A DNA stretch of 64,000 nucleotides, taken from NCBI GenBank assembly GCA_037892935.1, contig JAYXKI010000015.1, positions 310,001 through 374,000 of the forward strand, written 5' to 3'. Of this stretch, positions 1-64,000 are shown one piece after another. The notes beneath the pieces were generated by a model that was given only the letters and a program-made list of their open reading frames with translations, was not told the DNA's origin and did no database searches. How positions within the stretch are numbered: position 1 is the stretch's first letter; every line of letters begins with the position of its first letter. The translations under genes and the position numbers were made by a program. This DNA comes from Phlebopus portentosus (Eukaryota; Basidiomycota; Agaricomycetes; Boletales; Boletinellaceae).

Positions 1-169
1 AGGCAATGTGAAATACTCACCCGCCTGGACCTTCCGGCAGAGATCTCACCACTTGACATATTGCCACTCGACGATCCATAGCGAATTGCACGTCGAGCAT
101 TGAGAGTCCACATCATCGATATAGCATACAGTTTCTATTCAGGAACAAAAAAAAAAACAGATTTCACCG

Positions 170-1491
170 TGGGCCTGAAAAAGCAGAATGAATTGAAGGA
201 CTGCTAACGGGAAGCGCCATATTGAAGGCGGCAGAGACAAGTTTCGACTCCCCGCCATATACCTGCGAGAATATTAAATTGCACAGAGCACTGTAAATGC
301 ACATAATTGGGTTAGCCGCTCTTGAGCGAATATAGAATATAAAAAGTAATACCAGACTGCTGCAGGTGTCATGGTCTGCCATGTCAATTGTACGAGGCGG
401 CGAATGAGGTCAGTTGTTCTAGAGGTAGTTTCCGCTGAGCATCGTGGATATTGGCTTAATCAGAGTCACTCACTGCTTCAGCGAGTTTCTGCCTGTAGAC
501 GTAAGAAGTGCGTACGCCGTCGCACCACAAAGGAGTGTGTCTCCGGCTACGATGAATTAGCGTCAAGCTAGGACGGAATGTTAAGGTAGGCATGTACCAA
601 ACACACAACTGAGGTGTAAAGCGACTACAAGTCATGTCCAATTAAAAGTAAAGTGATGAGAGGGTAAACAATATAAGGGGAATCAAAGATCTTACACCAA
701 AGCCCGATTCCACTCTGTTTGGCCAGCGCAGAATAGTATGTCTACAAATTAAAATGTAAGTAACGTGGCCAGCGTTGCACGAAAATATATGCACGCAGAG
801 AGTGGAATGAGAAAAGGTGTAAGAGATTTACCGCCATTATACTTCCGATATATGCGAAGACAAGAATGATACCAATGGGGACAACGAAAAAGAAATGCTG
901 TGTGATGGCATACAACCGGAAGAGGAAATATGTTTGCACGTAGAGACCGATGCTTGCAGTCTGAACGTTATCCAATCAGTACGCGCAGACAAATCTTGGG
1001 AGAAAGTTTTATTCACCATCAGTCCACTACCTGTCTGCCACCAACTCGTATAAGAGAGTAGGACAGCACCGTCCACATCTGCGAAGTGGACGATATTTTG
1101 CTGCCAGATGACCAGGCTATGGGATCGCGATCAGAGGTTATTACCTGTAGTGCCAACTGAGTCCTTCGGAGAACTTACAATGCCTGCATTGTCTTGAGGG
1201 TTGTGCCAATGAGCAGAATTGCCACGATGATTCGCAGCCGCAGTTTGTCATCTTTGTAATAGGTGAAATAATGGAAAAACTATCAAGTTATCAGTTTGTA
1301 GGAACGCGTCCTGGTATTCCTGTCTTACTTGGGAGAAGAGGTACCCCTGAAGAAGGAAGTCGACACAGCTGCCTATTAGCTAAGGAAGTCAGAAGAGATG
1401 CAACCTGTAGCAACTGAAAGAAGAGGAAGATGCCTACAAACGGCGCCAGAAGCCAAAAGATTTGGTGTTCTTCCTCCTCTGTCACCGCCAT
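170..1491 (-). CDS. DUF6534-like fungal multi-pass membrane protein, multi-exon
   Basis: Family assignment rests on several blocks in the expected order, read through introns on the minus strand. The start is Met at 1491, followed by a hydrophobic helix (LLAPFVGIFLFFQLLQ). Next comes YFTYYKDDKLRLR leading into IIVAILLIG, then a helix with VQTYFLFRLYAITQ (compare the usual vQxFFxxRiyxLs). The C-terminal block STGRNSLKQTTDLIRRL matches the family hallmark sRTGfkrTddLIrrL. These are typical of the seven-helix DUF6533/DUF6534 proteins that are expanded in Agaricomycetes; no function is established. The exons between about 560 and 780 and the last exon are uncertain, and some joins need unusual splice sites, so the gene may be partly decayed. 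The start and the 3' end are approximate. Confidence 0.55.
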
Positions 1492-2543
1492 GTTAGCACT
1501 TCGTTGACCAGACAGTCGAAGCGCAGCGGCGGTAGGGAGGACGCAAATCGAAACGAGAAGGGCGGCGGGAAACTATGCTACATTTAAAGCCAGAATGATC
1601 CGTCTCTTTTATTACTGGTGAATAAAATTTAAGGGGCACACCACATGAGTCGTGATGCGACAGCCCCGGTCAGGACCAAATGAGATAGGGACACTGTGTG
1701 GCAATTCTGATCGTCGCGATCGCGATCATTGCATGCTTGGTATCAGTCAAGTATGTACGGAAGTTTTTCCTACTTTCCTTGCCATAAGAATTCTGTGCAC
1801 TCATCAAACTTCTTCAAGATTCTACCCTTCGAACGGCGTGCATACCTGACACACCACCCTATTCTGTCCGGGACGGATTTCAATGGATGAATACCGGGTG
1901 ATATTATCACTATATTATCACTATATTATCGCTGTAGATCTTTGAGACGCATCTCCGAGTTACCAGATGGGATCTGGCTGACTTGATTTGGGAAGACGCG
2001 TTTAACCTAGCTGCAGAGCGAGAGCCGAAGAACGCCATCCCACCATGGCCAATAGGATTCGTGAGCCAAACAGAAAAAAGTCAGGCATACATAACATGAA
2101 CAAGATAAGTCCAGTAATGAAGATGATGCTTTGGATTTTGTGCTTTGTGATGTTATATGTTTTGTGAGGTGAGCAGCTTGGACTTGAAGGTGCACGTGCA
2201 GTTACAGGCAATACCCACGATCCGCCGAAGTAGATGGACCTCACCTGCGATGCCAGTTTTCCACTCCGATAAATCGTCCATTCCGTCGCCGATGCGATGG
2301 AGTTTGCTTCTCTATTGATAGTGCGAAAGGAGTCTGGAACTTGCTGTGGGAAGTTGGAATCTGTCAAAACCTCTTAGCAGTTCGGCGCCGGCAAGATACA
2401 TTTGCCATCCTGCATTATTCAGAACTTAAGTGCGGCTTGGTCAGCCATGGCTACTGTATGACGACACGCTCCCATGGCCGAAGCTACAACTTATAAGCCT
2501 CAGCCAAGCATACCAGTACTGCATAGGCAGCACGCACACAGAA
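1492..2543. other. Intergenic, no recognisable gene
   Basis: No reading frame here shows a recognisable domain. A 121-codon minus-strand frame (2002-2367) has one hydrophobic stretch near its C-terminus but no other support. The region probably holds divergent promoters for the membrane protein on the left and the MDR gene on the right. Confidence 0.5.
1901..1931. repeat. Short AT-rich tandem repeat
   Basis: Nearly three copies of an 11-nt unit (ATATTATCACT) follow one another. This is simple sequence with no assigned role. Confidence 0.7.
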
Positions 2544-4185
2544 ATGGCTGCAATGATTCTTCCGACTTCCACTCGCGAGTACCGCCTCACAAAGGTATGG
2601 TCTGTGTCATAGAGTCCGAATCTTCTGGACTGAGTTTTCTGATTAGCATACTGGGATCGATGCCCTCAAAGTCCAGCAATCAGAAGTTCCCCCAATAAAG
2701 GATAACGAAGTGCTCGTGAAAATCCATGCTGTTTCGCTTCAGGTACATCCCGTCCGCGGAATCTTCCGCTAAAGACCTGGCAATTGACTTTGACCCGGGT
2801 ATTCTAGTATCGCGATCTTATCATCACGACAGGCCAATACCCTCTCGAGTACGTTGTGACTGCATGCTGATATCCTTGTCAGAAAAGAGTGACCAACCAA
2901 ATGGAAGCGCGAAAGATAATATTATTCCGTGTTCGGATGCATCTGGTGAAGTCCTTTCCGTCGGCTCTGATGTCAAGGATTTCCGGTCTGGAGATCGCGT
3001 CTGCGCGAATTTTGCGTTAGAACACGTCTATGGCGATATAGAGTCTATGGAGCAACGTGCAACCGGGCTCGGGGGTCTCATAGACGGGGTGCTGATAGAA
3101 TATCGAACTTTCCCGGCTTATGTGAGTTCTGTTCTATACTCTACGGACTTACTTCGCACAACATTTCGTCTTTCCAGAGCCTTGTAAAGATACCGGACTA
3201 TCTTTCCTATGAAGAGGCATCAACATTACCGTAAGTCTAGTTTCTAACTATTCTCAAATTGTATTGTGTCTGATCTGATTTTATTTATTGACCTAGTTGC
3301 GCGGCCCTAACAGCGTACAACTCGCTGTTTGGTGATATTCCACTGAAGGGCGGCGATACAGTCCTGGTGCAAGGATCTGGAGGAGTCTCAGTGTACGTGA
3401 TCTTCGCGGAAGCCACCTCTTAGATCGAATCGATGCCCAGTTTGTCGTAGATTCGCATTGCAAATCGCTCGCGCGAACGGCGCGGAGGTCATTGCGACCA
3501 CCTCATCAGCGGAAAAGGCGAAGGTCTTAAAAGAGCTCGGTGCAACACATGTCATCAACTACAAGGAGAATCCGAATTGGGGAGAGGAGGTGCTGAAGCT
3601 TGTACGTGCGGTCCATGAGTTTCCCTTCCGTTGAACCATATCGATACTTCTTCTTAGACGAATGGACGCGGTGTTAACCACGTTGTCGAGGTGTGTGTTC
3701 CATCAGTTCCGGGATGCCGATAGTTGACGACCATTCGGCTTAGGTCGGTGGTGCAGGAACTATTCTGCAGTCCATTACCGCTGTGAAGATGTCTGGCTCC
3801 ATCCACCTTGTAGGATTTCTCGCCCATGTAAGTAACGATCTCTCGTACCCTGTATCTTCTTTCTCAAGATTCCCATCCGAATGAATGATAGGCACAAGGC
3901 GGCACCACTCCTGAGCTTCTCGGTGCTTTACTTGGTAAAGCAGTCCGTTTGAGGGGTGTGCTCATCGGTCCTCGGACACAGTACGTCTTGTCGCAGCATT
4001 TCTTCATGCACTCCTTAAAATTCCTCGTCTACAGATTTGAGAATATGAACCGTCTGTTTGATGCCGCCAAGATACACCCAGTCATTGACCGTGTGTTCAA
4101 GTTTGAAGAATACCCCGATGCACTGCAGTATCTAGCATCGCAGAAACATATAGGCAAGATTGTAGTGAAGGTCGTTCAGAACTGA
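2544..4185 (+). CDS. Medium-chain dehydrogenase/reductase (zinc-type alcohol dehydrogenase-like, NAD(P)-dependent)
   Basis: About 345 residues over roughly nine exons, all joined in frame by GT..AG introns (one of about 59 nt at 2849-2907). The start at 2544 gives MAAMILPTSTREYRLTK, then an intron, then the GroES-like fold: DNEVLVKIHAVSLQYRDL, IIPCSDASGEVLSVG, GDRVCANFALEH, TGLGGLIDGVLIEY. The Rossmann half has AALTAYNSLF, DTVLVQGSGGVS (nucleotide-binding loop), LGATHVINYKENPNW, and NHVVEVGGAG. The C-terminus is YLASQKHIGKIVVKV. The family reduces or oxidises small carbonyl, alkene or alcohol substrates with NAD(P)H; the substrate here cannot be read. The catalytic-zinc Cys/His/Cys set of classical ADHs is not evident, so a quinone-oxidoreductase-like or enoyl-reductase-like role is possible. 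A decayed paralogue lies 2.7 kb downstream in the same orientation. Confidence 0.88.
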
Positions 4186-4331
4186 ACGAAGTTCACCGTT
4201 CAAGAAAGAGTATTTCTCGTTGTACACTAGTCTGCTACACTGCCAATGTCAGGTGAATGCAATGCTCTTCGCATGTCCCAGGTATCGGGTTTTATCCTTC
4301 ACGAATGTGCTTTGGTTGGACAGCTTGGAAG

Positions 4332-4917
4332 TTGGGCTCCGCACGTATCTTATACGATACGCGTGTATAATTTTAGGCTTATACGCATACTTGGTTCTGA
4401 GGTGTGATGCGCATACGCACGTATAATATACGGCGGAAACGCGTATACGGGGCTAAGCCTACTCATATATTATATTGGCCGTTAGGCCTCACGTTCAAGC
4501 CCCAAAAATGCTTACCGGACACTCCTTGACTCAAAACAGCTGACACAGATTTCAACTTGATCACAGACGACGAGATTCTGTCAGGCAAGGTTGTGTGATT
4601 TACAAAATTCTCACAGTATAAGCAAGACAGCCATTGATTCCAATGTCAAACCCAGTGCTCAGGTCTTGAGAAGAATATCCAATGTTATAATTTCGGTGAG
4701 TAGCAAACTAATTTTGATGTAAAATGGGCCACTTTTTTCATTCAAGTCCGAGTTTCTCACAGATTTCAAGCCCTGAAAATATACGCAAAATTTTCCAGAG
4801 CCATATACGCATACGACCGCACAAACATGCACATATATTTTTGTTCTTCGAGTCGATACGCATATGCGCGTATAGTGTATGCGCCATATCGTATATACGA
4901 TATGCTGCGGACCCCTA
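4332..4917. mobile_element. hAT-like MITE, copy A (586 bp)
   Basis: The ends form an inverted repeat (left TTGGGCTCCGC, right GCGGACCCCTA) and are flanked by imperfect 8-bp duplications (CTTGGAAG at 4324-4331, ATTGGAAG at 4918-4925). The interior is AT-rich, dense in CGTATACG-type palindromes near both ends, and has no long reading frame. A second copy with better ends lies at 27381-27924. The 8-bp duplication and the TAGGG terminus fit the hAT superfamily. The element is non-autonomous and no matching transposase is in the window. Confidence 0.8.
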
Positions 4918-4925
4918 ATTGGAAG

Positions 4926-6849
4926 GCACAAAAGCTGGATAGCCAGGTTCTAGCACCTGTTGATAAATTTTGGGGACGATTTTATTGTTGCCGAGTGCCT
5001 AATGTATGGAGAAAAGGCGCTCATAATCTTCAGCATCCTTCAACAGGACCTGAAGAGTGAATCAGATCTGTCGTGAAGGGATAAGATTACTCAATCTCGA
5101 TGTGCAGCGAAGGGCAGTTGGATTATATAATCTAGATCAATACGTCAGCATTGATATCAGGGTAAAACGAGCTTGGCGGAAGACCACGACACTATATAGT
5201 ATATTGTCAGTCAATTTACACCTGCCTTCCATGTTTGTATACAGATGGAGTTGAAATTCAGGGAGGTAAGCTTATTATTTTATTTATTTCTTATTTATTT
5301 TTTTCACTTCTCATTATGAGGCTTTTTGGTCATCGGTGTCGACTAAAGCCACTCCTAGGTATATTCCCCGGCAAATGTGTGGCAAAATTGGCATTCCTCG
5401 GTCCATCCATCGGTATTTAACAATTAGTTATTGGCCAGTAACGGTCTTATCAGGATCTGGCGATCAGAACGATCAGAAATCGTTCGAGGCTTCGTAACGG
5501 GTCTTGGGAACTTGAGTCAGATACGGTCTGGACACGGAACTCTTTCTCTCAAATACAAATTGAGCTTGTCCCGTCTGTAGAAGCGGCGACTCAGCGATTA
5601 GGACTTGCTACTGGCTTGCTGCATGCAGTGACCACGTTTCTGTTAAGATTCAACACTGAAAATTCTAGCAAATCAAGAATGCCTTCGACTTAGTTGACAG
5701 AAATGACGCTTAGGAATCTCCAGTCCGAAGAACTAATGACGTTACCTATCAGAAGATATCTTTCCGACTCGCTACATTCTATTGAATAGGTCCCTGAATA
5801 TTGGCCGTGTTTAGTTGAGGGTCTTTGGGGTAGCTTCTTGCATGAAGATCCGTTGACATGGAGGGGTGACTTGCAGTAAAAGGATCTCCCCTTAGTCTCC
5901 GTGTGTCTTATCCCTGCTTCGTGTCGAATTCGCACTCTTATTGAAGAGGAGACCAGGAGATTCAAAGCATGCACCACACACAGTAAAGGGGAAGGATACG
6001 ACGATCCATAAGAAAGACCTGTTGATGTGGGTTGTGGCACTTCCATCATCATTTTTCATCACTGGAGAATTAACACTTTCGTTCTTAGTCCCTCTTAGTT
6101 TGTGCATTTTTAAGACCACCGTCTTTAATCTCATTTTATTATTACTCTTTTCTTATGACCGCTGATGCTGTGACGAGCTGCGAGGCATGTAACAAGCTCT
6201 ATAATCCTGGCGGGACTTCTTAGCACGCTCAGATCATCCCGGATTGTTACTCCGACTCTCCTATGATGCTTCCAGATGAAATTAGCAGGTGCGAGACGGT
6301 CTCTACTCGAATCCAAACCGTTTCGGAGGCGCAATCCTCGGAAACATTGGCCGATTCTGTCTACGGCGGGAGAAGCATGTCTTCTCACGCTTTCTTCAGT
6401 ATTCCATGTCATTCATATATGTACTTCCCAGGCTCAGACATATAACTCATCCATTTGGCGCCGCCAGTTTGCGACTGGACATTGTCCATGTCACGGACAC
6501 ATTTACGCTCTCAAGCATTAGTCCAGACAAGAAACTTCGGCACTTCATCCCATGAAACATTCGGTCCACGGTGAACCTCGGCATAGATATTTTAACAAGT
6601 TCATCACATCACATCGTGGTGCTTACGACGACGAATCGAACCTCTCATCCCTACCTCTTAGTCAGTTGTGCCAAACGGAACCAGTCGGGACTCGGTAATG
6701 ATGTAAGTCTGGCGACAACTCAGGACAATGCAAGGATAAAAGCAGGATTCTCTTGCAATACTACACAGGTGCACACTCTTTCTTTTATTCGAACACGCAT
6801 GGACTTTGAATACTTATACGCCACCTTCAGCGCACAGAGATTGGTGCGC
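4926..6849. other. Gene-poor AT-rich spacer
   Basis: I see no supportable gene. Small frames on both strands lack recognisable domains or splice-linked continuation. The last few hundred bases may include the decayed 5' end of the MDR pseudogene. Confidence 0.5.
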
Positions 6850-8353
6850 TGAAGATCCAGCAGGGTCAGATACCACCAGTAAAGGTTAATGAAGTGCTAG
6901 CGAAGACCCATGCCATTTCTCTCCAGGTATTCACCAAATTCATTAGCGTCTGACGTGACCATATAATATTGGACTCTATGACAGTATCGCGATCTGATCA
7001 TTACCAATAATAAATATCCTCTTGGGTATACCATGTTCGTTCTTGCAGCAAAGGCATCATGCGACTGACCTGTTTGTCTCGTACCAGTTCCAAAGACGAT
7101 GTCGTGCCTTGCTCAGATTGCGCTGGTGAAGTTCTGGCATGCGGTAGTGCAGTCAAGGGCTTAACCGGGTGATCGCGTCTCTGCAAACTTTGCTTTCGAC
7201 CACGTATATGACGACATCGACTATGGAACGGAACAACGCGCTTCCAGCCTTGATCGACGGCGTGCTCGGTAGTACCGCGCATCCCCGGCTCACGTGTCCT
7301 TTTTCTCTTCTAGGCTTCTGTATCATTTACCCACACCTCCACTTCAATATAGAGCCTTGTGAAGATCCTGGACTATCTTACGTTCGAAGAGGCTTCTATA
7401 CTGCCGTAAGTTGTATGCGAATCGACGGACGTTTTGAGGGACTAATGGATTCCAGATGCGCAGCTCTCACCACGTACAATGCGCTTTTTAGGTTGATTCC
7501 TCTGAAAGGTGGAGACACTGTTTTGGTTCAAGGCTCATGTGGTGTCTCAGTGTATGTATTCTTTAGCCAATGCCGTCCTGGAGTGAATATCATTATTCCA
7601 ATAACAGGTTCGTGCCAATGGAGCAGATGTGATTGTAACAACTTCGTCCATAGAGAAGGGAAAATTTCTCAAAGAGCTCGGAGCGACACATGTTATCAAT
7701 TATAAAGAAACCCCAAAACGGGATGAAGACATGTTGAGACTTGTATGTCATCACTTTTCATTCCACCTATCGTATGTATGACTTGTACCAGAGCATGCTT
7801 ATTATTGAAGCAGACGAATGGTCGCAGAGAGTGGACCACGTCGTCGAAGTATATGTAAATTTTGTAGCCTGTGAGAATATCAGCTCTAAGCGAGAATGCA
7901 TCGCAGGTTGCAGGAGTGGGAACGATTTGCAATTCATCAATGATGTCCGCTCCATCCACTCTATCGGATTTCTTACCCATGTAAGTACAAATCCCGTTCT
8001 CCGAGTTGCCTCAATCGGTTTCTTTTACATACTAATTATCTTTTTGGTTTCTCGTTGATTTCGTTACTTAAACTTTTTACCAGGCGCAACGCACACCTAG
8101 TTCCGAAGTTCTAAGTAGATTGCTAGGCAAGGCAGTGCGCCTTCGCGCTGTTGTAACCAGTATATCTATTCATTTCCCTGGTGCTTTCCATCACTAATCA
8201 AGCACGTGGATTCGAGAACGTGAATCGTCTGTTCGAGTTCGACACGGTCAAATATCATCCACGTGTTCAAATTCGAAGAGTATCCTGAAGCATTGAGGTA
8301 TCTTGCCTCTCAGCAGCATGTCGGCAAGGTGGTTGTGAGAGTTGCGCAGAAGT
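6850..8353 (+). pseudogene. Decayed paralogue of the MDR dehydrogenase at 2544-4185
   Basis: Exon-intron order follows the intact upstream gene, with clear blocks: VNEVLAKTHAISLQYRDL, DDVVPCSDCAGEVLACG, GDRVSANFAFDHVYDD, CAALTTYNALF, GGDTVLVQGSCGVS, and LGATHVINYKETP. It is broken. A frame change and stop fall just before GDRVSANF near 7165. Another frame change separates TNG from VDHVVEV near 7825. The C-terminal segment around 8215-8353 is shifted and partly lost. It is best explained as a tandem duplicate that decayed; several introns are still recognisable. Confidence 0.82.
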
Positions 8354-8936
8354 AGGTAACGGGCAAAACGAGCAGGAGCGATGCTAGATAGAATGACATC
8401 AACATTTATGCAGTCTGAACATGAAATTAATGAAGCGTTTTCTTTCATCCGTTGACCACCCACATAAAACGGGAGAAGTGGAGCAAGTTCGTTAATTTTG
8501 AATCAAAGAATTCGCAGAGGTCATCCGACATCGCCAATTAAGCGGCCAATCAACGTGCAAGTCCGCACATGGCATCGAACCACACTGAATAGTAAGAACA
8601 CTATTAGCATGGAAGAGTACAAGAAAGGCACCACATGTACGGCAGTCAGTAAGGTATAAATAATTTTTGTGGTAAAAAGGATGCACGAAGAAGTGCAGTG
8701 GGTAAATGGCAAGTAGAAGAAGTAACTACCGCACAGACAGAGTTTTAGCGAACTGAAAGCGAAACACCACCAGCACGCACGAAAGTCCGAGAAGACTGTC
8801 AGAAATCGGTTGAAAAAAGAAAATCAATATCAAGATGTTCACATGGTCAGAAGTCGAAGCATCGGAAGCAAGAAAGCCAGAAGGGTGACGTATTCCCGGC
8901 TCCGCAGATCCACCCAGAATATTTTCAACTTTCCAT
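8354..8936. other. 3' spacer, no gene seen
   Basis: Only short frames without domains occur. The stretch contains the likely 3' untranslated region of the CFEM gene on the minus strand. Confidence 0.5.
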
Positions 8937-9650
8937 TTACACAAGTAGGGCGCCAACGGCAATGCCGAGGGTACCAACAGCCGCACTGAGGAAGACACCG
9001 GGGCTAAATGAAGCCTTGGAGCCGGCAGCGGAGCTACTTGCTGCACTCGATGCTGCAGACGAAGCAGCATTGGTCGCGGAGGACAGTACGGAACCGATGC
9101 TGCTAGCATGAGAGGAAGCCACGGAGCTTATACTTGAGAGTGCCGAAGTAGCCGCAGAGCTGACCGAGCTTGCTGCACTTGATGCCGCGGACGAGGCCGA
9201 AGAGAGTGTCGACTCGGCCGAGCTAGTCAACGAAGTTGCACCGGAGACTGTATTATGTACTAAATAAATAAAAATGGACGGAAAACGGAAGTGGACACAC
9301 CAGTCGCACACTCCTGCTGCTGAAGAGCTTGCCCAGCAGCGAGGTCGGAAGCTGTGCAATTCGCTTGGAGACAGGCAGCAGCCGCGCTCTGGAAGGTGGT
9401 CGACGTGCACAAACATTGGACATCCGTACTAGAACACATCAGTTAGAATACGCCCCCAGACTGCAACCTCTGACAGCGCTTACATGCCAGAGCAGCCAGC
9501 ACTACTTGATGCTTGGCTGACACATGTCAAAACGCACGAGCTGATGCCAGCAGTGCTTGTTGGGGCTGCAGAAGAAGCGGTGTCCGACTGCGCACCGACG
9601 AAGGCCGCGGAGACGGCAGCAGTGACGAGGACGAGCGATGAAAACAGCAT
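8937..9650 (-). CDS. CFEM-domain, Ser/Ala-rich GPI-anchored surface protein
   Basis: Three exons joined by introns with clean borders (about 9430-9486 and 9241-9297). The start at 9650 gives an N-terminal signal peptide (MLFSSLVLVTAAVSAAFVGA). The CFEM domain follows with exactly eight cysteines: SSCVLTCVSQ, SAGCSG, DVQCLCTS, AAAACLQANC, and QQQEC. After it comes a stalk of about 90 residues made almost only of Ser and Ala, then a small-residue site and a hydrophobic tail ending GTLGIAVGALLV, which is a typical GPI-attachment signal. CFEM proteins sit in the fungal wall or membrane; some bind haem or act in host interaction. The specific role here is unknown. Confidence 0.9.
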
Positions 9651-9999
9651 TGCGGTAAGAGGAGTGGTGAGAGATGGACGTCCGAGACGAAGGGACTGTT
9701 TTTGAACGTCGTTCGATTCCCTCGCATTTTATACGATACGATCTTCTATTCTTAGACCTTCTCTGACGTTATTCTCCGCCGATCATCATCCCACATTTCA
9801 ATTTTTAAGGTTTCGCTTTATTCGATGACAAAGTCTAGAACGTCGTCGCCGCTTTTGGTGATTTGCCAGTCACAGTCGTCACTACGCGCAAAGGGTATGA
9901 ACGAAACGAAACGAATGAGATGAACGGCGCTCAAAACGCACGAGGAAATTCATATGCATGCCAAAGATGTGCTATCCGTGTTTTGTGCAAACGGGTATA

Positions 10000-11515
10000 T
10001 CACCAAAACCGATTGCTTCGCGGATCCACGTTCTTAGCTGTTCGTAACATGACAACATTCGATGAAAACGTCGAAAACTGCAAGAAACTTTTAGCCGTGG
10101 ACACAGACGGAATTCAAGAAAACTTACTCCATTCCCCACAAACACATCTGCCCTCTCCGCAATGGCCATCTCAATAGCCGTTGAGACATGTTTCTGCTCG
10201 TTGTCCAACTGAAGATCTTGGCCGCTCTTCAGAACCAACCACCCATCCTTAGCTAATACCTTCCCAAGTCTGCTCACCCACCAAGACCGTCCATCCGTAA
10301 TTACGTACACGCGCCAAAGATGTACATTTTCTTGTCGCACACTACGCAGTCTCTCCGCGATACCATCAATCTCAGGCCAACAGTGCTGCAAGTAGTACTT
10401 CTCCCGAGCATCCGGATCCTTCCTTGAGCCAAACTTGGGGAGTTCAAGCCGATCTGGTAGTTCAACGAACTGGTTGAAACCCATATACAGCTTGCCCCAT
10501 TTTGAGAGCTGTTGACAATGTCGTTCGTAGTCTCCTTGCGGTACGTGCAGTACTACAAGTCCCTCAATGACCTCTGGGACAGAAAATGTTGGCGGATGCG
10601 TGAGAAGAGGAAGATTTCTCACGACACCGGACATGACGAGTGGAGACCAAGCGAAGTCCCGAAGGATGGGAGAATCAGCCAAGCTCGGCCATAGAGACAG
10701 TATACGATCCGAGCCTAGCAGAAACTGGCTGAACACGGGCGGGACGCTCCCTATCTCGACGCAGTGCCTGGGTGTGCTAGAGATCTTCTTAACCCACCAA
10801 TCAACTAAAGCCGCACCATCGTGGATCTTCACTTCCATCTCGGAGCTGAGCCGTTCAACACCCGACGGCGGACAAACGTCGTCCCAATAAGTGGTGCTGA
10901 CCGCTCGAGGAACATGCACGGGGCCACCAGCACTTGGACCAGAAATGAATGCGTTCAATGGAATACGCGTTGGTCGGAGAACAAAGTCATGGAAGGAATA
11001 CGGTAGCATCGTGCAGGACAATCTGACATCCTCAAAAACGAAAGACCGATTGGACAGGTAGGCAAGATGCGACATGAGAAGTCTACAAGACGTGTAAAGG
11101 ATCAGTGAGATTCATACGAATTAGATTGAGGTGGGACTCACAAGCTTTGTAGCATATCGTTAAAACCACTAGTACTATCCTGAGCATACTCTGCAAAGCG
11201 CAAGTACATACCATCCTTACCCTCAGGGAAGGGAAGTGAGAGATTATGCTGCGGTAAACGTCGTTCGTACTCGCGAATCCCCCCATACGTCGGTGGTATC
11301 CCGGTTCGCAGAATCCAGAGAACGAGAAATGCGATGGCAAAGCCGACCAGCTGTAATATCCTCCGATAAATGGCGCATGTTGTACTGCGTGGCGCTAATG
11401 TACTTCGTCCTCGGTTTGTATAGGTTCGGAACGCCTCATCTTCTCTCGATCTGCTTTTGCACGCAACACAACTACATCGGTCGGGCACCACGTCCTTCAA
11501 GTTCTGGCTCGCCAT
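10000..11515 (-). CDS. Type II membrane glycosyltransferase-like protein (basidiomycete O-fucosyltransferase-like family)
   Basis: I chose Met at 11515 (MASQNLKDVVPDRCS) rather than the upstream in-frame Met at 11671, because the N-terminal cytosolic part then precedes a single membrane helix (LQLVGFAIAFLVLWIL). The lumenal domain opens with MYLRFAEYAQ..GFNDMLQ, then an intron. It continues with LMSHLAYLSNRSFVFED, IPLNAFISGPSAGGP, WSPLVMSGVVRN, RVYVITDG, and DVFVGNG, with a final small exon FSTFSSNVVMLR ending at 10000. Length is about 470 residues. This matches a family common in basidiomycetes that resembles GDP-fucose O-fucosyltransferases. The usual HIRRGDY motif reads HVPQGDY here, so catalysis may be altered. 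Donor and acceptor are unknown. Confidence 0.75.
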
Positions 11516-13283
11516 CGTCGTGAAAGAAGGCAAGTGCAGTGCAAAAGTGCAAATACATGATTTGTATACTCCGATCCTCGTATCTTCTGACGTATATGTA
11601 GTATCGCTGACTGTATTTATCCATTTGACCACGCAAGACCGTGAAACTGTCTTCCCATATATAGGTATCAAGCCTCATCCCTCATTTTCTGCCCGCCATA
11701 ATAAATGGTACCAAGTTATCACCTACCTACGTGACCGTCGGTGCAATCTTGCGGGAAGCACAGGTTCGTCCACAGCTCTTGTGGCTGTGAAGTAAGTAAG
11801 CGATTCGCTCTAGACGAGTTCTCAAGTGAGCACGACTGTTTCATGAGCATTTGACGTTACTTGATGCAGTTCACAACCCATGGCCACAGATTTCGCGAGT
11901 CTAAATAGCTTCGTATCAGCAATGTATCGTCAATAAAACATGCGTGGAGCTGAGCTCCGGGTTTTCTCCCCCGTTTTGGGATAAACGAGGCTCTGCTGAT
12001 CGAACTGGCGCCAGTCATGCCGCTCATGACAGTGAGACTATCTGAATGAACACTGTTGGTTGCAAGACTATAAGCCCTACATCGTGGACACTCCGAGTCA
12101 GGAGGGACAAAGTTTAACTTACCGCGCTCTCTTCGTGAGTACTTCGTAAAAAACTTTTGACCACCTCCACTCAAAATGAACAGTTTTTTCTCGTATCCAA
12201 ATCGACGAGGTGGGCCATCAGCGTATCACGCTGCAAAAACGCAGATGTGGACCTGGACAAGAACAGTGATTCCGAATGTTATGTTTGGCATTTATTGAGA
12301 CATTTCCCGCTCGTCGGCACGGATCTCGCAAGGCCCAAGGACTTCGTGTTCAGCGATGCATCGTGTAGCTGCGATAGCCAAGCTCTGATTTTACCCATTC
12401 CCACTTGGGAAACGAAGCGTTGCTGGTCGAATTGGTCTCGTTCATGCCAGCGGCGTTAGTGAGATAATTGGAGACTCCCGTAGCGTCAACCGCATCGCGA
12501 AGGTTCCAAGTACGGGAACCTCACCATTTGCCGCACGCTCTTCGCGTGTTCTCCGTAGGAAAAGTTAGACCATATCCATTCCCTACGACCATGGCCGAGA
12601 ACTGATTGAACAATTTATTTACTAGAAGTTCAAACGAAGCCTCCGTAGTCCAACTCGTGAATGAGATATTCGAGAGAGGCATCCGGATGACTCGTAGACG
12701 ACTCCCTGAATGAGCCGATGCTCTCGAAACCGAACAAATTCTCTCTTATGAAAGAATCTCTGGCGAAGTATGAGGCTTCCATATTACGTGGAGCAGTAAT
12801 CAATGTCCGATGACGTACTGCCGAGCATTTGATTCGCAGCCTATGCGCCAGGTTACAAGAACTAAGCTCCGATTCATTGTGCATTATCTCTTCCGAAGAC
12901 GGCTATGCTCGTATCGAGCCTCTGTCGCATGGATAGCGTACGACCCGTATTTTGCAGGACTGTTATACGCGGTAGTTTTCCAACCATAATTGTGAAAGGG
13001 CAGGCGATGATGGCTAGTCCGTCACTCCATTTCTTCTTGTTTCATCTACTGATTCGCGTCGCCCTTCCTTATAGATTGTCTATAATTCAATAGACCATAG
13101 CTAAGGCACGAGGCTATTGCCTACGTTGGGCCTTCGTTCTCGAAGCAAGCACTGACTCGAATCTTCGACGGCGACGCTTACCCTGAGGAACGATCATCAC
13201 GCGTCTGTCACCAGTGCGTATCAAACAGACCCAAAAGTCCAGTTTCTACCGGGCAATGCAAAGGGTAAAGTAAGTCCAACATC
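11516..13283. other. Spacer with diverged repeated blocks
   Basis: No intact gene. Two blocks, about 11940-12160 and 12390-12580, resemble each other when read on the minus strand (for example TGASSISRASFIPK versus TGTNSTSNASF), suggesting decayed duplicated exons. The part from about 12940 to 13090 resembles sequence at about 17420-17580 and 21880-22030, upstream of the later zinc-finger genes, so the tandem unit probably starts here. Confidence 0.5.
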
Positions 13284-13299
13284 GACCGATAAATCGGTC
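13284..13299. promoter_or_regulatory. Conserved palindrome upstream of zinc-finger copy 1
   Basis: GACCGATAAATCGGTC forms a perfect 6-bp inverted repeat around a short centre, about 250 bp before the ATG. The same palindrome (centre TAAG) occurs upstream of copies 2 and 3. It could be a dimeric regulator site; that is inference. Confidence 0.5.
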
Positions 13300-13541
13300 T
13301 ACGGGTGGACCTGAACACATCCTATGACTCGTCGGCTGAACGTCAACCGGGACGACTTGCAAACCTCACTGATGATCAAACGCGGGAAAGGAGGAAGATA
13401 TCGGTGACTCGAGTTGGTTCTAAGGGCATTCCTAATTTGGACACATTCGAGGGTTAAAACCCGTATTTTCTAATCCACCTCTCTAGCACCTCAACTCATC
13501 ATCCTCGCAGTACCCTCCCGGGCCTATATCACCACCCAACG

Positions 13542-15386
13542 ATGTCTGGACAATTCCAGTTTGATAATGCTTCCTTCCCTGCCAATGACTGGACAGATCT
13601 GTTTGCGAGTCGTGCGGCTAGACTGTGAGTATCTATTCTTCTCCACAACGGTCTTAGAACCTTACTGACCACGATGCAGCTACATGAAGATGACCGACTC
13701 GAATCGCGCTGTTATGACCGAGAATGAGCTACACAACGCGCTTGCCGATTCCGATGCGCTCTTTGACGACTACCTAGAGCCCAGCTTCTTTGAGTGCTTC
13801 TGTGAGACTAGCGGCGATCAGCATGCCAGCGACAACGCTTCGGCTGATGACTCCACAAGCTCTCCTGACAGCATGAATGCGGGTGAAAGGCGAGTGGCTG
13901 GTGTCCTTCTCGATATTGCACATGGCTGACACATCTCTAGCCACGACGCGTCTTCTGACTCCGCTTCCAACGTACCCACTCCTAACGTGTTGTCGTTTTC
14001 TTCTTCTCTGAACACGCCTGTTGGGACGTCCAATTGGACCCAGTTGGGTCTGCCGTCACCGTTGCGCTCCTCTTCGCCTCAGAGTTGCGTCGATGTCCAC
14101 AGTGATCTCAGACTGTCTGCGCCTTCTTTACCCCTTCGTGGCGACATGTCACTCGCAGGAGTGACGATAAGTACGGACCCATTCGTTCCTTCCCTCTCGT
14201 CACTGGAGGTCGTTCGGGAAGCAGCGGAGAATGGGGCGGAGGAAAGCGTGCCTGGAAAACAGGCGGGCGCATGTCCTTTGTGAGTAATTGACCGAGTCTG
14301 CCACACTAAAACTCTCTGCTTACCATTACTTGTAGGACTGTTTCTGGTTCATCGGAATCTAGACGTGCTGACTCTCCCACCCTTTGCTCAGACTCCATTG
14401 GAAGGGCCCTGCGAAGTAAGCGACGACGCCCCTGCTCTCAACGATATTCGTGAGCCAACAGCGGGACCGCATGATAGTCATAATCTGGAGGACGAAAAGA
14501 GATCTCCGGACTGCGTTTCGGGCGAGTTACGCGAAACCAGGCTGGAGACTCCCGCGCCATCCGACCGCTCTTTTGATGATGAGTCTACTGAAGGAGAACC
14601 ATTGCCCGGAACTCCGCTGCCTTCGGCGGAAATTGTTGAGGTGACCACTGAAGGAGCAGATCCTACTCCCGCGGAAGAGCCCACGGTTCTTTGATCAACG
14701 CCTGAAGTCCCGTCCCCTTCTTCGAGCGCAACTACAGCTATCGAAGAATCTAGTGCCCCTCCTGTCTCCCCAGCTCCTGCCACATCCAAGAAGCGAAAAA
14801 GAGTTGTAGAAAGGCATGACGAGCCAGAGTTACGAGCGCCCTCGATGTTGTCACTCGTGCGTAAGGTATCTTCCTTGCCAGTCCGCGTCGGTCATGCTAA
14901 CAAAACAAGCAGCAGAAAATCCAATTCATCCAATTGGAGGTGGAATCCTTCACCCATCATCTCGCAGGGGAAAGTGGTCACTGACAACTCAGGCTGTTCG
15001 AAGGTAACGAAAAGATATATTTTGCAGGGCTGCCAAAGGGCTACAAGATGTATGACAATGCACTCGAACTTTGGGCTGGCGCGAGTACGAGCGATGACAT
15101 GCTAATTGGGAACCAATGTACCCGGGGTGCAATGAGCCGTGCATGAAGTTTGAGCAATTGACGCGGCTCCTCGATACCCACCTTCTCGGTGCGGAGGAAC
15201 AAGTAGCCGCGCAAATCACAAATCTCACACGGTCCTGCACGTGGATTTCGACATTCACAAAGCTTACCTACGATAGCAGGCTGAAGAGGCGCCAAAAGCC
15301 ATAAAGAAAGAGGACGCGGATGATGGGCAGGAGCAGATCTCAGAGGGCCGCAGCAAGAAGCGGAAGCTGTTGTGGGAGACGGACTG
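13542..15386 (+). pseudogene. Zinc-finger-like nuclear protein, copy 1, decayed
   Basis: The first exons still read well (MSGQFQFDNASF; LADSDALFDDYLEP) and keep the splice positions of the intact copies. One donor is GC instead of GT (near 13889). The fourth exon is broken. A frame change occurs after SSESRRADSP, and an in-frame stop follows EEPTVL at about 14692. The zinc-binding region has lost most of its cysteines and histidines. Only remnants such as CNEPCMKFEQLTR and LDTHLL remain, and the CPWC pair reads PGC. It is a decayed member of the array. Confidence 0.8.
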
Positions 15387-15417
15387 ATCAACCGTTTTTA
15401 TTGTTGTTGCTGTGCTG

Positions 15418-15444
15418 TGAGCCTGCCGCCTCTTGGGTGGCTCA
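15418..15444. terminator. Conserved 3' inverted repeat after copy 1
   Basis: TGAGCC and GGCTCA are separated by about 15 nt just past the coding end. The same arrangement follows copies 2 and 3, and an imperfect form follows copy 4. It may help form the mRNA 3' end; function is not shown. Confidence 0.45.
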
Positions 15445-15559
15445 TAGTTTCATCACCCTTTTTATTCTTATCTGTTTTCTGCTTGCTTTCTTTTTGTTGT
15501 CAATTCTTGATGTGTTGTTTTTGTATAGTAGATAGAGAGCTGCCGCAAAGGATGCACAA

Positions 15560-17600
15560 TAGAGCAATTTCTGCATGCATCATAATTTCAAAGAGTGTAG
15601 TTGACGAGCCGTCGAAATCGGTTTATTTGTTGAGTTAGCGGCCTAGTGCCAAGCAATTTTTTGCCTACGTCCTCGTTACTACTTGGCGTCAAGAGATGGA
15701 TTTCTTTCGAGAGCGTTTCTCCTCTCCTCTTTTCTTTATATATATATTGTTTTCTGTAATTGATTTTGGGTTTGCCGTCATTATCATGGCTGACGCTGCT
15801 TCTCAGCACCAAAACTTGGGTACCCAGCAGCCTAGATCTTTAGTGAAGACTCACTTTATTTGCACTAGTAAACAAGCAAGTCTGAACAAGTCCAGACTAT
15901 ATAGTGTACAGTGTAGGGCCATTCCATCGTTGCAAACATTTGAGATACTGCCCTGAAATCAGCTGCACAATGTCGAGTCTATCGAATTCGCCGGCAAAAA
16001 ATAATAATAATAATCAAACAGCATACCATCAAGGCGGTCTGACAGTAGGATGCAAGTTTGCATTTTAGCAACAGTGTCCGCTAAGAAATCTAGTCTAGAT
16101 TGAAATATACAGCAAGAGTCCAGTCACGTTCAATAGATGAACTTCGGACCCAAGAAAACGCTGTAGGCTGCATATAATTCTCTTCGATGAACTGGGATTG
16201 ATGGACATAATCTGTAGCCGATACCATATCGGCGAATCAATAATTCTGCGGTCCAACAAGCCCTTGAAGCGGGTACAGTCCCCACGCCACAGGTCTCGTG
16301 ATAATGACATGTCCCTCTCTTGCCTGCAACATCAAGCCAGATACTCTCGTGACCGCGTTTCTTCTCTTTCTGCTGAGTGATAGATAAATGATATTGGATG
16401 TTGACGAATGAATTGGACGATCTTTTGCTTTGCGATCCTTCAAATCAACGAAGAGCTTCAAGCGGTTGGTGCGAGGAGTCGAAGGTGCTAATGAGCAGCT
16501 GGTCGAAAGTCGTTGAGTGTTTCGGGGCCACGTCTTCGCTCGCGAAAACCGGCCCATGACGCTCGCCTAGGTCTTGTGGCGGAGCTCACCCGGTCGATCT
16601 GATATGAGCAAGACAAATGAGTTTCCTAGGGTGCAGAGAGCTTGAGAATATGTGGTCAAACTCGTATCCTTCACGAGAAAGTAATAGTGTTGGCCGGGTT
16701 ATCGAGGGCAGACGACCGCAAGAGAGAAAACATTGGTAACTTCGTTGGCGCTGAGTACGGTTGGGAAGAGTTTCCATTGGCGAAGATCAACATTAAAACC
16801 TTGTGAGTCCAGCTGGAGGCGTCTTTTTCTTTGAATAACCCTGCTTATTCATACGCTCGATGCGCATATATTGATCGCTTTGCAAAGAATCTTGGGTAGC
16901 ATGAGGCAGCTGATTCTGCGTGACGGTGAGGAGGACCATCGTTCGCAAATAATTGCTATAAAATAAACGTTCAATTCCTGGGACAAATGCGGCGCACTCG
17001 TAGTCAGTTGCGGATGTATCTCTCGGTCTCGTGCTGGCGAAGCGCTTTGGGAACAACAGTACGTAGTTCCAGACGTCCAGAAGACAAGAGAGAGATATCT
17101 AGGACCCTTGAGAATCCGAAAAAGGTCTCTTGAACCTTCACAATAATGTGTTGCGGTCGTACGTCGGCGAGTGTACTCAGAACAAGACCTGGGATGTGTA
17201 TGGAACCGACATGACCACTATTTCTTATCTGGATCCTTGTCTGAAGGTCACTTCATCGACTAACTTCCGGATATCACTGCTGAGATGCATTTTGACCTAG
17301 CATTTCGCTTCCCTCCTTCCCCTCTGGCAGCGAGGAAGAAAATCCTCCGATTCGCAGAGCTTTCCGATAATCGAAGGCCCATACGCCTTCATCAAGGCTC
17401 TGCCGCATCGATATTGTTCGACCTGCGTTTTGTTAGTCCACATACGATGCACTCCAGCAGCCGTAATTTCACAAAGGAGCAGGCAATGAAAGGAGTACAT
17501 AGAAAGGCTACGGTTAGTGCGTCACCCCATCTTCTTTCATCTACTAATATGCATCGCCTTTCTCTTCTAGAATACCCGGGGGGCCGCAGCTAGTGCACGA
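15560..17600. other. Array spacer 1
   Basis: No intact gene. Minus-strand stretches similar to those in spacers 2 and 3 (for example VIITRPVAWG near 16280-16310 and LRQWKLF near 16770) hint at a decayed gene carried by the unit, but frames are broken in every copy and I do not recognise the family. Confidence 0.5.
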
Positions 17601-17789
17601 GGCTATCAACCACGTTGAGGCCCTTGTTCTCGAAGCAAGCACTGCCTCGAACCCTCGACCGCAATTCTTGCCCTGAGGAACGATTGTCACGCGTCTGTCA
17701 CCAAAGCGCGTCAAATGAGGCCAAGACTGTCAGCTTGGACCGGGAAGAATGGTTGAGATCGATTCAAAAGGGAATATGGGTCCAACATC

Positions 17790-17805
17790 GACCGATAAGT
17801 CGGTC
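17790..17805. promoter_or_regulatory. Conserved palindrome upstream of zinc-finger copy 2
   Basis: GACCGATAAGTCGGTC, a perfect 6-bp inverted repeat with a 4-nt centre, about 297 bp before the ATG; also present before copies 1 and 3. Confidence 0.55.
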
Positions 17806-18101
17806 TATGCATGGGCCTAAGCACATCTTATGACTCTTCGGCTGAATTCAAGCCGGTGCGGCTCGAAAACCACATCAACAGGAATCAAGTGCGGGAAATG
17901 AGGGACATATCCGTAAACCAAGTACTCGAGTTGGTTCAAAAGGCATTCCTAATTTGGGCGCATTCAAGGGTGAAAATTGCACATTCTCATCCACACCCTC
18001 CCTTTCTCTTCAACCACAAACTTCTGCATCGACTTCCCATCTTCACAACCCCTTCTCGAGTCTATATCCCCGTCCACCACGTACATCGACGCATTCTCAG
18101 A

Positions 18102-20036
18102 ATGTTTGGACAGTTCCAGCTTGGTACTACTGCCTCCCCCTCTAACGAAAGGACAGATGTAAAGCGTGTGGCTATACAGTAAGTATCCTCGTCTTCCCCC
18201 ACCTCTCCGATTGTCGTCTATGTCTCGGCCTTATACTGATCATGATGCAGTCATATGATGTCCGAATTGCACTCAAGTCGCGATGTTGTCGATGAGAGCG
18301 ATGCGTTCGGCGCGTTTGGCGCTTTCGATGCATCGTTTGACGACGACATGGAGCTTAGGCTCTTTGAATACCTCTATGATGCTGGCTCCCTCCAGTCTGG
18401 TACCGATGACGCACCGGCCGGTAGTAATGCAACTAAAAATGAGAATACGAGCGGAAGGTGAGTTGCAGACTAATGTTCCCCTCTCCGATCTGCACTGGTC
18501 TAAACCCGTCGTTTGTAGCCACGACATACCCTCTGACTCCACGTCTCGCGCGCCCGCTCAGAGCGCGCTCCCCTACGCTCATCCACTAAACACACCCGTC
18601 GAGTCCTGCTATTGGGCCAATCTGAATCTAGCGTCCACCCCGCACGTCTCTTCCTCTCAGGCCGATGCCGAAGACCGCGATGAACGCTCATCATCCTCGA
18701 GCTCCGTCGTCGAAATGGTTCCCTTCCTCGCTCGCAGTGACCTGGCCCTTGGCGAATTGCAGGTCGCCGAGCATCCATTCTTCGCGTTTCCCCTCCCGCC
18801 GATGGAGGATCCTCAAGACGACACAGAGGGAAATGAAGAGAAAGTCTTATCTGATGAAGAGGTGCACCCATCTCCACCCCCTTTGTGAGTAACTGACGGT
18901 GTCTGTCATACTCGTACTGTCTACTCATCGTCGCTTATAGGACTGTTTCTAATTCTTCCGAATCTACGCGTGCGGATACTCCTCCTTTCCTTAGAACTCC
19001 GTCAGTTGGGCCGTGCGGAGCAAGCGGTGCTGTTCCTCGTCACATCGAATCTACTGTGTCGAGTGCGGGAGCACCGGCATCACCAAATGGACTGCCCGAG
19101 GCTGATTCTCCAGACAAGAAGAGATCTCTGCCTGAGTTCGTCTCGGGTGCTGCATTACCCGAAGTCGAAGAGGGTTCGGAGGAAGTACCTCCTGTTGCCG
19201 ATGCAGAACTCGTTACCCCGGAGCTGACTTCTGATACTCCGTCACTTACGCGGGAAACCACTGTAGCGGAGCCAGAAGAAGCTGCTGCTGCACCCAAGGA
19301 AGAGCCCGTCGTCGATCTTGAATTGGCGCCGGAGTCTCCGTTTCCCTCTTTGAGCGGGTCTACAAATGCTCAAGAGCCTCACGCTCTTCCCGTGTCTCAA
19401 GGCGCCCCGCCATCAAGGAAAAGGAAGAGGGTTGCTAAATTGCATGATGCGCACGAGCTACGCGCGCTCTCGATATTGCCGCCAGAACGTAAGAAATTCT
19501 CCTTACCAGTCCGCGCGGGACGAGCCAGCAAAACTGGCATCAATAGAATCCGGAACATCCAGTTGGAGGCAGAATCGTGCTGCCACCTGGCTGGCGGTAA
19601 TGGCTATTGCCAGTTTCGAGATTCGGCGAACGGAGGGAGGTGCATGGCGGAACTGCCCAAGGACGACAAGGTGACGCGCGCGCACCTGGCAATGCATACC
19701 GATGCGCTCGGCTGGCGGGAGTATTCCCGACGACACCCCGACTGGAAACCGATCTGTCCTTGGTGCAACGAACCGCGGACGAAATTCGAACAGCTGATAC
19801 GGCATATCCTGGACACGCACTTGCTCATGTTCATGGAGTGGTGCCCGTGTGGGGGCACCAACAGCCGGTCCAATACGGCGACCAACACAGGTAGACACGA
19901 GTTTTCGGATGTTCACAAGGTCTACCTGCGAAAGCAGGCTGTGTTGAAAGCTGTGAAGAAAGAGGTCGCGGACGATGGGCAGGAGGAATTCGTACAGGGG
20001 TCAAGCAAGGGGAAAAAACGGCGGCGTCGAGGGTAG
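18102..20036 (+). CDS. Acidic nuclear protein with C2H2-like zinc-binding region, array copy 2 (intact)
   Basis: Four exons join in frame: MFGQFQLGTTAS.. to an intron at about 18179; HHMMSELHSSRD..; SHDIPSDSTSRA..; then TVSNSSESTRAD.. to the stop at 20036. Length is about 580 residues. The N-terminal two thirds are rich in Ser, Pro, Asp and Glu, like an activation or disordered region. A basic patch (PSRKRKRVAK) and an ERKKFSLP segment lead into a Cys/His region: CCHL..CQFR, CMAELP..RAHLAMH, CPWCNEPRTKF..RHILDTH, and CPCGG. The protein ends in a basic tail (KGKKRRRRG) that looks like a nuclear signal. A transcription-factor or chromatin role is plausible but inferred; I do not recognise a named family. 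Confidence 0.8.
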
Positions 20037-20073
20037 TTGGACTGTAATCGCTTTTATTATTATTGCTGTGCTG

Positions 20074-20100
20074 TGAGCCTGCTGGCTCTTGGGTGGCTCA
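20074..20100. terminator. Conserved 3' inverted repeat after copy 2
   Basis: TGAGCC..GGCTCA, 38 nt after the stop codon, same spacing as in copies 1 and 3. Confidence 0.45.
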
Positions 20101-20199
20101 TAGTGTTGTCGCTCTATTTATCTTTATCTATTTTCTGCTTGTTTTCTTTTTGTTATCCATTCTTGCTGTGTTGTTTGTATAGTAGATAGACAGCTGTCG

Positions 20200-22060
20200 C
20201 AACAGATGTACAATGAAGCAATGTCGTGTCATAATTCTGAAGAGTGTGCTGAAGAGGCGTCGAAATCCATCTATTCTTCGAATAATTGGCCGAGCTCCAA
20301 GCAACATTTCTCGCGCTTTACTGCTTCGCGTTGACGATTACTGTAAATTTCATTCGATACCGTTTCCTTATAGACCTGGGGTTTGCTGCCGCCTCTCGGC
20401 ACCAACGAACTTGGACACTCGATAAACCAGATCTTTAGCGGAGGCTCGGTTTTATTTGTACTACATAGTATACAGAAAGTCTAGTAAGTACAAGTCTAGA
20501 CCATGTCAGTACAAGACAAAAGCATCATGCGGGGCCATTTTATCATCTGAAATACAGTCCTGAAATTAGCCACGCAAAGTCGAGCCAATCGAGCTCATCG
20601 ACAGGGATACAAAGTAGCGTACCGCCGCACTAATTGGACATCAGGATGGGAGTTCGCGTTTTTAGCTAGTTATAATTATTATTGAAATATAAGAGTCCAG
20701 GTTCTGCAGAACTTTGGACACAAGAGATGATGGGAGTTGCATAGAACCCCGTTCGATAATCCGAGGTTGATTTTTCTGAGTCATATCGTCATTTGGCGTA
20801 TCGACAAATTCGTGGAGGCAGACTTGAATGGGTACGTACGTTTTTCAAACAGACTGAGGATTCCCCACGCCACAGGTCTCGTGATAATGACACGACCCTT
20901 CTTGTCATTTGCACCCTGCAACATTGAGGCAGTTCCTCTCGTGATCGCGTTTCTGCTCTTTCTGCTGCGAGCTAAATGGTATCGAATCAATGAAGGTTTT
21001 CAGCTGAATGATGCAGAGACTCGAAGACGCCGATGCATGTAAGTGGACGAAGGCCGCGAGTCACTGAGTGTTTCGGAGCCATATGCATGTCTTCGCGGAA
21101 ACTGACCCACGCCTCTCCCGTGGGCATTAAGGTGAAGCTCAACCGGTTGAACTGGTATGATCAAGAAAGAGGAGTTTTCCCAAGGGACGTTGAAGTGCAC
21201 GGAGCTTGAGAGTCGGTGGACGAGCCCGTATCCACGCGGAAGTTATAGTGTCGGCCGGGTCATCGGACGACTACAAGAGAGAAAACGATTGGTACCTGCT
21301 TTGGCGCTGATTACGATTTGAAAGAGTTTCCATTGGCGAAGACCAGCATTATAACCTTGTGAGTCCAGTCCAAGGCGTCTTTGAATACCCCCGCTTATTC
21401 ATACGCGTATACTGCTCGCTTTGCAAAGAATGGTGCAGCTGATTCTGCGGGACGGGAAGGTGGGACTATCTTTCACGAATGATTGCTATAAGTGTTGTTC
21501 AATTGTGGGACAGATGCGGGCTGTTCGTAAGCCGCCATAGCTGGTATCTAGTATGTACTTCACAGTTTCTCGCTGGCAAAGCGCCTTTGGAAACATCGGC
21601 TCCATAAGTCCAAACGTTCATAAGTCAAACGAAAGCGGAGTCCCGGATTCACGATCATCCAAAAACCAATCTATTGAACTTTCGCAATAACATGTTACGG
21701 CCGAACGTCGGCAAGTCCACTCTCAAAACGGGATCTGGATAAGGAACAGACATGCCAACTATTTGTCGTCCGGATCCCTGTCTGAAGGTTGTACCATCAA
21801 GTTGTCACCGGATAGCATTACTGATGCACATTCCGGTTCACGTTTCGTTTTTCTTTTATCAAGGCTCTGATGCTCGACCTGTGTTTTGTTGGTCCACATA
21901 CGATGCACTCCAGCAGCCGTAATTTCACAAAGGAGCAAGCAATGAAAGGAGTACATAGAAAGGCTACGGTTAGTGCGTCACCCCATCTTCTTTCATCTAC
22001 TAATATGCATCGCCTTTCTCTTCTAGAATGCCCGCGGGGCCGCAGCTAATGCACGAGGCT
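20200..22060. other. Array spacer 2
   Basis: Homologous to spacer 1. The shared minus-strand block VIITRPVAWG is at about 20870-20900, and LRQWKLF at about 21335. No intact gene is supportable. Confidence 0.5.
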
Positions 22061-22237
22061 ATCAACCACGTTGAGGCCCTTGTTCTCGAAGCAAGCACTG
22101 CCTCGAACCCTCGACCGCAATTCTTGCCCTGAGGAACGATTGTCACGCGTCTGTCACCAAAGCGCGTCAAATGAGGCCAAGACTGTCAGCTTGGACCGGG
22201 AAGAATGGTTGAGATCGATTCAAAAGGGTCCAACATC

Positions 22238-22253
22238 GACCGATAAGTCGGTC
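22238..22253. promoter_or_regulatory. Conserved palindrome upstream of zinc-finger copy 3
   Basis: Same GACCGATAAGTCGGTC palindrome as copy 2, at the matching position relative to the ATG. Confidence 0.55.
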
Positions 22254-22549
22254 TATGCATGGGCCTAAGCACATCTTATGACTCTTCGGCTGAATTCAAG
22301 CCGGTGCGGCTCGCAAACCACATCAACAGGAATCAAGTGCGGGAAATGAGGGACATATCCGTAAACCAAGTACTCGAGTTGGTTCAAAAGGCATTCCTAA
22401 TTTGGGCGCATTCAAGGGTGAAAATTGCACATTCTCATCCACACCCTCCCTTTCTCTTCAACCACAAACTTCTGCATCGACTTCCCATCTTCACAACCCC
22501 TTCTCGAGTCTATATCCCCGTCCACCACGTACATCGACGCATTCTCAGA

Positions 22550-24478
22550 ATGTTTGGACAGTTCCAGCTTGGTACTACTGCCTCCCCCTCTAACGAAAGG
22601 ACAGATGTAAAGCGTGTGGCTATACAGTAAGTATCCTCGTCTTCCCCCACCTCTCCGATTGTCGTCTATGTCTCGGCCTTATACTGATCATGATGCAGTC
22701 ATATGATGTCCGAATTGCACTCAAGTCGCGATGTTGTCGATGAGAGCGATGCGTTCGGCGCGTTTGGCGCTTTCGATGCATCGTTTGACGACGACATGGA
22801 GCTTAGGCTCTTTGAATACCTCTATGATGCTGGCTCCCTCCAGTCTGGTACCGATGACGCGTCGGCCGGTAGTAATGCAACAAATAACGAGAACACGACC
22901 GGAAGGTGAGTAGCTAGCTAACGTTCCCCTCTCTGATACGCACTGGTCTAAACCCGTCGTTTGTAGCCACGACATACCCTCTGACTCCACGTCTCGCGCG
23001 CCCCCTCAGAGCGCGCTCCCCTACGCTCATCCACTTAGCACACCCGTCGAGTCCTGCTACTGGGCCAATTTGAATCTAGCGTCCACCCCGCGCATCTCTT
23101 CCTCACAGACTGATACCGAAGACCGCGATGAACGCTCGTCATCCTCGAGCTCCGTCGTCGAAACGGTTCCCTTCCTCGTTCGCAGTGACCTGGCCCTTGG
23201 TGAGCTGCAGGTCACGGAGAATCCATTCTCCGCACTGCCCCTCCCATCGACGGAGGATTCTAACGACGGCATAGAGGAAATTGAAGAGAAGAAAGTCGTA
23301 CCTGACGAGCAGGTACACCGATCGCCCCTGTGAGTAATTCATCGTGTCTGTCATACTCGTACTGTATACTCATCATCGCTTATAGAACTGTTTCTAGCTC
23401 TTCGAAGTCCACGCGTGCGGACAGTCCTCTCCCTATAACTCCTTTGGTCGAGCCCTTCGAAGCAAGCCGTACTATTCCTCGTCACGCCGTGGCTGCTGGA
23501 TCGAATGCAGAGGCACCGACACCGTCAAAAGGACAGCGCCCTGCTGATTCTCTTCTTGACAAGGAATCTCCACTTGAGTGCGTCTCGGATGACGCATCGC
23601 CCCAAGTAGAAGAGGGCCCAGAGGAAGCTTATCCTGCAGCTGGCGCAGACTTCGCTTTATCGAGGCCAACGCCCGCTACTTTGCCGCTTCCGCTGGGAAG
23701 TCTTGCAGTAGCGTCAGAAGAGGCTGCTTCTGCGCCCAAGCGAGAGCCCGCCGATCTCGAAGTGGTGCCAGAGGCTCCGTCACCTTCTTTAAGCCAGTCT
23801 GCGGATGCTCAAGAGCTTCGCACCTTTCCCGTGTCCCAAGATACTCCTCCTCCAAAAAAGAGAAAGCGGGCCGCCAAAATGCACGCGTCGCACGAGCTAC
23901 GCGCGCTCTCGACTCTGCCGCCGGAGCGTAAGAAATTCTCCTTGCCAATCCGCGCGGGACGAGCCAGCAAGTCTGGCATCAGTAGAATCCGGAACACCCA
24001 GTTGGAGGCAGAATCGTGCTGCCACCTGGCTGGCGATAATGGCTATTGCCAGTTTCGAGATTCGGCGGATGGGGGAAGGAGGTGCATGGCGGAACTGCCC
24101 AAGGATGACAAGGTGACGCGCGCGCACCTGGCAATGCATACCGATGCGCTCGGCTGGCGGGAGTATTCCCGACAACACCCCGACTGGAAACCGATCTGTC
24201 CTTGGTGCAACGAACCGCGGACGAAATTCGAGCAGCTAACACGGCATATTCTCGATACTCACTTGCTCATGTTCATGGAGTGGTGCCCGTGTGGGGGCAC
24301 CAACAGCCGGTCCAACACGGCGACCAACACAGGTAGACACGAGTTTTCGGATGTTCACAAGGCCTACCTGCGAAAGCAAGCTGTGTTGAAAGCTGTTAAG
24401 AAGGAAGACGCGGACGATGTGCAGGAGGAATTCGTACAGGGGTCAAGCAAGGGGAAAAAACGGCGGCGTCGAGGGTAG
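22550..24478 (+). CDS. Acidic nuclear protein with C2H2-like zinc-binding region, array copy 3 (intact)
   Basis: Same four-exon structure as the gene at 18102, with all splice sites kept and the stop at 24478. The first two exons are nearly identical to copy 2. The third exon and the first half of the fourth differ most (VDGASE-type acidic and Pro-rich segments, many substitutions and in-frame length changes). The C-terminal zinc-binding region (CCHL..CQFR, CMAELP..HLAMH, CPWC..RHILDTH, CPCGG) and the KKRRRRG tail are almost unchanged. This pattern suggests purifying selection on the Cys/His region with a fast-evolving disordered middle. No function can be named. Confidence 0.8.
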
Positions 24479-24515
24479 TTGGACTGTAATCGCTTTTATT
24501 AGTATTGCTGTGCTG

Positions 24516-24542
24516 TGAGCCTGCTGGTTCTTGGGTGGCTCA
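24516..24542. terminator. Conserved 3' inverted repeat after copy 3
   Basis: TGAGCC..GGCTCA about 38 nt after the stop codon; the loop differs from copy 2 by one visible base. Confidence 0.45.
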
Positions 24543-24699
24543 TAGTGTTGTCGCTCTATTTATCTTTATCTATTTTCTGCTTGTTTTCCTTATTGCGATC
24601 ATATTTTGCTGTTTCGCTGTTTGTATAGTAGTATAAAGCCGCCGCAACGGATGTACAATAAGACAATTTTGCGTCATAATTCGAAGAGTGTGATTGGAG

Positions 24700-25729
24700 A
24701 GTCATCAAGATAGGTCTCCAAGTATCAGCAGCTAGCTAATGGCGTACAGTATTTTCTCATCCGTTTCTGACTCACGCGAAGAGCTAAATTCATTCAACGG
24801 CGATACTGACTTGTCGTCATTGTTACGGCTATTGTCCCAATAGATTCCTGTTCTCGGCCGGCTAGATTCTTTGTTGGAGACGCATTCTCCTTCTCCTTGC
24901 TTTAGTGATAAACAAGGAAGTCCAAACTTGAAACATTAAAGCCTATCTATCCAATTGATATTCAAAGAAATGATTTATTGTTCTAAGTGTCCATGTTCGC
25001 GTTCAATGCCGGCAGATTGAACTGAAGGTAGACGATTGTGCCCACGCCACAGGTCCCGTGACATGACTCGAGCCCTCTCATCTCATCACTTGGCACCGTG
25101 TCCAGATTCCAGTCGGGCTCGTGACCGCGTTTATCCTCTTTCTATTCTGCAGTACGCTAAACGTTACTTGGATGCTGTCAGAACAAATGAGCCTTCACTT
25201 TCTAGCATTCGGACTGGTGAGGACTTTCAAACGGGTGATGCGAAGGGTTGAAGACGCTGAAGTTGCACATGTATGAAAACAGTGGGTCACTGAGCCCTTT
25301 TCTTCGCGATGACTAACACATGCCACTCAAGGAGGTTTCCAAGTAAAAGTCGGCTCGCCGAACTCGCATGAGCAAGATAATGGAGGTTTCCCGAGGTATA
25401 AGTATAATCCATACAGCTCCGGTGCCGTTGGACGAACCCGTATCCCCTACGCGAAAGTTATGATTCGCCCAATGCAGAGACCAAAAGAGTACCTCTCTTG
25501 ACGTCGATTATATTTTCAAGGTTCCTATTGGCAAAGGCCAACATCGGAGGTTTGTGAGTCCAGCATACAACATCTTTGAATAGCCCCGCTTTTTCAGACG
25601 TTTAATTCACGTATAAAGAATGGCTTGCAAAGAACATATTGAGGTAAGGCTGCTGATTCTGCTGGGAGGAGGGCCAGCTTTTCCCAGGTGGATCGCGATA
25701 AATCAGATGATTGAAACTGGGACAAATCT
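24700..25729. other. Array spacer 3 (shortened)
   Basis: Matches spacers 1 and 2 in pieces (CCACGCCACAGGTC near 25042) but is much shorter. A deletion has removed the promoter and the first two exons of copy 4. Confidence 0.5.
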
Positions 25730-27170
25730 ACCACCGACGAGGAGTCGGCTTTTGCTGATGCAACTAATAACGAGAACGCGACCGGAAGGCGAGTAACTGA
25801 TGTTCCCCTGTCCGACGTGCACTAGTCTAAATTGTTGTGTCTATAGAGCCACAAAACACTCTCTGGCTCCTCGCCTCGCTGGCTCTCTCAGAACACGTTC
25901 TTGTCTCCTCACCAATCTAACTCGCCCGTCGAGACATGCTACTGGGCCAATTTTTGGCCTGACGTCACCCCCGGCACGTCCCTTCCTCTCAAGTTGCTGT
26001 CGAAGGCCGTGATGAATGCCCCTCACCTTCGAGCTCCGTCGACGAACCGGTCCCATTCCTCGTTCGTGGGACCTGATTCTTGGTGAACTGAAGGTCTCCG
26101 AAGATCCATTCATCGCGCTCCTACTCCCGTCGACGGAGGATCCTCAAGACGACACAGATGAAATCGTACCTGAGGAAGATGTGCACTTGCCGCCTGTGTG
26201 AGTAATTGGCCGCGTCTACCGTACTAGTACTGTCTACTCATCGCTCTTTATAGAGCCGTCGCCAACTCTTTGGATTCAACGCGAGCAGGTTCTACGCCCT
26301 GTCCCTCAACTTCAAGAAACGAACGCTGTGAAATAGGCAGTGATGTCCTTCATCGTGCCAAAAACTCCTAGATCGAAGGAGAGAGAATCAGCGTCGTGAG
26401 ATGGGATACCCGAAGTGAAGACGTCTCGTTTGGGGTGCATCTCGGGCGATACATCACACGAACTCGTAGATCACCGTCCCTTGTCTGATGATGAGTCCAC
26501 TATGGCAGACCCGACGCCCGCTGCTTCAGCGCCTGCCTTTCCAACTCAGAGTTTTAACGTCCGGGAATATTTTACCCACTCCCGATCCTCCAGATTTGTC
26601 ATGATCGGAAAAGAGGAAGAGAGTAAGGAAAACATAGGCTGAGACAGAGCTACGAGCGCTCTCGGCTCTACCGCCTGGGTGGAAGGTCTTTCCTTTGCCC
26701 GTCCGCGCTGGTTGAGCCGGAAATACTGGCGAGAGCAAAATTTAAACCATCCAGGTGGAGGGAGAAACATGCTGCCATTTTGAGGGACAGAATGGGCCTT
26801 TGCAGTTCCGATCCTCAGAGAATGGAGAGAAGTGCACGATGGAGTTGCATAGACATTGACAGTGTGCGCGAGCGTATATCGCTCTGCACACAGACTCTCT
26901 AGTGTGGCGAGAATACTCCAAACAGCATCCTGACTGAGAGCCGATCTGCCCCTGGTGTGGTAAGCCTCGGGGACACCACACTTTGAAAATTAGCAGGTAT
27001 CCAGTATGTGGCGTGTCAGTTGCTCGAACTTAGTTCGACACTGGGAGACTCGAATTCTCTGAAAACATAAAAGATATCCGAAGCAGCGTCTGGAGGGGAC
27101 GGATAGCTATCAAAGAAGAGGAGACAGACAATGAGGGAGCAGGGGCACTAAATAGAAGCACCTGAGATGA
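25730..27170 (+). pseudogene. Zinc-finger-like nuclear protein, copy 4, 5'-truncated relic
   Basis: Homology begins inside exon 2 (the end of the acidic exon near 25750, again with a GC donor) and runs into exon 3 (TCYWANFWPDVTPGTS) and exon 4. Stops and frame changes are frequent. In the Cys/His part the order ETCCHF, EKCTMELHRH, WREYSKQHPD, and CPWCGKP is still readable, but in-frame stops follow both HRH and HPD. The RHILDTH/CPCGG part is largely gone. Confidence 0.8.
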
Positions 27171-27380
27171 TGGACTCATCGCTCTTGCATTTTATCAACT
27201 TCGCTGTCGTGTGAGCCAGCGTCTAGATGGGTCGCTCATTGTTGTCGTCTCTATTTGTTATTATCTATCTTCTGCTGTGTGTTGTTACTTGAAAGGTAGT
27301 TGTGATTTGCATATATAGATATATTTCACAATGGATATAACAGAGAAGCTCGAGTTATAAAAGTCGAAGTGTGCCAGTTG

Positions 27381-27924
27381 TAGGGCTCCGCGCGTATCGT
27401 ATAAAATACGCGCGTATATTTGGTTCTGAAGTGGGATACGCATACGCACGTATAATATATGGCGTATACACGTATACGGGGCTAAGCCTACTCATATAAT
27501 ATGTTGGCCGTTAGGCTTCACGTTCGAGCTCCAAAAATGCTTACCGGACACTCCTTGACTCAAAACAGCCGACACAGATTTCAACTTGATCATAGACGAC
27601 GAGATTCTGTCAGGCAAGGTTGTGTGATTTACAAAACTCTCACAGTATAAGCAAGACAGCCCTTGATTCCAATGTCAAACCCGGTGCTCAGGTCTTGAGA
27701 AGAATATCCAATGCTATAATTTCGGTGAGTAACAACTAATTTTGATGTAAAATGGGACACTTTTTTCATTCAAGTCAGAGTCTCTTTTTCACAGATTTTA
27801 AGTCCTGAAAATATACAGTAGGCAAAATTTTACAGAACCATATACGCATATGACCGTATAAATACGCGCATATAGAGTATACGCCGTTTCGTATATGCTA
27901 TATACGATTCGCTGCGGAGCCCTA
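27381..27924. mobile_element. hAT-like MITE, copy B (544 bp)
   Basis: Perfect terminal inverted repeat TAGGGCTCCGC / GCGGAGCCCTA and a perfect 8-bp target duplication GCCAGTTG (27373-27380 and 27925-27932). The interior is about 90% like copy A by eye (for example TGCTTACCGGACACTCCTTG in both). AT-rich with CGTATACG palindromes, no coding capacity. hAT-type by terminus and duplication length. Confidence 0.88.
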
Positions 27925-27932
27925 GCCAGTTG

Positions 27933-30900
27933 TAAGGAACACGAGCGAAAATCAACGCTGAACACGTTTCAATGCATTGAGATGGCTGTCCGGAATGCAA
28001 GTGAATAATCTAAAAAGCTGCGTAGCGTATGGAACGACAGGTGCTCGCGCACTACAAGAAAATCCGACTTTATAATCCATTTCCCAAGTACTTCGGTTTG
28101 TATAATTTCGGATCGTCGATCCGTCCAAGTCAAAACACCAAGGACGACGATGGGAGTGTCTACAGGTTATTCGAAATCAACTGGAGTTTCCATCTACTGG
28201 ACGCCAAGAGATAATTATAGCGTATATCATGGTAAAACGTACAACAGATGATAGACATATACATGTAATAGGATATTTACCACGTACTGGATAAAAAGGC
28301 GAGTCGAAAATTGATGAGTAATTTACCTGTAAAATACGCGTCTGAGCCAGCCACATGTCATTCGCCTGCATGCCGTACATTCCCTCTCCGAGAAACAGAG
28401 AAGCGACGAACGAGGCAGAGTGGGGGACTCAGAGTATGAATAAGTATGCTACCTAGTGTTGCGAATTCTTGCGAGACATGACTTATAAGCAAGCTCCACC
28501 CTGGCCCGATTTTCTCTCCCTCATCATCTGCCATATGTAAGTCGGCATGCTCAACACTTTCTTTCCCTTTCCTCCGCAACTCAACTCTCCGCGATAAGAA
28601 AGCATGTAACAGAAGGTGCTAACAACGGTTTAAAGAGAGCAGCGAAGGAGAACAGTGCCCAGACGAATGGGATCATCGTGATGGGAACGATCGCACCATT
28701 TCCATCGTCCGCCGTTCGCGAGGGTCGGAGTATACATGTAGTAAAATGAGGGCCATTTGGAAAGGATAAGAATGCGCAAGAGAAATCCTACACAGGCCTG
28801 TATCCGATACGTACGTATTTGACAAGTTGACGGGGTTGCACGATTTCATACTGATAGAACTTGATCCTCCTCAGTATGACCAATGCGACCAGTAGTACAA
28901 TGAGTATCTTCCAGCAACATCTTCCAAAATTGCACAGAAGTAGTCACTATTTCTCTCCTTACAATAAACGCCAGTGCAGATCCGGCGAACAGGGCACGAG
29001 ATCTACATACAGTCGCGAGCCGACACATTTATCCGAGGGCGAGGGGGGCAAGACCGAGGGGCGAGATGAAGAAGAACATGAGAACGAGAGCGGCAGATCA
29101 TCGAGCATTCGTCGCTACTCAATAAAAGTAGGTTGTAGGTTTTCAGGGGAAACGTTTCCAAAAGCAGAGACGCTGAGCGAAAAGCATAAGAAGGCATACT
29201 GAGGAAGAAGTCAAACTCAAATACGTATACGAAGTCTACAAAGGACTCGCACGGATGAAATATCGAATGTACATGAATGATCACGTTCTCAAGGCGCATG
29301 GCTTTTGCTTCTTGACGAAGGGAATGTAGTTACTTAAACAAGCTGATAAGGTTACCGAGGCCGTCTGCTAAGGACGTAGTTCATCGCTTGCCCCACGCCA
29401 GACGGAGACGGCGTCAAAAAAGAAAAAGAAAAAAAAAAGATACGGGAATTCGGAGCCCACTTGACACATACAGTAACCATCCGTCCCATCCATGTCTGCA
29501 ACATGAACGGAGTGAATGAAAGAGGGAATATTGACGCCGTGCTAGTCCAATCGTCGCTTCTTCGTGCGGGCTCGAGGCAAGATCAGCTATTATAGTACGT
29601 ACTAGTTCGCGCGTGACCGAGAAAGTCGCGTGCACGGGACAGTAGTAGTTGTTCCAATAAGACCACGAGATGAACGAACCGCATGCCTGATAAGATACAC
29701 CGCAAAGTTGCGAACGAGCGGTGTAAAGTAGATCCGTGTTCGGCGTTACGAGAAAACGAGGGATGAGACGCATTTGGTTCCCTTCGGAATGTTTGCAAAT
29801 CAAATACAAGGACTAGTACTGCCCCGCGTGACTGAAGACAAAGGGGAACAGTGCGGGCACGGGATATTTTTTGCACGAACGAGACCCTATCGTCAAACGG
29901 TCACGTTTCAGTGTAAACGCAGAGCGGGGGTTACATACAGAGAGGGGAAGGCAACGGTTAGTAGTGTAGTGCTGATAAGACAGGTACAGGACGGAACCTT
30001 TTTCGACACGAGCAGAACACCGCGCCTTCCTTGGACATTCCTTAACGCCAACAGAGTCTGGCCTCAGGTGGCCGTGGTCGGATGGCGAGAATCAGGAACG
30101 GCTCTCGCGACGTGCGCGCCCATCGCTTCCTCTAGCTACTGTAGTTCTACCTTCGTCGACTTCTACTACCATTCCGCCGACGGAAGCATGTTTCCCCCCG
30201 TTACCATGACAGGAATCAACCATCAAAAACCCGCACCAGAAAGCCTAAACGAGAAAACATCGAAATGGAACGGGAGAAAAAAAAAAGATAGAAAGCTATA
30301 CGAAATCATGGAGAGCTCCAACATTCGCGAAGGTTGCGAAAATAGAAAATAGAAAGAAAAAAAAGAGGCGCTCAGGCTAAGTCGAGCTGACTTGACAATT
30401 ACTACTTTATTACGTGCAGTTCCCGGAGAAGCGTGGAGCGGCAGCAGTAGTAGTACAAATAGGGAAAGGGAATTGATAACTTAACGAATCGATGAGGCGG
30501 ACATATATAGGGAAGTACAGTAAGGAAACGAGGGGGGCACAAAAATTAGCTGATGACGACAATCTTCGCGAAGTTTGCGTGTGGCTTTTGCCTGAGACGG
30601 AATGAACCCGAAGTACTTACTTACTACACGGAATGGTACTATTTTTTAGCTGATAAGATCATACAAGCCCCGAATCCGCTAAGAGCGACCGGTTTCCGAA
30701 AGCGGATCATCTGGTTTTCAGAAGAAGTTAGTTGAGAGTCGAAACGCGGACTAAGAAATGAATCAGCAGCTGAGAGAAAACGTATCGAGAACCCAGCCGC
30801 AGCGCACAGATGACTCGCTCGGACGGACGAATGCCTGAACGATCACGTTCACGCTTTGCGTGTCTTTTGCTCGCGAAGTTGAAAATCACGTGGGCTTTTA

Positions 30901-32531
30901 GAATACCGTGTAGTTGATAAGATTACGAGCCTGTCCGCTGAGGAGGGTCATCTGTCGTCTCCCTGGTCAGACGGAGACGGAGACGGAGTTAAGAAGGCGC
31001 GAGAACCCGATATCCGATCAAACATCCGAATGGCCGCCCACGCGCACACACAGACGACCTATCCTAACAACGCGGACGTACGTCACGAGTCGGTGTATTT
31101 TTTTTTTCTGCTTGTTCGTACGTGCTCGGAAGTAGATAGTGCTTCACACTTCTGGTCGTGTGGTCGCCGCAAGTGAGAGCGAGTGAGTGCACGAGACGTC
31201 GAGACACTGTGCCCAGGTCAGATGGTGGGATGGAATGGCACCTTATGTCCGAAATGCACGCGTCCTAGCTTCCAGATGTGTGCAAACCGGTATACGATCA
31301 ATGATTAAAGGGGGGGAAAAAGAAGCACTCATGCCCAGAAACTGCGAGGACGACCGCAAGTACAGGAGATCGGTGTGACTCGGTATAGCGAAACACGCGC
31401 AAGGCAGATCAGGCGCGACGCGAAAACACGGAAATACATACATATACATACTGTACGAATCATGGCGTTGAGAAGACAGACCGAGCGCGTGCACCGCTCT
31501 TCGGTCTGACAATCTAGGCCGAGCGTATCAGAGAAGACAAGGGACATGCGATAGGCACAGTACAAGTGCCAGTCATGCGGACGAGTAAGTACGCACAGAT
31601 GTGTCGAAAAGCGTCTTCCTTGCCAGAGACACAACACATGTCCCAAGAAGAACTCGATTTCCAATCAACAACTGAAAGGTGTGTACCACTTGACTGTCGG
31701 CCGGGCGCGTGATTGAGATAATGAGTTCGGAATAAAAAATCGCGCACAGAAACACGATGCGAACGTGTTTGGTGATGCATGAATACCTATGTAGTCAGCA
31801 TAGCGAAATGTACGCAGTTTGTGGAGAGAAACGGGCGGGCGGAGGAGGAGGCAATAAGATACAGAAGGCGGAGTCAACAGTGCATCAGAACGAACGGCTC
31901 GGACGCGGGAACATTATTGAACGTGCTTAACGAAATGCACGCGTCGTGGAGCGCGCACAGGACGAAAAGGACGGAGATAAGATACAGGACCAGGACAGGA
32001 TGAGGGTGGTCAATGGCGGAAGGGGATGAGTGCAGATCAGATCAATCTTCGTTCACGGTGGCCGTGTTGGACAGCGAATCAGGAACAAAGGCTTTACTCA
32101 TCGCGACGCCCACTAGACCAGCTCCACCTTCCCCCGTCCTCGCCGGCACACGCCCTCTTTCCAACTCAGAAATCAACCGCCAGAAAACTGAAGACAGAGC
32201 CTTAATAAGAGAAAGCTCGATCGATAGCAGGTAACAACGAGGTGCAGGGAAGCATGGAGTGGCTCCATCGTTCGCGAAGGTCGAAAGTAAAACGAGGGTA
32301 AGAAAAAACAAACAAACAAACAAACAAGGACGGATGAGCTAGTAGTATTACGTCCAGTTCCCGACGGGAAGTGGAGCTACTGCGGACAGATAAGGACACT
32401 GATACTGATGAGGTGGAGGTGAGCAATCATATCATATCATGAAGGAAATAGGGCACGAATATTAGTTGATGATGACTGATGATGGCAGCCGTGATCGTGA
32501 TCTTCGCGAAGCCTGTGAGTTTATTTGTGGT
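27933..32531. other. Region without recognised genes, containing diverged duplications
   Basis: Many short frames on both strands, none with a family I recognise. Two segments, about 29330-30620 and 30880-32530, are diverged duplicates: a GTCAGACGGAGACGG-type stretch starts both, and a block around TTCGCGAA (30324-30331 and 32271-32278) recurs. Near 30075-30110 and 32060-32100 the minus strand reads VPDS..TAT in both with 3-nt gaps, which would fit a coding C-terminus. A weaker third relative of the TTCGCGA block lies near 28720. Confidence 0.45.
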
Positions 32532-32539
32532 GCTACGCC
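32532..32539. repeat. Target site duplication, left of the transposon tandem
   Basis: GCTACGCC, repeated exactly at 46465-46472 on the far side of the two transposon copies. It marks one insertion event for the pair. Confidence 0.85.
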
Positions 32540-32546
32540 AGGACCC

Positions 32547-32581
32547 AGGACCCCCGGCAATCCCTAGGAATGCCTGAGGCC
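32547..32581. repeat. Left terminal inverted repeat, transposon copy 1
   Basis: Begins AGGACCCCCGGCAAT; pairs with 39471-39505 at 29 of 35 positions. Confidence 0.9.
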
Positions 32582-33001
32582 TATCCGGATACAAGTCGCC
32601 CGAAAAAAGGCCTGAGGCCTAGGGCCATCCGGATACAAAAGGGGCAAAAAGTCGGAAACAGCCTGAGGAGGCTGTCCGGATACGGCTGGTAGTTCGAAGA
32701 TAAGGCCTGAGGTCATCCAGATACGAGGTAATCAGGGTAAGTCAGGTGGTCTAGTGGTGTAGATAATCAATCTTGTAATGTACAAAGGATATTACAATAA
32801 AGATACATTTGAATTATAATGCTTGTTGTCCACATGCACAGTAAATATTGAATCTACAATGATCAATACAAAACGAGACAAGAGAATTGATAGTCAGACA
32901 TTGTATTACAAAAAGGTACACGTACCATTTCAGGAAAGCGAACCATCGAACCACCACTTTAAGACAACCATACCCGAGACACGCACGCATACAGCTTCGA
33001 A

Positions 33002-36000
33002 ATGCATCAATATATCACTGGAGATGGCACGAAGGGGACAGAACGAGCATTGTCAACATACGGCTTGACATCTGTTGGTCAAGAACAGCAGTGTCAGATA
33101 CCCAAAGAGCCTCAAAAAGACATAATCGATCCAAACCTTTCTGTGAAGTCCCTTATGGACCGTATTTCATTCGTTACACAAGGGGGTGGCCGCTCTACGA
33201 TCGATTGGGAGGGCCTGTTCAGCTCCGAATGGCCGAATGCAGGCGTCGAAAGCCTCTTCAAGGCCTGCGTGCTCCCCCCAGACAAGCTGCTCGAACCATT
33301 CCTAAACAAAGTGCCGTCAGTCGAAAACAAGTCTATAAAAGATTTTTTCTCACTGGAAACACGATATCCTCTGTCAGCAATCGAAATATATCGATCTTTT
33401 GCCAGAGCCAACAGAATGCGAACCGTTTGGAGGACCGCAGAGGCGTGGATGGATAGATGGGCTTATCGAGTGCCCGGTATGGTCGAGGCGGTGAATCTCA
33501 CGCACAAGTTGATGTGCACGTTGGAGTGGGACGCATATATCCGTGCAGTTGGAACGAGCGTACCGACGAGGGAAGTAGTTGCGATGCTAGAGGACGGATG
33601 GTTGTCAGACAATCATATTGATATGATTCTGGAGACACTCACCGATTGGCTGAGGGACAAAGGAAACGAACACGGCACAAAGATTGCGCCGTGCATGTTC
33701 GTAAGGCATGCCCTGCAAATGTACAACGCACGGAATAGCAAAAATGTGCTTACCGTACGAGTTATGGACTGGTACCACAATGATTTGCGGTGTGGAAGGA
33801 CGCGGGTGTTGTATTTTGTTGCCCATGTGAACAATAATCATTGGGTTGCATGGAAAATTGACCACTCAGCTGGGACCTTGAGCCATGGTAAGTAGTTCTT
33901 GTAGAGCGTCTTTTCAATGCTGATGCTCCCGGACAGGTGATTCGCTCGGTGTTAGTGAAGAATGTTTGAAGCCTATCAAAGAGAGTCTATTATGGTGGTT
34001 AGAGTCGACATACGGCGAGAAACGAGAGTACACATACCTTGGGAATAGCATACCCCATGGCAATCAAAACCTTGGAGACTCCTTCTCATGTGGAATTATC
34101 GCGTGTAACGCGATCGCACATGATCAGTTTACTGACCCGCTGTGGACCATGGAGAGTCGCAGAGTGCTGAGAGTAGAGGCTGTAAATGCTATCATTATGC
34201 ACCACAATCAAAGGGTAAGACTTTTGTTCATTTAGGAGCACAGAAAACGCGCTTACGATTCCCAGAGGGCAAAGACAGAAGCCAAGCAGGGCTATGTCAT
34301 TTCCGATGATGACTTGCCAGATATTTATGCTGTTAGCTACGCATCAGCAGCAGCTGAACAAGCCAAAGTGCCCAAAAACGACACTATGAGAACTCAGGAA
34401 TGGCCCGAAACGTATTGCATCGGGCCGGAGTTCTGTGATGAGGAGGCAGAGATACAGAGCTCCACATTCACTGGCACGGGCCCTCCTACGTCCATTTCAG
34501 CAAGTCGGCCGTCTTCGCGCATGAGCATCATCGAAGAAGACGATAACACATCATATACGAATACTTCAGATTGCGAATCGAACGAGAAGAGTGACGAGGA
34601 ATGTATATCAATCAGACGACAGCGGTCGGGCAGAGCAGCGCGTTTCAGGACGCATCAAAGATTCGAGGAAGAACCGTACAGAGCAGAGCAACAAGGTGGC
34701 CAAACGTCTAATAGAGAACTGGGCAGCGAACTTGATGGGCTCGGATCTTTGAAGAGAGTAACGGAGATGAAGAGACAGGATAGGGGACCTAGGAAGAAGG
34801 TGAAGAAAGCCGAATTTGGACCGTTAGACGTATTCCTCAGGCCAAGAGGTGGAATCGCGCAACAGACGAAACGAGACGAAGCAAATAGCCAGAAAGGAGC
34901 AGATACTCTCACCAGTGGGAGTGAGGGTACTGAAGAGGAAGAGGAAAGTGGGAACACCGAGACCGGCGATAGTGATCCAGACGCGTCTGATGGAGTCACA
35001 GGACCGCAGTCCCGTGCTGCGCGACACGCTCGAAAGATGCGCGAGTCACGTCTTTCCGGTACACAAACTATCAACGAAAATTTGTACGAAACTTTCAAAA
35101 CGAAAATCCGTCAATGGGACTCCGATGCTCAGTTCGATCCCTCCTCGTGGCGAGTCCAGCACTCAAGATGCAAGACCTGGTACAAAATGCAGTCTTTGTA
35201 TGCGCCGGGATACTTCGTCAAGCACGTCCATCGCTGCAAGACTGACTTGACACTTCATGACTTCTTCGACGAGGCTAGCGCCGACCAAGATATGAAATTG
35301 CCCAGCAGGCAACACTTTTCCAATGAAACTCGTACTTGCTCGGGCCTGACAGCTGCTTATGATGCTCGCATTTTGACTTACCTGCAACGGCTGACAGCTC
35401 TTGGGGGGGTGGTACTTCGAAACTTGTAATTGCCAAGGAGAGATTTCGGCGGCCATACAGACTTCTTACAAAGGCACAGAAAGCAGAGGTCAGGAGACAG
35501 CACGAAGCAAGTTGGAAGTGGGTAATCAAGCATTCGCATAGGGCGGTTTTCTCGACATCGTGCAAAACATTCGTCAAGATTTCTGACTTGATCACTGATG
35601 AATATATCTCAACGGCCGCCTGTTCCTCTTGTAAGGATTTACTTCGGCTGAAGACATTCCGGAATGCAATCAGCATTCCGGAACCTACTGCAGGGAACAT
35701 GAAGTATACAAACCGGGAGTTCCAGCAGGAGGACATCGGGACAAAGTTCATGAAGTGCAAAGGAGTCGAGGAGCTTCTCAATCCAAATGTGAGTTTCAGT
35801 CATCAAACCTGGTATACTTACTGAAGCATTCTTTTTCCTTATCACATATGCGGCTCTTAATACAGTCAGAAGAAAGTAGAATCGCAGTTCGCTATGCACA
35901 GGGAGTAGCCAGAGGTGATTTCAAAGACCATGCTGTTTTCACCGGTCTTGTGGATGTCATGCTTCAGAAAATGGATCGCGAGGCTCGAGGCAAGAAGCTG

Positions 36001-39000
36001 ACTAACTTCAAGTACCCTCCAGCCTTTGACGAGTTCATCAAGACCGTCCATTTGCTTGCTCCTCGTGCTTACAGAATCCTCAAGGTCCATTTTCCGGTCA
36101 GGTCAGACAGGAGTATTCGGTGAGTTACATGTAACCTTGTCCATTTGAATCTTGCCCTCTTCGACTGACTGTCATTTATTCAGGAAGATACGAGCAAAGG
36201 AAGACCAATTCACTCCGGGTATCTCTGAGCGTTCGTTCGATAGGGCCGCTGAGTTTGTGAAGGGGCTGAAAGTACCAGGAAATCAAGTCGCCGTTAGTGC
36301 AGATGATACAAAGCTGCTCGCGACATTTCGACCTTTCTTGGATCGCGAGTCAGGTGAATGGTCCATAGTGGGTGGAATCGGGGAGCCGTATCTGGTCAAC
36401 GATCCGGACAATCTTCATTCAGAATTGGAGCAGGCAAATTTACAGAAGGCAAACAAGGTACGCTATTCGATTTACAAAAAAGAAAGCCTCGTGATAACAA
36501 ATATAAACTTTATAGCTTCGAATTTGGGCCCTGCAAGTACCCTTACCGAAGATTCCACCATTGGTATTAGCGGCTATGGCGATTGGCGATGATGTGACTG
36601 CGGAGACACTCACTGCATTTACCATGCGAGTTATCGAGGGACTTCTCAGCCGTGGAATATGGCCAATCTCATACTCGTGTGACGGGACTGAAAAGGAGCG
36701 CGCGAACCAGAGGAACATTGCAGTTCAAGCACATTCCTCGGACATCAGACGAATCACATCACCATGGGACGATGAAGACGATATTGTCATTGAAATCCCA
36801 CTTTTCAATGGGAAGCCAATGGCTTTGATGCAAGACTCGCTACATGCCAGGAAAACGGGACGAAATAACATCGTCTCCGGCACAAAAACGATGGTGCTGG
36901 GAAATTTTTGCGTTCTTTACAAGCATCTTCGTGATATGGCCTTCGACTCGGACTCGCCTTTATACCACCGCGACGTAGAAAGAATGGACAAACAAGATGA
37001 TCGTGCCGCGGCGCGCGTGTTCTCTTCATATTCTCTCGAATACTTACTGAACCACGGGCCGGACACTTTTGGGACGGCCCTTTACATTTTTGTGTACGGC
37101 GAATTCATTGATGCGTACCAGAACAGGTCGATTCCAATCTCGGACCGCTTTCATATGGTCCTTCAAGCAAGGTTTTTCACCCAGATGTGGAAGAAATTCA
37201 TTACGAAGGCTGGATATCCGTGCAGACGAGCTTGCTTGTCCAGAGAGGCGCTTGACATCTTTGATATTCTTGGTAATGGTTTTTTACAACTTATGTTCAT
37301 TTACAGAGACTATTTTGAAGGGAAAACGGTTCCATTCGTTCCATGGCTCCACTCAACAGAGACATGCGAGCATATTTTTGCGGAATGCAGAAAGGAGGTG
37401 AAGGATTTTGACTTCGCCACCTTTCTGCATATGATGCCGAATGTTCATTGGATGGTACGTTATTCTCAACAAATGGATTCTACGAGCACGGAGGACGCGA
37501 AGGGACGTGCACGTGGCTATATTCATACCTGGTCCGATCTCGAAGAATTATCCCTCAAGGACCTCACCGATTTCCCCTCGGATGACGAATTGGACAAGAT
37601 TGCCAGACTTGCTTTCGAAGATGCTGAAGAACTTTGGGTGCAGCTTGATGTTTATCTTCAAGATATCCGTTCGACACCTCTTTCAGTCATCCAGGAGGGC
37701 TCTAACGACTCTGAAGAGGAATCAGAAGATGAAGAAATTCAAGAGGACGTCCTTTCGCTCCTATCTCAGGACTCGTCTCTTGCGCTTACTGCGGATGGCT
37801 CTGGTATACTCGATTTTGATGGGACAGAGCGTGCGGCTCTCGAGCGTCTCATGACATTCGACGAAGAGGTCGATGCAAGCGGCACAGTCCGTCTTACAAA
37901 CATCGAAGACACCCTGGTCAACATTTCATGTGCAAAATTATTGTTGGACTTCGACACACACACTCGCATGTAAGTACTCTTTTCTTTATCGATTCTTTGT
38001 GACTAAAATACTCTGTTAATCAAGTGAAGAAAAGTACATGCCGTCTCCCGAGCAGATTGACAAATTCGTCGCCGATTACTCTACTGAAGTTGGGAAACTT
38101 CTTGCGGACAGCCTTCCAGCGATCTCTGACCCTGGACCAAAGCCTCGAACATCATCACCCATCCGACTGACGAAGGACAGTCTTGTGGACATTCGTCGAG
38201 CCCACGAGACCAAACTATCAAAGAAGGCCATTCGAACTTCCACAAAAAATGTGGGAAGTCAGTCGGAACAGGCCGACTCGAGGGCGAGAGCTTCGCTCAT
38301 CAAGAAAATTCACGAAGTTTTGAAGCTACAGCAGGATGTGGGCAAAGGGACTGGCCTGGAGCGCCGTGCTAGATGGACTGAAAACAAATCGACAGGGAAC
38401 GCTGCAAACGCAGCTACTGTGGCAGCAGCAAGTGCAGCACAAGTAAGTTTATTTTGTGGTTCTTTATTCTTTGAAACTAGTCTGATCGCTCTAAAACAAC
38501 AGGCGCTTTCGAAACGTTCAAATGTTTTCGCAAAGTCCCCCATGCCGCTTAGTCTGAAGCAGCTTCTATCGACGGCTGGTATACACAGCGCTTACCCTTT
38601 GAATGAGGGATCATACGCCATCATATTCTTCTCTGGGCGGCTTCTTTTGGCTCGTGGTAAGTTTGCTTTGCTGTAGTTGTCGTTTGAATGCAATTTAACT
38701 AGTTTTTCAGTGCAATCCTTATTTACCAGGAGTGGTGGTAAAATCGGATTTCACTCTTATAAACCCTCCGTCGATAAAGTCACGGTTCTGTCAAATATTT
38801 CCGTCCAGTCTTTTGAGCAGGCTCGCGGTCATGTCTTCAGGGCTCGTAACTCATTGATTGCTCCTCTCAATGTGAACTATTTTCCTCACATATGTTTTTC
38901 CGATCTTCTTTTTGCTTTGCCAGATACACCAATTATTCGCAATGAAGGTGCAACAGTCGAGCTTCGAGGCACTTCTATTGCTCTTTGGTCCACAATTCAG

Positions 39001-39057
39001 TCGACTACTCATATTCTGCCTTTGGTAATCAAGGAACTCAAGAGTCGCAAAAACTAA
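33002..39057 (+). CDS. Ulp1-type cysteine protease fused to P-element/THAP9-like transposase (copy 1)
   Basis: Nine exons, all with good splice sites except one frame gap; about 1,860 residues. An upstream in-frame stop makes Met at 33002 the first start. Residues about 260-380 form an Ulp1/C48 protease domain: His in NNNHWVAWKID, Asp in SHGDSLG (across intron 1), Gln/Asp in GNQNLGDS and Cys in SFSCGIIACNAIA. A long acidic, basic linker follows, then a zinc-binding block (HSRCKTWY..FVKHVHRC). The transposase part has conserved RYAQGVARGDFKD and NFKYPPAFDEF, and candidate catalytic acids: SADDTKLLA, SYSCDGTEKER, and the Glu in HSTETCEHIFAECR. MQDSLHARKTGRNN matches the DPPHLLKxxRNN motif of P/THAP9 enzymes. 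The frame shifts by one base at a G run (about 35403-35410). One gene or two is not certain. Confidence 0.82.
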
Positions 39058-39470
39058 TTCTCGTTTAATTACTTTATTTCCACTCATCTGCATTTCTTCT
39101 TTCCTCTTCATGCTGGCAGCCTGTTCTTATATTTCCTCTCTGCATCTGCATTTTTCATTCACCAATCCGCTTTTCGTTATTCAAACACCATTTTTTCTCT
39201 GCATTTCATTGCTTCCTTATGGTATAATATCAATTATTTCCCATTAATCCTATCTACTTATATATTGTAATAGCTGCTTCAGATGCGCACGAAACAATGT
39301 ATTTAGGGCTCCATTGAGGCCCAAACCCGATCCGGATGACCAGACGGCCTCAGGAAGGCCTGAGGCCGATATCCGGACATTTTTGGCCAAAAATTTGGTA
39401 AGCCTCAGGCCATCCGGATACAAAAGGCCCGTCAGGGCCCGAAAAAATCCGGATATAAGGTACCCCGCGC

Positions 39471-39505
39471 GACCTCAGGCATCTGAAGGCATTGCCGGGG
39501 GTCCT
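39471..39505. repeat. Right terminal inverted repeat, transposon copy 1
   Basis: Ends ATTGCCGGGGGTCCT. Base 39506 (C) alone separates it from the left end of copy 2, making a near-perfect palindrome at the junction. Confidence 0.9.
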
Positions 39506-39506
39506 C

Positions 39507-39541
39507 AGGACCCCCGGCAATCCCTAGGAATGCCTGAGGCC
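39507..39541. repeat. Left terminal inverted repeat, transposon copy 2
   Basis: Identical to the left repeat of copy 1 from AGGACCCCC onward, without the additional AGGACCC. Confidence 0.9.
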
Positions 39542-39961
39542 TATCCGGATACAAGTCGCCCGAAAAAAGGCCTGAGGCCTAGGGCCATCCGGATACAAAA
39601 GGGGCAAAAAGTCGGAAACAGCCTGAGGAGGCTGTCCGGATACGGCTGGTAGTTCGAAGATAAGGCCTGAGGTCATCCAGATACGAGGTAATCAGGGTAA
39701 GTCAGGTGGTCTAGTGGTGTAGATAATCAATCTTGTAATGTACAAAGGATATTACAATAAAGATACATTTGAATTATAATGCTTGTTGTCCACATGCACA
39801 GTAAATATTGAATCTACAATGATCAATACAAAACGAGACAAGAGAATTGATAGTCAGACATTGTATTACAAAAAGGTACACGTACCATTTCAGGAAAGCG
39901 AACCATCGAACCACCACTTTAAGACAACCATACCCGAGACACGCACGCATACAGCTTCGAA

Positions 39962-42900
39962 ATGCATCAATATATCACTGGAGATGGCACGAAGGGGACA
40001 GAACGAGCATTGTCAACATACGGCTTGACATCTGTTGGTCAAGAACAGCAGTGTCAGATACCCAAAGAGCCTCAAAAAGACATAATCGATCCAAACCTTT
40101 CTGTGAAGTCCCTTATGGACCGTATTTCATTCGTTACACAAGGGGGTGGCCGCTCTACGATCGATTGGGAGGGCCTGTTCAGCTCCGAATGGCCGAATGC
40201 AGGCGTCGAAAGCCTCTTCAAGGCCTGCGTGCTCCCCCCAGACAAGCTGCTCGAACCATTCCTAAACAAAGTGCCGTCAGTCGAAAACAAGTCTATAAAA
40301 GATTTTTTCTCACTGGAAACACGATATCCTCTGTCAGCAATCGAAATATATCGATCTTTTGCCAGAGCCAACAGAATGCGAACCGTTTGGAGGACCGCAG
40401 AGGCGTGGATGGATAGATGGGCTTATCGAGTGCCCGGTATGGTCGAGGCGGTGAATCTCACGCACAAGTTGATGTGCACGTTGGAGTGGGACGCATATAT
40501 CCGTGCAGTTGGAACGAGCGTACCGACGAGGGAAGTAGTTGCGATGCTAGAGGACGGATGGTTGTCAGACAATCATATTGATATGATTCTGGAGACACTC
40601 ACCGATCGGCTGAGGGACAAAGGAAACGAACACGGCACAAAGATTGCGCCGTGCATGTTCGTAAGGCATGCCCTGCAAATGTACAACGCACGGAATAGCA
40701 AAAATGTGCTTACCGTACGAGTTATGGACTGGTACCACAATGATTTGCGGTGTGGAAGGACGCGGGTGTTGTATTTTGTTGCCCATGTGAACAATAATCA
40801 TTGGGTTGCATGGAAAATTGACCACTCAGCTGGGACCTTGAGCCATGGTAAGTAGTTCTTGTAGAGCGTCTTTTCAATGCTGATGCTCCCGGACAGGTGA
40901 TTCGCTCGGTGTTAGTGAAGAATGTTTGAAGCCTATCAAAGAGAGTCTATTATGGTGGTTAGAGTCGACATACGGCGAGAAACGAGAGTACACATACCTT
41001 GGGAATAGCATACCCCATGGCAATCAAAACCTTGGAGACTCCTTCTCATGTGGAATTATCGCGTGTAACGCGATCGCACATGATCAGTTTACTGACCCGC
41101 TGTGGACCATGGAGAGTCGCAGAGTGCTGAGAGTAGAGGCTGTAAATGCTATCATTATGCACCACAATCAAAGGGTAAGACTTTTGTTCATTTAGGAGCA
41201 CAGAAAACGCGCTTACGATTCCCAGAGGGCAAAGACAGAAGCCAAGCAGGGCTATGTCATTTCCGATGATGACTTGCCAGATATTTATGCTGTTAGCTAC
41301 GCATCAGCAGCAGCTGAACAAGCCAAAGTGCCCAAAAACGACACTATGAGAACTCAGGAATGGCCCGAAACGTATTGCATCGGGCCGGAGTTCTGTGATG
41401 AGGAGGCAGAGATACAGAGCTCCACATTCACTGGCACGGGCCCTCCTACGTCCATTTCAGCAAGTCGGCCGTCTTCGCGCATGAGCATCATCGAAGAAGA
41501 CGATAACACATCATATACGAATACTTCAGATTGCGAATCGAACGAGAAGAGTGACGAGGAATGTATATCAATCAGACGACAGCGGTCGGGCAGAGCAGCG
41601 CGTTTCAGGACGCATCAAAGATTCGAGGAAGAACCGTACAGAGCAGAGCAACAAGGTGGCCAAACGTCTAATAGAGAACTGGGCAGCGAACTTGATGGGC
41701 TCGGATCTTTGAAGAGAGTAACGGAGATGAAGAGACAGGATAGGGGACCTAGGAAGAAGGTGAAGAAAGCCGAATTTGGACCGTTAGACGTATTCCTCAG
41801 GCCAAGAGGTGGAATCGCGCAACAGACGAAACGAGACGAAGCAAATAGCCAGAAAGGAGCAGATACTCTCACCAGTGGGAGTGAGGGTACTGAAGAGGAA
41901 GAGGAAAGTGGGAACACCGAGACCGGCGATAGTGATCCAGACGCGTCTGATGGAGTCACAGGACCGCAGTCCCGTGCTGCGCGACACGCTCGAAAGATGC
42001 GCGAGTCACGTCTTTCCGGTACACAAACTATCAACGAAAATTTGTACGAAACTTTCAAAACGAAAATCCGTCAATGGGACTCCGATGCTCAGTTCGATCC
42101 CTCCTCGTGGCGAGTCCAGCACTCAAGATGCAAGACCTGGTACAAAATGCAGTCTTTGTATGCGCCGGGATACTTCGTCAAGCACGTCCATCGCTGCAAG
42201 ACTGACTTGACACTTCATGACTTCTTCGACGAGGCTAGCGCCGACCAAGATATGAAATTGCCCAGCAGGCAACACTTTTCCAATGAAACTCGTACTTGCT
42301 CGGGCCTGACAGCTGCTTATGATGCTCGCATTTTGACTTACCTGCAACGGCTGACAGCTCTGGGGGGGGTGGTACTTCGAAACTTGTAATTGCCAAGGAG
42401 AGATTTCGGCGGCCATACAGACTTCTTACAAAGGCACAGAAAGCAGAGGTCAGGAGACAGCACGAAGCAAGTTGGAAGTGGGTAATCAAGCATTCGCATA
42501 GGGCGGTTTTCTCGACATCGTGCAAAACATTCGTCAAGATTTCTGACTTGATCACTGATGAATATATCTCAACGGCCGCCTGTTCCTCTTGTAAGGATTT
42601 ACTTCGGCTGAAGACATTCCGGAATGCAATCAGCATTCCGGAACCTACTGCAGGGAACATGAAGTATACAAACCGGGAGTTCCAGCAGGAGGACATCGGG
42701 ACAAAGTTCATGAAGTGCAAAGGAGTCGAGGAGCTTCTCAATCCAAATGTGAGTTTCAGTCATCAAACCTGGTATACTTACTGAAGCATTCTTTTTCCTT
42801 ATCACATATGCGGCTCTTAATACAGTCAGAAGAAAGTAGAATCGCAGTTCGCTATGCACAGGGAGTAGCCAGAGGTGATTTCAAAGACCATGCTGTTTTC

Positions 42901-45900
42901 ACCGGTCTTGTGGATGTCATGCTTCAGAAAATGGATCGCGAGGCTCGAGGCAAGAAGCTGACTAACTTCAAGTACCCTCCAGCCTTTGATGAGTTCATCA
43001 AGACCGTCCATTTGCTTGCTCCTCGTGCTTACAGAATCCTCAAGGTCCATTTTCCGGTCAGGTCAGACAGGAGTATTCGGTGAGTTACATGTAACCTTGT
43101 CCATTTGAATCTTGCCCTCTTCGACTGACTGTCATTTATTCAGGAAGATACGAGCAAAGGAAGACCAATTCACTCCGGGTATCTCTGAGCGTTCGTTCGA
43201 TAGGGCCGCTGAGTTTGTGAAGGGGCTGAAAGTACCAGGAAATCAAGTCGCCGTTAGTGCAGATGATACAAAGCTGCTCGCGACATTTCGACCTTTCTTG
43301 GATCGCGAGTCAGGTGAATGGTCCATAGTGGGTGGAATCGGGGAGCCGTATCTGGTCAACGATCCGGACAATCTTCATTCAGAATTGGAGCAGGCAAATT
43401 TACAGAAGGCAAACAAGGTACGCTATTCGATTTACAAAAAGAAAGCCTCGTGATAACAAATATAAACTTTATAGCTTCGAATTTGGGCCCTGCAAGTACC
43501 CTTACCGAAGATTCCACCATTGGTATTAGCGGCTATGGCGATTGGCGATGATGTGACTGCGGAGACACTCACTGCATTTACCATGCGAGTTATCGAGGGA
43601 CTTCTCAGCCGTGGAATATGGCCAATCTCATACTCGTGTGACGGGACTGAAAAGGAGCGCGCGAACCAGAGGAACATTGCAGTTCAAGCACATTCCTCGG
43701 ACATCAGACGAATCACATCACCATGGGACGATGAAGACGATATTGTCATTGAAATCCCACTTTTCAATGGGAAGCCAATGGCTTTGATGCAAGACTCGCT
43801 ACATGCCAGGAAAACGGGACGAAATAACATCGTCTCCGGCACAAAAACGATGGTGCTGGGAAATTTTTGCGTTCTTTACAAGCATCTTCGTGATATGGCC
43901 TTCGACTCGGACTCGCCTTTATACCACCGCGACGTAGAAAGAATGGACAAACAAGATGATCGTGCCGCGGCGCGCGTGTTCTCTTCATATTCTCTCGAAT
44001 ACTTACTGAACCACGGGCCGGACACTTTTGGGACGGCCCTTTACATTTTTGTGTACGGCGAATTCATTGATGCGTACCAGAACAGGTCGATTCCAATCTC
44101 GGACCGCTTTCATATGGTCCTTCAAGCAAGGTTTTTCACCCAGATGTGGAAGAAATTCATTACGAAGGCTGGATATCCGTGCAGACGAGCTTGCTTGTCC
44201 AGAGAGGCGCTTGACATCTTTGATATTCTTGGTAATGGTTTTTTACAACTTATGTTCATTTACAGAGACTATTTTGAAGGGAAAACGGTTCCATTCGTTC
44301 CATGGCTCCACTCAACAGAGACATGCGAGCATATTTTTGCGGAATGCAGAAAGGAGGTGAAGGATTTTGACTTCGCCACCTTTCTGCATATGATGCCGAA
44401 TGTTCATTGGATGGTACGTTATTCTCAACAAATGGATTCTACGAGCACGGAGGACGCGAAGGGACGTGCACGTGGCTATATTCATACCTGGTCCGATCTC
44501 GAAGAATTATCCCTCAAGGACCTCACCGATTTCCCCTCGGATGACGAATTGGACAAGATTGCCAGACTTGCTTTCGAAGATGCTGAAGAACTTTGGGTGC
44601 AGCTTGATGTTTATCTTCAAGATATCCGTTCGACACCTCTTTCAGTCATCCAGGAGGGCTCTAACGACTCTGAAGAGGAATCAGAAGATGAAGAAATTCA
44701 AGAGGACGTCCTTTCGCTCCTATCTCAGGACTCGTCTCTTGCGCTTACTGCGGATGGCTCTGGTATACTCGATTTTGATGGGACAGAGCGTGCGGCTCTC
44801 GAGCGTCTCATGACATTCGACGAAGAGGTCGATGCAAGCGGCACAGTCCGTCTTACAAACATCGAAGACACCCTGGTCAACATTTCATGTGCAAAATTAT
44901 TGTTGGACTTCGACACACACACTCGCATGTAAGTACTCTTTTCTTTATCGATTCTTTGTGACTAAAATACTCTGTTAATCAAGTGAAGAAAAGTACATGC
45001 CGTCTCCCGAGCAGATTGACAAATTCGTCGCCGATTACTCTACTGAAGTTGGGAAACTTCTTGCGGACAGCCTTCCAGCGATCTCTGACCCTGGACCAAA
45101 GCCTCGAACATCATCACCCATCCGACTGACGAAGGACAGTCTTGTGGACATTCGTCGAGCCCACGAGACCAAACTATCAAAGAAGGCCATTCGAACTTCC
45201 ACAAAAAATGTGGGAAGTCAGTCGGAACAGGCCGACTCGAGGGCGAGAGCTTCGCTCATCAAGAAAATTCACGAAGTTTTGAAGCTACAGCAGGATGTGG
45301 GCAAAGGGACTGGCCTGGAGCGCCGTGCTAGATGGACTGAAAACAAATCGACAGGGAACGCTGCAAACGCAGCTACTGTGGCAGCAGCAAGTGCAGCACA
45401 AGTAAGTTTATTTTGTGGTTCTTTATTCTTTGAAACTAGTCTGATCGCTCTAAAACAACAGGCGCTTTCGAAACGTTCAAATGTTTTCGCAAAGTCCCCC
45501 ATGCCGCTTAGTCTGAAGCAGCTTCTATCGACGGCTGGTATACACAGCGCTTACCCTTTGAATGAGGGATCATACGCCATCATATTCTTCTCTGGGCGGC
45601 TTCTTTTGGCTCGTGGTAAGTTTGCTTTGCTGTAGTTGTCGTTTGAATGCAATTTAACTAGTTTTTCAGTGCAATCCTTATTTACCAGGAGTGGTGGTAA
45701 AATCGGATTTCACTCTTATAAACCCTCTGTCGATAAAGTCATGGTTCTGTCAAATATTTCCGTCCAGTCTTTTGAGCAGGCTCGCGGTCATGTCTTCAGG
45801 GCTCGTAACTCATTGATTGCTCCTCTCAATGTGAACTATTTTCCTCACATATGTTTTTCCGATCTTCTTTTTGCTTTGCCAGATACACCAATTATTCGCA

Positions 45901-46016
45901 ATGAAGGTGCAACAGTCGAGCTTCGAGGCACTTCTATTGCTCTTTGGTCCACAATTCAGTCGACTACTCATATTCTGCCTTTGGTAATCAAGGAACTCAA
46001 GAGTCGCAAAAACTAA
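39962..46016 (+). CDS. Ulp1-type cysteine protease fused to P-element/THAP9-like transposase (copy 2)
   Basis: Same exon structure and motifs as the gene at 33002: protease His in NNNHWVAWKID, Cys in SCGIIACNAI, transposase SADDTKLL, CDGTEKER, ETCEHIFAECR. Differences are minimal. DWLRDKG reads DRLRDKG, DKVTVLS reads DKVMVLS, and the other visible changes are silent or lie in introns. At the G run (about 42362-42369) the copy reads CTCT plus eight G, where copy 1 reads CTCTT plus seven G, so the downstream frame is again off by one. Everything else reads as an intact gene. Confidence 0.82.
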
Positions 46017-46429
46017 TTCTCGTTTAATTACTTTATTTCCACTCATCTGCATTTCTTCTTTCCTCTTCATGCTGGCAGCCTGTTCTTATATTTCCTCTCT
46101 GCATCTGCATTTTTCATTCACCAATCCGCTTTTCGTTATTCAAACACCATTTTTTCTCTGCATTTCATTGCTTCCTTATGGTATAATATCAATTATTTCC
46201 CATTAATCCTATCTACTTATATATTGTAATAGCTGCTTCAGATGCGCACGAAACAATGTATTTAGGGCTCCATTGAGGCCCAAACCCGATCCGGATGACC
46301 AGACGGCCTCAGGAAGGCCTGAGGCCGATATCCGGACATTTTTGGCCAAAAATTTGGTAAGCCTCAGGCCATCCGGATACAAAAGGCCCGTCAGGGCCCG
46401 AAAAAATCCGGATATAAGGTACCCCGCGC

Positions 46430-46464
46430 GACCTCAGGCATCTGAAGGCATTGCCGGGGGTCCT
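46430..46464. repeat. Right terminal inverted repeat, transposon copy 2
   Basis: Ends ATTGCCGGGGGTCCT, directly followed by the target duplication. Confidence 0.9.
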
Positions 46465-46472
46465 GCTACGCC
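46465..46472. repeat. Target site duplication, right of the transposon tandem
   Basis: GCTACGCC, the exact partner of 32532-32539. Confidence 0.85.
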
Positions 46473-47340
46473 TTTGTTCCTGGCCACTCCGACGGGCCTT
46501 CGCTACCCTTCGCTACCCTTCCCTTGCCGACCCACACCACTCCGGTCTTGTGTCGCCAGCCTCGCAGCGTGTATCGCAGTATCCCCGTTTCCGTTGCCAA
46601 ATCATCTCGAATGTACTTATTATCGGAAGCCGGGTTACGGGACCCCCCAATGGCGGGCGCAAAACAAGGCAGATGCGAAGATGGAGAGATCCAACTAACG
46701 CTCCACGCAAACCCACCTTGTCCACGTAAGCGACGGGGGTAGCCAAGAACGTTCGTGCACGTTCGGTTCGGAGACGTGTACAGAACAGAACGTGCATAGT
46801 TGAGTTGCTAAACTATCCGCACGGCAAGATGCCGCTTTATCCATTATCACTTTCACCGCGGTAGCTAGTCCTGAAAATCCACCGAATCCTACCCACCTTC
46901 GAAGATGCTTCTGCTCCTCAGCGGATGGAACGGCGACGGAGGAAAGGCGGGATTGTGGAGCGACATTTGACCCATTAGGCTGCTACTAGCGCTGAGCCAG
47001 CCAGTCACATCGAGTCCGAGTCGAGTGGGGCCACCCCCGAATTCCGCATTTCTATTCCTCCCTTATTTGGTCAACCTCACTCCAGAAAATGTTTGTCTCG
47101 CCCGAATATGGAATGTAGTTCCCATGCAGATCACCGGTCACTCGAAAATTTCTCTTTCTTTGTCGCGTCGCACTGCACTTCCAGCCTGAACTTGTACCAC
47201 TCACAACGCTTTGTTGGAGACATGGCAGCCGGGCAGCCTAGGGGTACTCGAAAGGTATATAAGGGGGCAGCTCATTTCAAGGTCCCCCTCATCCGCCAAC
47301 TTCTCCTCTCGTCAAGTACTCACCTCAACTTCGTCTCATC
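46473..47340. other. Intergenic and promoter region of the HAD phosphatase gene
   Basis: No gene is supportable. Sequence next to the transposon should be the original right flank of the insertion site. The last part holds the promoter of the phosphatase gene. Confidence 0.5.
47256..47262 (+). promoter_or_regulatory. TATA box
   Basis: TATATAA inside GGTATATAAGGGGG, 79 bp before the ATG of the HAD phosphatase gene, at a normal distance for a fungal TATA promoter. Confidence 0.65.
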
Positions 47341-48508
47341 ATGACCGTGTCGCCGACAACCAAGACCACGTCTTTCACCGCAGATGCTGTCCTCTTCGAC
47401 ATGGTTTGTCTCAACTTCTCTTTATCATCATTCATTGCAATTACTAACCTACCTTCTGCCTTAGGACGGCACGCTCACAGACTCGATCGCAGCAGTCGAA
47501 GCAGCCTGGGGCAAAGTCGCAACAGACCTCGGACTCGACCCAGCGTACGTTATCGCAGCAACCCACGGCAAGCGCGCAGTAGACAACCTCGCTCAGTTCC
47601 GTCCCGAGATCAAGGAACACGAGATGGACGCAGAAGTCTCGCGCTTCGAGCAGACGATCCTCGACTTCGCGGACGCGTACAACAAGGCCAAGTCGAGGCG
47701 TGAGAGCGCTGAGAGCTCCGCTGCAGTCTCGAGCGTGAACTCGGGTGCGAGCACGCCGGCCCTGTCAGGTCCCAGTTCGCGGGCTAGCTCATCAGGGATA
47801 TCCTCTCGTACTGGCTCGCTCAGCACCCCGAACAGGCCCTCGTTCACCTTCAACGCCGATGCGACGCGCCGACCGTCCTTCGCCACGCGCCTCAACAACA
47901 TGCTTGCAATGGCCACCCTCACCGAGGGGCAGGACACCTCCGTCTTCGAGGACGAGCGGGCTTTCTCCGCACTCTCGAAGGAACTCGAGGTCTCCACGCC
48001 TATGGGCAAGCAGGTCGCGCACGACGTCGAGGCAGCATGGGAGACGGAAGCCGACGGCGTCGACCGGTCGATCCAGATCCTCCCCGGTGTGCGCGAGATG
48101 ATCGAATCCGTCCCCGCGGGTCGGTACGCCGTCGCAACCTCGGGCGCCAAGACCTACGCATACGGCGCGATGACGCGCGTCGGGATTACACCCCCGCCTG
48201 TCACCATCACCGCCGACGACAGGCGCCTCAAAGCCGGCAAACCCGCTCCGGACCCGTTCCTCCTCGCCGCGAAGTGCCTGGGCTTCGACGCGAAGAAGTG
48301 CGTCGTCTTCGAGGACTCGCCCTCCGGCATCCGCGCGGGCGTCGCGAGCGGCGCGACCGTCATCGCCGTCTGCACGAGCCACGAGCGGTCCAAGATCGAG
48401 AACTGCGGTGCGCACTTCATCGTGGACGACATGCGCAGCGTGCGGTGTGTCCCTGAGACTGGCGACGACGGCATGAAATTACGGTTTGAGCTCGATGTGT
48501 CGGCTTGA
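47341..48508 (+). CDS. HAD-superfamily phosphatase (glycerol-1-phosphatase / 2-deoxyglucose-6-phosphatase type)
   Basis: Two exons (47341-47403 and 47465-48508), 368 residues. The intron splits HAD motif I between DM and DGTLTDS (AVLFDMDGTLTDS, nucleophile Asp first). Motif II is AVATSGAKTYA, motif III KAGKPAPDPF, motif IV VVFEDSPSGIRAG. These fit the Gpp1/Rhr2-Dog1 group, which dephosphorylates glycerol-1-phosphate or related sugar phosphates in glycerol and osmolyte metabolism. Yeast relatives are about 250 residues. Here a Ser/Thr/Pro-rich insertion of about 110 residues (ASTPALSGPSSRASSSG..) sits inside the cap domain. The coding sequence is far more GC-rich than its surroundings, typical of a conserved housekeeping gene. 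Confidence 0.9.
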
Positions 48509-49804
48509 GGGATGAGTTCTCGAGTCGAGTCGAGTGACGACGGATGTTTTATTTTTCTTTCTTTTCTCCTTCCTTATTTTTGCGTTCTGTGATTGACGAA
48601 TGATATCCTGTACCACCTACCCAACAAAATCCTGTACTTCTCGAGAAGTCACCTTCACCATCCTGTTGTTGTCTTCACCGCGCTGTACAATAGACCATAG
48701 ATTATAGAGGGCTTTCCAGCCCCTCATACGCAAGCAAAAAATATCATCCAATATTTTTCAGACGGATTCAAAAAGTTTGAATATTATTGACGACTGGGAG
48801 TCTTCATCTTTCCTTTCATTATTTACTCAACGTTCATTCCCTTATCGACTCGGACTCGGGACTTCATCAACCTCGGTATAAATTATAATGTTTCTCGCGT
48901 CTCTGGTTCTCGCGAGGAATATTCACTCCGAACCCTTATCTTCCCGTCGCTCGTCGGATATCATGTCATATCATATCAGTTTACTCGCTCGCTTTCCTCT
49001 TCCCTTATCAGTGGTGCGTCCCCGGACCCCGTGCCCTCAATCGATCTATCTAACGAGCTCGACTGGTCATTCACAGCCCAGCTGCATATATGTATTCGAA
49101 CATTACAGCGAATTCCATAATACAGTATTGTGTATGAGCTCAGAGCATATATATGCAATCGACCGATCCCGACCGACTCATCGAAGAGGGTTCTAGTTCA
49201 ATGCAGCCTGCATCGTTTCTCGAGTCCAACGTTCGACCATCGAAGGCGAGCCTCGACTGGACACGTACGATGCTGATTAGACATTTTCTTTGTGTCCGGA
49301 CGATAATAATGTTGCTAAAGGCCTAAAACGCGAACTTGCATCTCGGTTGTTCATTTCATTTGGCCGGGTGAGGTGGTACCGTTGCTTAACATATCTCTTA
49401 TCCGCGAACCTGATTGACTCGGCTGTACAGTACATGGCTGATCTCAGAGCTGTGTTACGGGTGCCTGTAACGGCGGAATGGCCTGGGATGACTTTTTTTT
49501 TTTCTTGCCCTACGTTGATATGGTTTGGACTTGTATAAGAACTTTCCTGTAAAGTGCAAACAAAAACAAGCCTCCACTAAAGATCTAGCAGACCGGCCCG
49601 GGGTGCCTGAGTTCGTTGCTATTGAGAGGCGACGGCAGGCATATTAAACCCAAATCCATAAGAGAAAACGATGCAGAATGAAATTTACAGCTACAGTAGC
49701 TGAATGAATGAAAAAGACTGTAAAACATCACGTGTGACGATACTTCTGAAAAAGGCAGTAAAGATAACATTGGAAGATGGACCCACGTCGCAAACAATGC
49801 TAGC
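48509..49804. other. AT-rich gene-free spacer
   Basis: No recognisable gene; the only simple-sequence feature is a poly-T run near 49492. It forms the border between the conserved HAD gene and the NLR/CR locus. Confidence 0.5.
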
Positions 49805-51460
49805 AGCCAATAATCTCGCAGATTGAAAACGTCACTTGGGATAGCCTCTCGCCCAGTTCTCTCCCAGTGGGGGAATTCAGTGAATCCAGCTTCGTCGACG
49901 AAAACTTGCAGCTGAAAACAACCATATTTCGCGCTCGACAGAGCGTTCCGCGCATATCCTCCGGTATCCATATCAGAAACTCGCCTCCTTCACCTTTCAC
50001 CCAACCATCTTCGAATAGCGTCCAGTTCGAGCGCGTGCGTTCCCTAGAGGCTGCTGGGCCAGTGCCTTGGTCATTTGAGACTGTAAGCGTATCTACTCGG
50101 TGGGACGACGAAGACCTTGCCAGGACCCTTCTCGTAAGCCTTCCGTCACATCCTGGAACGATGCCTTCGTTACCCACGTCCCAGAGACGACGAATGATAT
50201 TATCACTGGATCCCGACACGATGCGCGTCCCGTCCGGTGATATTGCGTTGCGACTGAATAGATCTCGTCTGTGTGACCCTCGAGCGGACCCAGGATGAGT
50301 TCCCCGATATCGGCATCCCAGATGCAAATAGTCGAATCCCAAGAGCCGGAGACGACGCAGTTGCCATCCGGCGAGGAAAAAAACTGACGTGACGCTGACT
50401 CCACGTCCTTTGAGCGGTCCCGAGATGAGATTTCCGGTCCCGGCATCCCAGATACAAGTTGTCCTATCACGAGAACCCGACGCAATGCATTTCCCGTTCG
50501 AGGAGAATGCAACTGAGTTGACGGAGCCTGTGTGACCCTCGAGCGGTTCCAAGACGAGCTCGCCACTGTTCGCATCCCATATGCAAATCGTCGCGTCATC
50601 ACAACCGGAAACGACATGCTTGCCAACTGGCGAGTATCCCACCGAATTGACCCTGCTTGTGTGCCCCTTGAACGGACCCGATACAAGTATGCCGCTGTCA
50701 GCGTCCCGGATGCAGATGGTGTTACTGCAGGAGGGCGGGACGAAGTGTTTTCCGTCCGGAGAGAACGCGACTGAAGTGACAGAGCAACGGTGTCTTTCTG
50801 TGACGAGTTCTCATCCTGCCCCCTCTAGGCGTGATTCAAACGGACCTGCGAGGAGCTCGCCGCTCTCGGCATCCCAAATACGAACAGTCGTGTCATAAGA
50901 GCTTGAGAGGACGCGTGTGCCGTCTGGGGAGAACGATTCCGAGACGAGATTTCTTGTGTGAATCTTGAAAGGACCAGTGAGATGCTTGCTGCTGTCGGCG
51001 TCCCAGATACGGATTGTGTTATCGCCAGAGCTCAAGACGATGCGTTTCATCAGGAGAGAACGCGACTGAGCTAACTCCGTATGTGTGCGCCTCAAATACA
51101 CCCGACGCGATCTCGGTGCTGCCGTCTACATCCCAAATGCGAATGGTGCTATCCACACTGGAGTGAAAATAACTGACGTAATAAATAACGTGTGCGCTGT
51201 CCGCTGGCGACATCCAAGATGGCCATTTCATACCCGAAGCCTGAGACGACGTGACAGGCTTCCCATCCGTAAAGAATCCGAAAGAAGTTAAGCCCGTGTG
51301 GAAAAGTTATTTTCTTCTATGAGTTTACCACTGTCAACGTTCCAAATGCAGGTCGCCCCAAAAGTGGCTAGAACTTGTCGCGAGATGTTGCCCATCTGGC
51401 GAGATAGCCGTTAATTCCACATCGCCTACATCGAACGGACAGAGTAAGCATCTTCAGACA
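49805..51460 (-). pseudogene. WD40 relic of a NACHT-WD40 NLR
   Basis: Minus-strand WD40 blocks align with the C-terminal half of the intact NLR at 60071-64000. Examples are STIRIWDVDGSTEIASGVFEAHT, DNTIRIWDADSSKHLTGPF, GKHVVSGCDDATICIWDA and EGHTGSVNSVAFSSNGKCI, followed by the shared tail DDGWVKGEGGE-like EDGWVKGEGGEFL and WIPEDMR. Several frame changes occur (near 50390, 50830, 51060 and 51230), and no NACHT domain is present. The 3' flank also matches the intact gene (AGCAGCCAATAATCTC), so this is a truncated duplicate. Confidence 0.85.
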
Positions 51461-51517
51461 TATTTACCATCGCATCAAGTTTCCTTCCAACTGACAACTA
51501 CGGAGATTCCTGTAATC

Positions 51518-54011
51518 CTACACATTAATGGTGGTCCAGTGCGAGAATTGGAAGGCGGAGATAACCAAAGAAACCAAGAGAACCGAGACAATTATAATGC
51601 TGTGCTGCATATGCATGATGAAATCGTGAACATCCACCCAAAGAGACCATAGTGAGACGAATAACGTATGAAGAGGAGTGAGTCGTAACTTTGTTGCCGC
51701 ATCAATCAATTCCCGACAAAATTCCATCCCCGAGCATTCATGATCGATCATCGCAATCGAGAAGTCTATCAGCCGAACTCCCGACTTCGTCTGTAAAATA
51801 TTCATAGGAGAAAAATCATTATGCATGACACCTCGCTGATGAATCATGAACAGTATCCGGAAGATCTCAAGCCTGATGAAGACATCGGTATGATAAGCTG
51901 CTTGTTGAAAAGGCATAGCAGACCTCTGGAATAGTGGCAAGTTTTCAATCCTTTTTACATGATCGCCACAGAAGTCGATCAAAATACACCGGTATCGGAT
52001 GCCAGCGTTCTCACCCTCAAAAATGCCATAATATCTGGGTATACCATCACCATACAGGCCACGGAGCTTGCTGTATGCCAGAGCTTCGGTATCAAGGTGC
52101 TCTTCCAAGTCTGCATTAGCAACTTTCACGACAACCTGGCCGTAGCACAGATCGTGAACAAAGAGTTCAGACAGAAAGGTGCGTCCAAAGGTGCCGGCAT
52201 CGAGGAAGCCCACGACATACACATCCGCAATCCGAGTATTGCTGAGGATTGTCGGCGGTGCGTCAATCCGCATCATCGGGATATCAACATGTATTCTGCC
52301 CGCCGCAGCAGTGGTGTGTAACACCATCTATGAATTATTTAAGCCAAAATATAAACGCGAAATGTATCAGGCGTGTGCTTACACTGGTTACGTCTCCTGG
52401 GGGTACTAAAGTAATCTTTCGAGCCTCCACGCCCTGACGAGTTTGCACGCCAGCGCGATCAGGGTTAGTAAGTGGTGGAGGTTCTTGGACGAGGTCTCGA
52501 ATTCCATCAAAAATGGGGACTTCGCAGTCGCAGGTCAACAGCATGTAACAGATCAGAGAGTATACTGAAGATGGTGCAGGGAAATGCGGGAGTATCTCTT
52601 CTGAAATAATCACATACGGACGACCTTTCTCATATTCGATCCGCACGATCCTCATGTGTGTCCCGCAGTTTATTAAACCCCAACGGAGCCTCTCTTTGAC
52701 CATGTAGATCGTCAGCTGGAGCGAGTGTCAAACGAGCCAGAGAATAATGCCATCGTATACCCGACATACCTTGAAGAAGATAGCTCGAAATCCATGTTCC
52801 GTGTCTTGCAAGCGCAGAAACCCGTCCCCGCAAAGTGCATCAATATTCTTCTCAGTGCAGTGTTCTTCGAAGACTTTTGGACTCTTGTCTTCTACAGCAA
52901 GACCAGCTCCAGTTGTTATGGACACAACGACCGAATCTATTTTCACGTTCGCATGTTTGTTCAACTTCTCGGGATCCATCTTGAACATCAACCCTACCGC
53001 TTTCAAGCAGGCGATACATGTGTCCAAGATATTATGCGTCCCGCGCCAGACGGCTGGTTCGTGATCAAGAGATGACCGAGCGATCGCTTCATAATTCCTC
53101 GCTAACTCTCTTGCACGAGAAAGTGGCGCAATATTCTTTATGGGTTTGGCCGGCAAGACTTGAGTGAACAAATTGTCAACCATGGACGACGCCATTTTGT
53201 TGAATTTGATTGCAGAGAACGGGACGTCCTTTTCGAGAATAGACGCTCGAACGGTGTCATATTCATGGGCATGAGTAGAAGATGTAGGGACAACGTCTCT
53301 CAAAGGCAAGGTGGTTGTTTGCAGGAAAACTTCAAGACTTTCTGTGGCACTTTCCGCCAAGGCCTGAGCCGACGTTTTGACAGCCTTGTCCTGCTCTTTA
53401 GGCCGGAATCGTCAGTGAGATGGAGATATATCAGATGACAATTCACCCTGTATGAAGTCGTATGCATAGCCCTCGACCTCTTGCGCCGTATCACCACGAA
53501 GCCTGGGGCTTTCAGCTTGATGCGGTTTGTCAGCAGTAGAAACAATGAAGGCAATAAAGAATAGCTCACCCGAGACAGGATGGCGTAACTCGTTCGAAAC
53601 TGAGGGACACGGAAGTGTGTCTAGGAGTCAAACCAGATACCAGCTTGAAAAGAGGAAGAAGCGCGACGCACCGGGAATTTCGATAAGCAGTGTCTTTTCT
53701 GTAAGTTGTCTCAACTCCTGCTTCGGCTTGAGCTTCTTAACTTTCTGTTCATTGGGGGAGAAGACCTCGTTGAGTCGGTCATTAAATTTGTCGGAGTCTA
53801 TGTCGGCAAAGTCGATTCCGGAATCCGTGCATCTCCACACCGTGAGCCTGCCAGGAACGACGTGCTCGAGGACATCTGGTCGCTCTTCCTTGACCTTCTT
53901 TGTCAAGTCGTCGATGTCTGCATCAGCGGGGACCGTAACACCAAACACGTTTCCGTACGCAGCCTTCTTCTCGTGGTCGATGAGGAGGCACCAGATTTTG
54001 ATAACCGCCAT
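51518..54011 (-). CDS. Crinkler-type (CR) effector: header domain plus C-terminal protein kinase-like domain
   Basis: Start at 54011; six or so exons joined by short introns. The first 110 residues are the ubiquitin-like CR header (KIWCLLIDHEK, DIDDLTKKVKEERPD, GRLTVWRCTDSG, LTEKTLLIEIP). A middle part of unknown fold follows (LAESATESLEVF.., LPAKPIKNIAPLSRARELARN). The C-terminal part is kinase-like: Gly-rich loop FLDAGTFGRTF, lysine strand QVVVKVA, catalytic loop HNDFSPMNIL and VRLIDFS in place of DFG. In known CR proteins the header is linked to secretion or delivery and the C-terminal domain acts in the target cell. No classical signal peptide is visible. The last 40 residues, hydrophobic, may be intron read-through. 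The header is almost identical to that of the neighbour at 57996. Confidence 0.78.
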
Positions 54012-54146
54012 GCTGACCGTCGAGGTGGTGGTCGTGGCTAGTGGCAGAAACGAGTTGGTGGCTGCATGCTCGTAGGTTCAGTTCACATGACGGGCCTTGG
54101 CATCAGTCACGCGACTCCCATGAGCACCAATCTACAGCACTAGGGG
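53514..54146 (-). repeat. CR header module, copy A (633 bp)
   Basis: Covers promoter, header exons and introns of the kinase-type CR gene. It matches 57499-58131 over the same length with no net indel; 53681-53883 (203 bp) is identical to 57666-57868. The left border coincides with an intron acceptor. Confidence 0.85.
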
Positions 54147-55599
54147 GCTATAGTCAAGATCAATTCAACTCTTCCTGTACTCACTTCGACTCTCTGTCTC
54201 CCTCAAATACATGATAGTTCTGTCCCATACACCTTGAGTCTTCTGCTCTGCAGTTGTACCCGAGCTCAGTGTGATCAGTTCAACTCATGTTGAAGTTTGA
54301 GACCCTCATCTCTCTTCCATATGCCCCTATGCAAAGTCTCACTCGAGTCTATTGCATATCACTTCGTTCCATGTCATATTGGATTGTATTATTTCATAAC
54401 CTATCAGAACTTGTCATAACTTGTTATATTGTATTGGATCCTCATAAGGATCACTATTGTATTGTCAGCACATAGGGGAAGTCTTTCTCTAAGCTTTGTC
54501 TCATTGTCTACCACCTCTAGGGTTTAAATCTATCGAGAGATTACCTGTGAGGACATTGTTTACCTTCACACCATCACTGCCAATCCCACTTGCTTCAACT
54601 TCTCCCACCTTGCTTCTTCATCTATCTCCTTTAATCCAACCCCCCCCCCCCTTGCATACATTCAGCAGCCTTCAATCTCATTTTCCTCTATCCCTTCTGG
54701 AACTGCTCTGAAACCCAGCTCAACACATCAGTCCCACTCTAGTTTTCACCTAAAGTCACCCCCTTTCTTCTCATTCATCTTGATCTTACTAAACAGCCCC
54801 CAAGAACTGTGACACTCCTCTGCTATCAGACAGTCCAAAGAAGTTTCAACAATTCACTGTGTGCTTTGTACTACTACGCCTCTTGGAAATCCCAATCTGC
54901 TCTTACTCTACCTCATCTTTGAAAGCATCCCTAACTTGGACTGTGACTAGGAAGGTTAGTAAGGGGACTGCATGGTATAGCTAAACGTGGGTAGATAGGT
55001 CACCTCTGTATAATATACTGCTGCTTAGGCAAAAGGATCAAACCTAGTGTAACCCCAGACCTACACCTCTAACACTTTTACAACATCTCCCACCATATTA
55101 TGCGCTGTCAGGAAGTGGCCATCTAATATCACCTTTTGAATAATAGCTCTGTGAAAGGTGGCATTATCAATGCTATATGCAGTGAAATTTTCATTAATAG
55201 CTTGAATACAAGACTCAACTCATGGCTGCAGTCCCATCCAGGAGAGAGAGATGTCGGCAGAGTGACCAACCGACAAGATGAGCAAAGTGGCAAGGGTCGC
55301 AGCTGACCGCAAGGCTCCTTTGGTGTGTGTACTGAGTTTTGACTGCTTTTTCTCTTTCCAACGCATACATGTCTCAAAAATTTTAGCCAATCTGTGTGCT
55401 TATCTCAGACACGATTTTACAGAGAGTTTACTCGGCCTAGTTGCGGGGGAATCAAGTTTTGGAGGAAACAATTCCGAAAACGGCAGCAATCCTATGAGCT
55501 ATGCAATTTAGAAGAATTTTCCTTCCTACTAGAATGAGCGCAACCTCGTCCTGATCGCTATCACTTCGAATCCTTCTTACGTCCTCATCCTTATCCTTG
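54147..55599. other. Spacer between the CR genes
   Basis: Pyrimidine-rich on the plus strand, with a poly-C run near 54642. No supportable gene. The rightmost part may be 3' untranslated sequence of the NTPase-nuclease CR gene. Confidence 0.5.
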
Positions 55600-57996
55600 T
55601 CATTGATTGGAGTTCGGTGGTCGTCGCTTGGGAAACCCTCAATTGTGTTTTCTGGCTTGTAAAATGTAAATTGGACATACCTGCACAGCAAATCTGTCCG
55701 CAAACACTTTCCCCACTATGATGCTGGGCATCGGACAGCTGAATATCACAGTGTTAGCTGGAATTACAAAGACAAAGCGCCATTTCTCCTTGGCTGGAAG
55801 ACCATCCAGCTTTTCAAGAAAGGCCTTGAGCTCAGGTTTGATCACGTGTGTGTTACCCCCCGTAATTTGAAGCAGATAAAGGTAGCCATCACGAATAAAC
55901 AGAGAATCGATGCCGACCTGTTGGTCCTTCTTCGGTTGATAGTAAATATTCGGCATTATCGACAGTCCGTTCTTCGCATCCGTGTAAATCACCGTCGAGG
56001 ACGGACTGAAATTTATTCGGAATCCCTCGAGACTTGGCTGAGGACGATCAAGAGAACTCTGCAGTCGAGGATGCTCCATGTATGATGCACGTAACTTGTG
56101 AAGTCTGTCCGCCGTAGAAGAGAACATCTGTTTCGCATCGATCGAAATCCACTTTCGGAAGTTCGCATGGACGTAAGCCTCGAAGATCGCGCCTATCATT
56201 CCTTTTCCTTCACCGTGTTTTGAGAAAAGTCGCCAGACTTTCAAGACTTGATCATCTTCAAGTTGCTGGAGTTGGACTGCACAGAGATTCGCAATAAAGT
56301 CTGACATTATCGACATATCGTGTTCAAGAGATATTCTATCCAATTCTCGTCGTCGCACTAGGCAGATCTTGTGCGACAATGTTGCCGGCGACGTCAGCGC
56401 AGGTTTCACTGCCATAGTGAGATCCCTCGCATCGCGTACCGTGGCTTCGATAACGGTTGCCATATCCTGTATGTCTTTGATCGCATCCTGGCACTCGTTT
56501 TCATGTCGCTTCATAGCTTCGCTGCCGTTCGCGATGCAGATGCGCGCAGTCGGCCCAAAGTGTTCGAACCTCCGACTCACCTCTTGCATATCAAGATTAA
56601 AGGCGCGCGCTCTACGTTTCATTGGTCAGAGTATCACTGACCGTATATCTGATACTCACACACACGACACTTCCTCCCATGACCACGGGTTCATAAGCGC
56701 GAGTTTGGGCGTCCGGGATTGTTGCAAACCTCTCCAGCGATTGGAGTCCGGGGAAGTGAGGTAAATTGAGTTTACGCCCGGCGAAAACGCGGCGCTCATT
56801 TCTACAGGAATACCTTTTGGGGAACTGGTAGAATCAATAAGACACCAGGGAGTTTCATTGATAGGCTTTTGCTCGTCGAATATCTCCGCATCTGAGGGTA
56901 GTTTCTCCACACCTGACTCGGAAAAGAAAAGGTAGCGCGTATTCGTCATGAGCATTACAGGGCGTCTCTCCCCGATGCATCGGCGTAAAGCATATTGAAT
57001 CCAAACGGTCTTGCCTAATGGACACATCTGTATGCAAACAATAATCCATTGAAAGACGTATACATACCGATTCCCGGTTGTCCTGTGATGATGACTGCAG
57101 GGCGGCGGACTTGGGGCGAGTACTCTTTCGCAAAGCAATCTTCGACGTACTCGTACATTCGAATGTATTCTGCACGGACAAGAAACCTCATTCCATCGAG
57201 GATCCCGTCCAGGAAAGGCGCCCCAGGAAGAAGATCCCCATTCTCAACTTTGATAGGTGAGAGTATCACAGAATTCGCCTGATCATTCCCCAGCACTCGC
57301 CTCCTTGGAAGTGAGGTGTATTCTGTCGATAAAGCCACACCCCAGCAAATCTTCCACAATCTACGAGCGGTTATCAAATCTACATGCGTCAGGTGAAGTT
57401 TAGAATGTCACGAAGCTTCATCAAATTATAAAGATTCTAATACCAGTCTGGGACTCGTTCGAAGCAGAGCTCGTGTCATTGTCACGCTTGCGTTTTTTAG
57501 CTTGATGCAGTTTGTTAGCAGTAGAAACAGTAAAGGCAACAAATGAAAGCTCACCCGAGACAGGATGGCGTAACTCATCCAAATCTGAGGGACATGGAAG
57601 TGAGTCTAGGAGCCAAGCTAGATACCAGCTTGAAAAGAAGAAGAAGCGCGACGCACCGGGAACCTCGATAAGCAGTGTCTTTTCTGTAAGTTGTCTCAAC
57701 TCCTGCTTCGGCTTGAGCTTCTTAACTTTCTGTTCATTGGGGGAGAAGACCTCGTTGAGTCGGTCATTAAATTTGTCGGAGTCTATGTCGGCAAAGTCGA
57801 TTCCGGAATCCGTGCATCTCCACACCGTGAGCCTGCCAGGAACGACGTGCTCGAGGACATCTGGTCGCAATTCCTTGATCTTCATCTTCAGGTCGTCAAC
57901 GTACGCGTCATGGGGGACTTTGATGGAAAACACGTCTCCGAAGACAGCCTTCTTTTCGTGGTCGATAAGGAGGCACCAGACTCTGTGATCCGACAT
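55600..57996 (-). CDS. Crinkler-type (CR) effector: header, P-loop NTPase and restriction-endonuclease-like nuclease
   Basis: Start at 57996 (MSDHRVWCLLIDHEKKAVFG); about seven exons joined in frame. The CR header ends in TLLIEVPDSLPCP, followed by a basic nuclear-signal-like stretch (KKRKRDND). The NTPase domain opens with FLVRAEYIRMYEYV and has Walker A IITGQPGIGKTVW (the intron interrupts it between GI and GK) and a Walker B-like WCLIDSTS. The C-terminal nuclease fold shows GIDSLFIRDGYLYLLQIT, an Asp then Q-x-T arrangement of PD-(D/E)XK type, with a preceding NIYYQPKKDQQ. The NTPase-REase pairing is a classic CR architecture (Zhang et al. 2016, Aravind group). The stop at 55600 assumes a 54-nt last intron; a 3' end at 55452 is the alternative. 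Confidence 0.8.
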
Positions 57997-58131
57997 GCTG
58001 ACCGTCGAGGTGGTTGTCGTGGCTAGTGGCAGAAACGAGTTGGTGGCTGCATGCTCGTAGGTTCAGTTCACATGACGGGCCTTGGCATCAGTCACGCGAC
58101 TCCCATGAGCACCAATCTACAGCACTAGGGG
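57499..58131 (-). repeat. CR header module, copy B (633 bp)
   Basis: Partner of 53514-54146. The promoter-side 138 bp (57994-58131) differ from copy A at one visible base. Beyond CACTAGGGG the two loci are unrelated. Confidence 0.85.
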
Positions 58132-58567
58132 CAACAATCACTGCATATTGGGTCCCTAACAAATGCCTGTGTAGCTGTATGTACCTAAGATAAGGAAATC
58201 TATGCAAAAATCTGTCTTGCATCACACAGAAAATTTGTGTAGAACAAGATACATTATGTACACAAATATATGCATTTCTGTGTAGATCACCCAACATAAA
58301 AGTCTGTATAGTTTTGTCTAGCTGATGTGGTGCTTGATTAGATTTTAAGAGTTGATATATAAGAACTAGACTAGATTTGTATAATCAAACTATGTAAATC
58401 TACACAGATCTACGTGTGCGAGACTGTGAGTGACAAGTGTCAGATGAACTTAGATGCATTTTGACATGTCATTCTCTTTGTCTCTTGCCACCACTGTCAT
58501 GCCACTCTATCTACCCCCAGCACCTACAAATCATCTCCGTCCCTGCTTCATCCACCTCATTCATGAC
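58132..58567. other. Spacer, no gene seen
   Basis: AT-rich, with repeated TGTGTAGA/TCTACACA-like words near 58180-58410. No coding support. Confidence 0.45.
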
Positions 58568-58925
58568 TGTTTCACAGCACTATCACTGAGGCCGTCATCA
58601 CTGTTCCTGCTTACTTTAGTGACTTGCAATGTCAGGCGACAAAGGATGCTGGTGTCATTGCTAGCCTCAATGTTCTCTAAATCATCAATGAACCTATGGT
58701 GGCTTCTATCATGTATGGTCTTGACAAGAAGCTCCAAGGCGAGCACAATATCCTCATTTCAACCTTGGTGGAGGTACTTTTGATGTGTCACTCTTGACTA
58801 TTGAGGAGGGTATCTTCAAAGTCGAGGCGACTGTTGGCAATAGTTACTTAGGTGGTGAGGAATTTGACAATCACCTCATAAACTACTTCGTTCAGGAGTT
58901 CAAGTGCAAGAACAAGAAGGGTATG
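58568..58925 (+). pseudogene. HSP70 fragment
   Basis: Clear HSP70 (DnaK) sequence from the ATPase domain: [81 protein letters not shown]. An in-frame stop replaces the Arg codon after LNVL (about 58678), and a frame change occurs before LGGGTFDV. The segment covers about 115 of roughly 640 residues, with nothing recognisable after 58925, where a GTATGT donor-like word follows. It is a genomic relic, not a functional chaperone. Confidence 0.85.
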
Positions 58926-60070
58926 TAGTTTTAAGTCATTCTGATGATGTACGATCATAGCATAGACGGAACTAATGCTAGCGGCCGCTTCCATGTGACC
59001 AGGAATGCCGAAGAGATGAGAAGAAGGCAGTTGAGGTAATCATAGAGTGAGCTGGTTGTATACCGGCCTAGGTCATGTGGATGACAAATATCTTCATCAG
59101 TTTCCTCCTGGCAAATCATCATGATCCATCTTGCCTAAGCACACATTTCCTCCGAATCATCTCTCAAGTCTTTTGGACAACCGTATCTGCCATAGTCAGA
59201 GCCGCAAGAATAAAAATAGGGAATTTTGAGGACAAAAGAAAGAAATAAGAACACAGAGCCATTAGGATGAGACACGACTCGAAGGGATCATCAGAACACA
59301 ACAAACGGTAAATAGACGTGAAGAAATTTGAATCGAGAGATCGAAAATAGAGTTCATCATTCCCACCGAGAAAGGCATGCGAGATACAATGATGCATAAC
59401 TGATGGCGATGTAGAGGTTGTCGGCACAGTTGTTCAAGCCTCGAAGTTACGATGTGGTGTGCTCGACTCAAGTATGGCCAAAGACTCACTTAGCATCTGC
59501 ACTAAGTTTTTCAAATACTTCAGATTCTAATGACATTGCTTGCAATGTAACAGTCTCTCTCTAAGGAGTCGAAGAAAGTGTGACCTCGGTGGTCTGCATT
59601 CAATTAGGGTTAAAGGGTCGATGTGTACCGCTAGACTTATGAAGCTACAGCCCGAATTCAAATCTGTTTGCAGACGACGAGCTGTGCCAAACTTGTCGTC
59701 GGCAGCTGTCTGGATCTATCAGCAGTTGAGCGGCTTGAGCCTGAATTACATCTTTTTAATTGATTACGAAGTGCGTGGCAAGTCCGTTCAAACGCCTCCC
59801 TAGCCGAACTATGTAAACGTAGACGTGCACGCAGTGAAGGATTCTATCACAGTATGTTCAGATTGGCAAACAATCCATCAAAGGGAATTAAACGAAAGTG
59901 TCTGGGGTTAGATGGACTGATCACATTAAGCTCTACAAAACTGGGAAAATGACTAGTACAGCAATGCGAGATAGAATGCAAAACATAAATAAGGAATAAA
60001 GATAATAACATTGAAGATGAACCAAGGGATAACCACGTCGCTAGCAGCCAATAATCTCACAGATTGAAGG
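58926..60070. other. Spacer, no gene seen
   Basis: No supportable gene. The right end (from about 60045) is 3' sequence of the NLR gene, shared with its relic. Confidence 0.5.
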
Positions 60071-63000
60071 TCACCTGGGATAGCCTTTCGCCCAGCCCTC
60101 ACCCACGGGGGAATTCTGTAAATCTAGCTTCATCGAAAACTCGCAACTGAAAATAGCCGTATTTCGTGGCTGCCAAAGCGCTTCGCGCATATCCTCCGGT
60201 ATCCACGTCAGCAACTCGCCTCCTTCGCCTTTCACCCAGCCATCATCGGATAGCACCCAGTTCGAGAATGTGCGTTCCCAAGAGGCTGCTGGGCCAGTAC
60301 CTTGAACGTTTGAACCTGTATGCGTATCTGTTCGGTGAGACGACGAGGAGGTTGTCACGGTCCCCTTTACAAGCCTTCCGCCGCGTCCTGAGACGAAATC
60401 TCCATCACCCACATCCCAGACACGAATCGTTTTGTCCCAAGACCCCGACGCAACGCGCGTCCCAGCCGGCGAGTATGCAACTGACAAGACGCCGCTTGTG
60501 TGCCCCTCGAGCGGGCCCAAGATGAGCTCCCCGGTGTCGGCATCCCAGATGCAAATGGTCGAATCCCAAGAGCCTGAGACGACACATTTGCCATCCGGCG
60601 AGAAACAAACTGACGAGACACTTGACCTATGTCCTTTGAGCGGCCCCGAGATGAGCTTTCCGGTTCCGGCATCCCGGATACGAATTGTCTCATCTTCAGA
60701 ACCCGACGCGATGTGTTTCCCGTTCGAGGAGAATGCGACTGACCAGACGGTATCCGTGTGCCCCTTGAGCGGGTCCAAAACGAGCTCGCCACTATCCACA
60801 TCCCATATGCAAATCCTCTTATCCTTAGAACCGGACACGACATGCTTGCCATCTGGCGAGTATGCTACCGAATAGACAGTATTTGTGTGCCCCTTGAATG
60901 GACCCGATACAAGCCTGCCGCTGTCAGCGTCCCGGATGCAGATGGTATTATCGCAGGAGGGTGAGACGAAGTGTCTTCCGTTTGGAGAGAGCGCGACTGA
61001 AAGGACGGGGTAATAGTGTCTTTCTGCGCCATCGATGCCAGTTCGGGTGCATCCTGCCGCCTCTAAGTGTGCTTCAAACGGACCTGCGAGGAGCTCGCCG
61101 CTCTCGGCGTTCCAAATGCGAATGGTCCCGTCATAAGAGCCTGAGAGGACGCGTCTACCGTCTGGAGAGAACGACACCGACTCGACACTTCTTGTGTGCC
61201 CCTCGAAAGGACCAACGAGATGCTTGCCGCTGTCCGCGTCCCAGACACGGATTGTTTTATCATTGGAGCCTGAGACGACGCGTTTCCCATCAGCAGAGAA
61301 AGCGACCGATCTAACCACTTTTGTGTGCGCCTCGAATGCACCTGACGCGATCTCGGTGCCGCCTTCTACATCCCAAATGCGAATGGTTTTATCCTCTGAA
61401 CCGGAGACGACGCGTTTACCGTCAGGAGTGAAAATAACTGACGTAATCCATGTCGTGTGTTCCTTGAATGGGCCCCAGATGCGCTGTCCGCTGTCCACAT
61501 CCCAGATGGCAATCGATTTCCCGCCTAAGACGACGCGTTTCCCATCCGCGGAGAATCCGACAGTGTCGCCGAAAAGTGTTTTTACGAGTTCGCCGCTGTC
61601 AACGTTCCAAATGCTTATCGACACCCAATCTTCAGAAACTACCGTCGCGAGATGCTTCCCGTCTGGTGAGACAGCCATTGATCTCCCTTTGTCTACATCA
61701 AACGGAGCCGAGACTCGCTTCCCGGTCCCGGCATCCCAAATGCTAATCATGTTATTTTTAGAACCCAAGACATATTTTCCGTCCGGCGTGACTTCGCGGA
61801 ACTCGACGTCCGTGTCATCCTCAAACTGTGCAAAGACGAATTCGCCATTCTCGGAATAAAATAACTTCCCGCCAGACACAGAAATGATGCGTCTGCTGTC
61901 CGGAGAGAACGCGACCGACGTGACCACGGGATCACTTGCTTTAAACACAGAGACGAGACTGTCAGTGTCAACATCCCAGGTGTGGATCATCCCTCCTCTA
62001 GAACCCGACACGACTTGCTTGCCGTCCGGGGAGAACGCGACGGACTGGACTGCATTGTCTGCTTCAAAAGGACCCGCAATGAGCTCGCCGCTGAAGGCAC
62101 TCCAGACACGAATCGTCCTGTCTCTAGACGCAGATGCGATCCGCTCCCCGTCAGCGGAGACCACTACTGAATTGACATAGTCTGTGTGTCCCTGCAAGAC
62201 TTTAATGCACTGGCCTGGCGTCCTTCTGCCCAATCTGTCTACTTTCACAACTGGGTGAGTTACCGAATAACGATCCGCGATCAACGATTCGCTTTTCCAA
62301 AGGGATATTGCAGATAGATATACCTGAGGAGCGCTTTGCGAGATCGGGTACTCAAAAACAACGACCAGTCTATACGCCGTCCACAAGAAAGACGACAAAT
62401 CCGCATCAATCCGCTATAGGAGCGTCAGTAAAGCTGTCAATGGGCTGTGAAAATTCACCAACCGTGATCCACGAGCTGGCAACATATAGAGATCGGCCGG
62501 CAACCCGAATGGAACATCCGGTTAAGGACAGGACTTCGAGCCAGTATAAGAGGTGAACGGATGCAAATTTCTTTAGCTTGTCCCGCACAGCGGTCGAGCT
62601 GTCTGACCACTCGAGTTCGTGCAAGTGCACCGCCCACAAGCGACAAGCATAGTCTAGGTGTGGAAGAATCTTGTCCATGACACGTTCGTCGAGTTGCGGA
62701 ATCTCGGAGTTGCGCAGGAACGACGATTCAATATCACACATGTTGAAATGCAGTTTCTCTGCCATTACGTCGAAGCACCGCTCGGTCATGGCTTGCTTCT
62801 GCACTGCCTCGCTGATGTGCCACGGTTCCTTCCCGGACCTCCCTGATGACAATAGATAGTCGGCGAAAGACGCATGGTGCAGTCGAACTGGCTTCCCGGG
62901 CTCAGATGAGATTACGGACCGAAGTCGCCTCAATATAGAGTCTACTGTATCCTCCTCCAGTCCGAGAAAAGCTTCGATGACTGTACCGCTCATAGCCTCC

Positions 63001-64000
63001 TTCGAGACCAAGATGAGACCAAGAACTGCCATGCCTTCATCCTTCGAGTCTGAATTGTCCTCCCAGATTCCTGAACCCTTCAGAACCGTCGCATATAAAC
63101 TATCGATGCCGTTACTGCCGACTGATCGAATATCATTCATGAGCTTTTCCAGTCTGCGTCTCGGGTTAACGGCGCCTTGTACCATCTTGACCGCAGTTGA
63201 CGCCCAAATGAAGAGACCGTCTGCAGCATCACAGAGCACTCGAAGACTGTCGTCCCAGACCTGGCCCTTCGGGACTCGCTTGCCGAGAGCTTGAGCCATC
63301 TCCTGTCGGATGTAAAGATCAACGTCATGTCGACTTTCCTTCGTTCCATGCTCAAGCTTGATATGCCGAATGCAAACACTTTCCGGCAGACCTTCCATAA
63401 TGTCTCCTTCAGGACGGCTGGTTATTAGAATGCGAACTTTCGTCGGGAGTTTCGTGAAGTGAGTCTCGAGCAGTTGCAGCAAGTCGTGACGTTGTTCCGC
63501 GTTCCCGCATTCATCCAATGCGTCGAGAACAATGACAATGGGACCCGCGATGAGACCGGAAGCGGCCTGAAGCGGTTCTGAAATCAGCTTCTCAAACTGC
63601 TTCTTGATCGCAGCACCTCCTATGGTCTTATTTGCTTCGACAGCATTGAGAATATGCCGCGCAATAGACGGATGGAGTGACGCTAGCATGTACGCGACGG
63701 AACGAACAACGGAGCTTGGATCGCTCTTCTCCCGTTCAAAAAACATATATGCAGGGGGACACCCCTTGTCTCCGCAATTTTCGAAGGCGGTCACAGCGAT
63801 AGTACTTTTTCCAGATCCAGCAGCTCCAGTGAGCCACAGAACGTTCGGGGACGTTTCAGCGAAAAGGAACTCCATGATCGGGTCTAAGTACTCCCGACGC
63901 GTTCCATCAAGACATCGAGGCCGACTCGATACATTAGAAGGATCCGACTTGAAAGGCTCCAGTAACGCTTCCAGCTTTTGCTGTGACTCTAGTCCGCAAA
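60071..64000 (-). CDS. NACHT-WD40 NLR (STAND NTPase), 5' end outside the window
   Basis: The reading frame is open to the right edge, so the N-terminal effector domain is missing. The visible part starts with CLDGTRREYLDPIMEFL, then Walker A GAAGSGKST and Walker B IVIVLDALDECG with ILITSRPEGD after it: a NACHT domain. A 49-nt intron (62414-62462, TTGGT donor context, CTGAC branch) joins the NACHT exon to a helical linker (SQSAPQVYLSAI) and 14 WD40 repeats, enough for two seven-bladed propellers; the later repeats end in IRIWD/ICIWD. A C-terminal tail follows with DDGWVKGEGGELL and WIPEDMREALW. Fungal NLRs of this type act in allorecognition and programmed cell death: ligand binding by the repeats triggers NTP-dependent oligomerisation. 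Partner and ligand are unknown. Confidence 0.9.

Follow-up and report, generated by a model that had tools for sequence, protein, structure and literature searches.

The window (the whole stretch of 64,000 nucleotides of Phlebopus portentosus DNA analysed here) holds two near-identical transposon copies arranged head-to-tail, which differ by 5 substitutions and 1 indel over ~6,959 bp and each carry the same gene. The features of this locus, with gene and domain limits as predicted, are as follows:

32532-32539 (left) and 46465-46472 (right), no strand: outer 8-bp target duplication GCTACGCC of copy 2, exact match
32539-32546 (left) and 39506-39513 (right), no strand: inner 8-bp target duplication CAGGACCC of copy 1, exact
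32547-39505, plus strand: transposon copy 1, of 6959 bp, lying within the left end of copy 2
39507-46464, plus strand: transposon copy 2
32547-32592, plus strand: left terminal inverted repeat of copy 1, imperfect, its initial 15 bp perfect
39460-39505, minus strand: right terminal inverted repeat of copy 1
46419-46464, minus strand: right terminal inverted repeat of copy 2
33002-39057, plus strand: single gene of copy 1, nine exons by GT-AG inference, same layout in proteins P0001-P0003
33002-33887, 33937-34214, 34266-35788, 35866-36119, 36184-36457, 36516-37969, 38025-38442, 38503-38656 and 38711-39057, plus strand: predicted exons of copy 1
39962-46016, plus strand: copy 2 counterpart of the copy 1 gene, its frame likewise broken (near 42360)
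33002-34214, plus strand: protease domain of the Ulp1/SENP type, its catalytic set at codons 33839 (His), 33939 (Asp), 34065 (Gln) and 34089 (Cys)
35041-35788, plus strand, approximate limits: two putative zinc-binding regions between protease and transposase, drawn from the Cys/His pattern, conserved columns and domain profiles
35866-37520, plus strand, approximate limits: predicted P-type transposase core (helical region, RNase H fold, insertion domain)
36302 (D), 36681 (D), 36834/36843 (D(2)H) and 37368 (E), plus strand: residues of the transposase core, copy 1

A reading of this DNA made earlier from the sequence alone (the sequence-only reading) had taken 32540-46464 as one transposon. 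A single element of 13.9 kb is ruled out by the nested copy with its own 8-bp duplication at the junction: there are instead two copies, with copy 1 lodged within the left-hand end of copy 2. The left CAGGACCC consists of the final base of the outer duplication and the 7 initial bases of copy 2, and because CAGGACCC is repeated on both sides of copy 1, we interpret the tandem as one copy having recently inserted into another copy's end, a nesting that supplies the second exact 8-bp duplication in the window. The exact flanking duplication that had been claimed is indeed present, as the outer GCTACGCC pair, and the terminal inverted repeats, earlier put at 35 bp, start with AGGACCCCCGGCAAT, are perfect over 15 bp and show 77% complementarity over 47 nt. 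Sub-terminal repeats (ATCCGGAT palindromes and CCTGAGGC) were also seen at 32570-32700 and 39320-39470, near both ends of the window element; they are absent in L056, a related element described below. Elsewhere in the window, closely similar open frames on one strand (18897-20036 and 23306-24478) probably represent a gene duplication, and open frames on the minus strand (49800-50810 and 60071-62413) seem rich in WD40-like repeats, both as judged by eye.

The introns of the gene are 49-77 bp long with GT-AG borders, and the predicted product of ~1,860 aa is ordered as Ulp1 part, linker, two Cys/His-rich regions, transposase and C-terminal region. An identical layout is found in three annotated Sanghuangporus proteins of 1,861-1,883 aa (P0001-P0003), and a further annotated protein from Sanghuangporus baumii (P0004) shows 99% identity over 48% of the query. 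Two of these proteins, P0001 and P0003, bear the NCBI names MARS2_1 and MARS2_3, which were probably assigned wrongly by automatic annotation. Both catalytic signatures claimed for the locus, one long gene with an Ulp1 His/Asp/Cys set and a transposase with three acids plus a D-x2-H-x2-K-x2-RNN motif, were found at the codons listed above, though the frame is broken in a G-run in both window copies (near 35,400 in copy 1 and near 42,360 in copy 2). At this G-run a third near-identical copy on contig C1 (L009) is in frame, and since the two window copies deviate from it each in a different manner, an assembly error is possible. The related element L056, on contig C5, has no stop codon over the 1,616 aa that extend from Ulp1 to the transposase core inclusive, and its C-terminal frame seems broken downstream, as judged by eye. 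With the window copies frameshifted, L009 lacking a right end and L056 apparently broken at the C-terminus, no copy among those examined appears intact from end to end.

A genome search for further copies with 8-bp duplications, put forward as a check on the sequence-only reading, was carried out over 38.4 Mb in 23 contigs. Besides L009 it recovered L056, 7,190 bp long with matching ends and the duplication CTCCTACC, a near-copy of L056 on C1 whose ends were not found (L057), and many short copies. Among 20 distinct paired-end copies (the loci fetched, a subset of 96 end matches), 15 are flanked by an exact 8-bp repeat and the remaining 5 show 2, 3, 3, 4 and 7 mismatches over 8 bp; no exact flank repeat of any other length from 4 to 12 was present in these 20. 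For this count copies with identical flanks were counted once, and L009, L057 and L060, which lack one or both ends, were excluded. As a control for chance, mismatched flank pairs agreed at 8 bp in 0 of 380 cases. The 8-bp length is thus not due to chance: 15 of 20 copies are exact, no other length occurs and no mismatched pair agrees. With the window copies included, 17 of 22 two-ended copies carry the exact 8-bp duplication, the length used by the P superfamily. A bare 8-mer pattern search gave 607 matches, below its reversed control, and has no bearing on the duplication. Copies of 613 and 621 bp match both ends of the window element at 83-84% identity and therefore look like internal deletions.

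Several repeats of a different arrangement were recorded alongside. Five paired-end copies of 639-806 bp (L065-L069; C16:160002, C13:1286656, C7:161822, C12:924378 and C15:281490) have identical flanks and no 8-bp repeat, so that each probably lies inside a larger repeated unit. Three loci (L044, L061 and L064; C12:1491365, C18:128503 and C20:264828) represent one 682-bp copy with common flanks and an 8-bp duplication within a larger repeated segment, and were counted once. An end variant with one mismatch, AGGAGCCCCGGCAAT, occurs as unpaired single ends on several contigs and may belong to a different repeat.

The N-terminal part of the product can be assigned to the Ulp1/SENP proteases (family C48) through its His-Asp-Gln-Cys set and through a profile of 50 homologues, which matches yeast Ulp1 at E 1.9e-14, followed by SENP1 and SENP2. 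The Pfam search returned C48 matches (E 10 or less) in 21 of 28 long homologues, the best at 1.6e-12, and none for the window exons alone or for P0001. The 28-row alignment places Cys and Gln in 28/28 rows, His in 27/28 and Asp in 25/28 (2 gaps, 1 other residue). Here, by contrast with the Ulp1/SENP cysteine proteases themselves, the protease domain forms part of a transposase.

How regularly the two enzymes occur together was assessed across homologues. A transposase-side search, which scored the 7995 candidates sharing most words, yielded 62 homologues, 50 of which form alignment A1 and 28 alignment A2; an Ulp1-side search covered proteins of about 1029-3272 aa. Altogether 70 proteins were examined, and 43 of them are at least 1,300 aa long (38 from the transposase-side search, 37 of these with Ulp1; 1 from another search; 4 from the Ulp1-side search, namely P0066, P0067, P0069 and P0070). 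The transposase is present in all 43 and Ulp1 in 42; the sole exception (P0018) starts shortly upstream of the zinc-binding region. The domain profiles were built from A2, whose 28 rows thus match by construction; in the 10 other long transposase-side proteins outside A2, Ulp1 was found in 9. The Ulp1-side search added 7 other proteins, which all carry at least the start of the transposase within the length range given, and Ulp1 precedes the transposase in all 39 proteins in which both parts are near complete. When tree distances for protease and transposase are compared, the correlation is 0.90, a value reached in 0 of 999 permutations.

It could be argued that the protease is a passenger, captured once and retained whilst transposition no longer needs it. 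Ulp1 domains are present in several unrelated transposon groups (Ginger1 and Mutator; PMC2836005), which suggests that capture is common, and no Ulp1 part is seen in 22 of the 27 shorter homologues (< 1300 aa), many of which start inside the transposase; these are likely partial gene models, though some may truly lack the protease. Against a passenger stand the retention of Ulp1 in nearly all long homologues, the invariant catalytic Cys and Gln, and the comparison of two diverged copies, the window element and L056, where pN of the Ulp1 part (0.32) lies far below pS (0.80, saturated). The corresponding values are pN 0.25 and pS 0.79 for the transposase and pN 0.40 and pS 0.67 for the linker, which is 41% identical; as synonymous sites are saturated, no dN/dS ratio is claimed. 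We therefore consider passenger status unlikely: protease and transposase instead appear to have been passed on together and held under constraint, a pairing that, judging from the homologues, is present in many mushroom species.

For the transposase itself, the features weighed for membership in the P superfamily were an RNase H fold with D, D and E, a D(2)H motif after beta-5, a GTP cofactor, an 8-bp duplication and a 17-nt staggered end cut. The triad columns hold D in 28/28 rows, D in 27/28 (1 gap) and E in 25/28 (3 gaps). D and H of the D(2)H motif are present in 28/28 and follow directly after strand 482-485 of a predicted model; the position of D(2)H right after beta-5 is given as part of the definition of the superfamily (PMC8230255), and residues for the GTP cofactor are listed in PMC7776569. 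The model, calculated with AlphaFold for a Cantharellus relative (P0042) that is 28-35% identical to the other A1 rows and itself shows no Ulp1 part, displays a P-transposase fold with a helical region, a split RNase H domain and a large helical insertion. A second model (P0025 alone, mean pLDDT 36) was left out of the fold comparison.

In the structural check proposed by the sequence-only reading, a Foldseek search with the P0042 model returned P transposase as best match and Hermes, a hAT transposase, as next. A hAT element making 8-bp duplications would share this duplication length and the RNase H fold with D(2)H, and a published clustering groups the transposases of P and hAT elements into a single clade (PMC3985635); we consider a hAT assignment very improbable. 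Searches by sequence gave less: the P-element profile PF12017 scored 16.7 bits against a cut-off of 23 and matched 1 of 28 homologues, at 0.047, and neither the PDB sequence search nor the profile search placed a P structure above cut-off. Because PF12017 is composed of insect sequences (PMC3985635), it was not counted as defining the superfamily. PF21787 and PF12017 had no match over the genome, and as control genomes likewise gave none, this carries no weight. With Pfam, PDB sequence and profile searches all below cut-off, it is the predicted fold that supports assignment to P. THAP was absent among the 17 Pfam families matched by the 28 homologues, so that the N-terminal THAP domain of animal P/THAP9 elements was not found, which fits the statement that THAP domains are absent from fungi (PMC7776569).

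The second alternative is a KDZ (Kyakuja/Dileera/Zisupton) element, the hosts of which belong to the same group. KDZ genes are present in this genome, and 1 of 28 members of the family weakly matches CxC3, a domain associated with KDZ (E 0.27). Zisupton elements duplicate 8 bp of target, and Ulp1 domains occur in the KDZ group, which was reportedly named in a 2014 paper. However, PF18758, by which KDZ membership was judged, is found in 0/28 family proteins whilst matching at least 10 places in the genome (best 2.4e-69), none of them on the contig of the element, C15, among the matches listed. The best structural match is moreover P; no KDZ transposase structure is known to us for comparison. 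A KDZ origin is accordingly very improbable, in line with the sequence-only reading of a P-superfamily element that recruited Ulp1. The KDZ transposase genes or fragments seen in this genome (at least 10 matches) include C3:2252740, C14:977237, C18:799206, C11:1630985 and C4:1736776.

The ends, 8-bp duplications, nesting, deletion derivatives, the conserved catalytic positions of protease and transposase, their constant order and their co-divergence can be read from the sequences directly. Together with the predicted fold, they lead us to regard the element with high confidence as a DNA transposon of the cut-and-paste type that belongs, by its catalytic fold, to the P superfamily and whose transposase polypeptide would start with an Ulp1/SENP-type protease. 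With Drosophila P and THAP9 it shares the predicted fold from the helical region through split RNase H and insertion domain, the order D, D, D(2)H, E, 8-bp duplications, short inverted ends and internally deleted non-autonomous copies; it differs in its N-terminal Ulp1 part, the missing THAP match, a length of ~1860 aa and a sequence similarity below detection. The P elements reported from rusts (Repbase P-1_PSt, P-1_MLP and P-2_MLP) are likewise members of the P superfamily with basidiomycete hosts and 8-bp duplications, and the part of their description covered, by which they were compared, mentions no protease (PMC3164196). In the known Ginger1 and Mutator-like transposons, Ulp1 is also tied to a DDE transposase, but one unrelated to that of the mushroom element, and in Ginger1 the domain is C-terminal rather than N-terminal (PMC2836005). 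Mushroom KDZ elements are Agaricomycetes DNA transposons with accessory enzymes as well, and differ in transposase family (PMC12730594). Within the open-licence PMC literature covered, we found no account of an Ulp1-bearing element of the P superfamily, as the sequence-only reading had supposed. The new part would thus be the built-in Ulp1 protease in a predicted P-superfamily element without a recognisable THAP domain.

By analogy with P elements (PMC7776569), the helix-turn-helix would recognise the element ends, the D-D-E site would cut and join DNA, and a nucleotide would perhaps sit in the insertion domain. The zinc-binding regions would bind the ends as well, and the D-D-E cut would have an 8-bp stagger. 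The tethered protease may, conjecturally, take SUMO or a different ubiquitin-like modifier off proteins located at the element, be they silencing or repair factors of the host or the transposase. Tag removal could then help the element to escape silencing or to complete repair, and such domains were proposed to act on repair factors in the Ginger1 paper (PMC2836005). We put forward this role, removal of SUMO or ubiquitin-like tags at the site in aid of silencing escape or repair, as a possibility somewhat short of even. Alternatively, the protease could act in cis and set the transposase free by cleaving or trimming the fusion protein of which it is part, a reading favoured by the long and less conserved interdomain linker. 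Ulp1-type enzymes, however, cleave after ubiquitin-like tails, and cleavage in cis has little probability.

Returning to tag removal at the element, a broader picture can be drawn, more tentatively still: an Agaricomycete-wide P branch with an obligate, co-evolving SUMO/Ubl protease, in which local SUMO removal would be a step of transposition, other zinc-binding modules would replace THAP and the nucleotide pocket of the insertion domain would possibly be altered. Ulp1 recurs in unrelated transposons, with no role shown in the literature covered. Here the protease sits in one polypeptide with a transposase related in predicted fold to the well-understood P transposase of Drosophila, and recent copies, short derivatives and clean 8-bp duplications are available; hence, the question of why transposons carry SUMO proteases becomes directly testable in an excision/integration assay. 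The P superfamily, studied mainly in animals, would be extended as a conserved lineage across mushrooms.
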